Shown here piece by piece: positions 1-64,000 of a stretch of 64,000 nt of DNA. This DNA is from Fimbriimonas ginsengisoli Gsoil 348 (GTDB lineage Bacteria; Armatimonadota; Fimbriimonadia; Fimbriimonadales; Fimbriimonadaceae). Location of the stretch: positions 186,001 through 250,000 of the forward strand of contig NZ_CP007139.1 in the NCBI RefSeq assembly GCF_000724625.1, in the 5' to 3' direction. Under the pieces are notes generated by a model. It worked only from the letters and a program-made list of their open reading frames with translations. It made no database searches and was not told the origin of the DNA. A program made the translations under genes and the position numbers. Positions within the stretch are counted from its first letter, which is position 1; every line of letters starts with the position of its first letter.

Positions 1-380
1 GCGGCGCAACGGGTGCCACCGTCGGCGCGAATGGCATCGCAGTCGAGGGTGATCGTCTTTTCACCCATTGCTTCCAAATCGAACACCGACCGCATGCAGC
101 GGCCGATTAGGCGCTGAATCTCCATGCTTCGGCCATTAGGCTTCATCAAATCGCGCTGATTCCGCTGGCGGCCGGACCGGGGCAACATCGAATACTCGGC
201 GGTAACCCAACCACTTCCCTTCCCCTTCATAAAGGGGGGCACCCGCTCCTCGACGGTGGCGGTGACGAGCATGTGGGTGTCGCCGATTTTAATGAAACAA
301 GAACCTTCGGCGAACTTGGCAAAGCCTCGCTCCATCGTCACAGGTCGTAATTGGTCAGGCTGGCGCCCATCGGTTCGCAT
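1..380 (-). CDS. rph: Ribonuclease PH, N-terminal part (cut by window edge)
   Basis: RNase PH is a phosphate-dependent 3'-to-5' exoribonuclease that trims tRNA 3' ends. About 126 codons are present, read leftwards from an ATG at 378-380, and the gene runs off the left edge. The family N-terminus is clear: [14 protein letters not shown], then a stretch beginning [11 protein letters not shown], then [12 protein letters not shown], then [12 protein letters not shown], then [13 protein letters not shown] at the edge. An upstream GGAGG about 12 nt before the ATG supports the start. It is the last visible gene of a leftward run that begins with rpsU. Identity is firm; the C-terminal half cannot be judged. 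Confidence 0.93.
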
Positions 381-527
381 CGCAAGAGGGTACCTCCGGC
401 TTGGCGCGGTCACTCACTGGGTTCGGGGCCTAAAAGATATCGATCCGACTTCGGGGCGAAAACGTATCAGTTGGTGAAAATGGCACACGAACATCGAGGA
501 TGCCGAGGCTTCTTCGAAGTTTGGCCT

Positions 528-1151
528 CTAAACCTTCGACCGCACGTACGGCTTTGCTTTCTCTAAGCGATAGCTGAACGTCAGGGAGGGGAGCGGAACG
601 CTCTCAAGTTTCTCGGTGATCTTTGTTCCGTCGGTTCGTACTTCGCGCTTGATGGCGGAACCCAATACGAAAGGCAGCACCTGCCCCTCTTTGAGGCGAA
701 AAGTTGTCGACCACTTGCTTCCGGCGCCTTCGACCTCGCAGAAAAACGTGCACGTATTGTCGTCGTTGAGGCGAGGGGAAAGCACCACATTCGTCCCCGT
801 CGCATCTTCGCTCATCCGCCACTTCTGCCCCGATCGAAGAGAGGTCGTAAGATCGTAGCCGAACCGATCCGCCGGCGAGTCGACATGGATCTTCAACTGC
901 ATCGTCGGCTTAAGGACGTCGACCAACTTCACGAAATACCGAACCTGAGTGACCTCGTCTGCCGAACCTTTCACGCGAACTATCCAATTCGCATCGTCGG
1001 CCTGGACGACCGAGGGATCAGGCAGTAGAGCCGGCCGCCCTTCGGCTCCCTGGATCATCGCGACGATACGGCTAGGCCGAAGGAACCGGACCGGGATCTC
1101 GAACTGTATGGAAGCGTGGGCAAAGACGGCGGCGCAGGCAAGCGACAACAT
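528..1151 (-). CDS. Secreted hypothetical protein, faintly secretin-like
   Basis: A 207-residue protein starting with a short signal peptide (hydrophobic core LSLACAAVFA, cleavage near AHA-S). GGAG lies 7 nt before the ATG. No catalytic motif is recognisable. The stretch around residues 70-95 (VRYFVKLVDVLKPTMQLKIHV) resembles the hinge where secretin N-domains give way to a beta-rich domain, so a truncated GspD/PilQ-like periplasmic protein is possible. It lacks any secretin pore domain and this is only a suggestion. It lies 47 bp downstream of the CNNM gene in the same direction and may be its operon partner. Confidence 0.6.
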   Translation of the reverse strand: MLSLACAAVFAHASIQFEIPVRFLRPSRIVAMIQGAEGRPALLPDPSVVQADDANWIVRVKGSADEVTQVRYFVKLVDVLKPTMQLKIHVDSPADRFGYDLTTSLRSGQKWRMSEDATGTNVVLSPRLNDDNTCTFFCEVEGAGSKWSTTFRLKEGQVLPFVLGSAIKREVRTDGTKITEKLESVPLPSLTFSYRLEKAKPYVRSKV

Positions 1152-1198
1152 AAGATTCTCCGCCGGGTAGACGGCTTAATGTCGAAATAATGTTCAAT

Positions 1199-2638
1199 CT
1201 ATTCGCCGACTTCTTCCAAGAACGAAGGTGACTCGATCGGCTCGATCCGGAGCTTTAAGATACGGCGGCCATCCGTCTCCAAAACGAGAAACCGGTATCC
1301 CTCGCTCTGGATCGATTCGCCCGGCTTGGGCTGCCGGCCGAAGAGGCCGAAGACGTAGCCGCCGACCGTGTCGAACTCCTCGCTCTCAAACGACGAGCCG
1401 ATCTCTTCGTTCACATCGTCGAGGTGGGTCTTTCCCTCGGCTACGAAGCCGCCGGTATCGGACTCGACAGGCTCCGGTTCCTCCGTGTCGTACTCGTCGA
1501 CGATATCGCCAACGAGCTCCTCGACAATGTCTTCGATCGTCACGATTCCCGCGGTGCCGCCGAACTCGTCTTGCACCACTGCCATCTGGCTTCGGCCTTG
1601 CCGCATCTCGCGGAGCAGCTCGTGCAAGTTCTTCCCTTCCGGAACGAAGAGGGCGGGGCGCATGATGTCTCGGATCGAGATAGGATCGTCGCCAACCATT
1701 CGCATGAGAATGTCCTTGGCGTGGACGATGCCCACGATCTGGTCGTCGGTCTCTTCGTAGAGCGGAATACGCGAGTGGCCGGACTCCTGCATCACGCGCA
1801 CGAGGTCGGCCGGGTCGCTCTTGATCGGCATCGCGTCCATATCTACGCGGGGGGTCATGATCTCGCGGGCGACCGTGTCGGTGAATTCGAAGACCGAGTT
1901 TAGTAGCTTCTTCTCGTCGATCTCGATCTCGCCCGACTCTTGGGCCGACTCGACGATCGTTCGGATCTCCTCTTCCGCCTGGTTCGGCATGGTGAACGAC
2001 GCTCGCCCGCCGAAGGTTCGAGTGACGAGATTTGCGACTCCGACGAGCAGCGAGGCGGGTACCGAGAAGACGACGGCGGCCGCCCGGATCAGCCGGTACA
2101 GGCGCAAGCCGGTTCGGTGCGGGTGAAGGGAGGCGAAACTCTTGGGTACGAGCTCTCCAACTACGAGGTTAACGAGAGAAACCGGGATCGCGACGAACAC
2201 CAGGTTCATCAGGAAATGGCCGATCTCGACGGAGCCGCTACGATTGGGCCCGAGGTCGAAGGAGGCGGCGAGCAGGACGATGGCGAGGGCGATGATCACC
2301 CTGGCGATGCGGCTGGCGAGGGTGCAGGCGGTGGCGTATCGCTGCTTGTTGTCGACGAGATCTTGGAGCCGCTCGCGGTTTGCGCGGTCCTCTTCCTTGA
2401 CGTGTTTTACGTGGATGGCTCGCAGTAGGTCGACGGCCGTTTCGGCCGCCACAAAAAGGGCGTTTAGGAAGATTACGGCGACGATCAGAGCGATGAACGC
2501 GGATCCGCTCACCGGTATCGGCTCATTGGCGGCAAGGCTTAGCTGGGCGCCGCCGCGTTCGCCGAGGAACCACATCGCGGTGAGCGCGCTCGCCATGAGG
2601 CCGACGACTCCGTAGCCAATGTTTAAGCGCGGCTTCAT
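1199..2638 (-). CDS. CNNM/CorC-family membrane protein with CBS pair
   Basis: A 479-residue inner-membrane protein of the HlyC/CorC (CNNM) family, linked in other bacteria to magnesium or cobalt efflux and resistance. Order of parts: a transmembrane DUF21/CNNM domain with about four helices (residues ~5-190); a linker helix; a CBS pair (~215-345) containing the family stretches REIMTPRVDMDA and VQDEFGGTAGIVTIEDIVEE; and a C-terminal CorC_HlyC transporter-associated domain (~360-460). The start ATG overlaps the stop of the upstream DgkA-PAP2 gene by 4 bp, so the two are translationally coupled. The substrate cannot be read from sequence. Confidence 0.88.
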   Translation of the reverse strand: MKPRLNIGYGVVGLMASALTAMWFLGERGGAQLSLAANEPIPVSGSAFIALIVAVIFLNALFVAAETAVDLLRAIHVKHVKEEDRANRERLQDLVDNKQRYATACTLASRIARVIIALAIVLLAASFDLGPNRSGSVEIGHFLMNLVFVAIPVSLVNLVVGELVPKSFASLHPHRTGLRLYRLIRAAAVVFSVPASLLVGVANLVTRTFGGRASFTMPNQAEEEIRTIVESAQESGEIEIDEKKLLNSVFEFTDTVAREIMTPRVDMDAMPIKSDPADLVRVMQESGHSRIPLYEETDDQIVGIVHAKDILMRMVGDDPISIRDIMRPALFVPEGKNLHELLREMRQGRSQMAVVQDEFGGTAGIVTIEDIVEELVGDIVDEYDTEEPEPVESDTGGFVAEGKTHLDDVNEEIGSSFESEEFDTVGGYVFGLFGRQPKPGESIQSEGYRFLVLETDGRRILKLRIEPIESPSFLEEVGE

Positions 2639-3357
2639 CGCGGCACCAGCCCGAAGACGACCAGGGCTAGGATCACGCCGACCGCCGCGCCAAGGGTCAG
2701 CTCAAAGATCGTATGGAATTTCGCTTCGAAGCGGCTTTGGGCGATGATCGCCGCGAGAAGCAGTCCGATCCCCGCGGCCACCGCGTTGTCGGTGACGAAG
2801 ACGATGCTGGTAGCGAAGAAGAACCCGAACGCCGCGTGACCGCTCACAAGACCGCCCTGGAGGACTTGGCCGCGCGTTCCGATTCCTTTGCCCACAACCA
2901 CCACCACGAAGAGCAGGAGCCCTCCTAAAATGAGCCGAGGAACCACCCCGAGGAAGCCGAAACCTTCCGACGTGAGGCTTAATTTGAGCGTTTCCCATCG
3001 GCTCTCCCCAAGCATCATGAGGCTGCCCACGACGAGTGCGATGATGGTGGTGATGAGCACGGCGCCGGCCGCGATGTCCTTCGCAAACTTGGCCAATGGG
3101 TTGTAACTGGGGGAGACGAGGTCTACCGTCGCCTCGATGGCGGAATTGAACATCTCGGCAACGAGGACCAGCGAGATCGTGAAGAGCAGGACCAGCATCT
3201 CGCGCAGCCCAAGGTTGACCATGATCCCGAGCAGGATTACGATAAGGACCACGTAAAGGTGGAACCGCATGTGCCGCTGGGTCTTGAAGGTGAAGATGAT
3301 CCCGCTCATCGCCACCTTGAACGGCTTGACGATATCGACCTTGCTCTTTAGCCTCAC
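2635..3357 (-). CDS. dgkA: Diacylglycerol/undecaprenol kinase fused to PAP2-like domain
   Basis: Two membrane domains in one chain. The N-terminal half (~residues 10-110) is a DgkA-family lipid kinase with the signature EMFNSAIEATVDLV, then LAKFAKDIAAGAVL. In Gram-positives this family phosphorylates undecaprenol. The C-terminal half (~150-240) resembles type-2 phosphatidic acid phosphatase, with SGHAAFGF and SRFEAKFHTIFE as the second and third PAP2 motifs; the last acidic residue is Glu rather than Asp. An ATG at 3387 is possible, but the GTG at 3355-3357 overlaps the ybeY stop as GTGA with GGAG upstream, so I prefer it. Such a fusion would hold opposing kinase and phosphatase activities on a lipid carrier. 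Confidence 0.85.
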   Translation of the reverse strand: MRLKSKVDIVKPFKVAMSGIIFTFKTQRHMRFHLYVVLIVILLGIMVNLGLREMLVLLFTISLVLVAEMFNSAIEATVDLVSPSYNPLAKFAKDIAAGAVLITTIIALVVGSLMMLGESRWETLKLSLTSEGFGFLGVVPRLILGGLLLFVVVVVGKGIGTRGQVLQGGLVSGHAAFGFFFATSIVFVTDNAVAAGIGLLLAAIIAQSRFEAKFHTIFELTLGAAVGVILALVVFGLVPR

Positions 3358-3827
3358 GCCGGATCTCCGTGGAGGATGGACGACCACTCTTCGTCGGGTG
3401 CGAGGCCGGCGGCGACGGCGGCGCGGTTCATTTCCCGCACCATGTTCGCCCGATCCTGTTCGTCTTCGTCGTCAAACCCGGCCAGGTGAAGCGCACCATG
3501 GATCGCGAGATAGCCGAGCTCTTGCTCGAGACTGACTCCGCGCGCACGCGCCTGACGCTCGGCGTAGGGGATGGAGATGGCGACATCGCCAAGCGGGTCC
3601 GGTTCCCCCGAAGGGAAGGTGAGGACGTCCGTAGGCTCGTCGACGCCGCGAAAGGAGCGGTTCAGCTCCTGGATCCGGTCGTCGGTGGTCAGCAGAAGGC
3701 AGACCTCGCCGTGGTCGAGGCCGTGTTGCTGGAGGGTAACCCCGACGGCATGCTGCAGGAGTTCGGGGCGAATGCCAACCGATAACTCATTCAAAACCGT
3801 GACGAGGCGGCTACTGGGGGGTTCCAT
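3354..3827 (-). CDS. ybeY: Endoribonuclease YbeY (rRNA maturation)
   Basis: YbeY is a metal-dependent single-strand endoribonuclease used in 16S rRNA 3'-end maturation and ribosome quality control. The 157-residue protein has the expected length and core: LTTDDRIQELNRSFRG, then TDVLTFP, then the metal site HGALHLAGFDD. The family usually ends that motif with a third His (HGxLHLxGYDH); here the position is Asp, followed by an acidic EDEQDR run. It sits between rpsU and dgkA, a ribosome-linked context, and its stop overlaps the next start. The changed ligand is the only oddity. Confidence 0.92.
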   Translation of the reverse strand: MEPPSSRLVTVLNELSVGIRPELLQHAVGVTLQQHGLDHGEVCLLLTTDDRIQELNRSFRGVDEPTDVLTFPSGEPDPLGDVAISIPYAERQARARGVSLEQELGYLAIHGALHLAGFDDEDEQDRANMVREMNRAAVAAGLAPDEEWSSILHGDPA

Positions 3828-3908
3828 AGAGGGCGGCGGAAGAGGCGCTTCGCGTAGTTATCGGGAAACGCGCGGCCCCAAGAAGGCGGGGCAGCCGCAA
3901 ATATGGGC

Positions 3909-3928
3909 GAGGGTGCTCCGGCACCCTC
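3909..3928. other. Stem-loop between rpsU and ybeY
   Basis: A perfect 8-bp inverted repeat (GAGGGTGC / GCACCCTC) with a 4-base loop lies between the rpsU stop and the ybeY start. A second short repeat, TCCGAA / TTCGGA with an A/T-rich loop, lies nearby at about 3937-3953. No T-run follows the first on the minus strand, so it could be an mRNA-stability or partial termination element that sets rpsU apart from downstream genes. Confidence 0.35.
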
Positions 3929-4008
3929 GGTCGTTGGTCCGAATATTTTTCGGAAGGTCGGAGCGAATCATCGAAAGAAAAGACCGTCGAACGGCCAAAA
4001 ACGATGCG

Positions 4009-4179
4009 CTATTGCCGGCTGGCGCGACGTCGCTTCATGCGGCGACGCTTCTCGCTCGGCTTTTCGTAATGCGCATGCTCCTTCAGCTCGCGCAGAACTC
4101 CGCTCTGCTGCAGCTTCATATTGAAGCGCTTCAGCGCACTATCTATCGACTCATTCGACTGGACGGTAACGTAAATCAA
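4009..4179 (-). CDS. rpsU: 30S ribosomal protein S21
   Basis: A 56-residue basic protein read from a TTG start at 4177-4179. It opens IYVTVQSNESIDSALKRFN, followed by a segment ending HYEKPSEKRRR and an Arg/Lys-rich tail RRRASRQ. This is the S21 pattern (paired 'ALKRF', 'GVL.E', 'YEKPS.kRrr'). S21 is a small late-assembling protein of the 30S platform near the anti-Shine-Dalgarno region. GGAGG lies about 12 nt upstream of the TTG with a purine-rich GAGAGAG closer in. Its place ahead of ybeY is a common ribosome-linked arrangement. Confidence 0.9.
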   Translation of the reverse strand: MIYVTVQSNESIDSALKRFNMKLQQSGVLRELKEHAHYEKPSEKRRRMKRRRASRQ

Positions 4180-4237
4180 ACTCTCTCGTGGCCTCCGAAG
4201 CCGTTAGTATGGCAGATTTCCCGCCGCTTTATATCCG

Positions 4238-4293
4238 GAAGCCCCCTCCTCGTCGATGTTCGTGCGATGAGGAGGGGGTTGGGGGTGGAGAAA
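4238..4293. repeat. Dispersed C/G-rich hairpin repeat, family A copy 1
   Basis: GCCCCCTCCTCGTCGATG, a short spacer, then CGATGAGGAGGGGG followed by TTGGGGGTGGAGAA. It can fold into a long hairpin. Nearly the same sequence follows hmgA at 8261-8318, and a relative follows mgtE at 44194-44254. It sits downstream of vapC and upstream of rpsU, where it could end transcription of the toxin gene. Confidence 0.75.
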
Positions 4294-4318
4294 TCCACCT
4301 AAACGGACCGTCCCCGGT

Positions 4319-4717
4319 TCACCACAGCACCGGCGCTCCATATTCGCGAAGGACTGGGTCCGGACTCACGATCGTTAACCCTTCCGCTAGTGCTTGAGCG
4401 ATTAACATGCGATCAAATGGATCGCGATGGATCATTGGAAGCCGGTACAGGGTGCCCACGTGACCGAGGGTAATGGCCAAGAAATCGGTCTTGATTTTGT
4501 CCGCATATCGAATCGCGATACGGTCGATATCGTCTGGTAGAAAAAGCTTTCCGAGCCCGTGCTTGATCTGCATCTCCCAAAGCGAAGCGACGCTCACGTA
4601 CAAGGGCGCCGATGGCTCCGCGAGGGCAATCTTGGCTTCCGGACTTACTTTTGCGTAATTCTCGTTTGCCCAAAGAAAGACGTTGGTGTCCAGTAAATAG
4701 CCGCCGCTATTCACCAT
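4319..4717 (-). CDS. vapC: VapC-type PIN-domain toxin
   Basis: A 132-residue PIN-domain protein, the usual length of VapC toxins, which are Mg2+-dependent RNases cutting tRNA or rRNA. The acidic residues are in place: Asp in LLDTNVFLWANE (~residue 10), Glu in SLWEMQIKHGLGKL (~48), the pair in HRDPFDRMLIAQALAEGL (~99-103), and Asp in IVSPDPVLREYG (~118). Its start overlaps the 3' end of the antitoxin gene by 11 bp. The HRDPFDR block is the subtype typically paired with Phd/YefM antitoxins, which matches the neighbour. Confidence 0.88.
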   Translation of the reverse strand: MVNSGGYLLDTNVFLWANENYAKVSPEAKIALAEPSAPLYVSVASLWEMQIKHGLGKLFLPDDIDRIAIRYADKIKTDFLAITLGHVGTLYRLPMIHRDPFDRMLIAQALAEGLTIVSPDPVLREYGAPVLW

Positions 4718-4943
4718 GCCAATCCTTCAACTCTTCTTCGTTAAGCGGGGCAAACGCTTCGTCGGGGATATTAAGCTCGCCTTCGAAGGCGCCGAATACG
4801 CGACCTTGCTTCGCCTCGATCGCAGGCTTGATTTCAGCGATCGGCTTATTGTGGCGGGTGACCACGACGGTCTCCCCTTCCTCAACTCGGCGAAGCAATT
4901 CCGAGAAATGCGCCTTAGCTTCGTGTACGCTCAGCTTCGTCAT
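4707..4943 (-). CDS. Phd/YefM-family antitoxin
   Basis: A 78-residue protein with the Phd/YefM DNA-binding N-terminus: MTKLSVHEAKAHFSELL, then a segment reading EGETVVVTRHNKPIAEIKP. These antitoxins dimerise, bind their own operator and wrap the toxin with a disordered C-terminal tail, here the acidic stretch DEAFAPLNEEELKDW. It is promoter-proximal to vapC and overlaps it by 11 bp. The upstream 20-bp-spaced repeats are candidate operator half-sites. Confidence 0.87.
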   Translation of the reverse strand: MTKLSVHEAKAHFSELLRRVEEGETVVVTRHNKPIAEIKPAIEAKQGRVFGAFEGELNIPDEAFAPLNEEELKDWHGE

Positions 4944-4952
4944 CTCGCTATT

Positions 4953-4979
4953 ATGACCTAATTTTTCTAAAAATGACCT
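4953..4979 (-). promoter_or_regulatory. Candidate Phd operator: two 7-bp direct repeats
   Basis: ATGACCT (plus strand) occurs at 4953-4959 and 4973-4979, exactly 20 bp apart, about two helical turns. The A/T-rich segment between contains the palindrome AATTTTT/AAAAAT. They lie 10-36 bp upstream of the antitoxin start, where Phd-family proteins normally bind to autoregulate. No clean -35/-10 pair was found. Confidence 0.45.
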
Positions 4980-5007
4980 GTTTCAATAATGGGCTTTCCC
5001 ATCATCT

Positions 5008-5889
5008 TTAACCCTGCGTCCGAGGCGGCGGGGAGACGTAGACGAAGTCGCCGATTCCATTGGAGACTTCGACTGGGACGGCGGACTCCGTCATTACGAC
5101 GTTCAGGCCGTCACCCGCCTTCCGGCGCTCGATTCGACGGTTGATCCCTTGGCCGTACATCACGTGCCCGGATCCGGCGATGACTACGAAGACGGTTTTC
5201 CGGTCCGGCTTGTGGGCGGCGAGGTAGCGGATCGCGGTGTCCGCCATCCCTTCGTCCCAAAGGACCTGGGCCGAGTACATGTTCTCCATCGACGGTCCGA
5301 CGTTGGAGTGGCCGCCCATCAGGCTATCAAACACCTGCCGGTGCTCGGAGATATCCAGCTTCATGTCGTCTGGGAGCTGCCCTTTGGCTTCCGCTGGCAA
5401 CCCGGCAAAGCCGCCCTTACCCACCGAGCGCACCCAGTCGCGCGGAACGTTGAGTCCGACCAGGGGAATTCGGAATTTCCTTACGACGTCGAACACCGGG
5501 CGGTAATAGGAGAAGTCGAATCCCCATTGCTTCTTCCAGTCGCTCTGTTCGAGAAAGGCGGTCTCGTCCATCTGCCCGAAGCTGTCTAGCACCGACTGTT
5601 TGGGCCGCTGGTACATCTCGAGTCCGACGACCACGTGCCGACCACGTCGGGCTAGGGCATCGACGACCGCCGCCTCAAGGATCTGGCAGGGGGCCGTCGC
5701 ATGCTGCTCCCCCAGGAAGACGAACCGCTTGCCGTCCGCCGCCTTCGCGATGTCGTCCGCCGTGGCGGCCGCGCCCGTCCGCATGTCGGCCAGCCGACCT
5801 GCGGCGATCGTCGTCTTTCCTGGCCGTCCGATGGGCAGCGTAAGAGGTGAGGGGTCCTGACGAACAAACAAAAGGGCAGCCGCGAGCAT
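5008..5889 (-). CDS. ChaN-like (DUF399) haem-binding-type protein
   Basis: A 293-residue protein of the ChaN/DUF399 family. Diagnostic stretches are FVFLGEQHATAPCQILEAAV near residue 55, HVVVGLEMYQRPKQ near 85, DFSYYRPVFDVVRKFRIPLVG near 125, and VIAGSGHVMYGQGINRR near 235. ChaN of Campylobacter is an iron-regulated haem-binding lipoprotein. Here the N-terminus has a hydrophobic start (MLAAALLFVRQ) that could be a short signal segment, but no lipobox cysteine. Haem binding and export are therefore family inferences. It stands alone, 64 bp upstream (in its reading direction) of the Phd gene. Confidence 0.82.
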   Translation of the reverse strand: MLAAALLFVRQDPSPLTLPIGRPGKTTIAAGRLADMRTGAAATADDIAKAADGKRFVFLGEQHATAPCQILEAAVVDALARRGRHVVVGLEMYQRPKQSVLDSFGQMDETAFLEQSDWKKQWGFDFSYYRPVFDVVRKFRIPLVGLNVPRDWVRSVGKGGFAGLPAEAKGQLPDDMKLDISEHRQVFDSLMGGHSNVGPSMENMYSAQVLWDEGMADTAIRYLAAHKPDRKTVFVVIAGSGHVMYGQGINRRIERRKAGDGLNVVMTESAVPVEVSNGIGDFVYVSPPPRTQG

Positions 5890-5908
5890 GCAACCAGAAT
5901 ACAGTAAG

Positions 5909-5995
5909 TGGCGCCGGCTTCCAGCCGGTGAGCTAGCCCGGCAGGATGCCGGGGGGACACTTGAGAAGATGCCGCCTGGGAAGGCGGCACTACCA
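5909..5995. repeat. Cluster of three short palindromes
   Basis: Three hairpins in tandem: GGCGCCGGCTTCCAGCCGGTG (5910-5930, only its core palindromic), CCCGGCAGGATGCCGGGG (5937-5954) and GCCGCCTGGGAAGGCGGC (5971-5988). The pattern is a G/C-rich stem of 5-7 bp around a short purine-rich loop. The same design with different stems recurs across the window, which marks it as a genome-wide repeat type. The cluster fills the space between ChaN and the next plus-strand gene. Confidence 0.7.
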
Positions 5996-6048
5996 CGATT
6001 TCTGCGGCAATTCGACCGGCGCGCTCGTCTCTACCCGAAAGGAGCACG

Positions 6049-6345
6049 ATGGGCGAGATAGCAGGAAATCTTTGGGAGTACAACCTTTGCCGGGTGGTGA
6101 TCATCGACGTGAGCGACGATTACCGTTTGATGCAGCCGCCGATGCCCTCGGACTTTTATCCGGTGCTGCGCGAGATATGGCTCCCTCGCCACCACTTGGT
6201 TCAGAAGCTGCCGGATGAGCCGCTGGTGAACGGATACCTCTACGACTGGCACGAAAACCCAAGCGGCGAGGGGGGAATGTGGTACGTCGGCGTCGTGCAA
6301 GCCGAGCTCGCGGAGCGGTTGCTTTCGGAAATACCTGACGTGTAG
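6049..6345 (+). CDS. Hypothetical protein, 98 residues
   Basis: Not recognised. AAAGGAG lies 4 nt before the ATG, a strong ribosome site, and the codon use is like the neighbours. The protein is soluble-looking, with a hydrophobic beta-strand CRVVIIDVSDDYRLM at residues ~14-28, several Trp/Tyr residues and a stretch YLYDWHENPSGEGGMWYVGVV (residues ~64-84). There are no membrane helices or signal peptide. It is flanked by repeat clusters on both sides and converges on flgM. Confidence 0.65.
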   Translation: MGEIAGNLWEYNLCRVVIIDVSDDYRLMQPPMPSDFYPVLREIWLPRHHLVQKLPDEPLVNGYLYDWHENPSGEGGMWYVGVVQAELAERLLSEIPDV

Positions 6346-6391
6346 GTTCGTTCAGCGGACCGGCGGGGGTCGAGCACGGCTACGAGGTTGG

Positions 6392-6503
6392 GGCGGCACA
6401 CGTAGGTGCCGGCTACACGGCTACGAAGTAGCGGAGTGGAAGTACACCTGGCGGTTACGCGGCTTCGCCGCAGGGGAGGCCGGCCTGGAGACCAGCGGTC
6501 CTA
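6392..6503. repeat. Composite intergenic repeat (family B), copy 1
   Basis: Contains CACGTAGGTGCCGGCTACA (6399-6417) and, further on, GGCTTCGCCGCAGGGGAGGC, then CCTGGAGACCAGCGGTCC. Both modules recur in the same order at 17986-18060, upstream of the coiled-coil gene. It appears non-coding. Confidence 0.7.
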
Positions 6504-6509
6504 CGCACA

Positions 6510-6539
6510 GAAAGGCGCGAAGGAGCCTTCACGCCTTTC
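6510..6539. terminator. Bidirectional terminator hairpin
   Basis: GAAAGGCGCGAAGG, a 2-base turn, then CCTTCACGCCTTTC form a 14-position stem with one C-A mismatch. It lies between convergent genes (the 98-residue hypothetical and flgM). The stem's own A- and T-rich ends give short T tracts in both directions, fitting a shared terminator. Confidence 0.6.
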
Positions 6540-6562
6540 TTACCCCCGGTCAGACGCCGGGT

Positions 6563-6832
6563 TTAACGAATCCGGTCGGCGATTGCTCGCCGTACCATCC
6601 CATCAACGATATCTTCGGCCGAGGGGTTGTAGGTGCCTGCCTCAATCTTGGCTCGGAGTTCCGCGATCATCGCTTCCCTATCCGACATCCCCGCTATCTC
6701 GTCCGTAAGCTTCTCCACGAGCGCATGGTCCTCCTCGCGAACGCGCGTTTCGCCGATCTCCACGATCTCCTCGACGATATTCGCCGGGGTCGTGCTTCTA
6801 ATCTTCTGTACTTCGGTGTCTGAAATCCGCAT
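6563..6832 (-). CDS. flgM: FlgM-like anti-sigma-28 factor
   Basis: An 89-residue protein with FlgM layout: a flexible N-terminal half and a helical C-terminal sigma-binding half, AELRAKIEAGTYNPSAEDIV then DGMVRRAIADRI. Compare the family pattern 'I..G.Y.vdae.iA..ml.ral.d'. FlgM binds sigma-28 (FliA) and holds back late flagellar genes. The long acidic segment ETRVREEDHALVEKLTDEIA differs from enterobacterial FlgM. AGGA lies 8 nt before the ATG, and a probable c-di-GMP-I riboswitch occupies the leader. No other flagellar gene is in the window. Confidence 0.7.
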   Translation of the reverse strand: MRISDTEVQKIRSTTPANIVEEIVEIGETRVREEDHALVEKLTDEIAGMSDREAMIAELRAKIEAGTYNPSAEDIVDGMVRRAIADRIR

Positions 6833-6854
6833 GATCTTTTTCCTGCGCGTTCCA

Positions 6855-6940
6855 GACAGGCAACCCGGCTCTCTCGGCTCCTGACCGAGATCCTTGGCTT
6901 TGCGTGGTAGGGGTCACCCCCATCGTGCCATTTTTCTGTC
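6855..6940 (-). promoter_or_regulatory. Probable cyclic-di-GMP-I (GEMM-I) riboswitch
   Basis: Read on the minus strand, the leader of flgM shows the GEMM-I parts in order. These are P1 5' strand GACAG (6936-6940), an A-rich joint, UGGCA, a stem GGGG/CCCC capped by a GUGA (GNRA) tetraloop, the invariant ACGCAAAGCC, a second stem CUCGG/CCGAG, GCCGGGUUGCC, and P1 3' strand CUGUC (6855-6859). Total length is about 86 nt, as in the family. The first core differs somewhat (GGCACGA where GGGCAAA is usual). Only 22 nt separate it from the flgM ATG. CCUG of the P1 3' side could pair with CAGG of the ribosome site, so ligand binding would free the site (inferred ON switch). Confidence 0.72.
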
Positions 6941-7093
6941 GTAGGCCCTTCCTGAACCTTTCGCTAAATATCATATCGGCGGGCTCGTCACGCTCTTCAG
7001 GGCTTTTTTATCAAAATACCAATTCCCGGTCACAGATTTCCGGGACACCGCTATCCCCAGTAAAATAGCGCCAATAACCGCCAGGAGGCAACG

Positions 7094-8257
7094 ATGCCAA
7101 GGTATGTCCGTCTCGGGGAACTTCCCCACAAGCATCACACGCAATTTCGCCAGTCGAACGGCTCTCTCTACACGGAGCAACTCTTCTCCACTCGTGGGTT
7201 CAGCGGGCCGATGTCGACGATGTATCACATCAACCAGCCCACCGAAGTCTCGGGTTGGGAAGACAAAGGCTCGGTCGCTCCGCGCTACCTGGACGATGAA
7301 CCCCTAAGGCACCGGCACCTTAAAACCGCGCGTATGAAGCCGCACGGGGATTTCGTCAGCGGGCGGATCACCTTGATGGGAAACCAAGACGTAACCTGGT
7401 CGCAGGCGCTGGTCGCAGATCAGTTTCAGGGATTCTACAAGAACGCGGACGGGGACGAGTGCCTTTTCATACACGACGGGGAGGGGACGATGGAGTCGAT
7501 GTTCGGCACGATCGACTTCCATCCCGGCGACTACCTGGTGATCCCGCGAGGGACGATCTTCCGTTTGAATTTCAACTCGTTCCCGGTTCGGATGATAGCC
7601 GTCGTCTCGTTCGGGCCGATCGAAATCCCGCGTCGATACCGGAACGAATTCGGCCAGTTGCTGGAGCACGCCCCCTACAGCGAGCGGGACATCCGCCCGC
7701 CGAGCGAACTGATCACTCATGACAGCCGGAAACCAAACGACGTCCTAATCCGCGCCAGGAACCGGCACACGCTCTACCACTATCCGTACCATCCGTTCGA
7801 CGTGATCGGCTGGGACGGGTACGTCTTCCCGTTCGCGTTCAGCATTCACGATTTCTCACCCATCACCGGCAAGCTCCACATGCCGCCGCCGATCCACCAG
7901 ACATTCCAAGGGAACGGGTTCGTGGTCTGCTCGTTCTGCCCCCGGATGCTCGATTACCACCCGCACGCGATCGCGGTGCCTTACGCGCACTCCAACGTCG
8001 ACAGCGACGAGGTCCTCTACTACTGCAACGACAAATTCGGCTCGCGCAAAGGGATCGAAGAGGGCTCGATCACCCTCCACCCGCTGGGGATTCCCCATGG
8101 ACCGCAGCCGGGCGCGGTCGAGGCGTCGCTCGGGGCAACCAAGACAGAGGAGCTGGCCGTGATGGTCGACACGTTCCATCCGTTCAAGCTGACCAAGGAC
8201 GCCTTGGAGATCGAGGACCCGGATTACTGGAAGAGCTGGCAAACCAAGACCACCTAG
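7094..8257 (+). CDS. hmgA: Homogentisate 1,2-dioxygenase
   Basis: A 387-residue cupin-type Fe(II) dioxygenase that opens the homogentisate ring in tyrosine/phenylalanine breakdown, giving maleylacetoacetate. Supporting stretches are ECLFIHDGEGTMESMFGTI with a following GDYLVIPRGTIFRL (first cupin, ~residues 120-165), then in the second cupin YAHSNVDSDEVLYYCNDKFG (~300-320) and ITLHPLGIPHGPQPG (~330-345). These contain the His/Glu/His iron-ligand region of this family. The length matches the short bacterial form. AGGAGG lies 6 nt upstream of the ATG. No other homogentisate-pathway gene is adjacent. Confidence 0.9.
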   Translation: MPRYVRLGELPHKHHTQFRQSNGSLYTEQLFSTRGFSGPMSTMYHINQPTEVSGWEDKGSVAPRYLDDEPLRHRHLKTARMKPHGDFVSGRITLMGNQDVTWSQALVADQFQGFYKNADGDECLFIHDGEGTMESMFGTIDFHPGDYLVIPRGTIFRLNFNSFPVRMIAVVSFGPIEIPRRYRNEFGQLLEHAPYSERDIRPPSELITHDSRKPNDVLIRARNRHTLYHYPYHPFDVIGWDGYVFPFAFSIHDFSPITGKLHMPPPIHQTFQGNGFVVCSFCPRMLDYHPHAIAVPYAHSNVDSDEVLYYCNDKFGSRKGIEEGSITLHPLGIPHGPQPGAVEASLGATKTEELAVMVDTFHPFKLTKDALEIEDPDYWKSWQTKTT

Positions 8258-8260
8258 CTC

Positions 8261-8318
8261 CGAAAGCCCCCTCCTCGTCGATGTTTGTGCGATGAGGAGG
8301 GGGTTTGGGGGTGGAGAA
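8261..8318. repeat. Dispersed C/G-rich hairpin repeat, family A copy 2
   Basis: Almost identical to 4238-4293: AGCCCCCTCCTCGTCGATG, spacer, GATGAGGAGGGGG, then TTTGGGGGTGGAGAA. It begins 4 bp after the hmgA stop and probably acts as its terminator. Palindromes of a second type follow at about 8334-8396 (GGGCGAGACGCCC and GGAGCGGACGGGGACGTCC). Confidence 0.75.
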
Positions 8319-8433
8319 TTCCGGAAGGACGGCCGATGCCGGGCGAGACGCCCGTGGTCCGGGGAGCGGACGGGGACGTCCGCGCTCCGCTCCCTGGACC
8401 ACCCACTAATCGCTAACTCTGTATTCTCTATGC

Positions 8434-9969
8434 ATGTCCCGGTATATCCTTGCCCTCGATCAAGGAACGACCTCGTCGCGCGCCATTCTCTTTGACCGCG
8501 GCGGATCCCCGATTGCGACCGGACAGCGAGAGCTGCCTCAGCACTATCCGCATCTGAGCTGGGTCGAGCATGACCCAGAGGAGATCTGGGAGACCCAGAT
8601 CCAAGCCGCCAAAGAGGCGATCGCCAAAGCCGGCGCAAGCGCCGACGACATCGAGGCAATCGGAATCGCGAACCAGCGCGAAACCACTTTGCTATGGGAC
8701 CGGCGCACCGGCATTCCCGTCTATCCGGCAATCGTTTGGCAAGACCGTCGAACCTCTGATCGATGCGAAGAGCTCAAGGCCCAAGGGCTGGAGAACACAT
8801 ACATCGCCCGAACCGGGCTCCTCTTCGACAGTTATTTCTCCGCAACAAAAATCGAGTGGATTTTGAACAACGTCCGGAACGCACGGAAGCGGGCGGAGGC
8901 AGGCGAATTGGCCTTCGGCACGGTCGACAGCTACCTTATTTGGCGGCTGACCGGCGGTAAAGTGCACGCCACCGACCTCACCAACGCCAGCCGAACCCTC
9001 ATCTTTCACATCGATATGCTCGACTGGTCGGAGAAGCTGATGAGCTTTCTGGACCTGCCCAAGGGGATCTTGGCGGACATCGTTCCATCGACGGGGATCA
9101 TTGGCTATACCGATCCCGAGATCTTCGGCAAGCCGATCCCGATCGCCGGAGTTGCCGGGGACCAGCAAGCGGCGCTCTATGGCCAAGCGGGGTTCCGCCC
9201 CGGCGTCGCGAAGGCGACCTACGGCACAGGCTGCTTCCTGCTCCGCCACATCGGGGAGCAGGCGGTCATTTCGGAGAATCGGATACTCACGACGCCGGTG
9301 GCCTGCACGGATATCGAGAACGCGAGCTACGCCTTCGAGGGAAGCGTGTTCAACGCCGGATCGGCGATCCAATGGCTGCGCGATGGACTCGGGATCCTCT
9401 CCAGCGCCGACGAGTCAGAGGCGGTCGCGCGAACGGTTAAGGATAACGAAGGGGTTTACATGGTGCCGGCATTCACCGGCCTCGGCGCTCCGTATTGGGA
9501 TCCGGATGCCCGTGCGGCGATCGTCGGCCTCACCCGGGGGTCGACCCGCGCCCACGTCGTCCGTGCCGCTCTGGAGAGCATCGCCTACCAATGCAAAGAT
9601 GTGCTGGAGGCGATGGACGAGGAATGCGAGGTTCCGCTCCGAGAGCTGCGCGTGGACGGCGGCGCTTCGCGCAACGATTTCCTGATGCAGTTCCAAGCCA
9701 ACATCCTGGGAATACCCGTGGTGCGACCCAAGGTCACGGAGACGACCGCGCTCGGTGCGGCTTACTTAGCCGGTCTTGCGGTGGGATTCTGGTCTTCCGA
9801 GGAGGAGTTGGAGTCGCTCTGGAAAATCGATCGCCGCTTCGAGCCGGAGATGGACGAGTCCGAGCGGGAATCGCTTCACTTCATGTGGCAGGAAGCGGTC
9901 GGCCAGGTACGCGTTTCCAGCCCCGATTTCGACGTCGACGAAGACGAGCTCGGCGACGACTGGGCTTAA
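8434..9969 (+). CDS. glpK: Glycerol kinase
   Basis: A 511-residue FGGY-family kinase that phosphorylates glycerol to sn-glycerol 3-phosphate with ATP. The N-terminal phosphate loop is ILALDQGTTSSRAILFD. Other conserved blocks are IGIANQRETTLLWDR, AIVWQDRRTSDRC, AGVAGDQQAALYGQ, AKATYGTGCFLL and TTALGAAYLAGLAVGFW. Length is normal for GlpK. No good Shine-Dalgarno is seen before the ATG at 8434. No glpF or glpD is nearby. Confidence 0.95.
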   Translation: MSRYILALDQGTTSSRAILFDRGGSPIATGQRELPQHYPHLSWVEHDPEEIWETQIQAAKEAIAKAGASADDIEAIGIANQRETTLLWDRRTGIPVYPAIVWQDRRTSDRCEELKAQGLENTYIARTGLLFDSYFSATKIEWILNNVRNARKRAEAGELAFGTVDSYLIWRLTGGKVHATDLTNASRTLIFHIDMLDWSEKLMSFLDLPKGILADIVPSTGIIGYTDPEIFGKPIPIAGVAGDQQAALYGQAGFRPGVAKATYGTGCFLLRHIGEQAVISENRILTTPVACTDIENASYAFEGSVFNAGSAIQWLRDGLGILSSADESEAVARTVKDNEGVYMVPAFTGLGAPYWDPDARAAIVGLTRGSTRAHVVRAALESIAYQCKDVLEAMDEECEVPLRELRVDGGASRNDFLMQFQANILGIPVVRPKVTETTALGAAYLAGLAVGFWSSEEELESLWKIDRRFEPEMDESERESLHFMWQEAVGQVRVSSPDFDVDEDELGDDWA

Positions 9970-10446
9970 TTTCGCCGTATGATTGAGACTATGCTGCGCC
10001 GAACCCCTTTCCGAACAACGGCATCGCCCGATTGGGTGCGAAGACTCGTCAGCTTAATTACACGCTTCGTCCAGTCGATCCTGGGTCGGCGTGGCGCAAG
10101 TCCTGGCGATGCAGGCTCGACGGTCCCCGCGTATCCCAAGGATCCGGTCCCCGTCCTCGTAGGCCGCGCGGCTTGGCCAACTGAAGAGTGATTCTTTTTG
10201 GGCGCCGATGTTCGTGCGTTCACGTCCTTGAGGCTGCCAAGTGGAAGGAGTAGGGGGAGGATTCGGTCGCCCCTACAGGGCTCTGGGTTGTGGAGGTTCT
10301 CTTTACCAGGGCTTCGCCCCTCGCTTTAGGAGGTCGCCCGTTCCGGGCTGCGATTCGGACGCGGTTGTGCGACAGCTTCCCGGCGAGGGGTGTTAGCGGG
10401 GGGGATGGTCTGTTTCTGACTTTCCGATAGGTTTCGCGGTCCCTGC
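9970..10446. other. 477-bp stretch without a convincing gene; contains a repeat
   Basis: Short open frames exist on both strands but have poor codon use and no ribosome site. At 10316-10349 the sequence CGCTTTAGGAGGTCGCCCG then TTCCGGGCT matches 27871-27904 almost base for base, and weaker similarity extends about 40 bp upstream in both places. The segment is therefore at least partly a dispersed repeat (family C). Confidence 0.6.
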
Positions 10447-10893
10447 TCATGGATCGCGCCAGTTTTGGAGCTCGAGTCGGTGGCCAGCGGCAACTATGCG
10501 CGAGAAATGTTTGGTATTGGCGTTTACGAGGGTTAAGTTGTGAGTGATGGCGGTTGCCGCGATGAGACAATCGACCACGCCAATGGCGGTCCCAGCCAGG
10601 ACAAGGTCAGCGTTGATCACCCCAGCCAAGGCCATTACAGCTTGATCCGGGTAGATCACCTCAAACTGCGGTAAGGTTTCGTTCAGAAACTGCGAGATGG
10701 CGGCGTCGAGCCTCTTACGCCTTAAACCATCGACCACCTCCACGATAGTTAAAGCGCTCAATGTGAATTGCGGATATTCGCCTAGGTAGCGGATAGCCTG
10801 GTTTCGGGTGCTTTGCGCCCATGCAGTCTGCTGATGCTTCGGCGCGTTCAGCATGTCGAAATACGTGCTGCTATCGAGGAGCGCTTTAGGCAC
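10447..10893 (-). CDS. vapC: VapC-type PIN-domain toxin (second pair)
   Basis: A 148-residue PIN-domain protein. Candidate catalytic acids are Asp in ALLDSSTYFDM (~7), Glu in LTIVEVVDGLRRKR (~51), Asp in AIGVVDCLIAATAITHNLTL (~108), and the late NANTKHFSRI block where VapC toxins carry Asn/Asp before a conserved HF. It is a different subtype from the 4.3-kb toxin: FxxI-ending, longer and with no HRDPFDR. Its start overlaps the antitoxin end by 8 bp. Confidence 0.85.
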   Translation of the reverse strand: MPKALLDSSTYFDMLNAPKHQQTAWAQSTRNQAIRYLGEYPQFTLSALTIVEVVDGLRRKRLDAAISQFLNETLPQFEVIYPDQAVMALAGVINADLVLAGTAIGVVDCLIAATAITHNLTLVNANTKHFSRIVAAGHRLELQNWRDP

Positions 10894-11167
10894 GCGGGGT
10901 CAACTTCTCCGCCCTAATGCGGCGGCTGCCCCTCTTAATTTCGTCTACCGTATCATCCGGCAATTGCTGAAAGAGATCAACCCCCGGCACGAGTCGCTGA
11001 AATGTTTCCCAGTCGTTCCCTTGCCCAGATAATTTAACGGCTCTTGTGGACTTGCCCTTCAATGCCTCACGAATGAGCTTGGTGGCGGCTTCGGCCGGAG
11101 AAATGTGTTCCGTCTTGGCGTAAAGTTCCAGATCGCGCTTTACATTCGCGGGCAATTCAAAGCTCAT
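10886..11167 (-). CDS. Antitoxin partner of VapC (ribbon-helix-helix-like)
   Basis: A 93-residue protein. Its N-terminus MSFELPANVKRDLELYA followed by ISPAEAATKLIREAL fits a ribbon-helix-helix DNA-binding fold: a short strand and two helices. The charged tail ends GSRRIRAEKLTPRA. Position and 8-bp overlap with the PIN gene make the antitoxin role likely. The minus-strand upstream A/T-rich block at about 11173-11182 (TAATATAAAG) could be the -10 region. Confidence 0.75.
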   Translation of the reverse strand: MSFELPANVKRDLELYAKTEHISPAEAATKLIREALKGKSTRAVKLSGQGNDWETFQRLVPGVDLFQQLPDDTVDEIKRGSRRIRAEKLTPRA

Positions 11168-11232
11168 GGTTTCTGCTTTATATTATGGCTTCCATGTGGA
11201 AATCTGCTCCTCACACCTCTTGGCATCGGTCG

Positions 11233-14200
11233 CTAGAGGGGCTTCTTTGCCGTAGCGGCGGAAGAAAGGGGTTCTGGGGTTCGATGCTCTAGATAGTCGA
11301 CGACAAGCGGCAGTAGCCGGTTGGCGAGGCTGAATTTGAGCATGGCGCCGCCGGTGTTGGTGTCGCGCATGAAGAAGTAGCCGGTGACGGTTTTTCCGGG
11401 GACGAAGGCGCCGTTTTGGAAGCGGCCGATGGTGAACATGAGCGATTCGCTGTCGATCTCTTCGCCCAGGGTGCCGGTTTTCATGATCGCACGGTAACCC
11501 TTGAAGTCGACTTGTATCGACTTCGCGGTGCCCGAGATGTGCACTCGCTCCAGCGGAGTCAGCAGCGCTTTCTCCCGCCACGGACCGAGCGAGATCGGGG
11601 CGGGCATCAGCGGGAAGTGCGGCTCCAACCCCTGTTCCAAGCGGGCGGAAACGCGTAAACCGGTCGAGAGGCGGGCGAACGCCTCGGCCATGGAGACGTT
11701 GTTCCACACCGACTGGGCTCCGCCGATGAGCGAGGTCAACAGCTCTTGCTTTACCGAGTGCATCGAGTCGCACTCGTACAGCACACGGCGCGGGACGACT
11801 TCGCTGGCAAAGGTCGGCATGTGGGCGTCCGCTTGCCAGGCGAGAGTCGGCAGGAAGCTCGCCATGCGTTGGTGCACCGCTTCCGACTCGGTCGTCTTAT
11901 TCGGCGGAATCTGCACGTCGTAAAGCTCGGACAGGCCCTGGAACAGCAACGTATCGCTCAGATTCGTCCGCGGCACCCACCCCCCGGTTCGAGGCTCGCG
12001 GGAGACGACGCGGTTGGGGGAGTTCAGCAGATTGATTCGGTACGGCTTGCCTTCGAGGGTGATGTCGGCGTTTGCGGCGTCGGGTACGAGCGTGGTCTTC
12101 AGTTCGTCCGTCGACTCGACCAGACCGAGCGCACCGATAACGCAGGCGGGCCAGGTGCGAGACTGGGTCAGGAATTCCGACATCGTGACCGAACCGGCGG
12201 GCGGGTAGGGCGCGGTCGGAGTCTCCAGCGGAATGCCGCCGAGGTTGTCGTGTTCCAGCGTTCGGTTGTGAACGACGGCGTCCTCCAAGTGATATTTCGG
12301 CAACAGCTTGACCGCCATCGTGGAGAAGGTCAGCGGCTTTATCGTCGAACCGATCACGTGGTTTTCGAAGTTCCAATTACGCAGCAGCTTGCCGCGCCGG
12401 ATCGGGCCGCTCCGGCCGAAGTCATCCTCATACAGGTCCGACGTAGGATCGACGTGCGGGAACGACGGAAGCGCCAGCACATCTCCCTTGAACGTGTCGA
12501 TAAGCGTCATCGACACCGGCTTCGTCCGTTCCGGGTCTTCCAGCTTCCAGTTCAGGCCGCTTCGCGGCGACTGCTGCAGGCACCAGGAGCGCAGAGCGTC
12601 CTGAAGCCGCCGATGCAGGCCGAGGTCCAACGTTAGCTTCAGGTCGTCTTTCGGCTTGACTTCGTCGCCCACGCGGCCGAGATTGGCCACCATGCCGAAC
12701 GAGGGACCACCGGGGAAGACGCGGCGGTATGCGCCGTTTCGCCAGCGGACGAACGCCAGCGGTTCGGCCTGAGTTCCGAGGTAAATCAGGTTGTATCGTC
12801 GCGGGCTTCGGCCGGTGCGGTCTTCTATGGACACGAGGTCGTTCGGCTGGAGCTGCAGCCCGGCATCCGGCACCGGCTTCCCTTCAACGAAAACGCCCCA
12901 ACCGCGCTCGCGGGGAAGCGACTGCGGGATACGGGCCTTGAGGGTGACGAACGTTTTTTTGCCGACCTTACGGCGGCGATACTCGGCGAACTCCACGCGG
13001 CCGAACGGAGAACGGGCGGCGAGAATCGCCGCGTTCGCCCGGGTCACGGGTTGGGCGGAGTCGATCCAGACCACCTCGGGGAATCCGCCTTGGTTTAGCG
13101 AGAGGCTGAGCGGGCTGCTGAGCATGTAGAGCCGGGGGGCCTCTTCACCCGCACCGGCGGCGAGGATGCTCTTACGCCACGGGATTCCCTGTCCGCGTTT
13201 GTACGGCGACGACAGGTGGAAATAGGCACGGTTGACCTCCAGGTCAAACGAGCCGGCCGCATTCGGCTGGATGTAGTAGAGTCCCGCCTGCGGGTCCGAT
13301 TTGTCGGCACGGAAATTGAATTCCCGGATCGCCTCTTTCTCGATCGGGCTGAGCCCGGGCACGGACTCCGGGTCGATGTGCCCGCTGTCCGAAAGCTTCA
13401 CTTGTCCCTGCTCCACCCGCTTCACGACCTGGCGCATTACCTCCGGAGCATCGAGATCCTGGGTGAAGGAGACCGGCATCCCGATGCCTGCGCGGGCGAC
13501 GCCGAGCCAAAGAAGCCCGGAACCAACCCCGAATGCGGTGAAGAGCCAAGAACCCGCCTTCGGTGGCACGTTGGCCCCCCGCGGCCGCCGCTTGAGGAGG
13601 ACGGAAGCGATGGTAAGGAGCACGAGCCCTTGCAGAACGTCGCCTTGCGAGTAGAGCGACAGGAGCGGCAGGTTTTGACCGGTGAACGGGAGCGATCCGG
13701 TGTTGGCGGCCGCCATGTACAGTCCGTTTGCCGCAAAGAAGCCTCCGATCGCCGCGAGCGGCACGAACATCCACGATCCATCGCGCCTCGCGCTGGCGGC
13801 GCCGGCAAAGCAGGCGGCCATGATGACCATGTATAGCGCCGTCAACCAAGCGCCCGCCCACGGCCCGAACTCGCCGAGCACGTAGATCGAGTACGTCGTG
13901 TCGGTCATGGAGGTCGGGTATTTCAGCGCCACCTTAGATAGCGGGGCGCCGCCGTATCCCGGGTTCTTGTCCGACGCGCCGACGGCGGCGTAGAGGAGCA
14001 TCTGCCATTGCTGCTCGCGGTTGTTCCGGTATTGGGTGGCCTCCAAATGCTCGGTGCGAGCCGGATTCAGCAGCATCTCCGGGTCGAGGTCGTCGAGGCT
14101 CGCGAGCCGGTAGGCCACGGTTCCGTTGAACGTCTCGAAGTGCTGGATGAAGAACCGGCGGTTCAGGCTGAGAGCGACCAACGCCAGAAGCGCAACGCCC

Positions 14201-16236
14201 AGGGCAATCGCCACGCCCGAGGTGAAACCACGCGGAGAACGCTTGGTTTGCAACGCGCGGAAAGGGAGCCAGGCCACCAAAAGAGCGAGGCCGATGGAGA
14301 GGCCATACACGAGAGCGCCGTTATCGCCGACCGCCAGCACGTTCATCGCCAGTGCGAGCAGATTCAGAACGACGAAAAATGTAAGGCCGCGGCGGTGCCA
14401 AAGCCCGATTTGCTTCCCTTCGGCTGGAGACGTGTCTTTTCGGGCCGCGACGGCAAGTGCGAATGCCACGAAACCGGCGATAAGTAGAAGATGGGTCCAG
14501 ATACTGGTGCGAATCCCGAACAGATCGTTTCGGGTGCCAAAGATCCGGGCGAGGATCGGCGCAAGCATTCCTAGCGCCGGGAGGACCAAACAGATCCGGT
14601 CGAACGGCAGGCCGAGGAACTGCTTGCGGGTTCCTTCGAGTTGCCGCTGCTTTACTACCGGCAGGTAGCGGAGCCGTGCCAGCGCCATCGCGGCCGGAAT
14701 GGCGACAAGGGCAAAGAGCGATACGCGGAGCGCCTTGTGAAAACTGACGAGCTCGCTGAGGGTCGCATCATCGGGCGGTAGGAGGGAGCACCGGTAGGCG
14801 AGCAGCAGGCGGACAGTGAGCAGGGCGACGGTTCCCACCCACAAGAATGCCCAGGCCACATCTCCGCGACCGACGGGGCGAGCCCGCCACCACAGGGCGA
14901 GGCCGAACAGAACTCCCAGCCCGGCAAACGCAAATAGGGCGAGGCGACCGGCTCCGGGAACGGAAGGTTTATCGACATGAAACCTGGCCTCGATTCCCTG
15001 CTGAAGGTCGCCGAGGTAGACCGGGGCATCGTCGCCGTGGCTCCGTTCCGAGACGCCATCCTGCACCGTCATCCCGGCAGAATCGGGTCGGGCGAGCGCC
15101 TTCGCGTAGAACGGGTGGTTATCGTTTCCGGTGGGAAAGACGAATCCGTCCATCGGCACCATGTCGCGTCCGGACGTCATGAGGAACGACTGCTCGGGAT
15201 CCGCGGGCTTTGCTTTGGGGGGCAGCGGGTACGAGACCGGAACTTCGAATTCGGCCACTAAACGCGATTCGTCGATCTTCGCCGGCAGTTTCAGGGCGAA
15301 CCGTTGCGAACCGGTGAAACCGAAGGAGAGGGTCGCGTCCTGAGTGGCGGGGATCTCCGAGGGGGCGGTTGCGGCTCTCAAGTCCAACGGTTTGTCGTTC
15401 CGAAGAACTTGGACGCCGTCGTCGGCCAGAGCCGGGTCAATGAGCACGCCGATCTTCGATCCTGAGTCTCCCTTTCTCTCCCTGACGACACAGACATCGC
15501 CGAGCATCGACCACGGGTCGACGTCCGTGCCGGCTTGGAGGGCGAGTGGGACATTGGAAGCCGGGAATCGAGTCGCTAGTCCGGCGGCTTGGAGAAGGGT
15601 GGTGAGGCGGGCGCCCTCTCGCAACTGACGGGCGGCAAGTTGGATGGTCTTCGGGTTTGCGGAGTCGCGATAGCCGATCTTCAGCGAGTCCCCGTCCCCT
15701 TCCAGGGTGACGGCGATGAACCGCTCGGGTTCTTTTCGTGAGGTTCGGAAGGTGAACTGGTACGTATCGTTCCGCTGCAACCATCCCCCGGGGATTCCAT
15801 TGACGATCTTTCCATCGATACGGACCGGGGTGTCGATATTCGGACCCTCAACCCGCCAGCTCTTGATCGCGCCGTTCGCCGCATCGGCGATGAGTCTTAC
15901 CCGCTGGCCCGCGCCAAGTCCGGGGATTTGGAATCCGTCGCGCTCGACGGCGTCGGACCGGATCGGATCGCCCGTGAACGTTAGCGCCGGCTTCGAGCCT
16001 TCGGGCGCTCGGGTGTAGAGGCCGACCTGCTGAATACGGGCGAGAGCACGAGCGGGAATGCGAGGGGAGCCGCCGGGTCCGAGTCCCATGTAACCGGCAA
16101 CGGTGATCCCGAGGAGCAGGAGCGATACCGCGCCGAATAGCGTTAGCACCCCCCGCGCCAGCCCAGACGCCTCGTCGTCTTCCCATGGCCGCACCGCCAC
16201 CGCGATGAACGCGAGCACGACGAGACCGATGAACAA
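11233..16236 (-). CDS. SEDS glycosyltransferase fused to class B PBP transpeptidase
   Basis: A 1667-residue membrane protein joining both enzymes of septal or lateral peptidoglycan synthesis. Residues 1-50 hold two hydrophobic segments; ~60-425 is a beta-rich extracytoplasmic region of unknown fold. Residues ~428-900 are multi-helix SEDS (RodA/FtsW/SpoVE-like) with YPTSMTDTTYSIYVLGEFG and TGSLPFTGQNLPLLSLYSQG; Asp779 in TDTTYS matches the catalytic Asp of RodA HTDFIF. Residues ~1190-1667 are a penicillin-binding transpeptidase: LDLGLHRRLQDAL, VLALPSFPHVDP, active Ser1297 in GSTIK (SxxK) and MKTGT at 1585-1589 (KTG). The SxN motif is non-standard; a candidate is Ser1359 in QSRT. No GT51 domain is seen. 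It is the last gene of an apparent three-gene leftward operon. Confidence 0.85.
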   Translation of the reverse strand: MFIGLVVLAFIAVAVRPWEDDEASGLARGVLTLFGAVSLLLLGITVAGYMGLGPGGSPRIPARALARIQQVGLYTRAPEGSKPALTFTGDPIRSDAVERDGFQIPGLGAGQRVRLIADAANGAIKSWRVEGPNIDTPVRIDGKIVNGIPGGWLQRNDTYQFTFRTSRKEPERFIAVTLEGDGDSLKIGYRDSANPKTIQLAARQLREGARLTTLLQAAGLATRFPASNVPLALQAGTDVDPWSMLGDVCVVRERKGDSGSKIGVLIDPALADDGVQVLRNDKPLDLRAATAPSEIPATQDATLSFGFTGSQRFALKLPAKIDESRLVAEFEVPVSYPLPPKAKPADPEQSFLMTSGRDMVPMDGFVFPTGNDNHPFYAKALARPDSAGMTVQDGVSERSHGDDAPVYLGDLQQGIEARFHVDKPSVPGAGRLALFAFAGLGVLFGLALWWRARPVGRGDVAWAFLWVGTVALLTVRLLLAYRCSLLPPDDATLSELVSFHKALRVSLFALVAIPAAMALARLRYLPVVKQRQLEGTRKQFLGLPFDRICLVLPALGMLAPILARIFGTRNDLFGIRTSIWTHLLLIAGFVAFALAVAARKDTSPAEGKQIGLWHRRGLTFFVVLNLLALAMNVLAVGDNGALVYGLSIGLALLVAWLPFRALQTKRSPRGFTSGVAIALGVALLALVALSLNRRFFIQHFETFNGTVAYRLASLDDLDPEMLLNPARTEHLEATQYRNNREQQWQMLLYAAVGASDKNPGYGGAPLSKVALKYPTSMTDTTYSIYVLGEFGPWAGAWLTALYMVIMAACFAGAASARRDGSWMFVPLAAIGGFFAANGLYMAAANTGSLPFTGQNLPLLSLYSQGDVLQGLVLLTIASVLLKRRPRGANVPPKAGSWLFTAFGVGSGLLWLGVARAGIGMPVSFTQDLDAPEVMRQVVKRVEQGQVKLSDSGHIDPESVPGLSPIEKEAIREFNFRADKSDPQAGLYYIQPNAAGSFDLEVNRAYFHLSSPYKRGQGIPWRKSILAAGAGEEAPRLYMLSSPLSLSLNQGGFPEVVWIDSAQPVTRANAAILAARSPFGRVEFAEYRRRKVGKKTFVTLKARIPQSLPRERGWGVFVEGKPVPDAGLQLQPNDLVSIEDRTGRSPRRYNLIYLGTQAEPLAFVRWRNGAYRRVFPGGPSFGMVANLGRVGDEVKPKDDLKLTLDLGLHRRLQDALRSWCLQQSPRSGLNWKLEDPERTKPVSMTLIDTFKGDVLALPSFPHVDPTSDLYEDDFGRSGPIRRGKLLRNWNFENHVIGSTIKPLTFSTMAVKLLPKYHLEDAVVHNRTLEHDNLGGIPLETPTAPYPPAGSVTMSEFLTQSRTWPACVIGALGLVESTDELKTTLVPDAANADITLEGKPYRINLLNSPNRVVSREPRTGGWVPRTNLSDTLLFQGLSELYDVQIPPNKTTESEAVHQRMASFLPTLAWQADAHMPTFASEVVPRRVLYECDSMHSVKQELLTSLIGGAQSVWNNVSMAEAFARLSTGLRVSARLEQGLEPHFPLMPAPISLGPWREKALLTPLERVHISGTAKSIQVDFKGYRAIMKTGTLGEEIDSESLMFTIGRFQNGAFVPGKTVTGYFFMRDTNTGGAMLKFSLANRLLPLVVDYLEHRTPEPLSSAATAKKPL

Positions 16237-16355
16237 GATGGCGGCGAGACAGAAAGTCAGACTGATCGGTTTTCCTCCGTAGGCCCGCCTACGTCTTGGC
16301 TAGACAGGGCGTTGCGAATCTCTTTTTGGGCCCCCAGTCGATGATAAGAAAGGCC

Positions 16356-16378
16356 CATCGGCTGGGAGCCGAAGCTAC
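16356..16378. repeat. Palindrome family D overlapping a stop codon
   Basis: CATCGGCTGGGAGCCGAAGCTAC. The stop codon TAG of the upstream coiled-coil gene (16375-16377) is formed by the CTA at the end of this repeat. Other copies: 18064-18086, 22772-22794, 28055-28077, 57824-57846 and a variant at 44265-44288. Confidence 0.75.
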
Positions 16379-17985
16379 ACGTGGACGGCGTGCGCCGCTC
16401 CCGCGCTATCGGTGCCGAAGTAGAAAGGCGAGAGCTCCAGACCCCGCTGGTGGCGGAGGAGACGGAGCAGCTCGTCGTAGTACCGGGCGTGGGCATGCGG
16501 TTGCGTCGACTCCAAGATGGTCCCCTCGCCAAGGTCCGCCAGTAGACGTTGTACGGTGGCAGTTAGCTTTCGGGCATGCGGCGTCGATCCGAAGCTGGAG
16601 GCGATTCGCTCAATATTGGTGAGCATCGCTCGGGCAAGGATCGGGTTTGGCTTCGCTACCGATTCAAGCAGCTCTGCGCACGAGAAGCTTAACAAATAGC
16701 CGACGGCCGCGGAAATTTCGGGGCGGCCGACTTCACTTTGAATGTAATTGAAAGCCTCGGCGGCCTCGCGCTGAAGGTCGGCGTAGGCCCGCGCCCGCGC
16801 GGTTAGCGCCTGAAGCTCGGCGCCCGACCGCTGGCCGCTTCGCGTCAGGGAGTCGACTTGCTGGGTAAGTTCGCGGCCGACGCGCTGGTGTTCGTCCTGA
16901 GCCTGCTTCAGTTTCGCAGCCAAAGCGTCGGCATCGGCACGGGCTTTATGGTGCGCCGCCCGCTCATCCTCGATCGACTTGACTGTCTCGTCGCGGTCCC
17001 GTACCCAAGCGTTGTGCTGGTCGCGGTACTCCTTGGAAGAGCGCTTGGTCTCCTCCAATGCCTGCTTCAACATTAGGATCTCTTCGTCCCGCTTGGCCAG
17101 GCGCGCCGACAGGTCCGCGGCTACTCGCTTGCTGTCGTCAACAGGCGCAGCCGGCTTTTTCTTTGGCGCCACCGCGGCACGAACGGCGAAGCCGGCTCCT
17201 CCCCCTACGAGCAGCGAGAGGAGCACGGGTAGCCAAGGGAACCCTGTGCCTTCTTTGGGTTCGGCCACGGTTGTGGGGGTCGCCGGCTTGCCGGAGGAGC
17301 CTCCGGTTGTGGGCGCGGGAGCGGCTAGCGCCGGCGGCGTGATGTCCAAGACGACCGGCCCCTTGGCGCCTTCGATGAGAATCGGTCCCGGTTGAACGGC
17401 AGAAGTCGAAACCGCCGATACGAAGTCGGAGAGCGGGTTCGCGCTGCCAGAGGGGGCGCCTACCTTTTGCAGGAGCGCGGCGCCGACCTGTGGCCCAGTG
17501 GCGGAAAGGCGCTGTTCTAGAAAACTCTCTACCCCGGGGGCGTCGGACGAGGTCCACCCGGAAGTTCCGTTCGTGAAGGTCGCCGAGGACTCGCGACCGG
17601 TCGGATCGTAGGCCCTCAAACGGGTGTTTTTCGGGTCCAAAACCTTGGTTTCGAGCGAGGCGCTCGGTTTCAACAGAACGACGCCGCCGAGAGGGCTGCC
17701 TGCTTGGACGGCGTCGAGGGTCGTCTTCCAAGGGGATTCAACCCCTTTTCCGACGAGCGTCTTGAGCCGAGCCAGCCAAGTTCGGTCTTTTTCTTTGCCG
17801 GCCGGTTGGATCGTCCATCCGCCTTGGGGGCTCGCGGTGACGGTCGGCGCACCTTTTAGCCAAAGGCGAATCCGTCCATCGGGAAATTGAAACACGCGAA
17901 TCGGGTCGGCGGCGGAGGCGACGGTCGAGACGAGGATTAGGCCAATGAGGACCGCGGGTCGAAGTGGGTGTGCACGGAGCGGCAC
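16375..17985 (-). CDS. Bitopic membrane protein with long cytoplasmic coiled coil
   Basis: About 536 residues from a GTG at 17983-17985. A TTG at 18093 overlapping the previous stop is possible, but the extra 36 codons fall wholly in dispersed repeats. From the GTG comes a clean signal peptide (hydrophobic AVLIGLILVSTVA, cleavage ASA-ADP). Then come an extracytoplasmic region of ~220 residues, a Pro/Ala/Thr-rich linker, one membrane helix (FPWLPVLLSLLVGGGAGFAV) and a KKK cytoplasmic anchor. A ~125-residue charged heptad coiled coil and a helical C-terminal domain follow. No enzyme motif. It lies between the vWA-ATPase gene and the SEDS-PBP gene, suggesting a scaffold that bridges them. Confidence 0.72.
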   Translation of the reverse strand: MPLRAHPLRPAVLIGLILVSTVASAADPIRVFQFPDGRIRLWLKGAPTVTASPQGGWTIQPAGKEKDRTWLARLKTLVGKGVESPWKTTLDAVQAGSPLGGVVLLKPSASLETKVLDPKNTRLRAYDPTGRESSATFTNGTSGWTSSDAPGVESFLEQRLSATGPQVGAALLQKVGAPSGSANPLSDFVSAVSTSAVQPGPILIEGAKGPVVLDITPPALAAPAPTTGGSSGKPATPTTVAEPKEGTGFPWLPVLLSLLVGGGAGFAVRAAVAPKKKPAAPVDDSKRVAADLSARLAKRDEEILMLKQALEETKRSSKEYRDQHNAWVRDRDETVKSIEDERAAHHKARADADALAAKLKQAQDEHQRVGRELTQQVDSLTRSGQRSGAELQALTARARAYADLQREAAEAFNYIQSEVGRPEISAAVGYLLSFSCAELLESVAKPNPILARAMLTNIERIASSFGSTPHARKLTATVQRLLADLGEGTILESTQPHAHARYYDELLRLLRHQRGLELSPFYFGTDSAGAAHAVHV

Positions 17986-18086
17986 GCGTAGGTGCCGGCT
18001 ACACGGCTTCGCCATAGGGGAGGCCGCTCTGGAGAGCGGCGGTCCGGGGCTTCGCCGCCGGGTCATCGGCTGGGAGCCGATGCTAC
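17986..18086. repeat. Composite repeat (family B copy 2 plus family D)
   Basis: CACGCGTAGGTGCCGGCTAC, then GGCTTCGCCATAGGGGAGGC, CTCTGGAGAGCGGCGGTCC, and finally CATCGGCTGGGAGCCGATG followed by CTAC. The first modules match 6392-6503 in order. The block fills the space between the vWA-ATPase stop (18090) and the likely start of the coiled-coil gene. Confidence 0.72.
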
Positions 18087-18089
18087 TTT

Positions 18090-21000
18090 TCAATTTTGCG
18101 GCTCCCGGGGGAGTTGGTCGGGCCAGACTTTTTTCCAGATGTTGTCCTTCAACTCGCCGAAGTTCCCAAGTCGGACGGGGGCGCCGTTGACGGCTAGGCG
18201 GCGGATCGTTCCTTCGGTCTCCGGCTGGTAAGTTACACAGAATTCGCGGCCGGTGAAGCGACCGAGGCGGCTGATCATTCCGTCGTCGAACTCGGTTCCC
18301 GAGTGGAACGCGCCGGGGGTGAAGACGAAGTAGTGGCCGACGTCGGTCGGCGTTCGAACCATGTCGGCTCCCTCCGAGTTCAGCTCCTGCATTCGCACCG
18401 AGTACACCTGGGCGGCTTCGTCGGTTTGGGCGACTTTTACGAAGCCGTACGTCCCGTGCAAGGCGTCCCGGTTCTGGGGGCGGTGCCCCGAAGTCGCGTA
18501 GACCACCGCGCCTTTGCTGCAGGCATCCTTCGAATCCTGGCCCGTCAGCGTGTCGAGCGCGACGATGTCGCGCCCCACCCGGTCTCCGAAAAGCTCCCGC
18601 AATGCCCGCCGAATCGGGCCGAATTGTGAGGCTTGACCGCCGACCACGACGTGGGTTCTGCCCCGTTCGACGATGCTTTGAATCGCTAGATCGACTTCTT
18701 CACGCACGGAGCCGAGGCTGCCGAACGCCTGGGCATCGGTCTTGTTTGCAACCGTGGCTCCGAGCTCGATGAGGAGCCGGTGGATGTTGAGTTGGACGTA
18801 ATTGCGGATCTGCGCGCCGAGCCAGTCGAGGTTGGCGGTGTCTCGCTCCTTAGCGGCACGGGCCACCTTCGGCTTGTCGGGCGCGACGCGGCGCGAGCCT
18901 TTGATTCGCGCCAGCATTTCACGCCACATTGCCCGCAGCTCCGCTTTAAACGATCGCTTCGGGCGGTCTTTTAGCGTCGCCAACACGCCGCGGCCGAGGT
19001 CTGCCTCGACGACGAGAGCGTCGTGGAGCCGCTGTCGAAACTCCTCGATTCCGGCCGATTGGTTGATCGACCAGTCGGGGATATCCAGATAGCCGATCTC
19101 GACGAAGCGCATGATGCTGCGCACGATGGTCTCGATCGCGGGTTGGGCGCTCGCCGGCGTCGTCATGGAATACCGTTCGCCAAACGCCTGCTTGACTTCC
19201 TCGACGAGGTCCGCCATCGCATAGAGGGCTTCGGAGTAGGCCGCGTCGGAGACCAGTCCCGGATTCTTCACCCAGAGGAAGCTCATCGGAGGCTCGACCA
19301 TCGGACCGAGGTTCCCTCGATCGCCGAGCAAATGGCCGTGTTCGCGGAAAACGCGCTTCAGCTCGCGCTCGAAGAACTGAACGAACAGGTAGGTGAGCTC
19401 TCCGCCGCCCGAGCTGCGCCCGGTTCGGGCTCGGACCCACACGTGCTCTTCGCCATCGACCACTTGCGTCTGAAGCAGGCTCAGATCGGTCGTTCCGCGG
19501 CCGACGTCGATGGTCAGGATCTGTGTCGACGGGGAGGGATCGTCCGAATCCGTCGCGCCTTTCGCTTTGCGCGGCTTCGATAAGTAGTAGTACGCGAGCG
19601 CGTCGGACTCCGAGATCGTGCTCACCCGTCCCACCCGCGCGTACCGCTCGACGGTTCGTCGCAGGTTTTCTGCGTGCTCGACGCTATACACGTTCGGCAC
19701 CGTTAGGATCACCTCGATCTCGTTCGGGTCGATCCCTCGCAAGATCGGCGACTGGAGGATTAGGTTACGAAGCACCTGGGTAGTCAGGTGGCCGATCGCG
19801 GTCTCCGGCGAGAGGTCGAGCGGCTCGCCGGTGATGGTCCGGAAGTTGGGGAACGCCTCTCGGATGCCGTATTGGAACATCACCTTGGGGTTTGGCAGGG
19901 TGGTGTTCACTTTAGGGGCGACCCGCGCCGACTGAAACATCAGGAAGATGCTCTGCCGGTAACCGGGCAAAATGGTCGGCTCGGCCCGAGTCAGGTCGAA
20001 GAAATCGAGCGTCGCGTGCCACTCGGGGAGGGTTCGCTCCGCCTGGTTCTCCTGGAGCTCGATTCGGCTTCGCAAGCGCGGCGAGACGTCGGCGGGGGCG
20101 CCCCCTCGCTGGGTCCAGAGAAGGTTCGGCTGCCGGTCCGGCACCATGATCGGCGCGAAATGCTGCAGTGGCACCATCCGCAATTCTTGCCCGTCGTCGG
20201 TGGCGTAGACGGCGGCCATCGAATCGGAGCCGAGGTCGAGAGCGACGTAATGCTTCATCTGTCGGGAAACCAGCGCCTTCCGGGCGGGAAGCGGACGCGG
20301 ATACGTGATCTCGGCGGAGCAGGCGTCGCTGCCGCGTCGAACCGATACGTTTGCTTGTACCGGATACGGCGGAACCTCTGCCCAGGTGGCAATCGCGTCT
20401 CCGGCAAACGCCTCGACCGGCACTTCCAGGGACGTTTGGCCTAGCCACCGGGCATCGCCATCCTTGACGGCCAGGGTTAGGGTGGCGTCACGGTAAAAAA
20501 TCCGTCGCATCCAACGGGGTGGGAGGATCACTCTCAGCGCTTCCCCGCCTACGAACGGCGGCTTCGGCACCTCGTCCGCGATCGGAGCCACCTGGATGCC
20601 AAGGGCGGGCAGCAAGATTGGATTCCCGTAGCCCGGCAGCTTTAGGCGGAAGTGCCGGCCCGCGCGCCAGGAATACCAAAGCCAAAGCGCCGTCCCCGCC
20701 ACGGTTGCGAACAGGAGAAAGAGGAAACTGTTTTCCAGCCGCCGGCCAATCGTGTGGGTGCCCGGTATCGGTACCGCGGCATTGATAACGTAGACGGTAT
20801 CGGCGCGCCGGGTACCGAGCCAACCGCCCGGTTGATCGGATGTGACGGCGAGCCGCACCGTCGCCGGCTCGACCCCGCCGGGCAGTGAGCCAAACTTCAT
20901 GGGCGACTCGAGGGTATCGCCGGCCTCGCCAACTTTCCCCTCGCCGTGGGCGTTCGGGGAACCGGCGGTGATTCGCGCCGCCGCGTGCTGCCCGAACCGC

Positions 21001-21881
21001 TTGCGGATCTTTTCGCTCGGATCGATACGAACCACCGCGGTGGGATGGGGACCTCCCTCGTCTTGCCACCCGATGTCGATCGATCCGACCGCAGGAATGG
21101 CGGCCGCTTCGGCGGACGCGCGTTCGCGAGCTCGATTCAGCACCTCGTATCCGCTGAGATAGACCGGCTTTGCCTTACCGAAGGCTCGGATCTCTTGCTC
21201 GAAAAGCGGCTCCTCGACTCCGTCGGCGCCAACAAACCGGTACTCCTTTCCGACCTTTCGCCGCAGCGCTCGAATCCATGCCGAGTCGCCGGGCCGGGCG
21301 AAGTGCTCCAGCACCTCCGCCTCTTCGGCCATGGTGCCGCCGTTCGCCTCGTTATCGCTAAGGATGAGCACGAAGGTTCGCTGGACCCTTGTTCCACTCG
21401 GAACCTGGGACGCGTCCAGAGCCATTGCTCGAGCCCACGCCAGGGCGGTCAGGTTGTAGCCCCGCTCCGGCTGAAGAGCGTCGGCGAGTTGCTCTCGGGT
21501 GACCCGCGGCTCATGCGTGATCTGAGGGTGGAGGTAATCCTTCTTAAGGTCGTGCCATTTCAGCCTTCGGTAGGCGGTCGAAGCTTCGCCGCCGGAATCG
21601 ATGCCGAATTGAAGGACCGTGACGAGATCGTGCGCCGGATCGAAGCGAGGGAGTCCCTCGAGCTTTTCACTTCCGTAAAGCGAATCGAGTAAGCGATGGA
21701 CCGCTCTCTTCGCGGAAGAGGACCGTTCCCCTTGCATCGACCGGGAGGCGTCGAGAAGGACGATCAGATGGTTGGGATGGTCCGGCACCACCGTCCCGCC
21801 TTCCGCCCAAGCTCCAACGGCCGCCGCAAGCAGAGCCGCGGCGGCCAGGAGGCGGGGGAGGAAGGACGAGTTCGAAAGCAT
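18090..21881 (-). CDS. vWA domain - membrane helix - Hsp70/actin-like ATPase fusion
   Basis: A 1263-residue protein. Residues 1-26 are a signal peptide (LLAAAALLAAAVGAWA). A von Willebrand A domain (~37-250) has a MIDAS DASRS at 44-48, a Thr in NLTALAWA and Asp in LILSDNEANGG. One membrane helix at ~385-404 is followed by Arg/Lys, so the rest is cytoplasmic. After a beta region (~410-540) comes an Hsp70/actin-fold ATPase: phosphate-1 YVALDLGSDSMAAVY (~545-559), EVILTVPNVYSVEHAENLRR, SESDALAYYYL, phosphate-2 TIDVGRGTTDLSLL (~790-803) and an adenosine-type motif HVVVGGQASQFGPIRRAL near 1085. This places a metal-dependent adhesion domain outside and a nucleotide-driven domain inside. It is the first of three genes ending in SEDS-PBP. 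Confidence 0.82.
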   Translation of the reverse strand: MLSNSSFLPRLLAAAALLAAAVGAWAEGGTVVPDHPNHLIVLLDASRSMQGERSSSAKRAVHRLLDSLYGSEKLEGLPRFDPAHDLVTVLQFGIDSGGEASTAYRRLKWHDLKKDYLHPQITHEPRVTREQLADALQPERGYNLTALAWARAMALDASQVPSGTRVQRTFVLILSDNEANGGTMAEEAEVLEHFARPGDSAWIRALRRKVGKEYRFVGADGVEEPLFEQEIRAFGKAKPVYLSGYEVLNRARERASAEAAAIPAVGSIDIGWQDEGGPHPTAVVRIDPSEKIRKRFGQHAAARITAGSPNAHGEGKVGEAGDTLESPMKFGSLPGGVEPATVRLAVTSDQPGGWLGTRRADTVYVINAAVPIPGTHTIGRRLENSFLFLLFATVAGTALWLWYSWRAGRHFRLKLPGYGNPILLPALGIQVAPIADEVPKPPFVGGEALRVILPPRWMRRIFYRDATLTLAVKDGDARWLGQTSLEVPVEAFAGDAIATWAEVPPYPVQANVSVRRGSDACSAEITYPRPLPARKALVSRQMKHYVALDLGSDSMAAVYATDDGQELRMVPLQHFAPIMVPDRQPNLLWTQRGGAPADVSPRLRSRIELQENQAERTLPEWHATLDFFDLTRAEPTILPGYRQSIFLMFQSARVAPKVNTTLPNPKVMFQYGIREAFPNFRTITGEPLDLSPETAIGHLTTQVLRNLILQSPILRGIDPNEIEVILTVPNVYSVEHAENLRRTVERYARVGRVSTISESDALAYYYLSKPRKAKGATDSDDPSPSTQILTIDVGRGTTDLSLLQTQVVDGEEHVWVRARTGRSSGGGELTYLFVQFFERELKRVFREHGHLLGDRGNLGPMVEPPMSFLWVKNPGLVSDAAYSEALYAMADLVEEVKQAFGERYSMTTPASAQPAIETIVRSIMRFVEIGYLDIPDWSINQSAGIEEFRQRLHDALVVEADLGRGVLATLKDRPKRSFKAELRAMWREMLARIKGSRRVAPDKPKVARAAKERDTANLDWLGAQIRNYVQLNIHRLLIELGATVANKTDAQAFGSLGSVREEVDLAIQSIVERGRTHVVVGGQASQFGPIRRALRELFGDRVGRDIVALDTLTGQDSKDACSKGAVVYATSGHRPQNRDALHGTYGFVKVAQTDEAAQVYSVRMQELNSEGADMVRTPTDVGHYFVFTPGAFHSGTEFDDGMISRLGRFTGREFCVTYQPETEGTIRRLAVNGAPVRLGNFGELKDNIWKKVWPDQLPREPQN

Positions 21882-21932
21882 GATAGGAACCGCCGGATTC
21901 TACGCCGCGAAGGGCAGGCGGGTTGAGGGCCT

Positions 21933-22442
21933 TCAGGCTTCGGCGAATAGGTCACGGACGGTTTTATAGGATAAGAACAGCCGCAGCGGATTCACGGTTG
22001 AGGGGATCATGTCGAACTTTTCATAGAACCGCTTGGCTTCCTCATCCTTTGCATCTACTACAAAGAGGCGAACGGGAGCCGCTCCGGATTCCATTACGGC
22101 CCATGTCCTACGAATTGCGTCCACGAAGAGCGAACGTCCGAGACCTTTCCCTTGCACCGACCGGTCGACGGCAAATCGCGCCATAAGCACTGCCGGTATG
22201 GTGCTGGGCATCCCTCGTCCCAGTTTCTTTGGCGACTCTTCTTGTCTGACTGAGACGAATGTAAGCGTGTAATATCCGACGACACGGAGCCCGCTCGCCA
22301 CTACGTAAGTGCGGGAGAGCATCGCGTTCTGCTTATCTAATGCGTGAAGTCGCAGAAAGTCGTTCAACTGAGGCTTGCCGCAGTCGAACAGGGAAGTTTG
22401 GTGGCCATCTCGTATCGGGACGGGCGGGCTAAGCTCGATCAT
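21933..22442 (-). CDS. GNAT acetyltransferase, TacT-type toxin
   Basis: A 169-residue GNAT protein. TacT toxins acetylate the amino group of aminoacyl-tRNA and stop translation. Features are an N-terminal DGHQTSLFDCGKPQLNDFLR (the 'F.cG...Ld.fL' opening typical of this toxin clade), VVGYYTLTFVSV, MARFAVDRSVQGKGLGRSLFVDAI (acetyl-CoA loop QGKGLG) and a C-terminal FYEKFDMIPS with the Tyr general-acid position. It overlaps the DUF1778 gene by 14 bp. Confidence 0.85.
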   Translation of the reverse strand: MIELSPPVPIRDGHQTSLFDCGKPQLNDFLRLHALDKQNAMLSRTYVVASGLRVVGYYTLTFVSVRQEESPKKLGRGMPSTIPAVLMARFAVDRSVQGKGLGRSLFVDAIRRTWAVMESGAAPVRLFVVDAKDEEAKRFYEKFDMIPSTVNPLRLFLSYKTVRDLFAEA

Positions 22443-22716
22443 CCCAAACCGGTGTCTTTTTCAGGGCCTCGCGGAGGTGGGGCGTGGGACTCGCTTCGTC
22501 CATTAGGGACGCGAGCCATCGATACTCTTCCGCAGAGACGGTAACCACCGCCTCTGCGGCAATTACCTGCTCTGCCTCGCGTAGAGAGGCTTGAAGCACA
22601 AACTGACTGACGTTCATATGCCTCGCCAGCGCGGCTTGGGCAAGGACCGCCTTCTGGTCGGCACTCGTCCGAATTGAAAGTCGATCTTCTTTCCCGTTCG
22701 AGGCTAGGTGTGACAT
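22429..22716 (-). CDS. DUF1778 (TacA-type) antitoxin
   Basis: 95 residues from the ATG at 22714-22716. Longer upstream frames run into repeats. It has an N-terminal ribbon-helix-helix region (DRLSIRTSADQKAVLAQAAL, then MNVSQFVLQASLREAEQVI) and a C-terminal tail that would cover the toxin (PTPHLREALKKTPVWDDRA). DUF1778 proteins repress their own operon together with the GNAT toxin. A strong promoter lies only about 10 bp upstream, so the transcript should be nearly leaderless, which agrees with the missing Shine-Dalgarno. Confidence 0.85.
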   Translation of the reverse strand: MSHLASNGKEDRLSIRTSADQKAVLAQAALARHMNVSQFVLQASLREAEQVIAAEAVVTVSAEEYRWLASLMDEASPTPHLREALKKTPVWDDRA

Positions 22717-22726
22717 CGCAGGTTCA

Positions 22727-22756
22727 ATTGTATCACCAACGTACACCCACTGGCAA
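22727..22756 (-). promoter_or_regulatory. Sigma-70-type promoter of the TacA/TacT operon
   Basis: On the minus strand TTGCCA (22751-22756), an 18-bp spacer and TACAAT (22727-22732). The predicted start of transcription falls a few bases before the antitoxin ATG. Confidence 0.65.
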
Positions 22757-22771
22757 GGGGAAACATGGATC

Positions 22772-22794
22772 CATCGGCTGGAAACCAGTGCTAC
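22772..22794. repeat. Palindrome family D, diverged copy
   Basis: CATCGGCTGGAAACCAGTGC followed by TAC; stem CTGG/CCAG with compensating changes relative to the main family. A C-rich family A-like remnant follows at about 22800-22832. Confidence 0.6.
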
Positions 22795-22902
22795 GACCGG
22801 AACCTCCACCCCCAACCCCCCTCCTCCTCCCGTTCGCGATCTGCGGTGTCGAAATATGGGACACGGTAACCGCGACGGCAAGAGGAGGGGGCTCCGGAGA
22901 GG

Positions 22903-22932
22903 TTGGCAAAACCTGCGCGGATGGTGTAAGGT
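22903..22932 (+). promoter_or_regulatory. Candidate promoter of the ilv leader
   Basis: TTGGCA (22903-22908), an 18-bp spacer and TAAGGT (22927-22932). The -35 is good and the -10 weak (three of six consensus positions). It lies directly before the leader peptide at 22943. Confidence 0.4.
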
Positions 22933-22942
22933 GTATGTAACC

Positions 22943-23047
22943 GTGAGTTCACACGTCGTCGCGAGCAAGGTTCAGGTCCGGGATACCAAGGTGTCCGGGC
23001 TTCTGCTTGCGTCTCTATCCCTAATTATTCTAGGCATTACCACTTAA
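22943..23047 (+). CDS. ilvL: Branched-chain amino acid leader peptide (attenuator)
   Basis: A 34-codon frame starting GTG with AAGGTG 9 nt upstream. The second half reads LLLASLSLIILGITT before TAA: six Leu, three Ile and two Thr in 15 residues, with six Val (counting the GTG start) in the first half. Such a peptide senses charged tRNA for exactly the amino acids made by the downstream genes. When those tRNAs are short, the ribosome stalls and the terminator hairpin at 23083-23116 is prevented from forming. It ends 36 nt before that hairpin and 166 nt before ilvB. The symbol is used by function; homology to enterobacterial IlvL is not implied. Confidence 0.75.
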   Translation: MSSHVVASKVQVRDTKVSGLLLASLSLIILGITT

Positions 23048-23082
23048 ACCTGGGAAGACACGACGACACTCGAAAGAATGAA

Positions 23083-23116
23083 AGAAGGCCTTCCTGGGAA
23101 ACCGGGAAGGCCTTCT
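23083..23116 (+). terminator. Attenuator hairpin upstream of ilvB
   Basis: AGAAGGCCTTCC TGG, a GAAA tetraloop, then CCG GGAAGGCCTTCT: 12 perfect pairs plus three inner pairs (one G-T). Downstream bases are TCTGCTTT, a weak T tract. The position after the Leu/Ile-rich leader peptide makes it the probable attenuation terminator. AAGGCCTT within the arms is itself palindromic, so alternative pairing is possible. Confidence 0.72.
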
Positions 23117-23212
23117 CTGCTTTAAGGGCTCGCAGATGCGCCCGCCGAGCAAAAGAGGTGAACGAAAGGAAGGATACGCGCCGACAACGCCGTCGGCTCT
23201 CAAGGTCCGAGG

Positions 23213-24934
23213 ATGGACCGGGAGCGAATACGAACGATGGAACGATCTGGTGCGCAAGTAGTGATGGAAGCGTTGGTACGCCAAGGGGTAGACACCCTGT
23301 TCGGCTACCCCGGCGGCGTGGTGCTGCCGCTGTACGACGAGATGTTGAATTGGCCGCAGGTCCGGCACGTGCTCGTGCGACACGAGCAATGTGCGGCCCA
23401 CATGGCCGACGGTTATGCTCGGGCCACGAACCGGGTCGGAGTCTGCCTCGCCACGAGCGGGCCGGGCGCCACGAACCTAGTGACCGGCATCGCCACCGCG
23501 ATCATGGACTCGGTTCCGATGGTCGTGCTTACCGGCAACGTCAACTCGTGGGCGATCGGCAAGGATGCGTTCCAGGAGACCGACATCCAGGGGATCACGA
23601 TCCCGATCACTAAGCACAACTACCTCGTGACCAACGTTCACGATCTGCCGTACGTGCTGGAAGAGGCTTTCTTCCTCGCCAACACCGGACGCAAAGGGCC
23701 GGTGCTCGTCGACATCCCCAAGGACGTCTTCATCGCCAAAACGGCCATCCCGTTCCCTGAGCGCGTCGTCCGCCGCGGCTATTCCCTGCCCGGCAACCCC
23801 TGCGCCGACGAGATCGCGGAAGCCGTGCGTTTGCTCCAAGAAGCCGAGCGGCCGGTCGTCATCTCCGGCGCCGGAGTCGTATGGTCGGAGACCTCTCACC
23901 TCATCCGGGAGCTCGCCGAGAAGGCGGACGTGCCGATCATCAACTCGCTCCTGGGCCTCGGCACCATCCCGCGCGACGATCCTCGCTCGATGGGAATGAT
24001 GGGGATGCACGGGGAAGCTTCGGCGACTATCGCCGTGCAAAACGCGGACCTCGTTATCGGCATCGGCAACCGGTTCGACGACCGGCTGACCGGCAAGACG
24101 GCCGGCTTCGCGCCGAAAGCGAAGATCGTCCACTTCGATATCGATCCGAGCGAGTTCGGCAAGAGCGTCGATACGTTCCACACCGTCACCGGCGATCTCG
24201 CGCAAACCCTTGCTGCGTTCGTTGCCGCCGTACCCCGCAAGACGCACGAAGGGTGGTGGAAACAGCTTCGCGCGTGGCAAGAGGAGTTCCCGATCGTCGT
24301 ACCGGAGGACGGGCGGTTCCTTTCTCGCACGGTTTTGCACGCGCTGAACAAGGCGACGGACGGACGGGCGATCGTCAGCACCGATGTCGGGCAGCACCAG
24401 ATGTGGACGGCGCAGCTCTACCGCTTCCGCGAGCCGAAGAACTGGCTCTCCAGCGGCGGCCTCGGAACGATGGGGTTTGGCCTCCCCGCCGCCATGGGCG
24501 CGAAATTCGCACGGCCGGAGGAAGAGGTTTGGGCGGTGGTGGGCGACGGTGGCTTCCAGATGACGCTGCAAGAGCTCCAGACCGCGGTCGAGAATAACCT
24601 GAACGTTAAGATCTGCCTGCTCAACAACGGATACCTCGGCATGGTCCGGCAGTGGCAGGAGCTGTTCTACGACAACCGCTACAGCCACGTGGCGATGGGC
24701 TCGCCCGACTACGGCAAGCTCGCGGACGCCTATGGGGTCGCGTTCTTCCGCTGCTCGCGGGCCGAAGATCTGGAAGCCACGTTCGCGGCGGCGAGAGCTC
24801 ATCAGGGTCCGACCCTGTGCGAGTTCGTCGTCGAGATGGAGGAGAACGTCTTCCCGATGGTCGCCGCCGGCGCCACCAACGACAGCCTGGTCATGGATCC
24901 GGCCCTGAAGCAGTTCGCGGAGGCGAAGAAATGA
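23213..24934 (+). CDS. ilvB: Acetolactate synthase, large subunit
   Basis: A 573-residue ThDP enzyme forming acetolactate or acetohydroxybutyrate, the first common step of Val/Leu/Ile synthesis. Motifs are GVDTLFGYPGGVVLPLYD, VRHEQCAAHMADGYAR with the catalytic Glu, and LATSGPGATNLVTGIA. The FAD region includes GIGNRFDDRLTGKT, and the ThDP/Mg motif is VGDGGFQMTLQELQTAVENN. The ATG at 23213 is used; an ATG at 23237 eight codons later is equally possible. Its stop overlaps the next start as ATGA. Confidence 0.96.
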   Translation: MDRERIRTMERSGAQVVMEALVRQGVDTLFGYPGGVVLPLYDEMLNWPQVRHVLVRHEQCAAHMADGYARATNRVGVCLATSGPGATNLVTGIATAIMDSVPMVVLTGNVNSWAIGKDAFQETDIQGITIPITKHNYLVTNVHDLPYVLEEAFFLANTGRKGPVLVDIPKDVFIAKTAIPFPERVVRRGYSLPGNPCADEIAEAVRLLQEAERPVVISGAGVVWSETSHLIRELAEKADVPIINSLLGLGTIPRDDPRSMGMMGMHGEASATIAVQNADLVIGIGNRFDDRLTGKTAGFAPKAKIVHFDIDPSEFGKSVDTFHTVTGDLAQTLAAFVAAVPRKTHEGWWKQLRAWQEEFPIVVPEDGRFLSRTVLHALNKATDGRAIVSTDVGQHQMWTAQLYRFREPKNWLSSGGLGTMGFGLPAAMGAKFARPEEEVWAVVGDGGFQMTLQELQTAVENNLNVKICLLNNGYLGMVRQWQELFYDNRYSHVAMGSPDYGKLADAYGVAFFRCSRAEDLEATFAAARAHQGPTLCEFVVEMEENVFPMVAAGATNDSLVMDPALKQFAEAKK

Positions 24935-25116
24935 AAGAGTACGGCTTTGTAAGTTGGCCCTTTTTGGACGAGAGTGGCACGGGCAGCTTGCCCGTGTGTA
25001 TCTCGGGCGGCTCGCCCGAGCAATACGAATTCCACGCGCAAGCTGCGCGTGATACCCACGGGCGGGCCGCCCGTGCCACGGCTGAGTGGGAAGAGTACGA
25101 GGAGATCGCAGCGTGA
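24931..25116 (+). CDS. Small coupled ORF made largely of repeat sequence
   Basis: A 61-codon frame. Its ATG overlaps the ilvB stop (ATGA, 24931-24934) and its TGA overlaps the ilvN GTG (GTGA, 25113-25116), so a ribosome could pass from ilvB to ilvN without release. The middle is built from three short palindromes, giving a peptide with no recognisable fold (opens MKEYGFVSWPFLDESG, ends WEEYEEIAA). It may be a translated spacer whose job is coupling rather than a functional protein. Confidence 0.4.
   Translation: MKEYGFVSWPFLDESGTGSLPVCISGGSPEQYEFHAQAARDTHGRAARATAEWEEYEEIAA
24973..25081. repeat. Three nested palindromes inside the ilvB-ilvN spacer
   Basis: GGCACGGGCAGCTTGCCCGTG, then GGGCGGCTCGCCC, then CGCGCAAGCTGCGCG, then CACGGGCGGGCCGCCCGTG followed by CC. 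The first and last modules share outer GGCACGGGC/GCCCGTGCC ends, so the whole block is also an inverted repeat. The same type is found at 57774-57912. Confidence 0.7.
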
Positions 25117-25592
25117 GTAAACGACAACACACCATCACCGCCTTGGTTCAGAACGAGGCGGGGACGCTTAACCGCCTCGTCTCTCTCTTCCGCCGCCGCG
25201 GGTTCTCGCTCGCCTCGCTCAACGCCGGGGATTGCGAGCAGCCCGGCTTTTCGCGCCTCACCCTTGTGGTCGAAGGGGACGACAACACTCTCAACCAGTG
25301 CCTTCGCCAGCTCGAGAAGCTGATCGATGTGGTCGAGGTCGCCGACGTTCAGCCGGAGGATGCGGTCGAGCGCGAACTCGCGCTCGTTCGGGTGAAACCG
25401 ACGCCGGAGCAGCGCGATTCCGTCTTCCGAATCGCCTCCGAGTTCAACGCCCGGACGCCAAGGGCGTCGGAAAAAGGATATGTCGTGGAGGTTTCGACCA
25501 GTCCGGCCGAGATCGAACGGCTGATCCAGGCGCTAACCCCATTTGGCATGGGCGAGGTGGTCCGGTCCGGCTTGGTCGCGATGCGGGTCTAA
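25113..25592 (+). CDS. ilvN: Acetolactate synthase, small (regulatory) subunit
   Basis: 159 residues from the GTG at 25113, chosen because GAGGAG lies 8 nt upstream and the start overlaps the previous stop; a GTG at 25086 has no such site. The N-terminal ACT domain reads HTITALVQNEAGTLNRLVSLF then RRGFSLASLNAG. The C-terminal half matches ALS_ss_C (RELALVRVKPTPEQR, RIASEFNARTPRASEKGYVVE). It binds valine in feedback inhibition and activates IlvB. Confidence 0.93.
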   Translation: MSKRQHTITALVQNEAGTLNRLVSLFRRRGFSLASLNAGDCEQPGFSRLTLVVEGDDNTLNQCLRQLEKLIDVVEVADVQPEDAVERELALVRVKPTPEQRDSVFRIASEFNARTPRASEKGYVVEVSTSPAEIERLIQALTPFGMGEVVRSGLVAMRV

Positions 25593-25601
25593 TCTTCGCA
25601 C

Positions 25602-25883
25602 ATGGTGGTAGGAATCATTTGGGCAATCTTGGCCGGTGCAATGTGCGCCGGCGTCGTCGGCGTATTCGGCTGGGCGATCCCTTCGATGCGGCAAGCCGGG
25701 CAACCGATCCCGGTCTCGGTCTTCATCTTGGGCGCCGTCCAGATCGCGCTCGTCTTTGGCGCAGCCTACGCCTCCTACCACTCCTCCAACGATTTTCTCG
25801 CCCCTCTGACCGCGTTGCTCCTTGGCACCGTCTTCGGCGCTCGCCTGGTCATCGTTCTGAAGAAACGTCTTCCCCAAATCTAA
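25602..25883 (+). CDS. Small membrane protein in the ilv operon
   Basis: A 93-residue protein with three predicted membrane helices: IIWAILAGAMCAGVVGVFGW, VSVFILGAVQIALVFGAAYA and FLAPLTALLLGTVFGARLVI. No family recognised. It starts 9 bp after ilvN and ends 3 bp before ilvC, so it is almost certainly co-transcribed. No function is assigned. Confidence 0.7.
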   Translation: MVVGIIWAILAGAMCAGVVGVFGWAIPSMRQAGQPIPVSVFILGAVQIALVFGAAYASYHSSNDFLAPLTALLLGTVFGARLVIVLKKRLPQI

Positions 25884-25886
25884 TCC

Positions 25887-26894
25887 ATGGCAACCATCTA
25901 TTACGAAAAAGACATTCATCCCGAGCTCATCAAGTCGAGCAAGGTCGCGGTCGTCGGTTACGGCTCTCAAGGGCATGCCCACGCACAGAATCTCCGCGAC
26001 TCGGGGGTCGAGGTCGTCGTCGCCCTCTACCCGGGGAGCAAGAGTCGGGCGAAGGCGGAAGGGGACGGGTTCTGCGTGATGAACGTCCCGGAGGCTACCG
26101 ACTGGGCCGATGTGATCATGTTCTGCACCCCCGACGTGCCGATGAGCAAGATCTACAACGACGGCGTCGCACCGAGACTACGCGACGGGCAGCTACTACT
26201 ATTCGCCCACGGTCTGAACATCCACTTCGGCCTCATCGAACCGCCGAAGAACGTCGATGTCGCGATGGTGGCTCCGAAGGGTCCCGGTCACCGGCTGCGC
26301 GCGGAATACGTCGGCGGCGCGGGGATGCCGGCCCTCGTAGCGGTTCATCAGGACGCGACGGGTCAGGCGAAGGAGAGGGCGCTCGCCTACGCTTGGGGCA
26401 TCGGCTCGGGCAAAGCCGGCGTTCTGGAAACGACGTTCAAAGAGGAGACTGAGACGGACCTATTCGGTGAGCAGGCCGTGCTGTGCGGCGGCCTCTCGGC
26501 ACTTATCAAGGCCGGATTTGAGACGCTCGTGGACGCGGGCTACCAGCCGGAAGCGGCCTACTTCGAGTGCCTCCACGAGACCAAGCTCATCGTCGACCTC
26601 CTCTACGAAGGCGGCCTCAACTACATGCGCTATTCGATCTCGGACACGGCCGAGTGGGGCGACTACACCGCCGGTCCGAAGGTAATCAACTCTCAGAGCC
26701 GGGAAGCGATGAACGGTTTGCTCAAGGATATCCAGGACGGCACCTTCGCCAAACGCTGGATCGAGGAGAACGAAGCCGGCCTGCCGAACATGAAGCGGTA
26801 CCGCGAGGAGGAGTCGAAGCACCCGATCGAAGAAGTCGGCAAACGCCTGCGCGCGATGATGCCGTTCTTGAAGACGAAGGAGGTGCCGGTCTAG
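25887..26894 (+). CDS. ilvC: Ketol-acid reductoisomerase (class I)
   Basis: A 335-residue NAD(P)H and Mg2+ enzyme that rearranges and reduces acetolactate to dihydroxyisovalerate. The Rossmann loop is [20 protein letters not shown]. Further blocks are [17 protein letters not shown] (substrate), [14 protein letters not shown] with the metal-binding Asp/Glu, and [20 protein letters not shown]. Length fits the short class I form. The beta2-alphaB cofactor loop [13 protein letters not shown] has Ser residues, which suggests NADPH preference. Confidence 0.95.
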
Positions 26895-26959
26895 GGCACA
26901 CGGTGTTGGGCCGAAGTTCACGTGGACTGTGGCTTGTAGCTTGTGGACCGAGGGGACGT

Positions 26960-27015
26960 ATGGGTCGAATGGGATACATGAGACTCATATCGGCCAGATG
27001 TCCTATTCGTCCCAT
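26960..27015. repeat. Imperfect inverted repeat of the ATGGGACGAATAGGACAT type
   Basis: ATGGGTCGAATGGGATACAT (26960-26979) and ATGTCCTATTCGTCCCAT (26998-27015) are imperfect reverse complements around an 18-bp centre. It lies in the 160-bp space between ilvC and the next gene, where it could form a large mRNA hairpin. Confidence 0.6.
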
Positions 27016-27055
27016 TAGAAGAGGTAAGGCCTCAGGCTAGGAACACCGCAACACC

Positions 27056-27589
27056 ATGGCACTCCCCATTCTCGCTCCGGTTCTCAAGGACTTCGCCGTT
27101 GACGCTGCCGTCAAGGCGGGTCGGGCCCTTTGGTCGCAGCTTCCCTGGGGGAAGGACAAGGCGCGGGTCGATGCGGTGGAAAGTCGCATTCGCAGATTGG
27201 CGGCGGATGCGGCCGACCTCGCACGTAATCTCAGCGACGAGTCTTACGAGGCGGGGATCGAGCGCCTTCTTAACCAGTTTCAGAAGGATTTGGGTGGATT
27301 CGGCCTCACCGCACGTGAGGCCGAGGAGCTGACGGAGGTTGAGCGCGACCAGATCCGCGCCACGATCCTGGAACCTGCCCGCGAGCGGCGGCAGACCCTC
27401 AGATGGCTCGAGGAGTTGGAAAAGCGGGTTAAGGAGAGCGAGTCGGCCATCGCCGGCCACGGCACGACTTCCGAGCGCCTGACCTCGCTGGAACGGCAGG
27501 TCACGAACCTAAGAATCGCCCTTGCCGTCGCCCTCTCACTCGCTACCATCGCCACCCTTCTCAGCATCCTCTTTTTCACCCGCCGATAA
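27056..27589 (+). CDS. Coiled-coil protein with C-terminal membrane anchor
   Basis: A 177-residue hypothetical protein. It is mostly charged helix: residues ~35-90 contain DAVESRIRRLAADAADLARN, and ~115-150 contain LRWLEELEKRVKESESAI then SERLTSLERQVTNL. A single C-terminal helix (ALAVALSLATIATLLSILFF) ends in TRR, so it is probably tail-anchored with the body in the cytoplasm. The first 35 residues are semi-hydrophobic. No family recognised. It follows ilvC after the inverted repeat; a regulatory link to the pathway is not shown. Confidence 0.65.
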   Translation: MALPILAPVLKDFAVDAAVKAGRALWSQLPWGKDKARVDAVESRIRRLAADAADLARNLSDESYEAGIERLLNQFQKDLGGFGLTAREAEELTEVERDQIRATILEPARERRQTLRWLEELEKRVKESESAIAGHGTTSERLTSLERQVTNLRIALAVALSLATIATLLSILFFTRR

Positions 27590-28023
27590 CCGATGTTAGA
27601 CCCTTACTCGTCTCCGGACAAAATGCGCGCCGAGTGCCAAACGAGGCGCCTTTCCCGCTTGGAGGGACCTTGCCCTTGCAAACACCGAAGCAGGACAAGT
27701 GAGTCGAGGACCGCGCACCAAATTCAGCAACAACGGTCTGGCCTGCGAGAACCCTCTCCCTTTCCCGAGGGGGAGGGCAGGGTGGCGGAGACCATCGACG
27801 TCAAAAGATTAGATCGCTCCTTCAGGGCTCAGGGTCATGGCTGTTTTCCACCAGGATTACGCTCCGCTCCACCCTTCGCTTTAGGAGGTCGCCCGTTCCG
27901 GGCTAACGCTGGCGAAGATCGGTTTGGGCTCATCAAGCAAAGGCCACTCGCCGACCACGGGAGCGCGGGCGTCCCCGCCCGCAACTCGGACCGCAGGCGT
28001 CTCGCCCGCCAGGGGCTCCGGTA
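27590..28023. other. 434-bp repeat-filled spacer
   Basis: No convincing gene. It holds a family A-like hairpin (AACCCTCTCCCTTTCCCGAG then GGGGAGGGCAGGGTGG, ~27755-27788), the family C element (27871-27904, matching 10316-10349), and tandem palindromes at ~27960-28010 (GCGGGCGTCCCCGCCC and GGCGTCTCGCCCGCC). Confidence 0.65.
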
Positions 28024-28842
28024 ATGCCACAGCCACTCGTAGAGACCGGAGATTCATCGGCTGGGAGCCGATGCTACGGGGCGCTTTTGGAGATGCGCGA
28101 CGTCACCGTCGTGCGAGATGGACGGATTGCCCTCGACTCCGTCTCTCTCACCATCGAGCGAGGCGAGAACGTTGCGATCCTCGGGCCGAACGGTTGCGGC
28201 AAGTCGACCCTCGTTAAGCTCATCGACCGGGAGCTCTATCCCAGGGCCGACCACGGATCGATGCGAATTCTTGGCCGCCAGCGTTGGAATGTAACCGAGC
28301 TAAGGAAAGAGCTGGGGATCGTCACGAACGACCTACAGGCGCAAATCCTGCCAGAGACTTCGGTCCTCGACGCAGTCGTCGCCGGGTTCCAGGGCAAGCT
28401 CGGCGTGTACTACGACGAGGGAACGCCCGAGCGGCTCGCAGCAGCCCAGGCGGCGCTAGTGGCGGCGGAGGCGGCCCACCTATCGGATCGAGTCTTCGGC
28501 GCGCTCTCGTCGGGAGAGGCGCGGCGGGTTTTGATTGCCCGGGCGCTCGCCCACGACCCGGGTTCCCTTCTTCTCGACGAGCCGACGACCAGCCTCGATC
28601 TGGTAAGCGCCCACGCCCTTCTGGAGACGTTGCGACGGACCGGCAAAGGGCTCGTGCTCGTCACTCACCACCTTGAAGAGATCATCCCGGAGATCGACCG
28701 GGTCGTCCTGCTGAAGGCGGGTCGAATCCTCGCCGATGGACCCCGTCGGGAAGTGATGACGAGCCAAAACCTCTCTCAGCTCTTCTGCACCGACATCGTT
28801 CTCCAAGGGGATGGCCCCTATTCCGCCCAGGTGCGAAGATGA
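28024..28842 (+). CDS. ABC transporter-type ATPase
   Basis: A single nucleotide-binding domain: Walker A GPNGCGKSTLVKLI, Q-loop in VTNDLQAQILPET, signature LSSGEARRVLIARAL (LSSGE in place of LSGGQ), Walker B SLLLDEPTTSLD and H-loop LVTHHLEEI. The first ~23 residues encoded after the ATG at 28024 include a family D palindrome (28055-28077). Translation may really start at TTG 28087 or ATG 28093, where the domain begins (MRDVTVVRDGRIALDSVSL). No permease is adjacent. It overlaps ilvA by 4 bp (ATGA), so expression is coupled. It resembles stand-alone YlmA/ModF-like ATPases. Confidence 0.85.
   Translation: MPQPLVETGDSSAGSRCYGALLEMRDVTVVRDGRIALDSVSLTIERGENVAILGPNGCGKSTLVKLIDRELYPRADHGSMRILGRQRWNVTELRKELGIVTNDLQAQILPETSVLDAVVAGFQGKLGVYYDEGTPERLAAAQAALVAAEAAHLSDRVFGALSSGEARRVLIARALAHDPGSLLLDEPTTSLDLVSAHALLETLRRTGKGLVLVTHHLEEIIPEIDRVVLLKAGRILADGPRREVMTSQNLSQLFCTDIVLQGDGPYSAQVRR
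28055..28077. repeat. Palindrome family D copy at the 5' end of the ABC ATPase gene
   Basis: CATCGGCTGGGAGCCGATGC followed by TAC, identical to 18064-18086. If the ATPase is translated from 28024, this repeat encodes residues ~11-18. Confidence 0.78.
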
Positions 28843-30371
28843 ACACCACCGAAATCTCCCCTCGCGAATACCTGCGCCGCATGCGCTCCTCGGCGGTGTA
28901 CAACGTCGCCGTTCGCTCGCCACTCGACCTCTGCCCAGTCCTGTCGCGGCGGCTTGGGAACCGGGTCCTCCTTAAGCGAGAAGACCAGCAGCCGGTGTTC
29001 TCGTTCAAGCTTCGCGGCGCGTACAACATGATGGCCAGGCTGGATGCGTCCGCTCTCGAGCAGGGCGTGGTGGCGGCGTCGGCCGGTAATCATGCGCAGG
29101 GCGTGGCGCTGGCCGCCCAGCACCTGGGCGCTCACGCCGTCATCGTGGTTCCCCGCACCGCTCCCGAGATCAAGCAAGAGGCGATTCGCCGTCTGGGCGC
29201 GGAGCTGGTTCTGCACGGCGATTCGTACGACGAGGCTTACGCGCACGCTCGGCAGCTCGAACGCGAGCGTGGTCTCACGTTCGTTCATCCGTACGACCAT
29301 CCTGACGTCATCGCCGGCCAGGGGACGGTGGGGCTCGAAATCGACGAGCAGCATTCGGGAAGGATCGACGCGGTCTTCGTCCCCGTTGGCGGCGGCGGGC
29401 TGGTCGCCGGGGTGGCGCTCGCGCTTAAGCAGCTTCGCCCGGACGTCAAAATCGTCGGGGTGGAGCCCGAAGACAGCGATGCCCTCCACCGTTCGCTCGC
29501 CGCGGACGAGAGGATCACGCTGGAGCGGGTCGGTCTCTTCGCGGACGGCGTCGCCGTCCGCACGCCGGGCGAGGAGACGTTCCGGATCGCCCGGGATTGG
29601 GTCGACGCGGTGGAGGTGGTCTCCAACGACGCGATCTGCGCCGCCGTTAAGGAGATTTTCGAAGATCGCCGGGCGGTGTTAGAACCAGCGGGGGCGCTCG
29701 CATATGCCGGGTTGCGATCGTACGCGGAGCGGCTCGGTCTTCGCGAGCACACCCTGATCGCCATCGCCTCGGGGGCGAACCTCAACTTCGACCGACTTCG
29801 GACCATCGCTGAGCGGGCTCAAATCGGCGAGCAGCACGAGGCGGTGCTTGCCGTCACCATCCCCGAGCGTCCCGGGGCGTTCCGACAATTATGCGGAGCG
29901 CTCGGAGATCGGAGCGTCACCGAGTTCAATTACCGGATGGGGAACGCCGACGAAGCCGCGGTGTTCGTGGGAATCCAGGTTCGGGACTCGGCGGAACGGG
30001 CCGCCCTCATCGACCAGCTTTCGGAAGGGGGATACGCCTCTCTCGATCTAACTGACGATGAGATCGCCAAGACTCACGTTCGCCACATGGTCGGCGGCCG
30101 TTGCGCGGCCGCCACCAACGAGCGGGTTTTCCACTTCGATTTCCCCGAGCGCACCGGTGCGCTCGCCGAATTCTTGGACCGGCTCCACGGCGCGTGGAAC
30201 ATCTCCCTCTTTCACTACCGAAACCACGGGGCCGAACGGGGACGCGTACTCTGCGGCATCCAAGTACCTCCCGAGACGAACGCCGCCTTCAACGACTTCC
30301 TCGCCGAAGTCGGCTACGGCTTCACCGAGCAAACCGATTCGCAAGTTCTAAGGTTGTTCTTGGGAAGATAG
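28839..30371 (+). CDS. ilvA: Threonine ammonia-lyase, biosynthetic
   Basis: A 510-residue PLP enzyme that deaminates threonine to 2-oxobutyrate, the entry to isoleucine synthesis. The PLP lysine is in PVFSFKLRGAYNMMA, the substrate loop is SAGNHAQGVALAAQHLGA, and the phosphate-binding loop is PVGGGGLVAGVALAL. Two C-terminal ACT-like regulatory domains are present: AVLAVTIPERPGAFRQLCGAL near residue 335 and FHFDFPERTGALAEFLDRLH near 430. They mark the long isoleucine-feedback form rather than the catabolic TdcB form. Confidence 0.95.
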   Translation: MNTTEISPREYLRRMRSSAVYNVAVRSPLDLCPVLSRRLGNRVLLKREDQQPVFSFKLRGAYNMMARLDASALEQGVVAASAGNHAQGVALAAQHLGAHAVIVVPRTAPEIKQEAIRRLGAELVLHGDSYDEAYAHARQLERERGLTFVHPYDHPDVIAGQGTVGLEIDEQHSGRIDAVFVPVGGGGLVAGVALALKQLRPDVKIVGVEPEDSDALHRSLAADERITLERVGLFADGVAVRTPGEETFRIARDWVDAVEVVSNDAICAAVKEIFEDRRAVLEPAGALAYAGLRSYAERLGLREHTLIAIASGANLNFDRLRTIAERAQIGEQHEAVLAVTIPERPGAFRQLCGALGDRSVTEFNYRMGNADEAAVFVGIQVRDSAERAALIDQLSEGGYASLDLTDDEIAKTHVRHMVGGRCAAATNERVFHFDFPERTGALAEFLDRLHGAWNISLFHYRNHGAERGRVLCGIQVPPETNAAFNDFLAEVGYGFTEQTDSQVLRLFLGR

Positions 30372-30390
30372 CCTATGTGAAAAGGGTTCG

Positions 30391-30420
30391 CCCGTTTAGA
30401 CCAAGGTTGATCTGAACGGG
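30391..30420 (+). terminator. Hairpin after ilvA
   Basis: CCCGTTTAGA (30391-30400), a 10-base loop, then TCTGAACGGG (30411-30420): ten pairs with one G-T. No T-run follows, so termination is uncertain. It separates ilvA from the secreted-protein gene. Confidence 0.45.
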
Positions 30421-30477
30421 ATCGCCGGGCGGGCGGTCCAATTATCTATAAGCGCTTCGGCGTTGAGGAGGAACGAG

Positions 30478-31260
30478 ATGAAGAATGCTCTGAAACTCTT
30501 CATCGGCGCGTGCCTGGCGACATGCGCCTTTCAGGCTCAAGCCCAGTCCCTGATCCAAAACGGCAGCTTCGACGACGGTAACGGCGCGCCGGCCACGCTC
30601 GAGACCCCGGGGCAAGCCACCGCTTCGAACGCTCCCGGATGGGACGTCATTTCGGGCGACGGGCCGGTGTTCACCGAACTTTCGCCTACGGGCTATGGCG
30701 GCGCGGGCGAATCATCGATCGTGGTCTACGACAAGGGTCAAGGCGGCGGGATCGCCCAACAGATTACGAGCGACGCTCCGTTCCTGCGGGTAACCGCCGA
30801 TGTGTTCGTTCAGTACGGCAGCGTATCGCTCGGCACCGCCAGCGCGAGCGGCGAAACGACGACCGTCGGCTCGACCGATCGCACTGGTCAATGGGTCACG
30901 CTGACCAACGTGGTCCCGAACACCGGCCTTCCGACCGAGGTTCAAGTGGTCTCCACCGATCCGAATGGGTCGGCCTTCGCAGTTGACAACGTAACGGTCG
31001 AGCCGGTCTACGAATCGAACGCGGACGCCGTCTATCCAATCGACTACTCGGTACCGGACGTCATGCCGGCTTACGGATGGTCGGCCCCGATGTATCCGAC
31101 GCAAATTCCGCTCTCCGGCTCCATCTTCTTCGACCCGAACCGGATGGATTTTTCGTCGCTGTACAACTCGGCGATGACCTATGATGCCAATCAAGTCGGA
31201 TGGGACAACATGCTGACCGCCCCGTTGCCGAGTTCACCGAACCTGGCCTGGGCGCCGTAG
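30478..31260 (+). CDS. Secreted beta-rich protein of unknown function
   Basis: 260 residues from the ATG at 30478, with GGAGG 8 nt upstream; a TTG at 30463 lies inside that ribosome site and is unlikely. A signal peptide (LKLFIGACLATCAFQAQAQ) is followed by LIQNGSFDDGNG, then APGWDVISGDGPVFTEL and later FAVDNVTVEPVY. This pattern matches DUF642/galactose-binding-like beta-sandwich modules that open with 'L.NGsFe....PGW'. The last ~85 residues are rich in Pro, Tyr, Ser and Asp. It sits between ilvA and ilvD but has its own strong ribosome site and may be independent. Confidence 0.72.
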   Translation: MKNALKLFIGACLATCAFQAQAQSLIQNGSFDDGNGAPATLETPGQATASNAPGWDVISGDGPVFTELSPTGYGGAGESSIVVYDKGQGGGIAQQITSDAPFLRVTADVFVQYGSVSLGTASASGETTTVGSTDRTGQWVTLTNVVPNTGLPTEVQVVSTDPNGSAFAVDNVTVEPVYESNADAVYPIDYSVPDVMPAYGWSAPMYPTQIPLSGSIFFDPNRMDFSSLYNSAMTYDANQVGWDNMLTAPLPSSPNLAWAP

Positions 31261-31270
31261 TAACTCCGGA

Positions 31271-31301
31271 GCGCTCATGCCAAACTCTTTGGCATGAGCG
31301 C
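31271..31301 (+). promoter_or_regulatory. Perfect 14-bp inverted repeat containing the ilvD start codon
   Basis: GCGCTCATGCCAAA, loop CTC, TTTGGCATGAGCGC. The ATG of ilvD (31294-31296) lies in the 3' arm. As RNA, the stem would hide the start codon, and no Shine-Dalgarno is visible outside it. As DNA, it could be an operator, or it could terminate the upstream gene. Confidence 0.6.
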
Positions 31302-32976
31302 ATTCGATCCTCGTCATAAATCCCGAACCATCACCGAAGGACCCGATAAGACCGCGAACCGGGCGATGCTGCGGGCGATGGGACTGGGTGACCAGGATAT
31401 GCGCCAGCCTTGGATCGGCGTCGCTACGGTTTGGAGCGAGGCGACTCCCTGCAACGTAAATCTCGACGTCCAAGGGCTTCGGGTCGCGGAGGCAATCAAG
31501 ACTCAGGGCGCCACTCCCCGGCGCTTCAACACGATCTCGGTCAGCGATGGTATCGCGATGGGACACGAGGGGATGAAGGCGTCCCTCGTCTCTCGCGAGG
31601 TCATCGCCGACTCCGTCGAGCTGATGATGCGCGGGCACTGCTACGACGGGCTCGTCGGAGTCGCCGGGTGCGATAAGAGCCTGCCCGGGATGCTTATGGC
31701 GATGGCCCGCCTCGACGTTCCCAGCGTTTTCCTCTACGGCGGGACCATTATGCCGGGCCGGTTCAAAGATAAGGACGTCACCATCCAGGACGCTTTCGAG
31801 GCGGCCGGCGCTTACGCTGCGGGGAAGATCGACAGCGACGAGCTACATGCGGTGGAATGCGCCGTCTGCCCCGGAGCCGGGGCGTGCGGCGGCCAATACA
31901 CCGCGAACACGATGGCATGCGTAGCCGAGGCGCTTGGGATGGCGGTTCTTGGCTCGGGCGCCCCTCCGGCCGAATCGAAGGAGCGCGAAGCGTGGCTGGT
32001 ACGCGTCGGCGAAGCCGCCGTAAACGCGCTGAACAAAGGGATCCTTCCCAGCCAGATCCTCACGAAGGAAGCATTCGAAAACGCGATCGCCATCGGCGCC
32101 GCCACCGGCGGGTCGACCAACGTCGCGTTGCACATTCCCGCCATCGCCCACGAACTCGGGATCGAAATCACGCTCGACGACGTCGCCCGGATCTCCGCCC
32201 GCACTCCCACACTCGCCGACCTCCGCCCCGGCGGCAAGTATGTGATGCTCGATCTGTACAAGGTCGGAGGGGTGCCCGCTGTACTCAGGGCGATGCTCGA
32301 CGCGGGAGTGCTCCACGGGCATTGTCTGACCGTAACCGGCAAGACGCTGGCCGAGGAGCTGGAAGGGATCGTGGTGCCGCCAGGGCAGGACGTGGTTCGC
32401 ACGCTCGCGAACCCGGTCGACACCCACGGCGGCTTCGCGATCGTTCGCGGCAACCTCGCTCCCGACGGGGGCGTGGTCAAGACCACGGGGGTTAAGAAAC
32501 TCCGCCAAACCGGCCCCGCTCGATGCTTCGATCGGGAAGAGGATGCCATGGCCGCCGTTCAGCGAAGGGAAATCCAGTCGGGCGACGTGGTGGTGATCCG
32601 ATATGAAGGGCCGAGAGGCGGCCCCGGAATGCGGGAGATGCTCGGCGTCACGTCCGCCATCGTCGGCCAAGGGCTTGGTTACGAAGTGGCGCTCCTCACC
32701 GACGGCCGTTTTTCGGGGGCCACACGCGGGCTTATGGTCGGCCATGTCGGTCCGGAGGCCCAAGAGGGGGGACCGATCGCACTCGTGCGGGACGGCGACC
32801 TTATCACCGTCGATGCGGAAAAGGGGGAGCTCAGCGTCGCCCTCTCCGATGAGGAGCTGGCCGCTCGCCACGCCGCGTGGAGCGCACCCGCGCCTCAGTA
32901 CACGCGAGGAGCACTGGCCAAATACGCCCGTATCGTGGGGCCAGCCTGCCGGGGCGCGGTTACGGATAATCCGTAG
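31294..32976 (+). CDS. ilvD: Dihydroxy-acid dehydratase
   Basis: A 560-residue Fe-S enzyme that dehydrates dihydroxyisovalerate and dihydroxymethylvalerate to the 2-oxo acids. Cluster and metal residues sit in [38 protein letters not shown] and [18 protein letters not shown]. Other conserved stretches are [20 protein letters not shown] and [20 protein letters not shown]. The N-terminus [18 protein letters not shown] fits the family without extension, so the hairpin-embedded ATG is the natural start. Confidence 0.95.
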
Positions 32977-33178
32977 CCGTTACACTTTGCCGAGGCGAGG
33001 GATCGTTGGGGAGGGGAATTTCCCTCTGTTCTTTCCTTACGATCCCCATCTGCACCAGCCGAGGCCCGAAAACGCGGCCCATCGCGAGCGGTAGCTTTTG
33101 GCCGCGGGTGAACATCGCTCCGTCAACGCAGCAGTCCGAAGCGATGACGACGTAGGTCGCGCTGGCTCCGGTTCCCAT
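32960..33178 (-). CDS. Small hypothetical protein overlapping the ilvD end
   Basis: 72 residues on the opposite strand, overlapping the last 17 bp of ilvD. The sequence looks protein-like rather than a shadow: [20 protein letters not shown], then [20 protein letters not shown]. There is no signal or membrane helix, and paired cysteines are present. AAGGA lies about 14 nt upstream of the ATG, a weak site. It is divergent from cheB across an A/T-rich region. Family not recognised. Confidence 0.5.
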
Positions 33179-33221
33179 AAGGTTGTTTTACTATCCTTAT
33201 CTGCTATTCCTTTGACGTTAA

Positions 33222-33250
33222 TTATATGTAGCGCTGGACGCTACATATAA
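33222..33250. promoter_or_regulatory. Perfect 12-bp inverted repeat in an A/T-rich intergenic region
   Basis: TTATATGTAGCG, CTGGA, CGCTACATATAA, followed by a run of A. It stands out in A/T content from everything around it and lies between the divergent small gene (start 33178) and cheB (start 33295). It could be a dimeric repressor site or, reading leftwards, a terminator-like hairpin preceded by T's. No clear -35/-10 was assigned. Confidence 0.55.
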
Positions 33251-33294
33251 AAAAATTGAACGTCCGAGCTAGATCCGTCGCCAAAAGAACACCC

Positions 33295-34284
33295 ATGGGT
33301 AAGGAACGCATTCTCGCCATCGGGACCTCGGCCGGCGGGGTAGAAGCGCTTTCACGTTTGGTGGCAAAGCTGCCGAACGATCTAAATGCGGCCGTTCTCA
33401 TCGTTCTTCACCTGCCGGAGAACGCGACCAGCGTGCTGCCCGAGATCCTGAGCCGGCGGGGAAATCTGAAAGCCAAGCGTGGGGAAGACGGAGAAAGGAT
33501 CCGCACCGGCCAAATCTATGTGGCTCCGCCGGGGAAGCACATGGTAGTTCACGACGGGCGGCTGCACCTCGTCGTTGGGCCTCGTGAAAACGGAAACCGG
33601 CCTGCCATCGATCCGCTCTTTCGGACGGTCGCGCGAAGCCACGGGCCGGCGGCTATCGGTCTGCTGCTCACCGGCCTCTTGGACGACGGAACGATCGGCA
33701 TGGCGGCGATCAAGCGCTTCGGCGGAATCACCATCGCTCAAGACCCGCACGATGCGATGTTCGGCGACATGCCTCGGAACGCCATCCAAACGGTCGGAGT
33801 CGATTACGTGCTCTCTTTGGAAGAGATCGGTCCCAAGATACGTGAGCTCGTCGAACAACCGGTCCCCTGGGAGAAAGAGATCGACATGCCGGATCAAACC
33901 GAACTGAACCTGTCTGAGCTCGAGGACTTGGAGAACACGGGACGACCTTCCCCTTTCGTCTGTCCGGAGTGCCAGGGCACTTTGTTTGAGCTATACGAGG
34001 ATGGTATCAGCCATTATTGCTGCCGCGTCGGCCACAGCTACTTGCAGGAGTCGTTGGCACAGGAACAGGAAGAGGTTTTAGAAGCCGCCCTCTGGACCGC
34101 CCTCCGCGCCGTGAAGGAGCACAACGCGCTCCTCGAAAGAATGGCGACGAGAGCGGAGAGTAAGGGATTCCAAATTTCGGCGAGGAACTTTCGGTCGAAG
34201 ATAGACGAGGGGAAGAGTCAAATGGAGCTGCTAAGCCGCGCGCTCGGACTTACCCGCGGACGTCATGCTCCTTCCGAAGTCTGA
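33295..34284 (+). CDS. cheB: CheB-type methylesterase with C-terminal zinc-finger-like tail
   Basis: 329 residues from the ATG at 33295; a TTG at 33256 in the same frame would add 13 residues and is less likely. The methylesterase domain has catalytic Ser in AIGTSAGGVEAL, His in VLIVLHLPENATSV and Asp in LLLTGLLDDGTIGM. There is no receiver domain, so it is not controlled by classical CheA phosphorylation. The C-terminal part (~residues 210-240) is PFVCPECQGTLFE then YCCRVGHSYLQESL, a CxxC...C/H arrangement suggesting zinc. A helical tail follows. It precedes cheR, as the parts of a CheB-CheR-PAS fusion would. Confidence 0.88.
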   Translation: MGKERILAIGTSAGGVEALSRLVAKLPNDLNAAVLIVLHLPENATSVLPEILSRRGNLKAKRGEDGERIRTGQIYVAPPGKHMVVHDGRLHLVVGPRENGNRPAIDPLFRTVARSHGPAAIGLLLTGLLDDGTIGMAAIKRFGGITIAQDPHDAMFGDMPRNAIQTVGVDYVLSLEEIGPKIRELVEQPVPWEKEIDMPDQTELNLSELEDLENTGRPSPFVCPECQGTLFELYEDGISHYCCRVGHSYLQESLAQEQEEVLEAALWTALRAVKEHNALLERMATRAESKGFQISARNFRSKIDEGKSQMELLSRALGLTRGRHAPSEV

Positions 34285-34375
34285 GCGCTCCGGTCGCGTT
34301 CGAATCCCTATCCTCATTTTTCTTTCAGTAAAAAGAACGACTCGCCTTTGATACTTGGTTTAGTAGACTGATGTC

Positions 34376-35308
34376 GTGATAGAAAGAACCACGCCTACCG
34401 CCGACTTTGAGAGGCTTCTGGTTTATCTCAAGTCCACCCGCGGATTTGACTTCTCTGCCTACAAACGAACCACCCTTCAGCGCCGCGGGCAAAAGCGGAT
34501 GCAAATCGTCGGCTCCGCGTCGTATTCCGAGTACCTAGACTATCTTGAGGTCCATCCCGACGAGTTTCAGGACCTTTTCAACACGATTCTCATCAACGTC
34601 ACCGCCTTTTTTCGAGACCCCGAGGCGTGGGAATACCTGGCCGCCGAGATCATTCCCCAGTTGTTGGCCACGAAGACGCCGGATGAGCAGATCCGCGTGT
34701 GGGTCGCCGGCTGCGCTTCGGGCGAAGAGGCTTACTCGATCTCGATGCTTTTGGCCGAGGCGATGGGAATCCAGGCCTTTCGCGAGCGTGTAAAGATTTA
34801 CGCGACCGATCTGGACGACGATGCTTTGTCGACCTGCCGCAGCGCTTTCTATTCCGAGCGCGACGTCCAGGCCATTCCGCCCGAGTTCGTGAAGAAATAC
34901 TTCGAGGCGGTGAACGACCGCCTCGTCTTCGACCGCGATCTGCGCCGCTCGATCATCTTTGGTCGCCACGATCTGATCCAAGACGCCCCGATCTCACGCG
35001 TGGACCTACTTCTTTGCCGGAATACCTTGATGTATTTCAACGCGGAAACGCAGGAGCGAATCTTGGCTCGTTTCCACTTCGCGCTCACCGACGGGGGATT
35101 TCTGTTCCTCGGCAAGGCCGAAACCCTGCTCACCCACACGAACCTTTTCGTGCCGGTCGACCTGAAGAATCAAATCTTCTCCCGGGTTGGAAAGACGCGT
35201 TTTCGCGATCGGATGCACATGCTGGCAGCCCCTACCGGCGACTACCTTCCCCGCTTCGAGCCGGCTTCCACCAATCGCCTACGCGATGCGGCTCTCGACT
35301 CGGGCTGA
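34376..35308 (+). CDS. cheR: CheR-type methyltransferase domain, ends at an in-frame TGA
   Basis: 310 residues from a GTG at 34376 (an ATG 5 bp earlier is out of frame and stops after two codons). CheR methylates receptor glutamates with SAM. Visible are an N-terminal helical domain (LLVYLKSTRGFDFSAYKRTT), VWVAGCASGEEAYSISMLLAE (SAM loop), IYATDLDDDALSTCR and LLLCRNTLMYFNAETQERIL. The frame ends at TGA 35306-35308 after LRDAALDSG. The next codons in the same frame continue as the expected PAS region, so this is the front part of a larger gene. Confidence 0.88.
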   Translation: MIERTTPTADFERLLVYLKSTRGFDFSAYKRTTLQRRGQKRMQIVGSASYSEYLDYLEVHPDEFQDLFNTILINVTAFFRDPEAWEYLAAEIIPQLLATKTPDEQIRVWVAGCASGEEAYSISMLLAEAMGIQAFRERVKIYATDLDDDALSTCRSAFYSERDVQAIPPEFVKKYFEAVNDRLVFDRDLRRSIIFGRHDLIQDAPISRVDLLLCRNTLMYFNAETQERILARFHFALTDGGFLFLGKAETLLTHTNLFVPVDLKNQIFSRVGKTRFRDRMHMLAAPTGDYLPRFEPASTNRLRDAALDSG

Positions 35309-36229
35309 GTCGCGCAGATTGCCCTGGACGTAGGCGGAAGGCTGGCCGTCGCCAATGAACGGGCGCGGACGACGTTGGCGATCGGCAACCGGGACCTCGG
35401 GAAAGCTTTTCAAGATCTGGACATCTCCTTCCGTCCGGCCGAGCTGCGGTCCGGTATCGAACAGGCGGGCCTCCAGCGGCGGCCGATCGTTCATAAGGAC
35501 GTAGCCTGGACGAAGATCACCGGCGAAACCGTGGTGCTCGACATCACGATCACGCCACTGGAAACCGACTCGGGCGACTTCGTTGGCACGAGCATCGCTT
35601 TCGAAGACGTCACTCAAAACAAGCTTCTCCAAAACGAGCTGCTGAATTTCAACCAGGAGTTGGAGACGGCCTATGAAGAGGTCCAATCGACAAACGAGGA
35701 GCTGCAAACCACCAACGAGGAGCTGCAATCGACGGTGGAAGAGCTCGAAACCACCAACGAGGAATTGCAAAGCACCAACGAAGAGTTGGAAACGATGAAC
35801 GAGGAATTGCAGGCGGCGAACGAAGAACTCGAAACGATCAACGACGAATTACGGAAGCGGAGCAACGAACTAAATCGCGCCAACTCATTCTTAGAATCGA
35901 TTCTCGCCGGCTTGCGGGACGGCGTTATCGTCTTGGATCACGACCTCCATGTCTTGGCTTGGAATCACCGTTCGGAGGACCTGTGGGGAATACGGAGAGA
36001 GGAGGCGGCCGGCAAGCATCTTCTCAATTTGGATATTGGCCTCCCTCTCGAGCAGCTCCGCCAGCCGATCCGGGCTTGCCTTGCTACCAAGGAACCCCAG
36101 TCGATTACGGTCGACGCCATCAACCGTAGAGGGCGCCCTCTAAATTGTCAGGTCACATTTAGCCCGCTCTTCAGCCACGCGGGCCAGCAGGCCGGGGTGA
36201 TCGTCCTAACCGCCTGTAACGGCACGTAG
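35309..36229 (+). pseudogene. Continuation of cheR: PAS - heptad coiled coil - PAS (after in-frame stop)
   Basis: In the same frame as cheR the sequence resumes at once: VAQIALDVGGRLAVANERAR, a PAS start. It goes on through LGKAFQDLDISFRPAELRS and a long 'NEEL' heptad coil (35660-35870: EELQTTNEELQSTVEELE and so on). A second PAS follows (ILAGLRDGVIVLDHDL, LAWNHRSEDLWG, LLNLDIGLPLEQLRQPIR). These are the exact downstream domains of CheB/CheR fusion proteins. No ATG or GTG with a ribosome site lies near the break; the first usable codon is TTG 35375, inside the PAS. So one TGA has split the gene, or it is read through. Confidence 0.75.
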
Positions 36230-36458
36230 CGTTTCAACGTACACAGTTTCGTCTACAGTCCTCCTCCTTTGGCCGGATTATAGTGATGTAGTCCCACCCT
36301 CAGCGAGGCGAAGGATGGGTGCGGTGGCGGGGAGGCCCCCTCTAGCCCAATTCCCACGCCGCACTCTTAAGTTCCGTGGTAAAAAAATGGGACACGGATT
36401 ACCTCAGCCGGCTCTTTGTCCGGCGGATTTGGGCTTAGCAAATGAGGAAGCGAAGCTG

Positions 36459-37190
36459 ATGAGCGATTCGACAAACGGCACCAAACTGGAACCAAGCTCC
36501 CGAGAGCGAGAGGTCTTGGAGTTCGCGGTTTCCGGCTTCACCGACGAGCAGATCGCTCAGACCCTTGGAATCAGCGTCAGCACCGTCAACAGCTACTGGG
36601 TTCGTATCCGGAGCAAACTCGGGCAGTATTCTCGAACCCAACTCGTGGCAACGATTCTAACCGAGAGGGCCAAGAAGGCCGAGGAGTCGTTGCGTCTGCG
36701 AATCGCCGAACTCGAAAATGAGCAAGCGAGACTTAGGGCCGAACTTGCCGAGGCCACGAGAGACTTGGGCGCGCTTGGACGACAGGGTTGGCATGCGATG
36801 GCCCTGGACTGCGCCCCGGAAGCAGTAATCGTTTTCGACGACGACCTGCGGATCATCCTGGCAAACCAAGCCGCGGAGCGGCTTTTTGGAATCAAGGAGC
36901 CTCTCAAAGGGAGATGTGTTGGCAGCCTCGTCGCGCGACAACAACAAGCGGAGGCGGAGGAACGGCTCTGTCGTTATTTGTCCGGCGAGAACTTCGCGAG
37001 GATCGCGATGGGTGAAGAGTATCCGGTCTTCGGGAGGCGCGAAGACGGGAGCCTTTTCCGCGCCATCATCTCGGTAGAAGGGTTCCGCGGTCCCGCCGGT
37101 ACGATGGCCATCTGCGTAATCCGCGAATTTATGGCGGAGGTGGAAGCGCGTCGCCGCGCCCTGATACCTCCCCGGATCGGCCTTAGATGA
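36459..37190 (+). CDS. LuxR-type HTH regulator with coiled coil and PAS domain
   Basis: 243 residues from the ATG at 36459 (GAGGA about 10 nt upstream); an earlier start at 36315 adds 48 unconvincing residues. The N-terminal LuxR helix-turn-helix reads SSREREVLEFAVSGFTDEQI then TLGISVSTVNSYWVRIRSKL. Next is a coiled coil (AEESLRLRIAELENEQARLR). The PAS domain includes DCAPEAVIVFDDDLRIILAN and FGRREDGSLFRAIISVEGF. The DNA-binding domain at the N-terminus with a sensor behind it is the reverse of the usual NarL/LuxR order. It probably belongs with cheB/cheR-PAS as a sensory cluster. Confidence 0.82.
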   Translation: MSDSTNGTKLEPSSREREVLEFAVSGFTDEQIAQTLGISVSTVNSYWVRIRSKLGQYSRTQLVATILTERAKKAEESLRLRIAELENEQARLRAELAEATRDLGALGRQGWHAMALDCAPEAVIVFDDDLRIILANQAAERLFGIKEPLKGRCVGSLVARQQQAEAEERLCRYLSGENFARIAMGEEYPVFGRREDGSLFRAIISVEGFRGPAGTMAICVIREFMAEVEARRRALIPPRIGLR

Positions 37191-37194
37191 GCGG

Positions 37195-38394
37195 CTAACT
37201 CAAACGATCGCGGACTCGCTTGAATGCCTGCAAAGCAAACTCCAGGTCCGCCTGAGTGTGCGCCGCGCTCGGCATGGTTCGAATGCGCGCCTTTCCCCGG
37301 CCGACGGTTGGGAATACGATGGCGAGCGCGTAAACCCCTTCTTCCCAAAGCGCGCGCTCCATCTCCTGCGCCTTTCCTTCGTCGCCGACGTACACGGGCG
37401 TGATGGGCGTCTCGCTCCCCATCGTGTCGAACCCGGCCTCGTTGAGGGCGGCCTTCCACCAACGCGTGTTGTCCCAGAGCCGTCGCATCGGCTCCGGATC
37501 GTTCTCCATGACGTCGAGCGCCGCGATTAGGGCGGCCGCCACCATCGGCGGATGCGCGGTACTGAACAGGTAGGGGCGGCCTCGGTTAATGAGCCAATCC
37601 TTGAGCACTGCCGACCCGGCGATATATCCGCCGACCACGCCGAGCGCCTTGCTCAACGTCCCAAGTTGAATGTCGACGCGGCCGTACAGGTTGAAGTGGG
37701 AGGTCGAGCCGGCGCCGTTCTTCCCAAGCACTCCGCTGGCATGGGCGTCGTCCACCATGACGAAGGCGTCGTACTTCTCCGCCAGTTCCACGATGGTCGG
37801 CAGCGGGGCGATATCTCCGTCCATCGAGAAAACGCCGTCGGTGATGATCATCCGTTTCTCGAAACTCTGGGTGTTCTGGAGAATCTTCTCCAGCGCCTCC
37901 ATATCCTTATGCGGATAGACGTATCCTTCGCTCTTCTTGTATTTCGCCGCCGAGAGCCGCACGCCGTCGATGATCGATGCGTGGTTCAGCTCGTCGCTGA
38001 TGATCACGTCCTTATCCGTGACCACGGCCGGGATCGTTCCCGAGTTGGCGGTGAAGCCGCCAGTGAACACGAGGACCGCTTCCGTGTGCTTGAACTTGGC
38101 GAGCCGCTCCTCGAGCTCTTCGTGAACGGACATCGTGCCGCCGATCCAGCGCACCGCGCCCGCGCCGACGCCCCATCTGTCGATCGCCTCGTGAGCCGCC
38201 GCCACCACGTTCGGATGGTTCGCGAGGCCGAGGTAGTTGTTACTGGCGAGGTTGACGACCTCCTTACCGTTCATCCGAACTCGGCCACCGGCGGCCGTCT
38301 CCAGGATCTTCGGCACCTTATAAAGGTTTTGATCCTTCAGAGTCTGAATCTGATCTCCTAGCCAAGACTGCAACCGAGCGTTCATCCCCACCAT
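37195..38394 (-). CDS. kbl: Alpha-oxoamine synthase, probable glycine C-acetyltransferase
   Basis: A 399-residue PLP enzyme of the KBL/BioF/ALAS family, starting at ATG 38394 or 38385; longer frames add an unlikely leader. Motifs are VVNLASNNYLGLANHPNVV, GAGAVRWIGGTMSVHEELEE, ISDELNHASIIDGVRLS, VDDAHASGVLGKNGAGST and the PLP lysine in QLGTLSKALGVVGGYIAG. GAVRWIGGT and DELNHASIIDG favour Kbl (2-amino-3-oxobutyrate CoA ligase, threonine breakdown) over BioF, but the family is promiscuous. No tdh neighbour is present, so a biotin role cannot be excluded. Confidence 0.82.
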   Translation of the reverse strand: MVGMNARLQSWLGDQIQTLKDQNLYKVPKILETAAGGRVRMNGKEVVNLASNNYLGLANHPNVVAAAHEAIDRWGVGAGAVRWIGGTMSVHEELEERLAKFKHTEAVLVFTGGFTANSGTIPAVVTDKDVIISDELNHASIIDGVRLSAAKYKKSEGYVYPHKDMEALEKILQNTQSFEKRMIITDGVFSMDGDIAPLPTIVELAEKYDAFVMVDDAHASGVLGKNGAGSTSHFNLYGRVDIQLGTLSKALGVVGGYIAGSAVLKDWLINRGRPYLFSTAHPPMVAAALIAALDVMENDPEPMRRLWDNTRWWKAALNEAGFDTMGSETPITPVYVGDEGKAQEMERALWEEGVYALAIVFPTVGRGKARIRTMPSAAHTQADLEFALQAFKRVRDRLS

Positions 38395-38559
38395 TTTGGC
38401 CAAATAGACGCGATCTCTTGCGCGTGATCGTTGGCAGCGGTCGCAGAGGGTGAGGGTTAACGGCGTTCCGGGGGAGCCACTCCGCCGGGGCAGGATAACG
38501 CGAAGCGTTGTAGCCGTAGGGGAGGCGGGTCTTGTCCGCGAGATGCCAGAATCATATAA

Positions 38560-39948
38560 ATGCTCGATCGCTTCCGGCGCCACCTTGGCGCCTCAGGTCT
38601 GATTCCGGAAGGGGCACGGGTTCTCGTGGGGTACAGCGGCGGTGCGGATAGCACCTGCCTGCTTCACATGCTCCGGGTGGCGGGAGTCGACGTGGTTGCC
38701 GCACACCTTCACCACGGGCAGCGAGAAGAAGCGGATACGGAGATGCGCCTGTGCGAGGCGTTTGCGGAAAGTCTTGACATCCCGTTCGTCTCCGGTCGGG
38801 CCGATGTTCCTCGCATGTCCCAAGAGCTCGGAATGGGGCTAGAGGAAGCCGGACGCGAGGCCCGGTACGGCTTCTTCCGGCAGGCGGCCTATCAGCTCGA
38901 CTGTCAGCTCATCGCCACTGCCCACACCCGAAACGACCACGTGGAGACGATGCTCCTCAATTTGACCCGCGGCACCGGTCTGACGGGGCTCGGGGGGATT
39001 CCCGAGCGCAGGGAGGAGATCGTTCGTCCAATCCTCATCTTTAGCCGCGAACAGACCCGAGCTTATTGCGAGGAGAACGGCTTCTGGTTCCACGACGACC
39101 CGGCCAACTCCGACCTGAGCTTCTCCCGAGCCCGCATCCGGCACCGAGTGCTTCCCGAGCTTCGCTCGATTAATCCAGCCGCCGACTCGGCGCTGATGCG
39201 CCTCGCGAGCCTGGTGCAGGAGGAGGATCGATTCTTAAGCGGGATGGCGGCGGCGGCGCTCGAACAGTCGGAAATTTCCGTCAACGGAGAGCTCAAGTTC
39301 CTCACGGAGGATGTCGAGGTGTACTTCGATCGGGGCCGTTTGAGCGGTTTGCCGCCCGTGCTCTTCCGGCGGGCCATCCGCCTGGCAGTGGAGGCGCTGG
39401 AAGCGAGCCTCGACCACGAGCAAACCTCCATTCTGCTTTCCGGAATTGCGAGCCAAGAGCGAGGGTCGGTAACCGCCGACGGCGGCGAAGTCGTGGTCGA
39501 GTGGACCCCGGAGTTGGTTGGCGCTCGCCGCCTGCAGCCCACGCAGCCGTTCCGCTACGCGCTAACCATCCCGGGAGAAACGATGAGCGACGAATTCGGA
39601 TGGCAATTCACCGCGTTCGAAGAGGCATACGATCAGGTTTCCCCCGCACGGGCCGAGCTCAGCACAAGAATCGACCGTCGCAAAACAAAAGGAACGTTGT
39701 ACTTTCGCACCGCGGGATCGGGCGACACGATGAGGCCACTCGGCTTTTCGGGCCAACGCAAGCTTTCCGATCTTCTGTCCGAGTCCGGTCTGACCCCGGC
39801 TGCCCGGAGCCGCCTTCCGATCGTGTGCGACCTGGTTGGGCCGATCTGGGCGCCGGGGGTCTGCCTCGACGAGCGGGTTCGGCCCGAAGCGTCCACCGAC
39901 CTCGTCCTGACCGTAAGGTTTGCGAGAATTTCACCAAACGACCGATAA
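38560..39948 (+). CDS. tilS: tRNA(Ile)-lysidine synthetase
   Basis: A 462-residue ATP-dependent enzyme converting C34 of the CAU-anticodon tRNA-Ile to lysidine. The PP-loop is VLVGYSGGADSTCLLHML. Further blocks are VVAAHLHHGQREEADTEM, ATAHTRNDHVETMLLNLTRG and FHDDPANSDLSFSRARIRH. A C-terminal TilS domain follows, including TMRPLGFSGQRKLSDLLSES. The following ftsH in the same direction is the classical tilS-ftsH order. Confidence 0.94.
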   Translation: MLDRFRRHLGASGLIPEGARVLVGYSGGADSTCLLHMLRVAGVDVVAAHLHHGQREEADTEMRLCEAFAESLDIPFVSGRADVPRMSQELGMGLEEAGREARYGFFRQAAYQLDCQLIATAHTRNDHVETMLLNLTRGTGLTGLGGIPERREEIVRPILIFSREQTRAYCEENGFWFHDDPANSDLSFSRARIRHRVLPELRSINPAADSALMRLASLVQEEDRFLSGMAAAALEQSEISVNGELKFLTEDVEVYFDRGRLSGLPPVLFRRAIRLAVEALEASLDHEQTSILLSGIASQERGSVTADGGEVVVEWTPELVGARRLQPTQPFRYALTIPGETMSDEFGWQFTAFEEAYDQVSPARAELSTRIDRRKTKGTLYFRTAGSGDTMRPLGFSGQRKLSDLLSESGLTPAARSRLPIVCDLVGPIWAPGVCLDERVRPEASTDLVLTVRFARISPNDR

Positions 39949-40137
39949 GGTCTAATGGACCTAGCCACCCTTGAGCCATAGATCCCGTAGAACCATGGGA
40001 ATATTGGCAGAACTTCTAAAATCAGTGAGCAAAACCAGTTGCGAACCCGTCTTGCGTTCTCAAAGCCATAATAGGAACGGGACGGTGCGCCGTAGCGTAG
40101 CCAATATCGTTAAGGAAAGATTTCCCTCGGAGACGTT

Positions 40138-42075
<1,938 letters not shown>

Positions 42076-42097
42076 GGCGACAAGCGTCGCAATTATG

Positions 42098-42145
42098 CGA
42101 TAGCCTGGGATCTTTACTAGGATTCCCAGGCTATCGTCTTTTTTA
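42098..42145 (+). terminator. Rho-independent terminator after ftsH
   Basis: CGATAGCCTGGGA (42098-42110), a 13-base loop, TCCCAGGCTATCG (42124-42136), then TCTTTTTTTA. A 13-bp perfect stem plus T-run: the clearest intrinsic terminator in the window. Confidence 0.93.
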
Positions 42146-42151
42146 GGGCCA

Positions 42152-42160
42152 TGCTATACT
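42152..42160 (+). promoter_or_regulatory. Extended -10 promoter for the TPR gene
   Basis: TGC TATACT (TGnTATACT), 27 bp before the ATG at 42188 and immediately after the ftsH terminator. No good -35 is seen, as expected for an extended -10 promoter. Confidence 0.6.
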
Positions 42161-42187
42161 CCAATGCCCAGGGGGGAGAAATAGGCG

Positions 42188-42538
42188 ATGACGATGGACA
42201 TCGAGCAAACATATCAGCTCGGCTTTCAACTCCGGTGTGACGGACGATACGCGGAAGCTAAGCAAGTGTTCGAGCGCGTCCTCTCGGCCAACCCGGGACA
42301 CATCGACTCGCTCCACCAGGTGGCTCTCATAAAGGGGTTCGAGGGCGACTTCGACGGGTCTCTCGCCGATTTGGAAAAGCTGAGTGCGCAATCGCCTCAA
42401 AACCTCACGATTCGTTACGACCTGGCGATGACCCAGATGATGCTCGGCATGTACGAAGAGGCCTGTTCCAACCTTAGGTACATCCTGTCGGTGAACCCGA
42501 CCCACGAGAAGGCGCTCCAACAGTCCACCTACTGTTAG
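42188..42538 (+). CDS. Small TPR-repeat protein
   Basis: A 116-residue protein of about three tetratricopeptide repeats: IEQTYQLGFQLRCDGRYAEA, then VFERVLSANPGHIDSLHQVA, and LRYILSVNPTHEKALQQ with conserved G/Y/A/P positions. It is a protein-interaction module with no catalytic part and no signal. GGGGGGAG lies 9 nt before the ATG. It is its own transcription unit between ftsH and mgtE, with its own extended -10 promoter. Partner unknown. Confidence 0.8.
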   Translation: MTMDIEQTYQLGFQLRCDGRYAEAKQVFERVLSANPGHIDSLHQVALIKGFEGDFDGSLADLEKLSAQSPQNLTIRYDLAMTQMMLGMYEEACSNLRYILSVNPTHEKALQQSTYC

Positions 42539-42777
42539 ACACTTCGACATTCCACGTCAAATAAGCTTGACGGCGGCGTAGAACGGGTTGGTATCCTTAA
42601 TCCGTCCCCAACGACGAACCACGTCTCTTCGCGCGCCCTTTCGGGCGCTCCGAATTGGCGGGAAAGAATCAGACAAAGCAATGGACATACCTGAACGCTA
42701 GCGGCCGCCGGTGAAATGGCGGCACCAACGATCCCTGGAAACACAGACCGTCCCGGGAGAACGAGGAGAAGATCGCC
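42539..42777 (+). other. 239-nt leader region upstream of mgtE
   Basis: No gene is seen. It contains the hairpin GCGCCC-TTTC-GGGCGC (~42637-42652) and a G/C-rich potential stem GCCGCC/GGCGGC near 42701-42726 just before mgtE. Transporters of this family are often controlled by Mg2+-sensing leaders. I do not find the conserved M-box core, so regulation here is open. Confidence 0.45.
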
Positions 42778-44175
42778 ATGAGAACCGACGAAAAGGCCCT
42801 AGTCGAGCGCCTCCGAATGCTTGCCCCAATCGAGGGCGCCGCCGCCGTGCGGGAGACTTTGGAGGGGATTCGCCCCGAAGACATCGCCGAGGCGCTGCAA
42901 CGCCTGGGAACCGACGAAGAACTGGCCATTCTGCGCCATCTCGACGCCGAAACCGCAGCCTACGTATTGATCGAGCTTCCAACCGAGGATGCTCGCGCGA
43001 TTATCAACCAGCTTCCGGACGCGACGGTCGCCCACTACCTCGACATCCTACCGATGGACGACGCGATCGAGCTTCGCGAGGAGCTTGATCCGGAGCGATT
43101 CGAAGCGTTGCTGCACGTCATTCCGCGGGAAGACGCCCAGGAAATTCGCCGGTTGCTAAGCTATCCGGAAGAGTCCGCCGGTCAGCTTATGACCGAGGAT
43201 TTTGCCGAATGCACCCCGGAAGACACCATGATGGACGTCCTCCGGATGATCCGGCAAACGCCCGACTCCGACTTTGAGACGGTCAACTACATCTACGTCT
43301 TGAGCGAAGACCGGCACCTGCTCGGGCTGCTGAGCCTGAAGCGGGTGATCCGATCCGACCCGATGTCGACCGCCCGCGAGGTGATGCACGACGACCCGGT
43401 GACGATCCTGGCGACGGACGGGCAGGAAGAGGCGGCACGTATGGTGGCCCGCTACGGCTTCTCCGCGCTCCCGGTGCTCGACGAGCGGGGCCGGATGGTC
43501 GGCATCATCACCGCCGACGACGCCCAGGAGATCTTGGAGGAAGCGGAAACCGAAGACGTGCTCCGCCTCGGCGGCGTCTCCGGCGATGCGGAGGCGTATC
43601 TCTCGCTCAGCATTTGGCAGCTCATCCGGCGTCGTCTCCCCTGGCTCCTGGTGCTCTTCATCGCCGAGTTCTTTACTGGCTCGGTGCTGCGCTATTACAC
43701 CGGGCAGGCCGAGGAAGGAGGCAAGACGATGCTGGCCCAAATGATGCTGTTCGTTCCGCTCCTGATCGGCGCCGGCGGTAATTCCGGCTCGCAGGTGACG
43801 ACGACGATCACCCGCTCGCTCGCCCTGGGCGAAGTGAAGGCGACCGACTGGTTCACCGTCATGGTGCGCGAAGCCACGATCGCCCTCATGATCGGCTCTG
43901 CCTTGGGCTTTGTCGGTTTTCTCCGGGCCAAGCTGCCGGTCATCGGCTGGAATCAGCCGATGAGCCTCAGCCTGGTGGTCGGCTTCGCCTTGCCAGCCAT
44001 CGTCCTCTGGGCGGCCACTGTCGGCTCCCTCCTCCCGATTACCGCCAAGCGCCTCGGCTTCGACCCGGCGGTCATGAGCGCCCCGTTCATCACCACCTTC
44101 GTCGACGCCACCGGCCTCGTCATCTACTTCGAAATCGCCCGCCGAGTCCTCGGCGCCTTCCACCAGACGTTTTAA
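42778..44175 (+). CDS. mgtE: Magnesium transporter MgtE
   Basis: A 465-residue Mg2+ channel with self-sensing cytoplasmic domains. The N-domain (residues ~5-130) is a superhelix of repeated helices (PEDIAEALQRLGTDEELAIL). The CBS pair (~135-260) includes SAGQLMTEDFAECTPEDTM and AARYGFSALPVLDERGR-type blocks. A plug helix and five membrane helices follow, with the pore signature LIGAGGNSGSQVTTTITRSLA. Length and order are standard. AGGAGAAG lies just upstream of the ATG. Confidence 0.95.
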   Translation: MRTDEKALVERLRMLAPIEGAAAVRETLEGIRPEDIAEALQRLGTDEELAILRHLDAETAAYVLIELPTEDARAIINQLPDATVAHYLDILPMDDAIELREELDPERFEALLHVIPREDAQEIRRLLSYPEESAGQLMTEDFAECTPEDTMMDVLRMIRQTPDSDFETVNYIYVLSEDRHLLGLLSLKRVIRSDPMSTAREVMHDDPVTILATDGQEEAARMVARYGFSALPVLDERGRMVGIITADDAQEILEEAETEDVLRLGGVSGDAEAYLSLSIWQLIRRRLPWLLVLFIAEFFTGSVLRYYTGQAEEGGKTMLAQMMLFVPLLIGAGGNSGSQVTTTITRSLALGEVKATDWFTVMVREATIALMIGSALGFVGFLRAKLPVIGWNQPMSLSLVVGFALPAIVLWAATVGSLLPITAKRLGFDPAVMSAPFITTFVDATGLVIYFEIARRVLGAFHQTF

Positions 44176-44193
44176 ACGTTAGCGACGCTCCGG

Positions 44194-44254
44194 AGCCCCC
44201 TCTCCCTCCTTCGGATGTATGTGCCGAACGAGGGAGAGGGGGTTGGGGGTGAGG
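44194..44254. repeat. Dispersed C/G-rich hairpin repeat, family A copy 3, with family D variant behind it
   Basis: GAGCCCCCTCTCCCTCC, spacer, GAGGGAGAGGGGGTTGGGG, then GTGAGG. It is related to 4238-4293 and 8261-8318 but with different stem bases that still pair. A family D variant (CATCGGCGAGGACGCCGACG plus CTAC) follows at 44265-44288. The block lies between convergent mgtE and cax and probably ends both transcripts. Confidence 0.75.
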
Positions 44255-44291
44255 GAGTCCGGATCATCGGCGAGGACGCCGACGCTACTTC

Positions 44292-45368
44292 CTACATCGG
44301 AACGACGAAGTAGAAAGCGATGGCGAGGATGCAATAGACGGCGAGGAGAAGTACGCCTTCGAACCAGTTTGTCTCGCCATCTTGGGCGATGGAGTTGACG
44401 ATGAAGGCTACCGCCGTAATCGCCACCAACTCCAGCGGCGTGGCGAAGACGAGGGTCATCGGCTTCCGCATGATGAAAGAGGCGATAACCAGCAAGGGGG
44501 CGATCAGCAGTGCCATCTGGATGCTCGAGCCGACGGTAATGCTGAGCACCAAGCCGATCCGGTCCTTACGGGCAAAGTAGACGGCCGAGATGTACTCGGA
44601 AGCGTTGCCGACGATCGCGAGCACAGTGACGCCCAAGAAGAAGGTCGAGAGGTGAAGCTGCCGGGCCGTCTCTTCCAGCGCATGCGAGACCAGCTCGGCT
44701 TCTAACGCGATAAAGGCCGTCCCGACGATTAGCACCCCGATTGCCTTCGATAGCGGCCAAGCGTGCTTCTCGCAGTCTTCCGTCTCGGGCGGGGAGGCGA
44801 AGACGCTCTTGTGGGTTACGAACGTGTAAACCAGGTTTGCGATGTACACCAGGAGCAGCACGATCGCGACGCCCAAACTCAGGAGCTCGTCGACATGTCG
44901 CGGGTAGCGGTTGCCGAACGAGCTTCGCTCCGTATAGTCGAATACCGCCGGGAGGATCAGGCCGATGACGGAGAGCAGAAGAAGGCTCGACATCATGCCC
45001 GCGCGATCCTGCTTGAATTTCTGGCGTTCCCTCCCGATGCCGCCGGCCAGAAGCCCCAGACCGAGGCCGAGCAAGCCGTTGCCGATGATCGAACCGGTGA
45101 TCTGCCCCTTAACGACGAACTGGTTCCCTTCCGCCAGGACGAACAGGGCGATCACGAGCTCGGAGACGTTGCCGAACGTTACGTTCAAGAGACCACCGAT
45201 CGTGGATCCCGCCCGGTGGGCAACATGCTCGGTCGCCTTGCGAATCCATTCGGCGATCGGCACGATCGCCAAAACCCCTGTCGCAAAGATCCACACCGCC
45301 GGTGCGTGCACCACATAGGCGAGCACCACCGAGATCGGGATGAATAGCAGGAGGAGGTTCACGAACAT
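44292..45368 (-). CDS. cax: Calcium/proton exchanger (CaCA family)
   Basis: A 358-residue integral membrane antiporter with about eleven helices. The two alpha-repeats are visible: [20 protein letters not shown] near residue 55 and [20 protein letters not shown] near 240. These carry the GNxxE cation-binding motif of the Cax family. [20 protein letters not shown] is also conserved. It would export Ca2+ in exchange for H+. It converges with mgtE, and the two cation transporters share a repeat-type terminator. Confidence 0.92.
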
Positions 45369-45394
45369 GGAGCGACAGTTTACGCTCCGAAGCC

Positions 45395-46804
45395 TCAGTA
45401 GTCCCCAGCGCCGCCGTGGGTTGGATTCTTAAGCGGAACGATTAGATCAAACGGGTGCTTCGAGACCATCGTCGTGTGCCGGAGGGTCACCTCGACATCG
45501 CCGATCGGAAGGGTCCCGGATTTTCCGCTCTTCATCAGCGTCGCGGCGTCCGCCATAACTTGGCCCATGTCTCTTGACACGAAGATCCTTTCCACGTTTA
45601 CGTCATCCGTATGAACGCGGTCCGATTCGTCTGGTGGCGCCGGTCGAGGGGACGAAACCACTGAAAATCCTCGCATCGTCGATCCAAAGGTAGGAGCACT
45701 CGCAGCCGGCCCTAACGCCAACCGCTGCTTGAGCGGGATAACCGGCCGCGGCAGCGACGGCCGCGGCTGAGCACCAAATGTGCCTCCCAAACCCCGAACA
45801 AAGAAATACCCCGGCTTAGACATCAAATCCCAACACAACTCGATCCGCTTCCCTCCGCCGAACGATATCGGCTTGGCAAGCACCTCGACGGTATATCCCT
45901 TCTTTGGTCCGTCCGAGATGAAGTTCAAGGTGACGCCATGGAGTACGGTCGTGGTCGTCTCCTGACGATAGGTGCGGACCATACCTCGCAAAAGCACCCA
46001 CCGGTTGAGGGGCGCGAATGCAAACATCAAGCTTGCTCCAATGGTTGAACCAGTGGGGCGGGCGATCGTGCCGCCGGTCCAATCCATACCGTTGTCGACG
46101 CCCGGGCTCCACTCGAATTCCGTACCGTCGAGGCAAACCGTCTTTATCTCGCTACCACCGGTTAAGGATTGGACGGATATTCCCGCATCAACTTTGGTCG
46201 GCTCGCCTTCCTTTTGAGCCCTGTCATCGATGGTGGCGTGCCCCTCCAGCTTGACTCCATCGACCTCCGTCGAGACGCGGGCCGGTCCGTTCACGAGGCG
46301 GCGCGGCTTGGGCAGGTTGACGATCCTCCAGGTACGCGCCGGTTGTCGCTCTGACCGCACGTCCAGATCGATCCATTTGGTGGAAAGGGGATAGCCGGGC
46401 GGTATGGCCACCGAGACGATTCCATCGCCAACGTCGGCAGTTTGCCAGTCGAGGTTGAACCTCTTTCCATCCGATGTTCTCGCCGTTACCTGGAAGCCGC
46501 GATAGTCGGCCCGTCCTGCCCCGGGAGGAAGTTGCACCCAGACATGGGTGGAGCCGATCGGCGACGCCGCGGCCATTAGGCCCAACTCGCCGTTGGCAAG
46601 AATCGGCCTGGGCAGATCTTTGGTGGATCGCATGATCCCCAAAATGCTGGCCCCATTCTGAAGGGATGGAGTCGATTCGTCCAAGGTGGCCGGAAGCTCG
46701 AACACTTCGACCAAGCCGCCATGAGAGCGGGCGTACAAGAAGCCGCCGACACCGCTTAAGGCAATGGCGCCGAACAAAATTCGAATCCACGTCCTCCGCC
46801 GCAA
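45395..46804 (-). CDS. Membrane-anchored hypothetical protein, paralogue 1
   Basis: About 469 residues if translation starts at TTG 46804 (AGGTGA upstream). A longer frame to 46930 would overlap the neighbouring paralogue's end by 49 bp. An N-terminal membrane helix ([18 protein letters not shown]) is followed by [74 protein letters not shown] and [17 protein letters not shown]. The whole N-terminal ~220 residues align with the gene at 46882-48177. It is beta-rich, with no catalytic motif seen. It would be an extracytoplasmic anchored protein of unknown role. Confidence 0.72.
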
Positions 46805-46881
46805 TGCCGATATCACCTGCCAGGCTCCCACTTTAGAATCAAAAACTCTGACGCGGCGGCCCGATGCTACGTAACCCCAAG

Positions 46882-48177
46882 CTACTTCGTCGCACCTGCG
46901 GTGGCTTGAAGCGGCAGGGTCAGGCTGCATTCTCTTTCGAAGAGCGGAATCACATGGGTGACCTCGACTCGAAAATCACCCAACGGAACCGATATCGCCT
47001 GGTGCTTTGCCACCGCCTGACGAAGCAAGGCCATGTTTTTCTGCGAGATGACGTCGCTACCGATCAGCTTGGCTTGCCAGGTAGGAACGATCCGATATAC
47101 CCGTTCAAAATAGGACTGGCCGTTTGCCGCCATAACCACCGTCGGCATAAGGTATTGGTCGTCCACTTCGGTCGGTTTTCTGCCCGTCGCACGAGTTGAA
47201 AGTGCGAGACCTACATTGAGCGAGTCCGAACCGGCCAAAGGTTGGAACTTTTGGCGAAGGAAAATGGCGGGATAGGTTCTCTTATCGAACGTTTCCATTT
47301 TTACGGACAACACGACCTGTGGGATGGTCACGACCTGCCTTTCGGGTCGATACGCCTTTACGGCGACAGGAACGCGAACCCAGCGATTCTGGTCGGCCAT
47401 GGGAAACGGCAGTGAGATAACGGTCTGGGCAGATTTCGGGCCGGGATAGACGACATCTTTCCCCCATGGCTGATCGCCGATTCCAGTCCACTCGAACTGG
47501 GCGCCCTTAAACGTTACGCCATAGATATTTGCGGTCTTGCCGGCCAACCTCAGATCGACTTCTACGCCAGTCGCAGGAGATCGAATGATTCGAGCATTAC
47601 CGGAAATCGTTAGGTCGTCCTCCTTTACCGACTCCGTGGCCGGCCCAGTCACGTAACGGTGAGGACGGGGCAACCGCAAAACGCGCCAGGTGTGAGCCGG
47701 CATTATGGCAGTTCGGACGGTGACATCCATCCAGCGCACGTCATCCGGGTAGCCCGGCAGCACCATGACGTCGACGATTCGATCGTCGCGACTGCCAAGT
47801 TGCCAAGGCAAGACGACGTGATTACCGGTAGAGGTCGTGCCGGTCGCTTGCAGGCCCCTCATGCGAGTATCCACATCTACGCGAGGAAGTTGTATCCAAA
47901 TGTGGGTGGTGTCCTTGGGAGCCGTCGCGGCTACAAGCGCCACCTCGCCGTGAGGCAGAGTCGGATTGGGATCCTTTGTGGTCGAACGCAAAATGCCAAG
48001 TACCCGCCCATCTGCCTGCTCCGCTGGAGTGGAGTCGTCCAGTACCGCCGGCATTTCCAGCATCTCCGACACGCCTCCTCTCGACCGGGCGAAAAAGAGC
48101 CCGGTTGCGAGCCCAGTCAGGACGAGTCCCCCAAAGGCGAGCTTGAGCTTCGGACGAGCGGAGATTGTGTTGTTCAA
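46882..48177 (-). CDS. Membrane-anchored hypothetical protein, paralogue 2
   Basis: A 431-residue protein with an N-terminal helix (LAFGGLVLTGLATGLFFA) and then RSRGGVSEMLEMPAVLDDST, VLGILRSTTKDPNPTL, TTHIWIQLPRVDVDTRMRGL, VLPGYPDDVRWMDVTVR and WRVLRLPRPHRYVTGPA. These are the same ordered blocks as in the gene at 45395, at moderate identity: a tandem duplication that has diverged. The C-terminal halves are less alike. It lies 78 bp upstream of its paralogue. No known domain recognised. Confidence 0.75.
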   Translation of the reverse strand: MNNTISARPKLKLAFGGLVLTGLATGLFFARSRGGVSEMLEMPAVLDDSTPAEQADGRVLGILRSTTKDPNPTLPHGEVALVAATAPKDTTHIWIQLPRVDVDTRMRGLQATGTTSTGNHVVLPWQLGSRDDRIVDVMVLPGYPDDVRWMDVTVRTAIMPAHTWRVLRLPRPHRYVTGPATESVKEDDLTISGNARIIRSPATGVEVDLRLAGKTANIYGVTFKGAQFEWTGIGDQPWGKDVVYPGPKSAQTVISLPFPMADQNRWVRVPVAVKAYRPERQVVTIPQVVLSVKMETFDKRTYPAIFLRQKFQPLAGSDSLNVGLALSTRATGRKPTEVDDQYLMPTVVMAANGQSYFERVYRIVPTWQAKLIGSDVISQKNMALLRQAVAKHQAISVPLGDFRVEVTHVIPLFERECSLTLPLQATAGATK

Positions 48178-48347
48178 TGGGATATCTCTTCGAAAGCGAA
48201 TCGATTAAGGGATAAATGGGTTCAGGGGAAGCGGGTTGCTGGAAAACTTCGGTCAATCCACCATGGGCATGAACGTAGCTCTAGCCGCCAAGTGCACAAA
48301 CCCCGGCCGCTAACAAGGTGGCCGCCCGCACCTTGGGTGGTAGGGAC

Positions 48348-48920
48348 TTACGGTTCTTCAAGGGGTATGTCCAAGATTGGGTGTCGTCGCCAATCTTTCG
48401 CGTCGAAGTGCCACCACTCGGTCGGAAGGCCGACAAAGCCATGCCGCTCCATGGCTTCTTGGAGGAAACGACGGTTCATAAGGACGCGCGAGTTCAACTT
48501 TATGTAACTTCGGTGGGCGCGAGGCGTGAAGTCGTCGAACTGGGTAGGCATCGGCAACTCGCGTCCTTTGTCGTCGACCAGCGTTGCATCGACGGCACAC
48601 CCCCGGTTGTGACGTGACCCATGTATCGGGTTCGCGACATATCGCTCGTCGTGGACGAGCTTCCAAAGCTGCCGAGTGACGGATAGGGGGCGATAGGCAT
48701 CCCATATCTTCAGCCCTAGACCGTGTCTTCGCAGCTCCTTCTCTACTTCCTTGAGCTGGCTCGCGACCGGGCGCAGCAACAAGCACCGAGCCGCTGAGTA
48801 AAGGCGTCGGTGGGTGAAGTTTTGGCTGGTCGCGTACCGGAGATCAACGACCACTTCCGGGATCATTCGCTTCACGTCCACGAGATCCGGCGAAGCTTGG
48901 ATGAACAACAGGGTAATCAC
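48348..48920 (-). CDS. ddpX: D-alanyl-D-alanine dipeptidase (VanX/DdpX type)
   Basis: A 190-residue M15D zinc peptidase cleaving D-Ala-D-Ala. Signatures are VVVDLRYATSQNFTHRRLYS, LKIWDAYRPLSVTRQLW (Arg that steadies the transition state), GSRHNRGCAVDATLVD (zinc His and Asp in SxHxxGxAxD) and GLPTEWWHFDAKDW (Glu general base and zinc His). No signal peptide is evident, so it would act in the cytoplasm, as VanX does. No vanHA-type ligase is nearby, so a role in D-Ala recycling is likelier than glycopeptide resistance. It overlaps dapB by 4 bp. Confidence 0.9.
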   Translation of the reverse strand: MITLLFIQASPDLVDVKRMIPEVVVDLRYATSQNFTHRRLYSAARCLLLRPVASQLKEVEKELRRHGLGLKIWDAYRPLSVTRQLWKLVHDERYVANPIHGSRHNRGCAVDATLVDDKGRELPMPTQFDDFTPRAHRSYIKLNSRVLMNRRFLQEAMERHGFVGLPTEWWHFDAKDWRRHPILDIPLEEP

Positions 48921-49729
48921 GCGGGCTCGTCGAAGAGCAAGCGGTCCATTCCGGTGGTAAGACCGTGGAGGCTTCGCACTTTTCGTAAACAGAGCTTTAC
49001 TCCCGGCATGTACACCGACCGATCCGCCGCGTCGTGGCGCAGAGTAAGCACCTCGCCGGGCGCGCCGAACATCACCTCTTGATGGGCCAGCAGCCCAGGC
49101 AGACGAATCGAATGGACCGGCACCCCCTCCACTTCCCCGCCTCGGGCCCCTTCCGCCTTGATCGTTTTCGTCGGAGGCGCGGTCGGCGCCTGCACCCTTG
49201 CGCGGGCTATCCGCTGCGCGGTCAACATCGCCGTCCCGCTTGGCGCATCCTCCTTTTTCTCGTGATGAAGCTCGATCACTTCTGCGTCGGGGATCCAGCG
49301 GGCGGCGAGCTCGGCGAACTTCATCATGAGAACGGCGCCGATGGCAAAATTCGGAACGATCATCGCGGGCGTTTCCGTTCGATCCGCGAGCTCGCGAATC
49401 TCCCTTAGGACTTCTTCGGAAATGCCTGTAACTCCGCTGACCAAGGGGATCCGATTGCCAAGCGACGCCTGCGCGGTGGCCGACGCGTTAGCAGCCCGCG
49501 AGAGGTCCAGGACGACGTCCGGCTTCGTCCGCGAGACAGCAACGGCCACGTCTTCGTCCACCGGCAAATCGCCGTCATAGCCAAGGTCGCGCAAGGAGCG
49601 CCCCTGCGCCTCTCTAACGACGGCGGCAACCACCTCGAATCCGGCGTCTTGGCTCAACGCCCGCATCGCTTCCAAGCCCATGCGGCCAGCCGCGCCCACC
49701 ACCACCACGCGCATCGGCGTCTCGCTCAT
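48917..49729 (-). CDS. dapB: 4-hydroxy-tetrahydrodipicolinate reductase
   Basis: A 270-residue NAD(P)H reductase of the lysine/diaminopimelate pathway. The dinucleotide loop is MRVVVVGAAGRMGLEAM. Substrate and catalytic residues are in VIELHHEKKEDAPSGTAMLT (family E.HH..K.DAPSGTA). PLVSGVTGISEE and EVEGVPVHSIRLPGLLAHQE are also conserved. Diaminopimelate feeds peptidoglycan, which fits the coupled D-Ala-D-Ala dipeptidase gene (ATGA overlap). Confidence 0.94.
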   Translation of the reverse strand: MSETPMRVVVVGAAGRMGLEAMRALSQDAGFEVVAAVVREAQGRSLRDLGYDGDLPVDEDVAVAVSRTKPDVVLDLSRAANASATAQASLGNRIPLVSGVTGISEEVLREIRELADRTETPAMIVPNFAIGAVLMMKFAELAARWIPDAEVIELHHEKKEDAPSGTAMLTAQRIARARVQAPTAPPTKTIKAEGARGGEVEGVPVHSIRLPGLLAHQEVMFGAPGEVLTLRHDAADRSVYMPGVKLCLRKVRSLHGLTTGMDRLLFDEPA

Positions 49730-49738
49730 AGAGTGGGT

Positions 49739-50713
49739 TTACCTCGCGAGCAGAAGATTCGCCGCCCTCAAGCCAACTTCGTACGCTTCCTCCACCCGGC
49801 CCCCGAGCAACGCGTCGCTAGCTAGGATCAGCCGCGACCCTTCCGGATTCACCTCCTCGAACGAGGCGTAGCCCACGGGCTGCGCGTATTTCCACCGCTT
49901 CACCGACGAGCTGACCGGCTCGCGAAACGCGGGGCCGTACAACTGCGCAAGAAAACTGCCCACGATATCGACGAGCTCCGCGTCCGGGGTGTCGTACTGT
50001 TCGAGGCTAAACGCCGGCCCAAGCTGAGCGCCGAGCGCGGAGCCGCCCGCGGGAGCTCGATCGGGAGACTTGACCGACTCAAGACTCAGCCAATTCAGCG
50101 GATGCCTCTGCTCGGGATCGAGCAGCGCGTGATACTTGGTCGGCGGAAGTTCGACATGGTATCCCACGTTGACGCTGATGCAGGCTCGATACTTTGCGTT
50201 CGCCGTCGGGCGGCTCTCCCCGATTCCCCACAGCAGCAGGGAGCTCTGTGGAATCGGCGCGGTGAGGATCAAGGCGTCGAATCCTTCCCCGCCGATTCGG
50301 AACCCATCCCCCGCCCGTTCCAATTCGTCGATGTGTGTGGAAAGCCGGACGTCAGTCTCGGCCGCGAGTAGCTTCGGCAACTTCGTATTCCCGCTTCGGT
50401 ACGTGTAACGAAGCCCCGCCGGCCGATGGTCGCTCGCCATCGGACGCAGACCGTTGTGGATGTAGATCGCCTTGTCGAGCGTTACGAGGTCGGAGGTATC
50501 CAACTCCGAAAGCATCACGCTCTCGAGAGTGCGGCCACGCGGTGCAAAGCTGGTGGCTCCGGTATCCCACACAAAACCATCTTGCCGGCGAGTGGCGATG
50601 CGCCCTCCCACTCCGCGGCTTTTCTCGAAAACGACGACTTCATGCCCGCCTTGCTTTAGCGAGCGCGCCGCCGCCAACCCGCAGATCCCCGCTCCGACAA
50701 TGCCGACTCTTAT
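49739..50713 (-). CDS. Renalase-like FAD/NAD(P)-binding amine oxidase-fold protein
   Basis: A flavoprotein. Blocks seen: SLKQGGHEVVVFEKSRGVGG then RIATRRQDGFVWDTGATSF, FDALILTAPIPQSSLLLWG, WKYAQPVGYASFEEV and LILASDALLGGRVEEAYEVG near the end. This is the renalase/NAD(P)-oxidoreductase pattern. The GxGxxG FAD loop (IRVGIVGAGICGLAAARS) lies upstream of the first ATG/GTG/TTG (TTG at 50677). The frame back to the preceding stop has none of those codons. An ATA at 50711-50713 with GGAG 7 nt ahead is the best start candidate, giving 324 residues. The substrate is unknown. Confidence 0.78.
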   Translation of the reverse strand: MRVGIVGAGICGLAAARSLKQGGHEVVVFEKSRGVGGRIATRRQDGFVWDTGATSFAPRGRTLESVMLSELDTSDLVTLDKAIYIHNGLRPMASDHRPAGLRYTYRSGNTKLPKLLAAETDVRLSTHIDELERAGDGFRIGGEGFDALILTAPIPQSSLLLWGIGESRPTANAKYRACISVNVGYHVELPPTKYHALLDPEQRHPLNWLSLESVKSPDRAPAGGSALGAQLGPAFSLEQYDTPDAELVDIVGSFLAQLYGPAFREPVSSSVKRWKYAQPVGYASFEEVNPEGSRLILASDALLGGRVEEAYEVGLRAANLLLAR

Positions 50714-50742
50714 CGCCCGACTCCGTTTTGCACGGATGGAGT

Positions 50743-50916
50743 TTACGGCTTACGGATGGCAGCCGTAACGGCGAAGACGCCGAGGATGGCGGTGATGGCC
50801 GCGCCGGGCCACCAAATGAGCGCGCCGGTAAGAAAAGTGCCCACCGTGGTCGTGCCCACGAGGAGGGCAATCGTATCAGTTCGTTCGTCTCGGGCTTTCA
50901 TTTCGCGGGCGCTCAT
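50743..50916 (-). CDS. Tiny two-helix membrane protein
   Basis: 57 residues from ATG 50916 to TAA. It has a charged N-terminus (MSAREMKARDERTDT) and two hydrophobic segments (ALLVGTTTVGTFLTGALIWW and AAITAILGVFAVTAAI), ending RKP, so both termini are probably cytoplasmic. Codon use is normal for the region. No strong ribosome site is seen. It ends 29 bp before the renalase-like gene in the same direction. Function unknown. Confidence 0.6.
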   Translation of the reverse strand: MSAREMKARDERTDTIALLVGTTTVGTFLTGALIWWPGAAITAILGVFAVTAAIRKP

Positions 50917-51084
50917 GTAATTGATTCTTGTTGATCTAAGGGGCTCAAATTAGACACCCTTTTGAGGGTCCACCATTGTCCGGTCACGCCATACACTGGT
51001 GATGCCGCTCTTATTGTTGCTTCACTTCTTGTTCTGCCCCTGCCGAAGGTCCTTCCCCACGCTCCGGCGGCTATCCTGTCTCAT

Positions 51085-53574
51085 ATGCTCCGCCGCCGTT
51101 GGCCGATCATTCTGCTGCTCCTGATCCCGCTCTTGCCGCTGTGGCGAGCCGTCTTCATGAGCCAGGCGATCGGACCGTTCGATCAGATCCACCATTTCGC
51201 CCCTTGGAATGGGCCCTCGCCCACCACTCCGTGGGACGTGCTGCAAGCCGACGGCGTGCTTCAGTTCTACTCATGGCGCGATCTAGTTTTCGATGCCTGG
51301 GGGCATGGTCGGCTTCCGTTCTGGAACCCGTATGCCCTTGCCGGTTATCCACTCCTTGGTAACTCCCAATCGGCGGGTCTCTACCCGCCCCATATCCTAA
51401 TGGGGATTCTTCACATCCCTACCGGCCTAGCGATCGTTCTTCTCGCTTGGGCCCATTTAGCTTGGGCCGGACTTGGAACTTATTTGTTCGGGCGCCGCCT
51501 CGGTGGCTCCAAGCTAGCCGCGGCGGTCAGCGGAATGCTTTTCTCTTTGAGCCCGTTCATGATCGCGTGGACCGGGTTGCCAAGCGTCATCACCACCGTG
51601 AGCTGGATCCCGTGGGTTCTGGCCGGGATCGCCACCCTCTTCTACCGGCATCCGGTGATGCTCCGCAAAGCCGCGCCGGCCAGCGAGGGTCCGGTCGACG
51701 ACGAGAAAGAGGCGGCAGTCGGGAGGTCGATGACGCTCGGCTATATCCGAAGCTGGCTTGGCTTGGCGCTTTGCGTGGCGATGATGGTCCTCAGCGGTCA
51801 CCTCCAGTTCGTCGCGTATGGATTCATCGCGGCGGTGTTGCTGGCGATTGGGCTTGCCATCGCTATTCCCTCTCCGTTCCGCGCCGAGGAGATCAGCATC
51901 TTCAAATTGGGACCGGACGGCTCCGAGCAACCGCTCTCCGAAACCCAGCTTCGCCGGACTATCCGCTGGCAGATGCCCCCGTTCAGCGCGGTCCCGCTCG
52001 TGCTGCTTGCCTTGATCGTCGGCGGAGTACTCGCCTTGCCACAGCTCCTGCCGGTTCTGAACTACTCGCAGTTCTCCCATCGACGCGGCTCTCCCACGGC
52101 TGACGGCTACGAGAAATACGTCGCCGGAGCCATCAAGCCGTTCGAGCTAGCCTCTGTGCCGTACGCGCCGCTCGTTGGACTGCCTACCGAGTTCGCGGAT
52201 CTCCCGCCGGACGCGGGGGTTGCTCCGATGTCCGCCTACTGGCCTCAATTCGTTAAGACCGGCGCCAACTTTGCCGAGGGGGCGGTCGCGGTCGGCCCGT
52301 TTGTTTTGAGCCTTCTTTTTCTCGCCGGATGGAGGCGGCGCGGACGGGAGTTAGGCCCCATCGGCGCGATCGGAGTGATCGCCCTGCTTCTGGCGATGGG
52401 GACGATACTGAATGCGGCCTTGTACTACGGCATCCCTGGTTGGTCGGCCACCGGCTCTCCGGGTCGTATCATCGTTCTCTTTGTTCTGGCCGCCTCGGTA
52501 ATCGCCGGTCTCGCTTTAGATGGCCTTCCGCCGCTGCCTAAGGCCGGTTGGAAGCGGTTCGTGCCGTTGCTCCTGCCGATACTTCTGGTGGTTCCGTTTG
52601 CTCTGCTAGCCCAAACCTTTCCCGACGTCCAAGGCACGGAGCCGCTCATGGCGATCTTGGTGCCGGGCGCGCTGCGGAACGCGGCGCCGGGTCTCCTTGC
52701 CTCGGTCGTCGTCGCCGCCATTGCTCTTGCCTCTGCCTACCACCTCGACCGGCCCGTGAGCCGAGCCGTGGTGCTCGCTACCCCGTTAGTTCTATTCGCG
52801 CTCTCCGGCGGACTCTCGTTGGTGCGAACCGGCGACCCAAGCTTTCTTAACGCTGCCATCGTTAAGCCGGGCGATCTCTACCAGCGGGTGGCGGTGGTTA
52901 ATAGCGGCTGGGGGCTTAGCGAGGCCGCTTCCGCGCTCGCCCCCCCGAACACGCCGGCGGCGGCGAGAATCCATGACCTCGCCGGCTACGATTCACTCCT
53001 CCATCGAGACACCGTCGCGCTGCTGAAAGACATCGACGGCGTCGATCCTTTCCCGCCCGCGAACGGGAATATGGTATTCGTCAAGCCCGCCGCCGACCCC
53101 GTCAAGCTCGCGGAGGCCGGCGTCTCGGAGGCGTGGTCTCGGCGCGAGATGCCGCAACTCGGACAACCTATTTCCACCGATAATGGCGTCTATCGCTACT
53201 TGATCAACGGTCCGGGGCGTGCGTCCACCCCGCAGGGTCGGGCCAAGTTCGAGGCGGAGGATTCCACCGGGATCCGGCTCCGAGCGACGGGACCCGGCTA
53301 CCTCATCCTGCGCGACCGGAACATGCCCGGTTGGTTCGCGATCGTCGACGGCAAGCCGGCAACGCTTTCCGGCACTACTTGGATGCAGGTCGATCTTGCC
53401 CCGGGAGAGCACGTGGTGGAGTTCTCATACTCTCCCCCTGGATTCGTGGCCGGCGTCGACGCCTCCCTGCTCGCGTTCCTCGTACTTCTTGCCGTCTTCG
53501 CCTACACATTCCGCCGACCGAGGCTTGCGGAAGGCCGAACAATGGACGAACCGGCGAAAATCGTATCAGAATAA
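51085..53574 (+). CDS. YfhO-like multi-pass membrane protein
   Basis: 829 residues from the ATG at 51085, where MLRRRWPIILLLLIPLLPLW makes a typical first helix; the frame is open from 50962 without better support. About 10-12 membrane helices. Motifs shared with YfhO/DUF-type glycan or lipid glycosylation proteins are GDGV-like ADGVLQFYSWRDLVFDAW, FWNPYALAGYPLLGNSQSAG and LYPPHILMGILHI. A C-terminal beta domain includes YLILRDRNMPGWFAIVDGKP and a Gly/Pro region, then a last helix. In Gram-positives YfhO modifies teichoic acid; the substrate here is unknown. Confidence 0.78.
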   Translation: MLRRRWPIILLLLIPLLPLWRAVFMSQAIGPFDQIHHFAPWNGPSPTTPWDVLQADGVLQFYSWRDLVFDAWGHGRLPFWNPYALAGYPLLGNSQSAGLYPPHILMGILHIPTGLAIVLLAWAHLAWAGLGTYLFGRRLGGSKLAAAVSGMLFSLSPFMIAWTGLPSVITTVSWIPWVLAGIATLFYRHPVMLRKAAPASEGPVDDEKEAAVGRSMTLGYIRSWLGLALCVAMMVLSGHLQFVAYGFIAAVLLAIGLAIAIPSPFRAEEISIFKLGPDGSEQPLSETQLRRTIRWQMPPFSAVPLVLLALIVGGVLALPQLLPVLNYSQFSHRRGSPTADGYEKYVAGAIKPFELASVPYAPLVGLPTEFADLPPDAGVAPMSAYWPQFVKTGANFAEGAVAVGPFVLSLLFLAGWRRRGRELGPIGAIGVIALLLAMGTILNAALYYGIPGWSATGSPGRIIVLFVLAASVIAGLALDGLPPLPKAGWKRFVPLLLPILLVVPFALLAQTFPDVQGTEPLMAILVPGALRNAAPGLLASVVVAAIALASAYHLDRPVSRAVVLATPLVLFALSGGLSLVRTGDPSFLNAAIVKPGDLYQRVAVVNSGWGLSEAASALAPPNTPAAARIHDLAGYDSLLHRDTVALLKDIDGVDPFPPANGNMVFVKPAADPVKLAEAGVSEAWSRREMPQLGQPISTDNGVYRYLINGPGRASTPQGRAKFEAEDSTGIRLRATGPGYLILRDRNMPGWFAIVDGKPATLSGTTWMQVDLAPGEHVVEFSYSPPGFVAGVDASLLAFLVLLAVFAYTFRRPRLAEGRTMDEPAKIVSE

Positions 53575-53594
53575 AAGGAGAGGAATTCTTCGGA

Positions 53595-53882
53595 ATGAGC
53601 CAAACCGTCCTTCAACCCCAAGAAACCGACTACGACGCCGGAAACGGCCGTTGGATGGTCGTGATCTATAACAACGAGACCAACTCGTTCGACGAAGTCA
53701 TCGACGTGCTCATGGATGCGACCGGTTGCGATGCAGAGGAAGCCGCCATCGAAGCGTGGGAAGCCGACCATTACGGTAAGGCTCCGGTGCATTTCGCGGC
53801 CAAGGACGAGTGCGAAGCGACCGCCGGCACGATCTCGAAGATCGGAGTCAAAACGGAAGTCGCCCGGGAGTGGATGGATTAA
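53595..53882 (+). CDS. clpS: ClpS-like adaptor, copy 1
   Basis: A 95-residue protein. The ClpS fold brings N-degron proteins to ClpA/ClpC. Features are WMVVIYNNETNSFDEVIDVL (the NDD region that binds the N-degron amino group, here NNE), ATGCDAEEAAIEAWEADHYG (His66-equivalent in DHYGKA) and TISKIGVKTEVAREW. AGGAGAGGA lies upstream of the ATG. It shares a TAATG junction with the second copy. A disordered N-terminal tail (~15 residues) fits the family. Confidence 0.85.
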   Translation: MSQTVLQPQETDYDAGNGRWMVVIYNNETNSFDEVIDVLMDATGCDAEEAAIEAWEADHYGKAPVHFAAKDECEATAGTISKIGVKTEVAREWMD

Positions 53883-54166
53883 TGAGCGCCCCCAGCGTTA
53901 TCGAGCAACCCGAATTATCGAACGGCACCGGAACCGGCAATTTCTGGGTCGTTACCGTTTTCAACAACGACCACAACACCTACGACGAGGTCGTGGACAT
54001 CCTGATCCAGGCTACGGCCTGCACCCTGCAGGAAGCCGAGATCGAGACTTGGGAAGTTGACCACCTCGGCAAATCGGTCGTCCACCACGGCGAGGAAGAC
54101 GCCTGCCAATCCGCCGCCGAAGTTATCCGCCAAATCGGCATCCGAGTCGAAGTCTCGAAAGAGTAG
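53882..54166 (+). CDS. clpS: ClpS-like adaptor, copy 2
   Basis: A 94-residue paralogue of the preceding gene, overlapping it by one base (TAATG). It has FWVVTVFNNDHNTYDEVVDI, ATACTLQEAEIETWEVDHLG and VIRQIGIRVEVSKE. NND and the DHLGK His are kept, so both copies look able to bind N-degrons. Pocket residues differ (for example YGKA versus LGKS), which may mean different N-end preference. The longer N-terminal tail is Gly/Thr-rich. Its stop is immediately followed by the convergent glycosidase gene. Confidence 0.85.
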   Translation: MSAPSVIEQPELSNGTGTGNFWVVTVFNNDHNTYDEVVDILIQATACTLQEAEIETWEVDHLGKSVVHHGEEDACQSAAEVIRQIGIRVEVSKE

Positions 54167-56353
54167 TCACTCTATCTCGACCCTCGCCACTCCCCGTTCC
54201 ACCCGTACGTGCATTCGGCCCCTTTGGTGCGGGATGTCTGTGCACTCGATCCAGTCCACGTCCAGCGGCAGAGGATCGACCTCGTCTTTGCCCGGCTGAA
54301 CGCCGACGGCGTGACGAAGGACCAAGTCGACGATCCACGAATGCATATAGTCGTCGTACCCGCGGTATAAGGCTGGCACACCGGTAATCGGGTCGTAATG
54401 TTCGTACGAGCTCGGCTTCAGCGGATTGCCGCCGTGGAACATCAAATGGATCGCCTTCATCAGCCCTTCTCCCGCCAGATGGCGAAGCCGATCGTCCGAT
54501 GAAGACCGCCCGACGTTTGCAAGCGCATCGACCACGTGCGAGTTGGCCATCGGCCAGCTCCGTCCGTTCCAGGGGCAATTTAGTCGCCGCTCCTTCCATT
54601 CCCCTTCCGCGCTGAAGGTCGAGTCCGAGAGCGCCGTCGCGGGAAAGCCGGCGGCGAGCCAGAACTCCTCGGGATTCGCCAGCCACCGCTCCACCACGTC
54701 CGGTAGTGCCAAGCCGGCGGCCATCAGCGGATACAGTCCGGTCGCCGGGCGCGCAGGGGAACGGCGGCCATCCAAAGCCACGTCGCAGAAGAACTGATCG
54801 GCGGGGTCGAACGAGAGCTCCGCCAATCCCCTCTCCGCGCCCTCGGCGAATCGTTTGTACGGCGAATCGCCCGGGCGAAACGCCGCCAGCATTCGAAAAA
54901 GCTGCATCGCGTAAACCGTCGCGTCGACGCCGCTCACTCGAAAACTCGCCCACTTATCCGCGTTCTCGCTGGCGAACTGGTAGCGGCTCATGTACTCCTG
55001 GCCGGTTTCGTTCTGATCGAAGACGTCGTACATCGTCGGCCCCGCCGGATCTTTGCTCAGCGTCCGATGGCGCAAGAAGTAATCCGCATAGCCGCGCATC
55101 GTCTGCAGGTGGTCTTTTCCCACCGCCCCGGGGTGCAGCGCGTGAACCTGGGAGAGGCCGGTCGCGAAGTCCGCATGGTAGAAGTCGCGCGCCGGCCGCC
55201 CGGTGTAGTTGTGGCCGGGAAAGGAACCATCCTCGCGCTGAACTCGGCCGAGGTTATCGAGAATGCCGGTCGCCAGCGACGGATCGTGCATCCAGCTCAC
55301 CTCTCGAAGATGCGCCTGGGCCGAGTAGGTGACGAAGTTCCGAAAGAACCCGATCCCCTCCGTGACGAACGGGGCGAAGCGAAGATCGGGGATGTCGACG
55401 GTGTTGAGCCGCAGCCCGTACCACCGGTGCCAGTAGGCGCTCGTCAGGTGCTCGTCGCTCGAGGAGAAGTGCGGCACCCCTTCGAAGTAGCGCCGCCAAG
55501 CCGCCGCGCTCCGGTCGATTGCCCCATCTTCTCGCGCCTCCTGAAGCGAATCTCGGGCCGCCAGCGGGGTCAATCCGGCTCCACAAGCCAGCGTGAGCGG
55601 GCGGCGGTCTTCCAGCACGTAATGCTGTACCAGGTGGGCGAGCCCTTCCACCGGCGCGGTTCCTGTAAACGGTTTGAACTCCTGCTTAAGCCGGCCGTCG
55701 ACGAACTTTTCAGGCAGAACGCTTAGCTCGTACAGGGGCGACTCGTCGTGCCGTTGCGCCAGATTCACCGTCCACGACTGCCGCTCATGCGACGCCCCGT
55801 ATTCGAGGTAGACCGGCAGCGAGGGACCCATGGCACGCGCGCCGCGAATGCTCTCGGCTTCGATGCCGGTTCGATCCGGTACCAGCTCGCCGGGCCAAGC
55901 GGTCTCGAATTTCACGAGCATCGAGTCAAACCCGACCTGGACGTCGGTCATTGCTTGCCACGGGGCTCCGTGACCGGGCGGACGAACCTCCGGGAGCGCC
56001 CACAGAAAGACGTGGATCGGACGTACCGCCGTCACCAGCTCGAGCTCGGTGACCCATGCGTTCGCTTCCGTGATGCACCGCCGCTCTCGAACGACGATGT
56101 CTCCCGAGTAGTGCATCACCGTAAGCCGGTCGGGTCGCCAACCCTTGTGGTAGCTGTCGAATCGGATCGGGCGTCCATCCGCGTCCACGAACAAGGCGGT
56201 GAAAAGCCTCGCTATTCGGACATCGGCGAAGTAGACGTCGTCCCAAAAACCGGGCGCGAGCAGATGCTTCGGGAACGGCGGCGCGTAGATCGCCCCCTTC
56301 CCCCCGCCCAAAAACCACTTATCCTTGCGCCCGAGGCGCGCGAGAGGATCCAT
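54167..56353 (-). CDS. (alpha/alpha)6-barrel glycoside hydrolase, GH63/MGH1-like
   Basis: About 728 residues from ATG 56353. A GTG at 56443 is in frame but would leave only 35 bp to the divergent gene. An N-terminal beta domain begins DPLARLGRKDKWFLGGGKGA. The catalytic barrel has FAPFVTEGIGFFRNFVTYSA, VSWMHDPSLATGILDNLGRV, EDGSFPGHNYTGRPARDF, RVSGVDATVYAMQLFRMLAA and NCPWNGRSWPMANSHVVDAL. The last block matches trehalase/GH63-type enzymes, including mannosylglycerate hydrolases. The acid/base pair cannot be assigned with certainty. No signal peptide, so a cytoplasmic glycosidase of unknown substrate. Confidence 0.75.
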   Translation of the reverse strand: MDPLARLGRKDKWFLGGGKGAIYAPPFPKHLLAPGFWDDVYFADVRIARLFTALFVDADGRPIRFDSYHKGWRPDRLTVMHYSGDIVVRERRCITEANAWVTELELVTAVRPIHVFLWALPEVRPPGHGAPWQAMTDVQVGFDSMLVKFETAWPGELVPDRTGIEAESIRGARAMGPSLPVYLEYGASHERQSWTVNLAQRHDESPLYELSVLPEKFVDGRLKQEFKPFTGTAPVEGLAHLVQHYVLEDRRPLTLACGAGLTPLAARDSLQEAREDGAIDRSAAAWRRYFEGVPHFSSSDEHLTSAYWHRWYGLRLNTVDIPDLRFAPFVTEGIGFFRNFVTYSAQAHLREVSWMHDPSLATGILDNLGRVQREDGSFPGHNYTGRPARDFYHADFATGLSQVHALHPGAVGKDHLQTMRGYADYFLRHRTLSKDPAGPTMYDVFDQNETGQEYMSRYQFASENADKWASFRVSGVDATVYAMQLFRMLAAFRPGDSPYKRFAEGAERGLAELSFDPADQFFCDVALDGRRSPARPATGLYPLMAAGLALPDVVERWLANPEEFWLAAGFPATALSDSTFSAEGEWKERRLNCPWNGRSWPMANSHVVDALANVGRSSSDDRLRHLAGEGLMKAIHLMFHGGNPLKPSSYEHYDPITGVPALYRGYDDYMHSWIVDLVLRHAVGVQPGKDEVDPLPLDVDWIECTDIPHQRGRMHVRVERGVARVEIE

Positions 56354-56478
56354 CGTCCAAAGCCTACCGGCGATGGGCCAAACAACCGCGCCTTTTGCGG
56401 TAAGCGTGAAATCGTTTCGGCCATCCGAAAAAGATGGGTGCACTATGGAAGGTGTCCGACGTAGGAATCGGCACTAAC

Positions 56479-57765
56479 ATGAACTTCCGTCTACTCCCCC
56501 GCGGGCTGCGCGCCGCCTCAGGCGCGCTTGCGCTCCTCTTCGTCGCCAGCGCCTCGGCGCAGACCGTCGACAACAAGCCGGAGGTCAAAGCGCAGGTGAT
56601 CGAAAAGATCACCGGAATCATCGAGAAGTACGCGTACGTTCCCGGCGTCGACTTCGCGAAGTGGCCGCAACTGCTTGCCGAGGCCAAGCCGAAGATCGAC
56701 GCGGCCAAGGACGATACTGAGTTCCAACGCGCAGTCAACGAGGCGCTCGCCAAGTTCGGCACCTCGCACATCGTGCTCGCGACGCCGAAGCAGTCCGAAG
56801 TGCGCCGTACCGGCTCGACGGTGGGCGTCGGTATCTCTACGCAGTTGACCGATAACGGCGAGCTGCTCATCGTTCGCACCGTGCCGGACGCTCCCGCCGA
56901 GCGAGCGGGACTTGTACCGGGCGACACCATCACGGAGGCTGATGGCAAGAAGGTGGAAGGCTCAATCGCGGGCATCATCGGAAAAGAAGGCACCGACGTC
57001 GTCCTCACCGTCCGCCATGCCGACGACAAGGTCGAGAAATACGTCCTTACCCGCCGTCCATTCTCGACCGTGCGGCCAGAAGAGCTCACTTGGATCGACA
57101 AGGATACCGCCAAGATTTCGATTTACACCTTTGACTTTTCCTATGATCGGGAGAACGTCGAGGATTTGATGAACAAGGCCCACAAGGCCAAAAACCTTAT
57201 CCTCGACCTTCGGGACAACGGAGGTGGCGCGGTGATCAACCTGCAGCACATGCTCGGCATGCTGATCCCCGATGCGAAGCCGTTCGGAACGTTCGTCGGC
57301 CGTTCGCTAGTCGACCGTTACGTTAAGGAAGCCAAGGGAAAACCTGACGATTTGGCCGGAATGGCCAAGTGGAGCGACCGCAAGGTGAAGCCGTTCCCGA
57401 ACGCGAACGTTCCGGTTTACAAAGGGAATCTCGCCGTTCTCGTCAACGGGTTCTCGGGCAGTGCCGCCGAAATCGCCGCCGCCGCCCTGCGAGACGAAGC
57501 GAACGCGACCATCGTCGGCACCAAGTCCGCCGGCGCCGTTCTGGTCTCCATGATCGTCAACGCCTCGAACGGCTTCATGATCCAGTACCCACTCAGCGAC
57601 TACATCACCGCGAAGGGGCTCCGCCTGGAAGGTACGGGCGTGGTTCCCGACGTCGAAGCCAAGGACCCTCGCTTCCACCTCCCGAACGCGAAGGACGAGG
57701 TCGTCGACAAGGCCGTCGCCCTCTTCGCCCAATCGGGCAAAGGCGCCAAGTCCAGCGGCCATTAA
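56479..57765 (+). CDS. S41-family (C-terminal processing) protease with PDZ domain
   Basis: 428 residues from ATG 56479, with a signal peptide (LRAASGALALLFVASASAQ). An N-terminal helical region (~25-110) is followed by a PDZ domain (VGVGISTQLTDNGELLIVRT then AERAGLVPGDTITEADGKKV). The tail-specific protease core has NLILDLRDNGGGAVINL, the serine in VNGFSGSAAEIAAAAL and the lysine in IVGTKSAGAVLVS, followed by GTGVVPDVEAKDP. It is a periplasmic or secreted Ser/Lys endopeptidase and is divergent from the glycosidase. Confidence 0.92.
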   Translation: MNFRLLPRGLRAASGALALLFVASASAQTVDNKPEVKAQVIEKITGIIEKYAYVPGVDFAKWPQLLAEAKPKIDAAKDDTEFQRAVNEALAKFGTSHIVLATPKQSEVRRTGSTVGVGISTQLTDNGELLIVRTVPDAPAERAGLVPGDTITEADGKKVEGSIAGIIGKEGTDVVLTVRHADDKVEKYVLTRRPFSTVRPEELTWIDKDTAKISIYTFDFSYDRENVEDLMNKAHKAKNLILDLRDNGGGAVINLQHMLGMLIPDAKPFGTFVGRSLVDRYVKEAKGKPDDLAGMAKWSDRKVKPFPNANVPVYKGNLAVLVNGFSGSAAEIAAAALRDEANATIVGTKSAGAVLVSMIVNASNGFMIQYPLSDYITAKGLRLEGTGVVPDVEAKDPRFHLPNAKDEVVDKAVALFAQSGKGAKSSGH

Positions 57766-57773
57766 CTAACCGT

Positions 57774-57912
57774 GGCACGGGCTTCCAGCCCGTGCGTATC
57801 ACGACCATCCCGGTCGTGCAAACGTAGCATCGGCTCCCAGCTGATGAACCCAAAAACGAAATGGCCAGGCGCAGGATGCCCCTGGGACCCACTGGCAAGA
57901 TGCCAGTGCCAC
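57774..57912. repeat. Array of five short palindromes
   Basis: GGCACGGGCTTCCAGCCCGTG, CACGACCATCCCGGTCGTG, the family D unit GTAGCATCGGCTCCCAGCTG plus ATG (57824-57846), then CAGGATGCCCCTG-type and CACTGGCAAGATGCCAGTGC plus CACG. Units are back to back between the convergent S41 and LolA-like genes. Stems differ while the stem-loop design is kept. Confidence 0.75.
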
Positions 57913-57913
57913 G

Positions 57914-59209
57914 TTAGCCGACTTTGATCTTCGGCGTTACTAGCTTTGGCAGCGGCTTGAGCCGCTGCCCGCGGGCCGGGGACAACACGAAAAGCGACGC
58001 GGGCGGTGATACGCCGAGCCGGGAGTAGCCGAAATTCCGGGTCGTGGTGACCAGCGTTCGCCGGTTACGGTCCAGAACGTCGGTACTTACGCTTGCCGCC
58101 AGGTGATTGTCGCGGCGAACGAAGATCGAGACCCGCGAGCGCGGGTCGGTGATCCGCAAAATATCGCAGGAGACTCCCTGCGATTGCACCTGGCCGGCGA
58201 TGGCGATCGATGCGAGGGGCCCGACGACGTCGGAGAACGGAACCCGGTGCTGAAAAATCTGGCGGACCAGAGGGTCGACGCGGCCCCGAATGGCGGCAAC
58301 CACCTCGGGGACGGCGACCCGTCCGACAGCTCCTCGATAAAAAGAATTCGTCCGAGGGTCCGAGATCGTTAAAACCTTCCCGTCATACGCGTAGCTCAGC
58401 CGCTCCTGGTCTTCTCTGACCTTTCTGCCGCTCAGGGAGACACGAACGCGGCCGTCATCCCCCTCGACCTCGACGATTCCCCGGCTCAATGTGCGATAGG
58501 CCCGCATCATTGCCTCCGTCGTCCGCTTGGCGGCAGCGTTCGCGTACCTCGGGGGCTCAGGGGCGACCGTAAACGTGTCGACGCTCTTGGCGGATCGAGG
58601 CGGCGAATACGACACCGGGCCACCCCGAGAATAATCGAAGGTCCAGTGGACCGCGCTGCCGGGAGAAGATACGTCCATCCTCCGAAGGAGCGGAATGCCG
58701 GGGTCGAAAACAAGGACCGAGCGAGCGTATCCACCGGCGATCTTGGCCTGGCGGGAGAGCACCGTCCGGCGTGACTCCTTCCGCAACGACCACCCGCGAA
58801 CGTTCTTCAGCCCATCGTAGAAGGTGGCAAGGTCCTTTGGCTCCAGCAGATTCCGCATCATGTCGTCCATCTGCCCCAAAGCGGTCAACATCCGGGCGAC
58901 CCTGGGCGCGGTCGGCGAGAGCGGGCGGGTCAGTCGCTCGTTTGCGTACGCGTCGTACGCCACCATCCGGCTCGGGCCGAAGAAGAAAGTCCGATCGCTG
59001 CGATCGACGCCGAGCGATTTCGGCTGGCGTACACGCAACAGAACGGCTTTTCCATCGACTGCGAGCACGTAGTCCGTGTTGTGCACGTGTCCCTCGAACG
59101 TGGCGGTCAGGGTCACGTGAGCGCGGAACCTCCCTAGCGCCGAATGGGCGGCCAGCGATGATTTGAGAATGTCGGTCGGCGCGGCGCCAAGGGCTCCTAA
59201 GAAAAACAT
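57914..59209 (-). CDS. Secreted protein with two LolA-like domains
   Basis: About 431 residues from ATG 59209 (a frame to 59314 adds an implausible leader). It opens MFFLGALGAAPTDILKSSLA, possibly a weak signal. Two similar halves follow. The first has HSALGRFRAHVTLTATFEG, KAVLLRVRQPKSLGV and FFFGPSRMVAYDAYANE. The second has YRTLSRGIVEVEGDDGRVRV, ERLSYAYDGKVLTIS and ILRITDPRSRVSIFVRRDNH. This is the 'LolA/DUF2092' pattern (long curved sheet that holds lipid), duplicated. A lipoprotein- or lipid-carrier role is a family inference. Confidence 0.72.
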   Translation of the reverse strand: MFFLGALGAAPTDILKSSLAAHSALGRFRAHVTLTATFEGHVHNTDYVLAVDGKAVLLRVRQPKSLGVDRSDRTFFFGPSRMVAYDAYANERLTRPLSPTAPRVARMLTALGQMDDMMRNLLEPKDLATFYDGLKNVRGWSLRKESRRTVLSRQAKIAGGYARSVLVFDPGIPLLRRMDVSSPGSAVHWTFDYSRGGPVSYSPPRSAKSVDTFTVAPEPPRYANAAAKRTTEAMMRAYRTLSRGIVEVEGDDGRVRVSLSGRKVREDQERLSYAYDGKVLTISDPRTNSFYRGAVGRVAVPEVVAAIRGRVDPLVRQIFQHRVPFSDVVGPLASIAIAGQVQSQGVSCDILRITDPRSRVSIFVRRDNHLAASVSTDVLDRNRRTLVTTTRNFGYSRLGVSPPASLFVLSPARGQRLKPLPKLVTPKIKVG

Positions 59210-59295
59210 CGGCCTAAAGACGTTACCTTGCCGCCCGAACGTGCGAGTCCTGGGCCGGGTAAACCGTATCGGATTCCCGGTCGTCAATAACAGAT

Positions 59296-60069
59296 ATGAG
59301 ATTAAGCCATGCATCCGCTTTCGCTGTCCTTGCTCTCGGGGTGGCAGCCAGCGCTCCCGCGCAATTCAGCAAGCCGAGCGCGGCGCAGCAACTTCAACTC
59401 GGCAAACAGGCGGCGAGAGAGCTTCGCAGCAAGGAGCGCGTCTTGCCCGCTGGCGACCCCCGCGTGGAGGTGGTGCGAAGGGTCGGACGACGCCTCTTGG
59501 CGGCGATGGCGGATCGAACTTCCCCTTGGGAGTACTCGTTCGACGTGATCGACTCGAATCAGATCAACGCCTTTGCACTTCCGGGCGGCCCGACTTTCGT
59601 CTACACCGGCCTCCTGAGCCACCTCAAATCCGAGGACGAGCTTGCGGGAGTCATGGGCCACGAGCTGACCCACGTTCGGAAGGAGCACTGGGCGTACGCT
59701 TACCGGGACCAGCAGCGAAACAATGCTTTGCTTACCCTCGGCGCCCTCGTTTTTCGTCCTAGCCGGGGCGTGTTGGATGCGGCCGGTCTCGGATCGACGC
59801 TCCTCCTTGACCTGCCATTCTCGCGCAGACATGAGACGGAAGCAGACCAAGGTGGGATGGACCTGATGGTGCGGGCCGGTTACAACCCGCAGGGAATGGT
59901 CGACGTCTTCCAAATGCTCAATGAAACTTCAAAAGGGGGCCGCCCGCCCGAGTTCTTGAGCGACCACCCGTCGGACAGTAAACGGATTCGACGGATGCAG
60001 GAGCAAGCGAACAGCATGAACCGGAACTTCGCCCCGCAACGCCCGCTGTACTTCCGCAACGGCGGCTAG
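59296..60069 (+). CDS. M48-family zinc metalloprotease (BepA/LoiP-like)
   Basis: A 257-residue exported protease. Signal peptide SAFAVLALGVAASAPAQ. The core has INAFALPGGPTFVYTGLLSH, the zinc site HELTH in VMGHELTHVRKEHWAYA, the third ligand Glu in RRHETEADQGGMDLMVRAGY, and DHPSDSKRIRRMQE. This is the periplasmic quality-control type without TPR repeats. It is divergent from the LolA-like gene with 87 bp between starts, an envelope-biogenesis pairing. Confidence 0.9.
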   Translation: MRLSHASAFAVLALGVAASAPAQFSKPSAAQQLQLGKQAARELRSKERVLPAGDPRVEVVRRVGRRLLAAMADRTSPWEYSFDVIDSNQINAFALPGGPTFVYTGLLSHLKSEDELAGVMGHELTHVRKEHWAYAYRDQQRNNALLTLGALVFRPSRGVLDAAGLGSTLLLDLPFSRRHETEADQGGMDLMVRAGYNPQGMVDVFQMLNETSKGGRPPEFLSDHPSDSKRIRRMQEQANSMNRNFAPQRPLYFRNGG

Positions 60070-60146
60070 GCTCGGCCCATGAAAGACGGGGGCGTCAACC
60101 TTTGCGCCCCTGCGCCTCGGAGCGTTCGCCCAGCCATACTTAGGGA

Positions 60147-61319
60147 GTGAAGCCGCTGGCCAAATCAGTGACGGGCGTGACCGCGTCCGGCATCCGACGA
60201 TTTTTCGATCTCGCCGCCCAGGTTGAAGGGCTCCTCTCGCTCGGCGTCGGGGAACCTCGCTACCCGGCTCCTGCCTCCGCGAAGCAAGCCGCCATCGAGG
60301 CGATTCAGTCGGACGTGGACGGCTACACCTCCAACTTTGGCCGGATCACCCTTCGCCAGGGAATCGCCGATAACCTTCGCCGGCGATACGGAGTCGGCTA
60401 CGACCCCGCGAATCAGGTGCTCGTGACGACTGGTGTCTCCGAGGGGATCGACCTCGCCATCCGCGCCGTCCTCGAGCCCGGCGACGAGGTGATCTTCTTC
60501 GAGCCGACCTATGTTTCCTACGGGCCGGTCGTCACGTTCTCCGGAGGCAAGGCGATTGCGATTCCGACCCGTCCCGAGAACGCCTTTGCCCCCGACCCGG
60601 ATACCGTTCGAGCCACCATCACCTCGCGGACGAAGGCGATCATCCTCGGATTTCCTTGCAACCCCACGGGGGCCGTTCCTCCGCGAGAGGTCTTTGAGGA
60701 GATCGTACAGATCGCTATCCAAAACGATTTGTGGATCATTTCCGACGAGATCTACGACTGTTTGGTGTTCGAAGGAGAGCACACCTGCCTCGCTTCCCTA
60801 CCGGGCGCTTACGAGCGAACGATCCTTCTCGGCGGATTCTCCAAGAACTTTGCCATGACCGGCTGGCGGATCGGCTATGCCTGCGCCACCCCGGACGTGA
60901 TCGAGGTGATGATGAAAATCCATCAGTACACCGCTCTCTGCGCGCCCACCATCAGCCAGGTCGGATGCGAGGGCGCACTCCGAGAAGCGGAAACGTACGT
61001 TCCGGAAATGATCCGGGCGATGGATGCCAAGCGTCGCTACTTCGTCGGCCAAATGCGCGAGGCGGGTCTCAACTGCCAAATGCCGCAAGGATCTTTCTTT
61101 GCTTTCTGCGATATCTCCGCCTCGGGGCTCGATTCGGAGACGTACACGGAAAGGCTTCTCAAGGAGCAGAAAGTGTTGGTGGTACCGGGGACGGCCTTCA
61201 CCGGATGGTCTGGGGACGAGACGACCGGCCGCACCCACGTACGCTGCTGCTATGCGATCCCGGATGAGGATTTGCAAGAAGCTTGCCGGCGGATCAAGAC
61301 GTTCCTTAGCTCGCGGTAG
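60147..61319 (+). CDS. Class I/II PLP aminotransferase
   Basis: 390 residues from GTG 60147. Fold type I aminotransferase: SLGVGEPRYPAPASAKQAAI, VLVTTGVSEGIDLAIRAVLE, EVIFFEPTYVSYGPVVTFSG, FPCNPTGAVPPREVFEEI, the internal Asp/Tyr in IISDEIYDCLVFEGEHTC, the PLP lysine in GGFSKNFAMTGWRIGYAC and the final Arg in RTHVRCCYAIPDED. It is closest in style to aspartate/aromatic aminotransferases of the Ib group. The substrate is not readable. GGGA abuts the start codon. Confidence 0.88.
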   Translation: MKPLAKSVTGVTASGIRRFFDLAAQVEGLLSLGVGEPRYPAPASAKQAAIEAIQSDVDGYTSNFGRITLRQGIADNLRRRYGVGYDPANQVLVTTGVSEGIDLAIRAVLEPGDEVIFFEPTYVSYGPVVTFSGGKAIAIPTRPENAFAPDPDTVRATITSRTKAIILGFPCNPTGAVPPREVFEEIVQIAIQNDLWIISDEIYDCLVFEGEHTCLASLPGAYERTILLGGFSKNFAMTGWRIGYACATPDVIEVMMKIHQYTALCAPTISQVGCEGALREAETYVPEMIRAMDAKRRYFVGQMREAGLNCQMPQGSFFAFCDISASGLDSETYTERLLKEQKVLVVPGTAFTGWSGDETTGRTHVRCCYAIPDEDLQEACRRIKTFLSSR

Positions 61320-61321
61320 CC

Positions 61322-61711
61322 ATGCGGATCATGCGAGGCGCGATGTGGGGTCTCCTTGCGCTCGCCTCACTCGGTCTGCTCTCGACCTTCGTTGTCGAAA
61401 GCGGCGTATCCGGCCGCGCCGTCGAAGTGCAGCCGATTGAGCGGGATCCGCGTTCCGATACCGGCTGGCGTCTCGTGGGGCCGCCGACGTCGCTTATGAA
61501 CGTGCCCGAAAAGGCGTTTGTCACCCACGGCGCGCCCGGTGTTCCCCCACAAGTAGATGCCGCGGTTGTAAGAAACACGCCCGGCGTCGTTCCATTGTCT
61601 GAGATCCTCGGAACGCTACACATCGCTCGAATCGGCGCTCTCGCCGCCATGTTCCTGATGGCTCTGGGGCTACTTACCCTAACCCGGTTCGTCCTCCGAC
61701 CTGCCGAATAA
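61322..61711 (+). CDS. Membrane protein of unknown function
   Basis: A 129-residue protein starting 2 bp after the aminotransferase stop, so probably co-translated. It has an N-terminal helix (GAMWGLLALASLGLLSTFVV), an extracytoplasmic Pro-rich segment of ~75 residues, and a C-terminal helix (IGALAAMFLMALGLLTLTRF) ending in VLRPAE. No family recognised. Confidence 0.62.
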   Translation: MRIMRGAMWGLLALASLGLLSTFVVESGVSGRAVEVQPIERDPRSDTGWRLVGPPTSLMNVPEKAFVTHGAPGVPPQVDAAVVRNTPGVVPLSEILGTLHIARIGALAAMFLMALGLLTLTRFVLRPAE

Positions 61712-61737
61712 CGAATAGGAGGGCCCTGGGCTGGCGC

Positions 61738-61956
61738 CTATAACACGGAAATATTGCCGCTCGGGTGATCGTCGAAAACTCGGACTACGGCTCCGGCCGC
61801 GCGTAGCGCCTCCGCGAACTCTCCAAGTTCATCTTCATGAACGATTTGGCCGGCTCGAATGTCGAGCCCGCCTCCGATGATCGCGTCCAGTACTACGCGC
61901 AGACGATCCCCTCTCCCCTTCTCGGCATCGCCTGCGCGGTCGAATCGTACACCCAT
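61738..61956 (-). CDS. Small hypothetical protein
   Basis: 72 residues on the minus strand: a basic opening (MGVRFDRAGDAEKGRGDRLR) and then VVLDAIIGGGLDIRAGQIVH, ELGEFAEALRAAGAVVRVFD and DHPSGNISVL. The last 45 residues have regular amphipathic helix/strand alternation and normal codon use, so I regard it as coding rather than the plus-strand frame across it. It is convergent with the membrane-protein gene. No family recognised. Confidence 0.5.
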   Translation of the reverse strand: MGVRFDRAGDAEKGRGDRLRVVLDAIIGGGLDIRAGQIVHEDELGEFAEALRAAGAVVRVFDDHPSGNISVL

Positions 61957-62222
61957 GCTTTACATCTCGGGGGCTCGACCGGCCGACTGCTCTCCCCAGA
62001 GCCGCCAGGGAGCACCCCGATAGATGCATATTATCACATCTTGCGGTCAGGACCGCAAGATGTCGAGATTTTTCCATCAATCCGGAACAATTCCCGCTCA
62101 AAACGTGAAAAGTTTGCCAGCAAATTTACTGGCTCATTCTTCGTTAACCGGGGTTAAATCGCCAAAATCCAGTTTGCCTGTACCTGGGCCGTTTCGGCGG
62201 TTCAGCTTGGGGCCAAGGGCTA

Positions 62223-62355
62223 ATGGTCATTGACAATTACTTTGTCTAATTTCACCCGTAGCCCGTGGCTTTAGCCGCGGTTCAAGGCTTTACCGGGGAT
62301 AAATCCCCGGGCTACGGGTGAACCTGTTTTGTCAATCTATTTAATTGATGACCAT
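62223..62355. repeat. 133-bp element with nested terminal inverted repeats (MITE-like)
   Basis: ATGGTCAT (62223-62230) pairs with ATGACCAT (62348-62355); TTGACAA (62230-62236) with TTGTCAA (62329-62335); CACCCGTAGCCCG (62253-62265) with CGGGCTACGGGTG (62308-62320). The centre holds two short palindromes (GTGGCTTTAGCCGC; GGGGATAAATCCCC). The rest of the 61957-62396 gap shows no gene. Structure suggests a small non-autonomous transposable or REP/BIME-like element; it lies just past the lexA stop. Confidence 0.72.
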
Positions 62356-62396
62356 CAACCCCCGGCTCCGGGACGGATCACATGGCGGCGGTAAGT

Positions 62397-63026
62397 CTAG
62401 AAGGCCATGCCTTCGTAGTCACGGATCAGGCCCACGATCTTGCCGATAATGCGGGCGTCTTCCTGCGTTACGGGAATGGGCAGGTATGCCGGATTGCTTG
62501 GCATCAGTTTGACGCCGTCGCTGGCGAAGTTGATGCGTTTCACCGTCGCCTCGTCTCCGAGCAGCGCGGCCACCAATTCTCCATGGTTAGCCGTCTGCTG
62601 CGGCTTCACCACCACGAGGTCTCGAGGCATGATCCCTTCGCCGGTCATAGAGTCGCCTTTGATCCGCAGAAGGAAGGCTCCTTCCACGTTGCGAACCATC
62701 TCGCTCGGGACCGGGATCATATCTTCGACATGCTCCTGGGCCTGAATGGGCGCGCCGGCGGCGATTACGCCGAGTAGCGGCAGCATCGTCGATCGGTTCG
62801 TCGGCTGAAACGACGGGTGGATGACCTTGATGGAGCGCGGCGTATTCGAGCGGGAAATATATCCTTTCCGCTCCAGGGCGTCGAGGTGAACGGTGACTCC
62901 CCGCAAAGATCCGATTTCAAAATCTCGGCCGATCTCTCGGATCGAGGGTGGATATCCCTCATTCTGCACGTAGTCAAGAATGTACTGCAGGATGAGCTGC
63001 TGCCGTTTTGTTAGTCCTTTCGCCAT
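62397..63026 (-). CDS. lexA: LexA repressor
   Basis: A 209-residue SOS repressor. The N-terminal winged helix has LTKRQQLILQYILDYVQNEG, PSIREIGRDFEIGSLRGVTV and HLDALERKGYISR. The self-cleavage Ala-Gly bond is in LLGVIAAGAPIQAQEHVE, the catalytic Ser in LLRIKGDSMTGEGIMPRDLV and the Lys in DEATVKRINFASDGVKLMP. Length and order are canonical. A palindrome spanning its promoter implies autoregulation. 'GSLRGVTVHL' replaces the usual 'rSpstv..HL' in the recognition helix region, so the site recognised may differ from well-known SOS boxes, as the operator sequence also suggests. Confidence 0.95.
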   Translation of the reverse strand: MAKGLTKRQQLILQYILDYVQNEGYPPSIREIGRDFEIGSLRGVTVHLDALERKGYISRSNTPRSIKVIHPSFQPTNRSTMLPLLGVIAAGAPIQAQEHVEDMIPVPSEMVRNVEGAFLLRIKGDSMTGEGIMPRDLVVVKPQQTANHGELVAALLGDEATVKRINFASDGVKLMPSNPAYLPIPVTQEDARIIGKIVGLIRDYEGMAF

Positions 63027-63065
63027 TACTCTCCAATCGGAGGTTCCGCCCCGTCGGCGGCACCG

Positions 63066-63102
63066 GTAGACATATTATACGACTAATATGTCTACTAGTC
63101 AA
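63066..63102 (-). promoter_or_regulatory. lexA promoter with overlapping operator (SOS box candidate)
   Basis: On the minus strand TTGACT (63097-63102), exactly 17 bp, then TATAAT (63074-63079). Over the spacer and -10 lies a perfect inverted repeat GTAGACATATTA - 6 bp - TAATATGTCTAC (63066-63095). Repressor bound here would cover the -10. The start codon is 40 bp downstream. Confidence 0.88.
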
Positions 63103-63225
63103 CCTGTAAAGTGTAATCGGGATGAAAGCGGCTCTCCATGCCATACTACAACGCTTTTAGCGACCTTTGGTGACCTCGGTGTCGATCTCAACATTCCAAG
63201 AAAACTATTCAAAGGCGGATGCGGC

Positions 63226-64000
63226 ATGGGCATCCTCCTCGCATGCGCTGCCGTGATGATCGGCGGCATGTTTTACACGTGGTCGATGAACCACAACAAC
63301 TCCGGCAACGGCTCAAACCGCGTCAGTAAAGTCGCCTTGCAAGTCGCCGGCAATCCCGTCGAGGATCGTCTGCTCGCCGACGCGATCAGCCAGCAGGCCA
63401 AAGGAGCGATCTCCGAGGGCGGCGATCCGGCCTTGAGCGAAATTGAGGCGACTCGGGCGGCGTTCAACAGCCTATTGGACTCGGCCGCCCAAAGCGGCCT
63501 CGTCCAGAAGCTCGGCATCAAGACCGACGACGCTACCCTTCTCGCGGACCTCAAGAAGAAGCTGGAAGACGACATCCTAAACGAGCGGCTCCAATTGATG
63601 GGACGCGGCCAGCTCAAGCCGAATGCGACGGACGCCGATTTTGAAAAGGTGCTCGGCCGGCCATTGGCACAGATCCGCGCGGATGCCGACAAGCGGAATA
63701 AGGAGATGGTGTCGACCCCCGAGGGACGCCGGACCGCCGTGCTGACGCTCGCGCCTACGCTTCTCACCGACTACTACAAGAACGTCACGAAGCCGACGGA
63801 CCAGGAGGTCAAGGACAGCTACAACCAGTACCAGTTCAAGCGCGTCCTCGTGCAGCCGCCGCTCGCAAACAAGCCTTCGATCGACGATCGGATTAAAGCC
63901 GCTCAGGCCGATATCGCCAAGAACGTTCCGTTCGAGCAGGTGATCGACAAGTATTCCGACGAACACCCGTTCACCGGGAAAAAAGCGCGCGACACCACGA
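63226..64000 (+). CDS. SurA/PpiC-like peptidyl-prolyl isomerase, N-terminal part (cut by window edge)
   Basis: Begins at ATG 63226, the first start codon in this frame after a stop-free stretch without starts, and runs off the right edge after 258 codons. A hydrophobic anchor (MGILLACAAVMIGGMFYTW) is followed by VSKVALQVAGNPVEDRLLAD, helical SurA-like N-domain segments (ALSEIEATRAAFNSLLDSAA, DDILNERLQLMGRGQLKPN) and KPTDQEVKDSYNQYQFKRVL. Then comes IDDRIKAAQADIAKNVPFEQ with KYSDEHPF, the opening of a parvulin domain. It would be a periplasmic, membrane-anchored folding helper. The isomerase core is mostly outside the window. Confidence 0.72.
   Translation, partial: MGILLACAAVMIGGMFYTWSMNHNNSGNGSNRVSKVALQVAGNPVEDRLLADAISQQAKGAISEGGDPALSEIEATRAAFNSLLDSAAQSGLVQKLGIKTDDATLLADLKKKLEDDILNERLQLMGRGQLKPNATDADFEKVLGRPLAQIRADADKRNKEMVSTPEGRRTAVLTLAPTLLTDYYKNVTKPTDQEVKDSYNQYQFKRVLVQPPLANKPSIDDRIKAAQADIAKNVPFEQVIDKYSDEHPFTGKKARDTT

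Follow-up and report, generated by a model that had tools for sequence, protein, structure and literature searches.

A candidate c-di-GMP-I riboswitch that probably turns on translation of the anti-sigma factor FlgM in Fimbriimonas ginsengisoli

In the window that we analyzed (the whole stretch of 64,000 nucleotides), a small minus-strand gene encoding an FlgM-like protein is preceded by a leader that the initial annotation had taken for a c-di-GMP riboswitch, which raises the question of what this RNA senses, how it may act on flgM and what such a control could serve in this bacterium. We consider it fairly probable that the flgM 5' leader contains a c-di-GMP class I riboswitch acting as a translational ON switch for FlgM, which would hold FliA inactive. 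If this is true, c-di-GMP, the main settling-down signal, directly controls a flagellar anti-sigma factor by RNA alone in a little-studied phylum.

The presence of a GEMM-I aptamer ahead of flgM was borne out by a search against Rfam, which gave a full-length match to the c-di-GMP-I family RF01051 on the minus strand (6939-6856); it spans model positions 1-87 and scores 36.3 bits, the gathering threshold being 35 bits (E 0.0019). This is the sole Rfam match across the whole 64-kb window, and RF01051 exceeds its cut-off only once in the genome, a single contig of 5,231,762 bp. The following hallmarks of the family were found: a G at position 20 (6929), the ACGCAAAGCC core (6905-6896), C92, with GCCGGGUUGCC ending at C93 (6859), and a GNRA-capped stem whose GUGA tetraloop lies at 6917-6914. 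The P1 helix proposed earlier, GACAG/CUGUC, was also located, with its 5' strand at 6936-6940 and its 3' strand at 6855-6859 of the minus strand. The order of the aptamer parts, the core, G20, C92, the GNRA-capped stem and the use of P1 as the switch element are the same as in Vc2, C. difficile Cd1 and the Geobacter pilM riboswitch, all of RF01051. Textbook GEMM-I RNAs combine a GAAA tetraloop with a UAA-type receptor in the long stem, whereas both are absent from the window aptamer, which has its GUGA loop and a shortened stem, and relatives of this RNA mostly carry GCGA or GUGA loops and a compact stem. The Rfam model does not strictly demand the GAAA loop or its receptor, since the hit was accepted. 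Judged by its aptamer sequence, the window RNA is a member of RF01051.

The G at position 20 also bears on the ligand. A G20A change is known to shift GEMM-I aptamers towards cGAMP (PMC6274999), and an A is found at this position in three relatives, so that one may ask if the window aptamer is of the GEMM-Ib type and binds 3',3'-cGAMP instead of c-di-GMP; we regard this as very improbable, given that the window carries the G of the c-di-GMP type at 6929, as the initial annotation had assumed. We thus infer that the ligand is c-di-GMP. In the three relatives with A20 (L105 of G027, L014 of G048 and L013 of G049), a ligand switch inside the flgM riboswitch family is possible.

Downstream of the aptamer by 23 nt starts an open reading frame of 89 aa (6563-6832, minus strand), preceded by a Shine-Dalgarno (SD) sequence AGGA at 6841-6844, 8 nt ahead of the AUG. 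Its assignment as FlgM-like holds: residues 39-80 match the Pfam FlgM family PF04316 with 38.7 bits (cut-off 25 bits), and this is the only FlgM match in the genome. The NCBIfam equivalog model TIGR03824 gave 23.4 bits for the same protein, which is under its cut-off of 40.75. A gene resembling homogentisate 1,2-dioxygenase (7094-8257, plus strand) is divergent from flgM.

We then asked how general this arrangement is. RF01051 matches were detected in 95 of the 113 genomes of the class and FlgM in 94 of them, and parsing of the loci yielded 95 aptamer-flgM pairs in 94 genomes, with 13-87 nt between aptamer and start codon. Two further pairs (in G022 and G071) escaped parsing because of long insertions and were recognized by eye, so that a homologous aptamer stands directly ahead of flgM in 96/113 class genomes. 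Five others (G053-G055, G067 and G068) have flgM without the aptamer, and FlgM was not detected in the remaining twelve. Since the aptamer is the single hit above cut-off in its own genome and the same layout is seen again and again in the class, the linkage is more than chance. Elsewhere in the same phylum, aptamer and FlgM coordinates also adjoin; the 36 pairs fetched there include canonical aptamers with a GAAA loop, which score up to 90 bits. Among 20 FlgM loci examined in other phyla (Lachnospiraceae, Desulfomicrobium, Thermodesulfobacterium, Oligoflexia and others), no Rfam match was obtained, hence no sign of the linkage outside the phylum. The literature that we searched contained no paper on a c-di-GMP riboswitch directly linked to flgM, which is weak evidence of absence.

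The orthologs also show that the aptamer is maintained as a structure. Pairs were counted by parsing each sequence individually, because a MAFFT alignment placed P1 and the tetraloop stem of different clades out of register. The four inner pairs of the tetraloop stem form in 83/83 clearly capped orthologs, with four to five pair types each, and at least 60 of the 61 orthologs in the same register pair at each of the five P1 positions, while in other lineages P1 is swapped for unrelated complementary strings (CTTGG/CCAAG, TTCGA/TCGAA or TCCTTCTCAG/CTGAGAAGGA). P1 and the tetraloop stem covary. Position 20 is a G in 92/95 orthologs, C92-C93 is CC in 94/95, and the tetraloop reads GCGA, GUGA or GAGA in 82 of the 83 clearly capped ones; these GCGA/GUGA loops, together with the compact long stem of the class, explain the modest Rfam scores.

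Several variations on this locus were noticed along the way. The riboswitch-less G053-G055 (L111-L113) belong to one genus in which flgM is almost leaderless, and apparently the same homogentisate 1,2-dioxygenase-like gene, recognized by eye, stands beside it. The aptamer has been lost from G067 and G068 (L114-L115), which are AT-rich genomes of 1.5 Mb. In other Armatimonadota families (L164-L182), several loci carry GTTTGCCTTTTT downstream of the aptamer, complementary to its GGCAAAC, a complementarity suggesting that the flgM switch may work there through a transcription terminator. Canonical GEMM-I aptamers of 67-80 bits were also seen before secreted-looking subtilase (Peptidase_S8) genes (L005 of G040, L006 of G010 and L009 of G042).

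How could such an aptamer act on flgM? Both the minimum-energy and the centroid folds of the leader contain a 9-bp helix in which the P1 3' strand, together with the bases downstream of it (UGUCUGGAA, 6850-6858, minus strand), pairs with flgM codons 3-6 (UUUCAGACA, 6825-6817), so that the SD and the AUG are enclosed. In 50 orthologs whose FlgM begins with M-x-I-S-D/N, a mean of 8.68 out of 10 positions of this leader-ORF helix are paired, compared to 8.31 (sd 0.05) after exchanging the ORFs at random among species, where none of 5000 shuffles exceeded 8.52, and to 2.7-4.6 pairs in slid control registers. The third base of the Ser codon covaries with its partner in the leader (T/A 37, C/G 7, G/C 2), with a Fisher p of 1e-10 that ignores phylogeny.

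The initial annotation had proposed another pairing, in which the CCUG of the P1 3' strand (6860-6857) hides the SD through CAGG (6845-6842), which would make the leader an ordinary GEMM-I ON switch. Both strings do occur in the window and their pairing would compete with P1, but an exact counterpart exists in just 16/95 orthologs and the predicted folds take the leader-ORF helix instead. We consequently rejected CCUG/CAGG as the main switch, and consider a switch built on it quite improbable. Across the orthologs, the same switch logic is predicted from different sequence solutions: the P1 3' strand pairs with the ORF in 45 orthologs, while in other clades it pairs with the SD (20 orthologs, for example CUGUCUCC/GGAGGCAG) or the P1 5' strand does so (22 orthologs, for example GACAGGTCTCG/CGAGGTCTGTC).

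Because CUGUC is common to both, P1 and the leader-ORF helix are mutually exclusive, and ligand binding should therefore open the ribosome site. Accessibility of the SD alone gave a weak and mixed signal, because the helix in this lineage covers codons 3-6 and not the SD; this measure was replaced by the cost of opening the whole initiation region. With the aptamer formed, the modelled cost was lower in 83/95 orthologs and higher in 3, and the mean gain of 2.9 kcal/mol (Wilcoxon p 2e-15, a figure that ignores phylogeny) exceeded the 0.5 kcal/mol seen when the tails were shuffled, this small gain meaning that part of the effect is generic. In the window itself, the cost falls from 14.6 to 9.9 kcal/mol, and a residual 5-bp stretch of the hairpin stays in the modelled bound state, so that the site would not be fully open. 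The ON direction put forward earlier is well supported by this modelling. The opposite direction, in which the ligand would lower FlgM and free FliA at high c-di-GMP, deserves consideration since GEMM-I switches work both ways, Vc2 and Cd1 being OFF and pilM ON (PMC9262584). The thermodynamic comparison nevertheless assigns OFF to only 3 orthologs out of 95 and ON to 83. An OFF switch would also raise sigma-28 activity at high c-di-GMP, which is the opposite of the usual motility logic, and we hold it to be quite unlikely.

The ON switch that we favor would operate as follows. In cells lacking the ligand, UGUCUGGAA would pair with codons 3-6 of flgM, trapping SD and AUG in a hairpin; once c-di-GMP is bound, P1 would form and claim the shared CUGUC, the weakened hairpin would allow FlgM to be made, and FliA would be kept inactive. 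That FlgM binds FliA is something we infer. The controlled step is likely translation, and this distinguishes the leader from Cd1. The latter lies before the early flagellar flgB operon of C. difficile, where it is an OFF switch that acts by transcription termination, and its effect on flgM comes later, solely through sigma-D (PMC5386303); here flgM itself would be the target. Compared to known GEMM-I riboswitches, both the anti-sigma factor as a target and the extension of the masking helix into the coding sequence are particular to this system.

Transcription of the leader may add a further layer. A predicted sigma-28 (FliA) promoter lies upstream of the aptamer at 6973-7002 on the minus strand, consisting of CCCTGAAGA (7002-6994) and GCCGATAT (6980-6973) with 15 nt between TGAA and the -10 element. 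The pattern CCCTRAAGA-N11-15-GCCGATA matches once in the window (7002-6973) where 0 matches are expected, and no sigma-70-type promoter was found in 6400-7100. Many orthologs carry a TAAA...GCCGATAA motif (CCCTAAAGAA...GCCGATAA) about 27-42 nt ahead of the aptamer, and a stricter promoter regex matched upstream in 49/95 orthologs and in 0/95 in the downstream control. A sigma-28-type promoter in this position implies that flgM would be transcribed by FliA and gated by c-di-GMP. If the mRNA starts there, as is probable, FliA would feed its own inhibitor, and c-di-GMP would set the gain of the FliA-FlgM feedback loop. The genome encodes a single FliA over the cut-off of TIGR02479 (240.1 bits versus 189.6) and has 11 GGDEF matches, so that it plausibly contains the enzymes for the c-di-GMP signal.

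An FlgM family protein, a single FliA and a sigma-28 promoter for flgM are also what characterizes the FlgM-FliA checkpoint of Salmonella, E. coli and Bacillus, and a flagellar checkpoint is how the initial annotation had read the locus. In the classical checkpoint, FlgM is exported through the hook and this frees FliA, whereas no FlhA candidate was found in the F. ginsengisoli genome, so that this route is absent. FlhA is found in 92/113 class genomes, and the checkpoint reading fits the flagellated relatives, almost all of which have the aptamer ahead of flgM. Strain Gsoil 348 was described as non-motile, with one fliA and with a motility category that holds only pilus genes (PMC4072686). 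Because FlhA is missing and the species is non-motile, the circuit cannot be a flagellar checkpoint here.

This opens the question of whether the riboswitch and FlgM are only decaying passengers left after the loss of flagella, which would agree with the missing FlhA, with the non-motile description (PMC4072686) and with the fact that aptamer and FlgM were lost in three related FlhA-less genomes (G015, G016 and G023); these carry a FliA that has strongly diverged. We find it unlikely, since the aptamer core, P1, the tetraloop stem, the RBS-masking helix, the FlgM frame and the promoter are all intact, and four FlhA-less Fimbriimonas (G025, G027, G028 and G030) retain the aptamer and the masking helix. 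FliA, too, is under purifying selection (dN 0.154 and dS 2.06 against the flagellated relative G020), with its recognition helix kept. In F. ginsengisoli, the circuit is therefore probably functional with non-flagellar targets; that these targets are pili is a guess by analogy. A genome-wide consensus search for the FliA regulon gave 11 matches, mostly inside coding regions, against 11 in the reversed-pattern control, hence no excess; the pattern searched had a fixed spacing and would not capture even the promoter of flgM.

The four FlhA-less congeners cluster in a FliA tree, separately from F. ginsengisoli, although the deeper forks of this tree are not resolved. No clear standard FliA promoter was seen before their flgM genes. 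The region 4 recognition helix of their FliA proteins (L270, L272, L273 and L275) has changed from SESRVYQ to SEPRAYH or SEPRAHH, and the two features together hint at a co-evolved promoter specificity.

The analogy with pili comes from Rubrobacter, in which c-di-GMP controls type IV pili via an anti-sigma factor acting on a FliA/WhiG-type sigma factor (PMC8325347). The RsiG-WhiG pair and the circuit proposed here have the same order, from c-di-GMP to an anti-sigma factor to a FliA/WhiG-type sigma factor, in the absence of a flagellar role. In RsiG-WhiG, however, c-di-GMP binds the anti-sigma protein, whereas its receptor in the proposed circuit would be the mRNA of FlgM, an unrelated anti-sigma factor. 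The flgM leader would then represent a second, independent wiring of c-di-GMP to this type of sigma factor, as an RNA-based counterpart of RsiG-WhiG. On a broader scale, we are evenly divided over whether this is an ancient RNA circuit of the whole phylum Armatimonadota, in which c-di-GMP turns on translation of the anti-sigma factor by a switch located partly in the FlgM coding sequence, and which in F. ginsengisoli has persisted beyond the loss of the flagellum to control some other behavior. It would illustrate clearly how a regulatory module can be retained after the loss of the machine that it served, and it would make the sigma-28 regulon of a non-flagellated bacterium directly testable.

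Two more observations concern the rest of the window. An ORF of 1667 aa (11233-16236, minus strand), which matched no Pfam family, looks by eye like a fusion: one part resembles an FtsW/RodA-type membrane protein, the other a penicillin-binding-type domain that includes a KTG box. Inspection of the translations by eye further pointed to two probable PIN-domain toxin-antitoxin pairs, at 4319-4943 and 10447-11167, both on the minus strand.

Follow-up and report, generated by a model that had tools for sequence, protein, structure and literature searches.

A Fimbriimonas operon combining a vWA ectodomain, an Hsp70/actin-fold ATPase, and a divergent SEDS-PBP fusion: a possible auxiliary peptidoglycan synthase complex

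Three leftward genes of Fimbriimonas ginsengisoli Gsoil 348, located at positions 11233-21881 of the 64,000-nt stretch of DNA analyzed here (the window), encode a protein with a predicted outer vWA domain and a predicted Hsp70/actin-fold ATPase, a single-pass helix protein, and a divergent SEDS-class B PBP fusion. We lean towards interpreting this operon as an auxiliary, ATP-switched, and vWA-positioned peptidoglycan synthase complex. Perfect co-occurrence, conserved gene order, parallel trees, conserved motifs, the status of the enzyme as an extra synthase, a second operon with a Tubulin_2 protein, and the McaA-MamK precedent argue for this reading, while an altered SxN motif, loss of the MIDAS in two homologs, an ATPase chain lacking the vWA and TM parts (L024), a low-confidence ATPase model, and the bias towards one genus argue against it. 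The initial annotation had described a compact, parallel cell-wall machine, of which the co-localization, the motifs, and the parallel status held up, while covalent linkage and metal dependence did not hold as general features.

The genes were initially described as spaced by repeats, and a palindromic repeat indeed lies in both gaps; it has 93 copies in the genome versus 0 in a reversed control. The ORF of product 2 begins at TTG 18093, its opening part being this palindrome, and translation would start at GTG 17985 (codon 37), giving a clean signal peptide. Translation of product 3 probably begins further upstream than TTG 16236, the likeliest start being a non-ATG codon near 16260-16266 that is preceded by GGAGG. 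The features are listed in Table 1.

Table 1. Features of the operon, in window coordinates
Feature	Position (nt)	Strand	Basis or remark
Product 1 (signal peptide, vWA, beta domain, TM, cytoplasmic beta domain, Hsp70/actin-fold ATPase; 1263 aa)	18090..21881	-	ORF and predicted models
vWA domain, aa 33-235, predicted outside	21177..21785	-	Predicted model; VIA Z 8.2-9.6 to vWA/I-domains
MIDAS motif DASRS, aa 44-48	21738..21752	-	Sequence
Product 1 transmembrane helix, aa 385-403	20673..20729	-	Hydropathy; C-terminal flank R/K-rich
Conserved cytoplasmic beta domain between TM and ATPase, aa 410-530	20292..20654	-	Homolog alignment
Hsp70/actin-fold ATPase, aa 542-1263	18093..20258	-	Foldseek, VIA, motifs
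Palindromic dispersed repeat, gene 1/gene 2 gap	18064..18086	.	Repeat search
Product 2 (signal peptide, outer domain, one TM, long cytoplasmic helix, conserved C-terminal domain)	16375..17985	-	Putative start at GTG 17985
Product 2 TM, aa 286-304	17182..17238	-	Hydropathy; single helix besides signal peptide
Same palindromic repeat, gene 2/gene 3 gap	16356..16378	.	Repeat search
Product 3 (divergent SEDS-class B PBP fusion, ~1670 aa)	11233..16266	-	Putative non-ATG start near 16260-16266
Product 3 N-terminal domain after two TM helices, predicted cytoplasmic	14965..16092	-	Hydropathy; present in 5/5
SEDS polymerase domain	13585..14961	-	NCBIfam ftsW E 0.004; HMM-HMM
SEDS catalytic-type Asp785 (MTD)	13900..13902	-	Invariant 11/11
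Class B PBP transpeptidase region	11305..13542	-	Alignment
PBP SxxK motif STIK	12337..12348	-	Ser (Ser1303) and Lys invariant 11/11
PBP KTG motif	11473..11481	-	Invariant 11/11

Pfam (including SEDS PF01098) gave no match to product 3, and the NCBIfam match was to ftsW, at a marginal E of 0.004. HMM-HMM comparison with ordinary SEDS-PBP fusions gave E 5e-12, and solved structures, when searched with the SEDS-PBP profile, yielded only weak PBP3/FtsW matches (E 0.01-0.2). Motifs were aligned across 11 sequences, comprising five operon-type SEDS-PBPs and six ordinary fusions. All 11 carry the catalytic Asp of SEDS periplasmic loop 4 (Asp785), which by motif is the counterpart of E. coli RodA D262 (PMC10449877), and the SxxK and KTG motifs of class B PBPs also aligned throughout, in agreement with the earlier claim that one chain holds both polymerase and crosslinker. 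The SxN motif is replaced in all five operon-type proteins (SRT in four, SYD in one), versus SCN in 6/6 ordinary fusions; thus, transpeptidation may be altered.

Among 291 Armatimonadota genomes, the ATPase family was found in five, and the full-length SEDS-PBP family in the same five, which belong to only two genera. Every carrier, including one of another class (Chthonomonas), has the ATPase and SEDS-PBP in one operon, so that the co-localization of homologs, on which the initial annotation had staked its reading, was found in 5/5 genomes. The operon genes lie on one strand in identical order at ~30% protein identity, the flanking genes differ, and the vWA/ATPase and ATPase/helix-protein genes touch or overlap in most congeners. 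The ATPase and SEDS-PBP trees agree: in both, the window pairs with Chthonomonas, and the three congeners fall apart from this pair. As four of the five carrier genomes are from one genus, the co-occurrence does not represent five independent events. The occurrence of the cluster in two genera only would fit chance neighbors without a common function, but we regard this as extremely improbable given perfect co-occurrence, overlapping genes, and an order kept in two classes at such low identity.

Weak matches to the SEDS-PBP alignment were found in 12 further genomes, and those inspected were ordinary PBPs or ordinary SEDS-PBP fusions. A scan of genome contigs by short peptide patterns matched Armatimonadota only; as such patterns reach only close relatives, the scan is no proof of absence outside Armatimonadota. 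The same F. ginsengisoli genome also encodes two canonical SEDS proteins, three transpeptidase-domain PBPs, and two MreB proteins, and the operon enzyme is therefore an extra synthase, which supports the word "parallel" in the earlier description.

The vWA domain of product 1 was weakly recognized by Pfam (PF00092, E 0.008-0.03). For the predicted model of residues 1-540, nearly all top structural matches were vWA/integrin I-domains, covering residues ~33-235 in a Rossmann-like vWA fold; the DxSxS signature of the MIDAS is present, and hydropathy gave a single membrane helix besides the signal peptide. The architecture first proposed for this protein (signal peptide, vWA with DASRS, one TM, nucleotide motifs) was thus borne out by models, hydropathy, and motif alignment. 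Two features of it proved not to be general. The MIDAS is retained in L020 and L021 and lost in L022 and L023, so metal dependence of the outer domain is not supported as a general feature of the family. Covalent linkage of vWA and ATPase likewise fails to generalize, as the two are adjacent, unfused genes in three congeners (L021-L023) and the SEDS-adjacent ATPase chain of L024 (863 aa) has no vWA or TM; the cytoplasmic beta domain recurs at the N-terminus of the latter (E 4.5e-6). Searching solved structures with profiles built from the ATPase or vWA sequences gave nothing useful.

An architectural precedent is provided by McaA, which has a signal peptide, a vWA domain, and a TM and controls the actin-like MamK through its MIDAS-dependent placement (PMC9512821, PMC13170167). 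Like the window operon, the McaA/McaB-MamK magnetosome positioning system pairs such a protein, with a MIDAS in its vWA domain and a cytoplasmic part behind the TM, with an actin-like ATPase and a further single-pass protein; partners and output differ, and the likeness noted here is one of architecture.

Pfam, including PF00012, did not match the window ATPase. Its predicted model, which is of low confidence (pLDDT 59.7, pTM 0.61), matched DnaK by Foldseek (E 2.7e-11) and Hsp70s by VIA (Z 14-17), with MreB appearing among the Hsp70 NBD rows (Z 13.9). The phosphate-1, phosphate-2, and adenosine motifs of the Hsp70/actin superfamily are present (LDLGSDS, ESDA, DVGRGTTDL, and VVGGQASQF), and their key residues are kept across six homologs with one exception (ESHA in L024); the initial annotation had made its reading depend on these nucleotide-binding residues, which are intact in the aligned homologs. 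Its "actin-like engine" is uncertain, with Hsp70 scoring best and MreB close behind.

An Hsp70-like chaperone or assembly factor, which would fold, insert, or remodel the SEDS-PBP or its regulators without switching or positioning synthesis, is an unlikely alternative. The best fold matches of the ATPase are Hsp70s, some alignments span the NBD and continue into the beta domain after it (SBD-beta region; BiP 27-522), the VVGGQASQF adenosine loop resembles the GGQT-type loop of Hsp70, and related Tubulin_2-linked neighbors match PF00012 (E 1.7e-13 and 2.4e-6). However, a transmembrane segment links the ATPase to a vWA domain on the outside, the core also serves the Tubulin_2 protein of a second operon, a DnaJ/GrpE partner was not recognized in the operons, and the MreB fold match is close. 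We also doubt that the ATPase polymerizes like MreB/MamK into a membrane-tethered filament positioning the SEDS-PBP in elongasome style: the actin superfamily fold with its MreB match, the adjoining SEDS-PBP, and the McaA-MamK precedent agree with such a filament, but the model contains a large helical insertion and, at the C-terminus, a beta domain, neither of which belongs to the MreB fold, and hhalign placed DnaK above MreB. The elongasome (MreB, MreC/D, RodZ, RodA, PBP2) resembles the window operon in its actin-superfamily ATPase, single-pass linker, and SEDS-PBP; the window operon differs in having an ATPase whose best scores are to Hsp70 and no recognized MreC/D/RodZ-like proteins, and the genes for canonical MreB lie elsewhere.

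In product 2, the signal peptide, the single TM, and a long, putatively cytoplasmic helix were recovered. The helix, initially called a coiled coil, contains an 88-residue charged stretch without Pro or Gly that none of 2000 shuffles equaled, but its heptad periodicity was not significant (fraction of shuffles 0.15). PADLOC models gave coiled-coil type matches to product 2 and nothing else in the operon, and an anti-phage defense system was rejected on this basis. A mobile or viral origin was also rejected, as plasmids gave no ATPase match and viral contigs no SEDS-PBP match.

A second operon of the same genome (L020, 2.90 Mb) contains the vWA/ATPase/TM-helix core together with a Tubulin_2 (FtsZl1) protein, the only Tubulin_2 of the genome. 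This ties the window operon to the vWA/FtsZl1 systems (Tubulin_2, PF13809), for which a membrane-remodeling role has been predicted (Makarova and Koonin 2010, PMC2875224). Those systems similarly place a signal peptide/TM vWA protein in a membrane-protein operon with a cytoskeletal-type NTPase, whereas the window operon lacks Tubulin_2 and has SEDS-PBP as its output. The main text of PMC2875224 does not name Hsp70/DnaK, has "actin-like" only in a reference title, and brings up peptidoglycan solely in connection with OmpA domains. More distant Hsp70-like neighbors occur at five other Armatimonadota Tubulin_2 loci (L090, L092, L094, L108, and L109); these neighbors were counted as relatives and not members because hhalign to the window ATPase covered just 163 columns (E 1.9e-7). 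The cluster could be a branch of these remodeling systems that recruited SEDS-PBP for a specialized wall structure or signaling and not as a processive synthase. The shared core, the altered SxN, and the patchy spread (5/291 genomes) are in line with this, but none of the three motifs (SEDS Asp, SxxK, and KTG) has been lost despite high divergence, and we consider it quite unlikely.

The SEDS-PBP synthases known so far take their direction from MreB or FtsZ/FtsA via several linker proteins. For the window operon, the analyses show the gene content, the predicted folds, the retained catalytic residues, the gene order, the co-occurrence, and the agreement of the trees, and we infer a physical complex together with its topology, ATP dependence, positioning role, and activity. 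In such a synthase complex, the SEDS-PBP fusion would polymerize and crosslink glycan outside, and the vWA ectodomain would bind a periplasmic or envelope partner, thereby placing or gating the complex. The TM and cytoplasmic beta domain would connect the vWA to the cytoplasmic ATPase, whose ATP cycle may change conformation or assembly, and product 2 may bridge the ATPase and SEDS-PBP. The vWA-TM/ATPase/TM-helix core would be a module with swappable outputs, SEDS-PBP here and tubulin-like FtsZl1 in the second operon. A bolder version, possible but rather doubtful, is a third SEDS-based wall machine next to the elongasome and the divisome. In it, a vWA sensor on the outside would be coupled across the membrane to an Hsp70-type ATP switch driving a covalent polymerase-crosslinker, and the sensor/ATPase core would also plug into tubulin-like GTPases. 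The conserved extra cluster in a few Armatimonadota suggests a previously undescribed control of wall synthesis from inside the cell. If sensor, ATPase, and synthase travel together, transmission from nucleotide state to glycan synthesis could be tested directly, and the operon would provide the first enzymatic output for vWA/FtsZl1-type clusters.

Among the papers searched, none described the full operon composition, and the initial statement that no such system is described stands to that extent; it does not apply to the SEDS-PBP fusion as such, since natural fusions are already known (PMC10449877). Compared with the SEDS-class B PBP synthases (RodA-PBP2, FtsW-FtsI) and their fusions, product 3 shares with the fusions the order SEDS then PBP in one chain. 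It differs from ordinary fusions in being ~550-680 aa longer, with extra N-terminal and inter-domain regions, in falling below Pfam thresholds, in its replaced SxN, and in its linked vWA/ATPase genes. Ordinary SEDS-PBP fusions occur in other Armatimonadota, and the copies in L097 and L100 adjoin FhaA-, PP2C-, and kinase-like genes.

The ATPase family was found in five of 291 Armatimonadota genomes, and the full-length SEDS-PBP family occurred in the same five. Four of these carriers belong to one genus, in which both families were missing from 16 of 20 genomes, and few independent events are therefore represented; a contig scan, whose reach is limited to close relatives, gave hits in Armatimonadota only. 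In three congeners (L021-L023), the vWA gene is followed on the same strand by the ATPase gene, the gene for the single-pass helix protein (divided into two in L021 and L023), and SEDS-PBP, with a 28-nt overlap between the ATPase and helix-protein genes in all three and unrelated flanks. In a Chthonomonas MAG (L024), two kinase-like genes, a vWA-TM-Hsp70-like chain, and a TM protein precede an ATPase chain, after which come a single-pass protein, then SEDS-PBP, and then a transglutaminase-like gene; the ATPase chain beside the single-pass protein has the cytoplasmic beta domain and no vWA. The ATPase and SEDS-PBP trees, built by a quick method, were concordant in placing the window with Chthonomonas (moderate support, 85-86) and the three congeners apart. 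The gene set proposed in the initial annotation, and its co-localization, were thus found to be real and conserved.

The genome (5.23 Mb, one contig, phylum Armatimonadota) contains a second, paralogous operon (L020) without SEDS-PBP, comprising genes for a secreted protein with a single membrane pass, a small TM protein, Tubulin_2 (E 1.9e-69), a vWA-TM protein carrying the MIDAS metal site, an ATPase, and a TM-helix protein. As its ATPase (36% identity to that of the window) falls in the same clade and the core genes are shared, the constant part, judged from sequence, is vWA, ATPase, and TM-helix protein, and SEDS-PBP or Tubulin_2 is the changing part. This shared core, and its pairing with Tubulin_2 in L020, connect the window operon with the vWA/FtsZl1 operons, for which a role in membrane remodeling has been predicted (PMC2875224). 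The main text of that 2010 description does not name Hsp70, "actin-like" occurs only in a reference title, and the description of these systems mentions no Hsp70-like part. In other Armatimonadota, Hsp70-like neighbors of Tubulin_2, with a TM or zinc-ribbon N-terminus, were observed at L090:39-2243, L092:4612-6906, L094:15840-18422, L108:1532-4027, and L109:3172-5535, together with helix-rich proteins and degenerate vWA-TM proteins.

The covalent vWA-ATPase linkage initially described holds for the window, while L021-L023 carry separate adjacent genes. Fusion within the window's family was unique to the window among SEDS-linked operons, the two L020 genes lie in the same frame with one stop and two codons between them, and the L024 chain is a more distant case of this architecture; thus, the link is a variant of an otherwise general adjacency.

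Coordinates of the operon features and related loci
Feature	Position	Strand	Remark
ORF 1 (product 1)	21881-18090	-	leftward ORF
ORF 2 (product 2)	18093-16375	-	leftward ORF as listed
ORF 3 (product 3)	16236-11233	-	leftward ORF as listed, from TTG
Dispersed palindromic repeat CATCGGCTGGGAGCCGA, gene 1/gene 2 gap	window 18064-18086		
Dispersed palindromic repeat CATCGGCTGGGAGCCGA, gene 2/gene 3 gap	window 16356-16378		
vWA-TM-Hsp70-like chain, 1492 aa	L024:3314-7792	+	ATPase HMM E 1.6e-19, vWA HMM E 1e-4
L020 second operon	genome 2,886,001-2,906,000 (G000:C1)		without SEDS-PBP

The repeat CATCGGCTGGGAGCCGA has 93 exact copies genome-wide (reversed control, 0), including window 28055-28071 and 57830-57846. 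Since it forms the opening codons of ORF 2, product 2 probably starts at GTG 17985. Product 3 probably starts at a non-ATG codon near 16260-16266, 3' of GGAGG and upstream of the listed TTG.

Product 3 alone gave zero Pfam matches. In an alignment of five homologues and six ordinary fusions of SEDS and PBP from the same phylum (11 sequences), the catalytic Asp, SxxK, and KTG were present in all, and the PBP SxN motif was SRT or SYD in the product 3 clade versus SCN in ordinary fusions. The three ordinary fusions that were scanned matched PF01098 and PF00905 (E 1e-35 to 3e-63), and the HMM-HMM comparison between the groups gave E 5e-12. Ordinary fusions at L097:5805-13313 and L100:5075-12391 adjoin FhaA-like, PP2C-like, and Ser/Thr-kinase-like genes, resembling actinobacterial pstP-rodA-pbpA-pknB except that rodA and pbpA are fused. 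Helix-hairpin-helix domains, usually tied to DNA binding, were found at the N-terminus of the SEDS-PBP fusions, envelope enzymes, at L095:2494-5673 (HHH_3, E 4.7e-17) and L100:9413-12391 (HHH_3, E 1.9e-8). Naturally occurring SEDS-PBP fusions have already been mentioned in the literature (PMC10449877).

The vWA part of product 1 gave a weak Pfam match; in a model of residues 1-540 built from five homologues, nearly all top matches of residues 33-235 were vWA/integrin I-domains (Z 8.2-9.6). The MIDAS was lost in two orthologues, so the metal dependence initially assumed does not extend family-wide, and metal binding cannot be a requirement of the family as a whole. A model of the ATPase part, built on six homologues and of modest confidence (pLDDT 59.7, pTM 0.61), matched DnaK/BiP (Foldseek E 2.7e-11; Z 14-17) and MreB (Z 13.9). 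The nucleotide loops are kept across six homologues (one exception, ESHA in L024). The model scores best with Hsp70, MreB being possible too, and the proposed actin-like engine is therefore uncertain. Each part of the operon is a divergent representative of a known family.

At other loci, the genome codes for two canonical SEDS, three PBPs with a transpeptidase domain, and two MreB, which agrees with the "parallel" machine first suggested; hence, the window SEDS-PBP is a predicted additional synthase. An experimental precedent for pairing a vWA-TM protein with an actin-like ATPase is McaA, which works with MamK and requires its MIDAS for localization (PMC9512821); McaA, McaB, and MamK interact (PMC13170167). 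By analogy, we infer as most likely that the vWA part would place or gate the complex, with the ATPase as switch, product 2 as linker, and product 3 as enzyme. As far as the open-access literature shows, the conserved gene set is undescribed, as the initial annotation had stated of its composition.

Just upstream of the operon (21933-22968, -), the combination of a GNAT acetyltransferase with a small DUF1778-like protein resembles toxin-antitoxin pairs of the TacT/TacA type, and the PIN-domain protein just downstream (10447-10893, -; PF01850, E 8e-11) is a possible VapC-type toxin.

Follow-up and report, generated by a model that had tools for sequence, protein, structure and literature searches.

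Results

A three-gene operon ends with a giant SEDS-bPBP protein

The stretch of DNA analysed here (the window) comprises 64,000 nucleotides of the Fimbriimonas ginsengisoli Gsoil 348 genome. Three genes on one strand form an operon in it, of which the last encodes a giant protein that joins a SEDS polymerase to a class B PBP (bPBP), and is preceded by the genes of a vWA-TM-actin/Hsp70-like protein and of a coiled-coil protein with one transmembrane (TM) helix. The end of the 1263-aa gene overlaps the 572-aa gene by 4 bases, and this overlap, together with the shared strand, suggests that the three genes are read as one transcript. The features of the operon and its flanks are as follows:

10447..11167 (-): flanking PIN/VapBC-like toxin-antitoxin pair, outside the system (read from the sequence)
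11233..16236 (-): giant SEDS-bPBP protein, 1667 aa counted from a TTG, with four full-length homologues elsewhere
16375..18093 (-): coiled-coil protein, 572 aa, with a signal-peptide-like N-terminus, predicted periplasmic part, TM helix at ~284-310 and predicted cytoplasmic coiled coil (sequence and hydropathy)
18090..21881 (-): vWA-TM-actin/Hsp70-like protein, 1263 aa, with a signal-like start and TM helix at 384-405 (sequence and hydropathy)
18093..20321 (-): predicted cytoplasmic actin/Hsp70-like ATPase domain of the latter, residues 521-1263, with the motifs LDLGSDS, TIDVGRGTTDLSLL and GGQASQF (ordered motifs and hhalign)
21192..21776 (-): predicted periplasmic vWA domain of the same protein, with a MIDAS-like DASRS at residues 44-48 (weak Pfam match and motif)
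21933..22968 (-): flanking GNAT plus TacA-like toxin-antitoxin pair, outside the system (PF13508 and PF08681)

Reading frame and layout of the giant

The preliminary description had placed both modules in one 1667-residue chain, a claim that a stop between residues ~900 and ~1190 would have undone. The frame (11233-16236, minus strand) is intact, with no internal stop there or elsewhere. Upstream of the TTG it remains open to 16299, and the sole good ribosome-binding sequence, GGAGG, precedes an ATC at 16266; hence the start is uncertain, and the true one may lie upstream of the TTG, with the non-canonical ATC as a candidate. The giant is divided as follows:

16075..16236 (-): N-terminal two-helix hairpin, residues 1-54 (hydropathy)
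14956..16074 (-): predicted extracytoplasmic beta-rich domain, residues ~55-427, and then a return TM helix, ~428-452 (hydropathy, low-confidence model)
13582..14874 (-): SEDS polymerase module, residues ~455-885 (hhalign, joint alignment)
13900..13902 (-): Asp779, equivalent of E. coli RodA Asp262 (alignment)
13486..13548 (-): TM helix of the PBP part, residues ~897-917 (sequence, and hydropathy of relatives)
12652..13464 (-): pedestal-like, beta-rich region of the PBP part, residues ~925-1195 (from its position between the PBP TM helix and the transpeptidase)
11272..12651 (-): transpeptidase module, residues ~1196-1655 (hhalign, PDB profile search, PF00905 in 3/5 members)
12337..12348 (-): SxxK, Ser1297-Thr-Ile-Lys1300 (alignment)
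12154..12162 (-): SxN position, Ser1359-Arg-Thr, within QSRT 1358-1361 (aligned with SCN of canonical PBPs)
11470..11481 (-): KTGT, residues 1586-1589 (alignment)

Hydropathy gives the order of two N-terminal helices, an outer region up to ~427, the return helix, seven helices, the large loop that carries Asp779, three further helices and that of the PBP part; of these last four, some are clear in the relatives only. SEDS glycosyltransferases have about ten TM helices, with a large loop after helix 7. By hydropathy, the SEDS part of the giant has ~8 helices before the Asp779 loop (return helix included) and 3 after it, with two counted from relatives only; the model of this region is of low confidence. 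From the parity of the predicted helices, we infer that the N-terminal domain lies outside, on the same side of the membrane as the Asp779 loop. The loop between the first two helices is short and, in the relatives, positively charged with arginines, as an inside location of this loop predicts. The layout is common to all five giants: a pair of membrane helices at the N-terminus, then the predicted extracytoplasmic beta-rich domain, the SEDS polymerase and finally the class B PBP. As in class B PBPs, no GT51 match was obtained with Pfam at E<=10, and the PBP part has a single N-terminal anchor (TM ~897-917, from the sequence). The pedestal-like region (~925-1195) matched no family.

The relatives settle the identity of both modules

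Simple profile tests nearly failed to recognise the two enzymes. Pfam detected no family in the window giant at E<=10, neither PF01098 nor PF00905; in the five-member family, PF00905 was weakly matched in three (best 9e-4) and PF01098 in none. NCBIfam reported ftsW only (E 0.0041, residues 768-860), and a phmmer search of the PDB with the single sequence gave no match. It was the relatives that settled the question. When a profile of the five giants was compared by hhalign, the SEDS part aligned with canonical SEDS proteins at E 6.2e-7 (probability 92%, score 59.6) and the PBP part with canonical PBPs at E 5.5e-12 (score 101.7), whereas the controls, reversed and block-shuffled templates, all scored <=25.9. 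For the SEDS part the reversed template gave 0.14 and the best of 40 shuffles scored 24.8, and for the PBP part the best shuffled score was 25.9. The Pfam check that the preliminary description had proposed found neither domain in the window giant, but profile-profile comparison links both halves to their families. A profile run against all PDB sequences retrieved 27 entries at E<=10, 23 of which were FtsI or other PBPs and 2 FtsW, the best being the PBP2 chain of 6pl5 (E 0.012). The same profile picked up several canonical PBPs and, at 1.5e-7, an FtsW of another phylum whose gene adjoins murG.

When the sequences are aligned jointly, Asp779 occupies the position of the catalytic Asp, in outer loop 4, of RodA, FtsW and fused SEDS proteins, and is invariant in giants and canonical SEDS; the role of its E. 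coli RodA counterpart, Asp262, has been described (PMC10449877). The segment PFTGQNLPLLSL aligns with PLTGITLPFxS of canonical SEDS. Both Ser1297-x-x-Lys and KTGT are invariant in the five giants and aligned with their canonical counterparts. At the SxN position four giants have SRT, among them that of the window, which therefore has neither SxN nor SxD; the fifth (G119) has SYD, i.e., SxD. From these alignments we describe the PBP half as a transpeptidase like those of class B PBPs but altered in its second motif. The positions given in the preliminary description for Asp779, Ser1297/Lys1300, QSRT (1358-1361) and KTG (1586-1588) proved exact, and its view of the SxN motif as non-standard was borne out.

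The extra outer domain

AlphaFold models built from the five-sequence alignment were poor, both for residues 1-935 (mean pLDDT 46.2) and for residues 895-1667 (mean pLDDT 37.2), and we therefore assign no fold to the N-terminal domain. In the model this domain consists mostly of strands, with a pLDDT of ~60-80 across much of 100-320. It had no sequence relative in Pfam, and a PDB profile search returned chance-level matches only. Foldseek with the 1-935 model found nothing at E<=0.001. On structural re-ranking of this model FtsW (8p1u_A) came top with a Z of 6.6, unrelated rows being within 1 of it, and weak FHA/SMAD-like rows appeared for the N-terminal domain. There is thus a hint, at the level of a model, of a beta sandwich. 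The added extracytoplasmic beta domain of the preliminary description is in keeping with the hydropathy and with these strands.

Distribution and descent

The full-length relatives (1742, 1764, 1781 and 1791 aa) come from four other genomes, all Armatimonadota: three of the genus of the window organism (G019, G020, G021) and one of another armatimonad family (G119). Four intact relatives rule out a chance fusion or a frameshift as the origin of the giant. Among 291 Armatimonadota genomes the giant occurs in five. The actin-like family of the operon was found in exactly these genomes, apart from a weak and fragmentary match in a sixth. The order of the giant and actin-like genes is kept across the loci, and a weakly conserved homologue of the 572-aa coiled-coil protein occupies the same place in 5/5. 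No further giants were found in ~100 genomes of other phyla, nor in a pattern scan of 84,980 species, which sees fairly close relatives only; plasmids, phages and viral contigs contained no relatives of the giant, and viral contigs none of the actin-like family.

The window giant is 27-28% identical to the giants of its own genus and 30% identical to that of G119, whereas the FtsW of the window organism is 56-58% identical within the genus, so that the giants follow species relationships only loosely. By these identities, their history may be either transfer between armatimonads or old paralogues that were lost in most lineages. A recent insertion of the operon gains no support from base composition, as its GC equals that of the window (0.64) and falls below it in the toxin-antitoxin flanks only.

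The operon partners and related loci

The vWA region of the 1263-aa protein scored below the Pfam cut-off (PF00092, E 0.028; PF13519, E 0.042). The window protein has DASRS at the MIDAS (DxSxS); in G019 and G021 this motif is degenerate, so that ligand binding there is doubtful. In the ATPase domain the phosphate and adenosine motifs of the actin/Hsp70 superfamily occur in order, and hhalign relates it to the MreB plus DnaK of the genome at E 1.4e-4, shuffled controls scoring far lower. It had no Pfam match, and the profile of its family had none in the PDB. The resemblance to MreB is only remote, and true MreBs are encoded elsewhere in the genome. In G019, G020 and G021 the vWA part is encoded separately from the ATPase part; the vWA protein of G119 is extended by a long middle region and an actin/Hsp70-like part of its own, and another actin-like gene follows it.

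A second locus of the window genome (G000:C1:2886000-2905000; L069:7045-16637, minus strand) encodes a Tubulin_2 protein of 1066 aa (PF13809, 1.9e-69), a vWA-like protein, an actin/Hsp70-like ATPase paralogue and a coiled-coil protein, and has no SEDS-PBP giant. A tie between this tubulin-like gene and the giant was rejected, as the gene is common in the phylum (71/291). Around the G119 giant, a zinc-ribbon, transglutaminase-like, KY-type Ig protein is encoded next to it (L016:17043-18413), and upstream there are two vWA-like proteins (assigned by eye) and duplicated kinase-like genes that share MPWPSLDEYFATLQNPDLCFADPRL (L017:11811-17299 and L016:293-1726).

The giant is an addition to a canonical set

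The preliminary description had regarded SEDS proteins and bPBPs as normally separate and had suggested looking for separate genes. These are present elsewhere in the window genome: two canonical SEDS and two canonical bPBPs, as well as one larger PBP of 800 residues, two MreB and weaker actin-superfamily matches. Each genome with a giant relative has two or three canonical SEDS. Given the complete canonical set, the giant is an addition to the ordinary wall machinery. Fusion as such, however, is not exceptional. At least six other armatimonad genomes (G109, G209, G222-G225) encode canonical SEDS-PBP fusions of 994-1117 aa, in which both Pfam domains, PF01098 and PF00905, were confirmed with strong scores. 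Natural fusions are known from the literature (PMC10449877, citing Rhodococcus RHA1), and engineered ones are active (PMC6207328, PMC10449877). Fusion alone was therefore rejected as a novelty; it is of a known kind, and what is new in the giant is its divergence, its outer domain and its operon. Neither the operon nor the extreme divergence nor the distribution over five genomes had been brought up in the preliminary description. Four of the canonical armatimonad fusions carry an N-terminal helix-hairpin-helix (HHH_3; L048:2482-5673, L049:5556-8792, L050:5796-9017, L052:5414-8398), an odd partner for a wall synthase, and a fifth carries it weakly.

Discussion

We propose, with a probability of roughly 0.58, that the giant is an accessory single-chain peptidoglycan synthase that works with the vWA-ATPase and coiled-coil partners of its operon. 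In this scheme, lipid II would be polymerised by the SEDS half, in which Asp779 serves as the catalytic base, and the newly made glycan would be cross-linked by the tethered class B PBP by way of Ser1297. One partner would be a membrane-anchored vWA-actin/Hsp70-like ATPase, its vWA outside the membrane and its ATPase part inside; the other would cross the membrane once, with a domain on the outside and a coiled coil in the cytoplasm. If MreB-RodZ/MreC-RodA-PBP2 is taken as the model, the ATPase may gate or position the synthase from the inside, and the vWA, with the extra outer domain of the giant, may read or bind something periplasmic. The link between ATPase and synthase is suggested by gene order and by co-occurrence in five genomes, four of them of one genus. 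Against an active synthase speak the failure of Pfam for both domains of the window giant, the Thr in place of the Asn of SxN in 4/5 and the poor models.

The giant could instead be a catalytically altered or dead scaffold or regulator, in which the SxN change blocks or redirects cross-linking. The SRT at the SxN position in 4/5 and the extreme divergence, to the point of no Pfam match, would fit such a protein, which we nevertheless judge improbable, because Asp779, SxxK and KTGT have stayed invariant at ~30% overall identity, and the G119 giant has SxD. Unlikely too is a role in defence, in which the giant would serve a vWA/Hsp70-type NTP-dependent conflict system as its effector or sensor on the envelope side and act on the wall when invasion or envelope damage is sensed. 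Proteins with vWA domains, HSP70-like proteins and tubulin-like proteins have been grouped in predicted bacterial conflict systems (PMC7159879), and in the window genome a second paralogue of the actin-like ATPase is encoded next to a vWA protein and a Tubulin_2 protein; moreover, the G119 locus also contains kinase-like genes and genes for cytosolic vWA-like and transglutaminase-like proteins, the distribution is patchy, and toxin-antitoxin genes flank the operon on both sides. However, PADLOC gave no match of any weight, neither a MoxR AAA+ nor a TRAFAC GTPase core was found in the three operon genes or the two that lie upstream of them (Pfam, NCBIfam), and the active-site residues of the giant are those of a wall builder. 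On account of these residues, and with no convincing match to a defence model, the wall builder is favoured over the conflict system, a choice that sequence alone cannot make final.

The dedicated partners, the new outer domain and a canonical synthase set that is complete without the giant could also suit an enzyme that makes or cross-links a wall-like polymer other than standard peptidoglycan, e.g., a stage-specific or surface layer. We give little credence to this, since no alternative-precursor gene was recognised adjoining the giant and its SEDS loop aligns with those of lipid II enzymes. That the giant is simply the RodA-PBP2 or FtsW-FtsI of the genome fused in one gene would agree with the natural fusions in the phylum, but is contradicted by the two canonical SEDS and two canonical bPBPs elsewhere, as well as by the two or three SEDS that the relatives keep, and is very improbable.

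SEDS-bPBP pairs, the core wall synthases of most bacteria, are targets of antibiotics, and there is still debate about how the cytoskeleton switches them on. With a fixed 1:1 stoichiometry, its own ATPase and a periplasmic sensor, a natural synthase in a single chain would be a compact model for cytoskeletal coupling. More tentatively, and in our view somewhat doubtfully, the accessory synthase could belong to a second, MreB-independent wall-building machine, in which the transmembrane vWA-actin/Hsp70-like ATPase and a coiled-coil linker drive the one-chain SEDS-bPBP synthase; if true, these bacteria would have a site or mode of wall growth under separate control. In addition, since the standard Pfam models miss the giant family, annotation can underestimate the numbers of SEDS and PBP genes.

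Comparison with known systems

With RodA-PBP2 and FtsW-FtsI the giants share the outer-loop catalytic Asp, the TGxxLPxxS segment, SxxK, KTGT and one PBP membrane helix between the modules. They differ from these pairs in being one chain, in the absence of a Pfam match for the window giant, in an identity of ~30% even to its nearest relatives, in the additional outer domain of ~370 residues, in SRT or SYD at SxN and in extra segments between SxN and KTG. The canonical armatimonad fusions are likewise single chains, SEDS and then PBP, but their genomes have no vWA/actin operon partner of the type of the giant. The vWA/HSP70/tubulin conflict systems (PMC7159879) also bring together vWA and Hsp70-like components in one locus, yet no MoxR or GTPase core was seen in the window locus, and a wall synthase stands in the place of the effector. 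Finally, although the ATPase of the operon is not MreB and carries, in the window, a predicted outer-side vWA, and although neither MreC nor MreD was matched among the three operon genes (Pfam, NCBIfam), the operon resembles the Rod system (MreB, MreC/RodZ, RodA, PBP2) in that an actin-superfamily ATPase, a one-pass coiled-coil membrane protein and a SEDS-bPBP synthase are found together.

Follow-up and report, generated by a model that had tools for sequence, protein, structure and literature searches.

The genes ilvB, ilvH and ilvC of Fimbriimonas ginsengisoli, a soil-dwelling and little-studied member of Armatimonadota, are best explained, on the evidence of sequence comparison, as standing under the control of a ribosome-mediated transcription attenuator, a reading to which we assign a probability of roughly 0.9. 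An original prediction of leader-peptide attenuation of the ilv operon is therefore supported, through the parts of the element, their covariation and the selection on the leader across the family. That is, a short frame rich in leucine and isoleucine codons is followed at its stop codon by a strand that can pair with one arm of a terminator-type hairpin, and the genes after the hairpin (ilvB, ilvH and ilvC) make the amino acids that would be sensed. The window is the whole stretch of DNA that was analysed, 64,000 nucleotides in length, and it comprises bases 186001-250000 of a single-contig genome of 5,231,762 bases. The features of the locus, in window positions, are the following.

22903-22932, + strand: probable sigma-70-type promoter of the leader transcript (TTGGCA 22903-22908, 18-nt spacer, TAAGGT 22927-22932)
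22943-23047, + strand: leader peptide ORF of 34 codons (GTG start 22943, TAA stop 23045-23047)
23049-23057, + strand: antiterminator strand CCTGGGAAG, beginning 1 nt past the leader stop
23083-23116, + strand: terminator-type hairpin of 15 bp with a GAAA loop (5' arm 23083-23097, 3' arm 23102-23116)
23117-23125, + strand: U-poor tail CTGCTTTAA (xxTGCTTT in the window's subset of loci)
23180-23224, + strand: second conserved element (P1, CCGAC 23181-23185/GTCGG 23192-23196; P2, GGTCC 23204-23208/GGACC 23215-23219; SD, GGGAG 23220-23224)
23237-24934, + strand: ilvB, acetolactate synthase large subunit, 565 aa from the conserved start (Pfam TPP_enzyme_N/M/C)
25086-25592, + strand: ilvH/N, acetolactate synthase small subunit (Pfam ALS_ss_C, ACT_AHAS_ss)
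25887-26894, + strand: ilvC, ketol-acid reductoisomerase (Pfam KARI_N/KARI_C)

Both the 34-codon leader and the 15-bp hairpin with its GAAA loop were found before ilvB as originally described. The leader peptide of the window, MSSHVVASKVQVRDTKVSGLLLASLSLIILGITT, ends in LLLASLSLIILGITT, and its last 16 codons include six for leucine and three for isoleucine. Over the family as a whole, the last 16 leader residues are 37% leucine, 16% isoleucine and 13% valine, as compared to 10, 4 and 8% in the genes of the window; the three residues together make up 66% of these positions, versus 22% in window genes. Thus, of the composition first proposed (leucine, isoleucine and valine, plus the precursor threonine), the branched-chain part stands, even though valine is absent from the last 16 codons of the window's own leader, while threonine, at 5% in the 29 leaders of the family and 5% in the background, is rejected as a sensed precursor. 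Synonymous codon usage in the leaders departs from that of the window genes as well, with CTT accounting for 49% of leucine codons (14% in window genes) and ATT for 78% of isoleucine codons (also 14%). Pooled over ten close pairs, the leader codons yield a pN/pS of 0.49, and a value of about 0.5 indicates purifying selection. Alignment gaps within the Leu/Ile-rich part of the leader come in multiples of three. We regard the frame at 22943-23047 as a small gene that the annotation missed. In folding calculations the whole leader region of the window is more stable than its shuffles (z -4.4), and pairings within the window leader are predicted; the alignment of relatives reveals no apparent conserved 1:2 pause/protector hairpin.

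Translation of the leader probably begins on a leaderless mRNA, or on one that is nearly so: in 27 of 29 family loci a TANNNT box lies 4-14 nt 5' of the start codon of the leader, and SD-like strings occur near that start in only three of the 29, each of them overlapping or adjoining the TANNNT box. The gene ilvB has its own SD (GGGAG/AGGAG) in most family loci. In the window, the -35 box TTGGCA of the leader promoter was read by eye, and the promoter at 22903-22932 was not called by a generic promoter scan. TATAAT- or CATAAT-like boxes are also seen near the start codons of the leuA-like and trpE genes of the genus (L237-L255, L267-L285), which suggests that leaderless mRNAs may be common in the genus. 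Leaderless attenuating ORFs are reportedly known in mycobacteria (Canestrari et al. 2020, as cited in PMC13236596).

Other features of the window were noted as well. An intergenic inverted-repeat element at 22803-22905 (CCCCCTCCTCCTCCCGTTCGCG ... CGCGACGGCAAGAGGAGGGGG), with at least seven related copies in the genome, folds to long hairpins and is a REP-like or small mobile repeat. On the - strand, divergent from ilvB, 21933-22968 holds genes for a TacA1-like antitoxin and a GNAT acetyltransferase, which are probably a TacAT-type toxin-antitoxin pair. A c-di-GMP-I riboswitch aptamer, scoring just above the Rfam gathering threshold, lies at 6856-6939, also on the - strand.

The hairpin itself, AGAAGGCCTTCCTGG-GAAA-CCGGGAAGGCCTTCT, has a predicted stability of -31 kcal/mol (z -4.6), which no shuffle matched. 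No + strand gene that would need it as a terminator was seen upstream, where the TacA/GNAT genes lie on the - strand. Within its 5' arm is the partner of the antiterminator strand, CTTCCTGGG: positions 23049-23057 pair with 23090-23098 over 9 bp, including two G-U pairs. The antiterminator strand in effect duplicates the 3' arm of the terminator, CCGGGAAG, at a site that would lie beneath a ribosome terminating at the leader stop. At -14 kcal/mol, the antiterminator of the window is much weaker than the terminator.

In order to place the window among its relatives, we rely on an IlvB protein search of 41 genomes, which returned 16 loci from the genus, counting the window, in which the gene is full-length. 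They are built alike throughout: a Leu/Ile/Val-rich leader of 33-40 residues, an antiterminator strand at its stop codon, and a terminator hairpin. A scan for this architecture (an L/I/V-rich short frame, a hairpin and a U-rich tail) recovered 15 of the 16 genus loci and none of 160 shuffles. Two of the 16 (L010 and L019) have an unrelated terminator sequence, GCCCCCCGGTCAGG..., and in both the stop-codon strand differs correspondingly. A covariance model built from the 16 sequences and searched against 291 genomes of the phylum detected the element before ilvB in 11 further loci, all from other genera of the family, and each of these has a BCAA-rich leader of its own that stops at or near the same place; two further loci (L172 and L173) were missed by the model and proved on inspection to have the element. 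Leaving aside one ilvB locus cut by a contig end (G133/L151), the architecture is thus present in all 29 testable ilvB loci of the family, spread over eight genera, with leaders of 31-47 residues and 8-12 Leu/Ile/Val in the last 16 codons of every one. A stable terminator hairpin, conserved and covarying in the relatives, is found in all 29 as well. Weaker matches of the model elsewhere (L146, L147, L149 and others weaker still) are plain terminators without a leader, and we saw no attenuator of this type at the leuA-like and trpE genes of the genus, so the attenuator looks specific to ilvB.

An antiterminator of 6-12 bp can be drawn in 28 of the 29 loci; relative to the end of the stop codon, it starts between -1 and +4 nt in 26 of them, and in the other two it overlaps the stop. 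In one family locus, L172, the antiterminator is weak (-10 kcal/mol). Across these 28 helices, 233 of 241 pairs are Watson-Crick, and the strand takes 16 different sequences, each matched by the terminator arm of its own locus (for example ATATCGGG/CCCGATAT, CTGCCTGACC/GGTCAGGCAG and CGCCCCAGGAAG/CTTCCTGGGGTG). Against dinucleotide-shuffled spacers, the pairing attains p≤0.04 in each of the 16 genus loci, with p=0.01 in the window. The 28 helices were picked as the best ones available, and the fair test is therefore to swap partners between loci. The summed pairing of true partners was beaten in none of 5000 permutations, and in none of 20000 when only 12 representatives of distinct types were retained. 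Thus, the antiterminator and terminator sequences co-vary between species. The window's own pairing ranks only fifth of 12 in the swap, and so the signal of coevolution comes from other species. The alignment of ilvB upstream regions that had been proposed as a check on the prediction accordingly bears it out, with a hydrophobic leader frame in 29 of 29 and a covarying antiterminator in 28 of 29 testable family loci. This comparison shows directly which parts are present, how they are ordered and spaced, that they are conserved and co-vary, and that the leader is under selection at the level of codons.

From these observations we infer that the leader is translated, where its transcript starts, that transcription is terminated or relieved according to the ribosome's progress, and which amino acids are sensed. 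Transcription would start at, or a few bases before, the leader GTG, and a ribosome would load although the 5' end is very short. Where charged tRNA for leucine and isoleucine (and possibly valine) is sufficient, the ribosome would reach the stop codon at 23045-23047, where its footprint would mask the antiterminator strand, CCUGGGAAG, and leave the 5' arm of the hairpin free for its own 3' arm; the terminator would then form, and RNA polymerase would stop before ilvB. Under a shortage of leucine or isoleucine, the ribosome would instead stall within the last 16 codons, at a distance of roughly 10-45 bases on the 5' side of the antiterminator strand. The exposed strand would then pair with the terminator's 5' arm once that arm is made, which would forestall the terminator and let ilvB be transcribed. 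Because the antiterminator is much the weaker of the two structures, such a switch must be kinetic, decided before the 3' arm of the terminator is transcribed.

It is important to ask whether the output is indeed the termination of transcription. The original prediction had noted a weak T tract and taken it to mean that control might act on translation or pausing; under this alternative, the leader ribosome refolds the RNA and the translation of ilvB is regulated, perhaps with the second conserved element, near the SD, as the output. The premise holds for the window, whose hairpin and U-poor tail went unscored by a terminator scan, and for its subset of loci, in several of which the tail ...TGCTTT is conserved. 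It does not hold in general, since U-rich tails accompany an identical architecture in about half of the relatives, and we take termination to be the shared function for this reason; termination is possibly less efficient at the window's tail. Moreover, about 100 nt separate the end of the hairpin from the SD of ilvB, with which it makes no contact. The second element is conserved, covaries and adjoins the SD, which in the window is partly paired; however, such pairing of the SD is found in only some loci, and we therefore reject sequestration of the SD by P2 as a conserved switch. We consider translational or pausing control improbable as the main output, and the suggestion first made from the T tract is not sustained.

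The second element deserves a description in its own right. P1 has the consensus CCGAC-ANNGNC-GTCGG, with a loop RNNGNN, and P2 the consensus GGNCC...GGNCC; the two hairpins are conserved with compensatory changes, and their covariation was equalled in none of 500 shuffles. Within the genus, P1-P2 is clearly found at ilvB only; a genus-wide regulon is rejected, as no convincing copy turned up elsewhere. Tentatively, and with the odds against it as we see them, the ilvB mRNA of this family might have two stacked RNA controls, the attenuator and then an undescribed tandem-hairpin element before the SD, in which case P1-P2 may regulate translation via a protein, an RNA or a metabolite. The start of ilvB is corrected as well. 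The ATG at 23213, formerly taken as the start, falls within the loop of a different hairpin and lacks conservation, and the start is therefore placed at 23237, where the conserved sequence ATGGAACGATCTGG is preceded by GGGAG. The true start of ilvH/N may likewise be a GTG about 27 nt downstream of the listed ORF start. The gap between ilvB and ilvH (24937-25086) is rich in inverted GGGCGG(C)NNGCCCG repeats, which resemble other short repeats of the genome (L039 1-120).

The short frame might also encode a functional small membrane protein, with the hairpin as the ordinary terminator of its mRNA, as would suit the hydrophobic C-terminal half of the peptide, the purifying selection on the frame, and the terminator that follows. 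However, between genera only the Leu/Ile/Val content is kept and not the residues, the frame always lies directly before ilvB, and its predominance of ATT among isoleucine codons is unlike an ordinary gene. A plain gene would not, furthermore, need the strand past its stop to co-vary with a terminator arm. We regard this alternative as very unlikely.

The attenuator reading is set in relief by the rest of the phylum. The same scan for a leader-peptide architecture found none in 60 ilvB upstream regions from other families of Armatimonadota (3/600 shuffles), and 5 in 76 ilvB loci of other phyla (6/760 shuffles). Three of these five (L051, L059 and L087, from a Thermomicrobium MAG and two other MAGs) look convincing, with a BCAA-rich short frame and a terminator 5' of ilvB, and are candidate attenuators. 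In other Armatimonadota, the Rfam T-box model (RF00230) matches 5' of ilvB in 4 of 20 regions; phylum-wide, T-boxes occur in 151 of 291 genomes, and in at least 33 of the genomes, by a matching of T-box and ilvB coordinates done by hand, one lies on the strand of ilvB and no more than 200 nt upstream of it. No T-box was found in the window or the family loci, nor anywhere in the genomes of the family and the order. Relatives that retain ilvB without a leader frame, the case that had been named as contrary to the prediction, are thus seen outside the family only, often with a T-box instead. Since within the phylum the leader-peptide device was found in this family and the T-box stands at the same place elsewhere, the tRNA-charging sensor of ilvB has apparently been swapped inside Armatimonadota, and the simplest reading of the order of events is that the T-box was lost and the leader then gained.

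That a T-box or a ligand-binding riboswitch controls ilvB here and the reading frame is accidental is the least credible of the alternatives: such T-boxes of other Armatimonadota, and the ppGpp riboswitches that govern ilvB in some bacteria (PMC10272879), lend it precedent, but neither the window region nor 11 family loci have any Rfam match, the family and order lack T-boxes, and the leader frame is under selection. A permissive Rfam search of the locus returned sub-threshold, unrelated families only, among them CC2171, a bare hairpin similarity.

Two further observations concern ilvB itself. Many genomes of the family and order have no close ilvB homologue, and the attenuator accompanies the gene where it persists; this suggests repeated loss of branched-chain amino acid synthesis in the family or order. 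In many other Armatimonadota genomes (G191-G200, G202-G207, G046, G047, G222, G247, G262 and others), the ilvB frame is reported with one internal stop, mostly TGA; the match may simply extend over the stop codon of the gene itself, or this may be a case of stop-codon readthrough or recoding.

The apparent swap amounts to a natural experiment, in which one and the same gene has a T-box as its sensor in many families and a leader peptide in a single family, in whose entire order no T-box was found, so that the exchange of tRNA-charging sensors in evolution becomes traceable. It also indicates how little an attenuator may need: a frame, probably leaderless, and right after its stop a strand that repeats the 3' arm of the terminator. 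For the annotation, the yield is one small gene overlooked so far, a promoter, a revised start for ilvB and an RNA model that can be used in searches.

Leader-peptide attenuation is well described in Proteobacteria and Actinobacteria. In the leaders of ilvGMEDA, ilvBN and leu of E. coli, the peptide is rich in the end product and the output is the termination of transcription, with a ribosome-binding site for the leader and a 1:2 pause hairpin; here, in contrast, neither an SD for the leader nor a conserved pause hairpin was found. Attenuators of ilvB have been reported from Corynebacterium (PMC10272879, PMC11857589), from M. tuberculosis (PMC13236596) and from Actinobacteria generally (PMC1262725), along with leader peptides in Firmicutes (PMC2965389), an ilv-leu attenuator in S. 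aureus (PMC5794164), and ilvB-OMG and ilvB motifs in other lineages (PMC10272879). We found nothing on leader-peptide attenuation in Armatimonadota in the open-access literature.

The ilvBNC attenuator of Corynebacterium (the ilvB-II motif of Actinomycetota; PMC10272879, PMC11857589) resembles ours in its BCAA-rich frame before ilvB, in its terminator with a mutually exclusive antiterminator, and in occurring once per genome, always at ilvB. It differs in a leader of 15-17 aa in most representatives, as compared to 31-47 here, and in a third, anti-antiterminator hairpin, of which no conserved counterpart was found; no shared sequence was seen. The ilvB-OMG motif (41 representatives from various phyla) and the Leptospira ilvB motif (PMC10272879) likewise have candidate uORFs rich in BCAA codons before ilvB, but theirs, as described, are also rich in threonine, which is at background here. 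No Rfam family reached threshold in the family loci, from a library that may not include ilvB-II or ilvB-OMG. The T-box (RF00230) of other Armatimonadota shares the gene, the position and the reading of tRNA charging, but it senses uncharged tRNA directly, with no leader peptide. The logic is the same in ilvB1 of M. tuberculosis (PMC13236596), where the antiterminator strand is hidden by a ribosome that has reached the leader stop and exposed by one that has stalled; the geometry of our element, with the stop codon 0-4 bases from the strand, fits that model. The control stretch there is a short LVVI, and the support is experimental, from SEnd-seq and reporters, whereas here it comes from sequence comparison. 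Thus, the mechanism proposed here is one already known, and the lineage is new.
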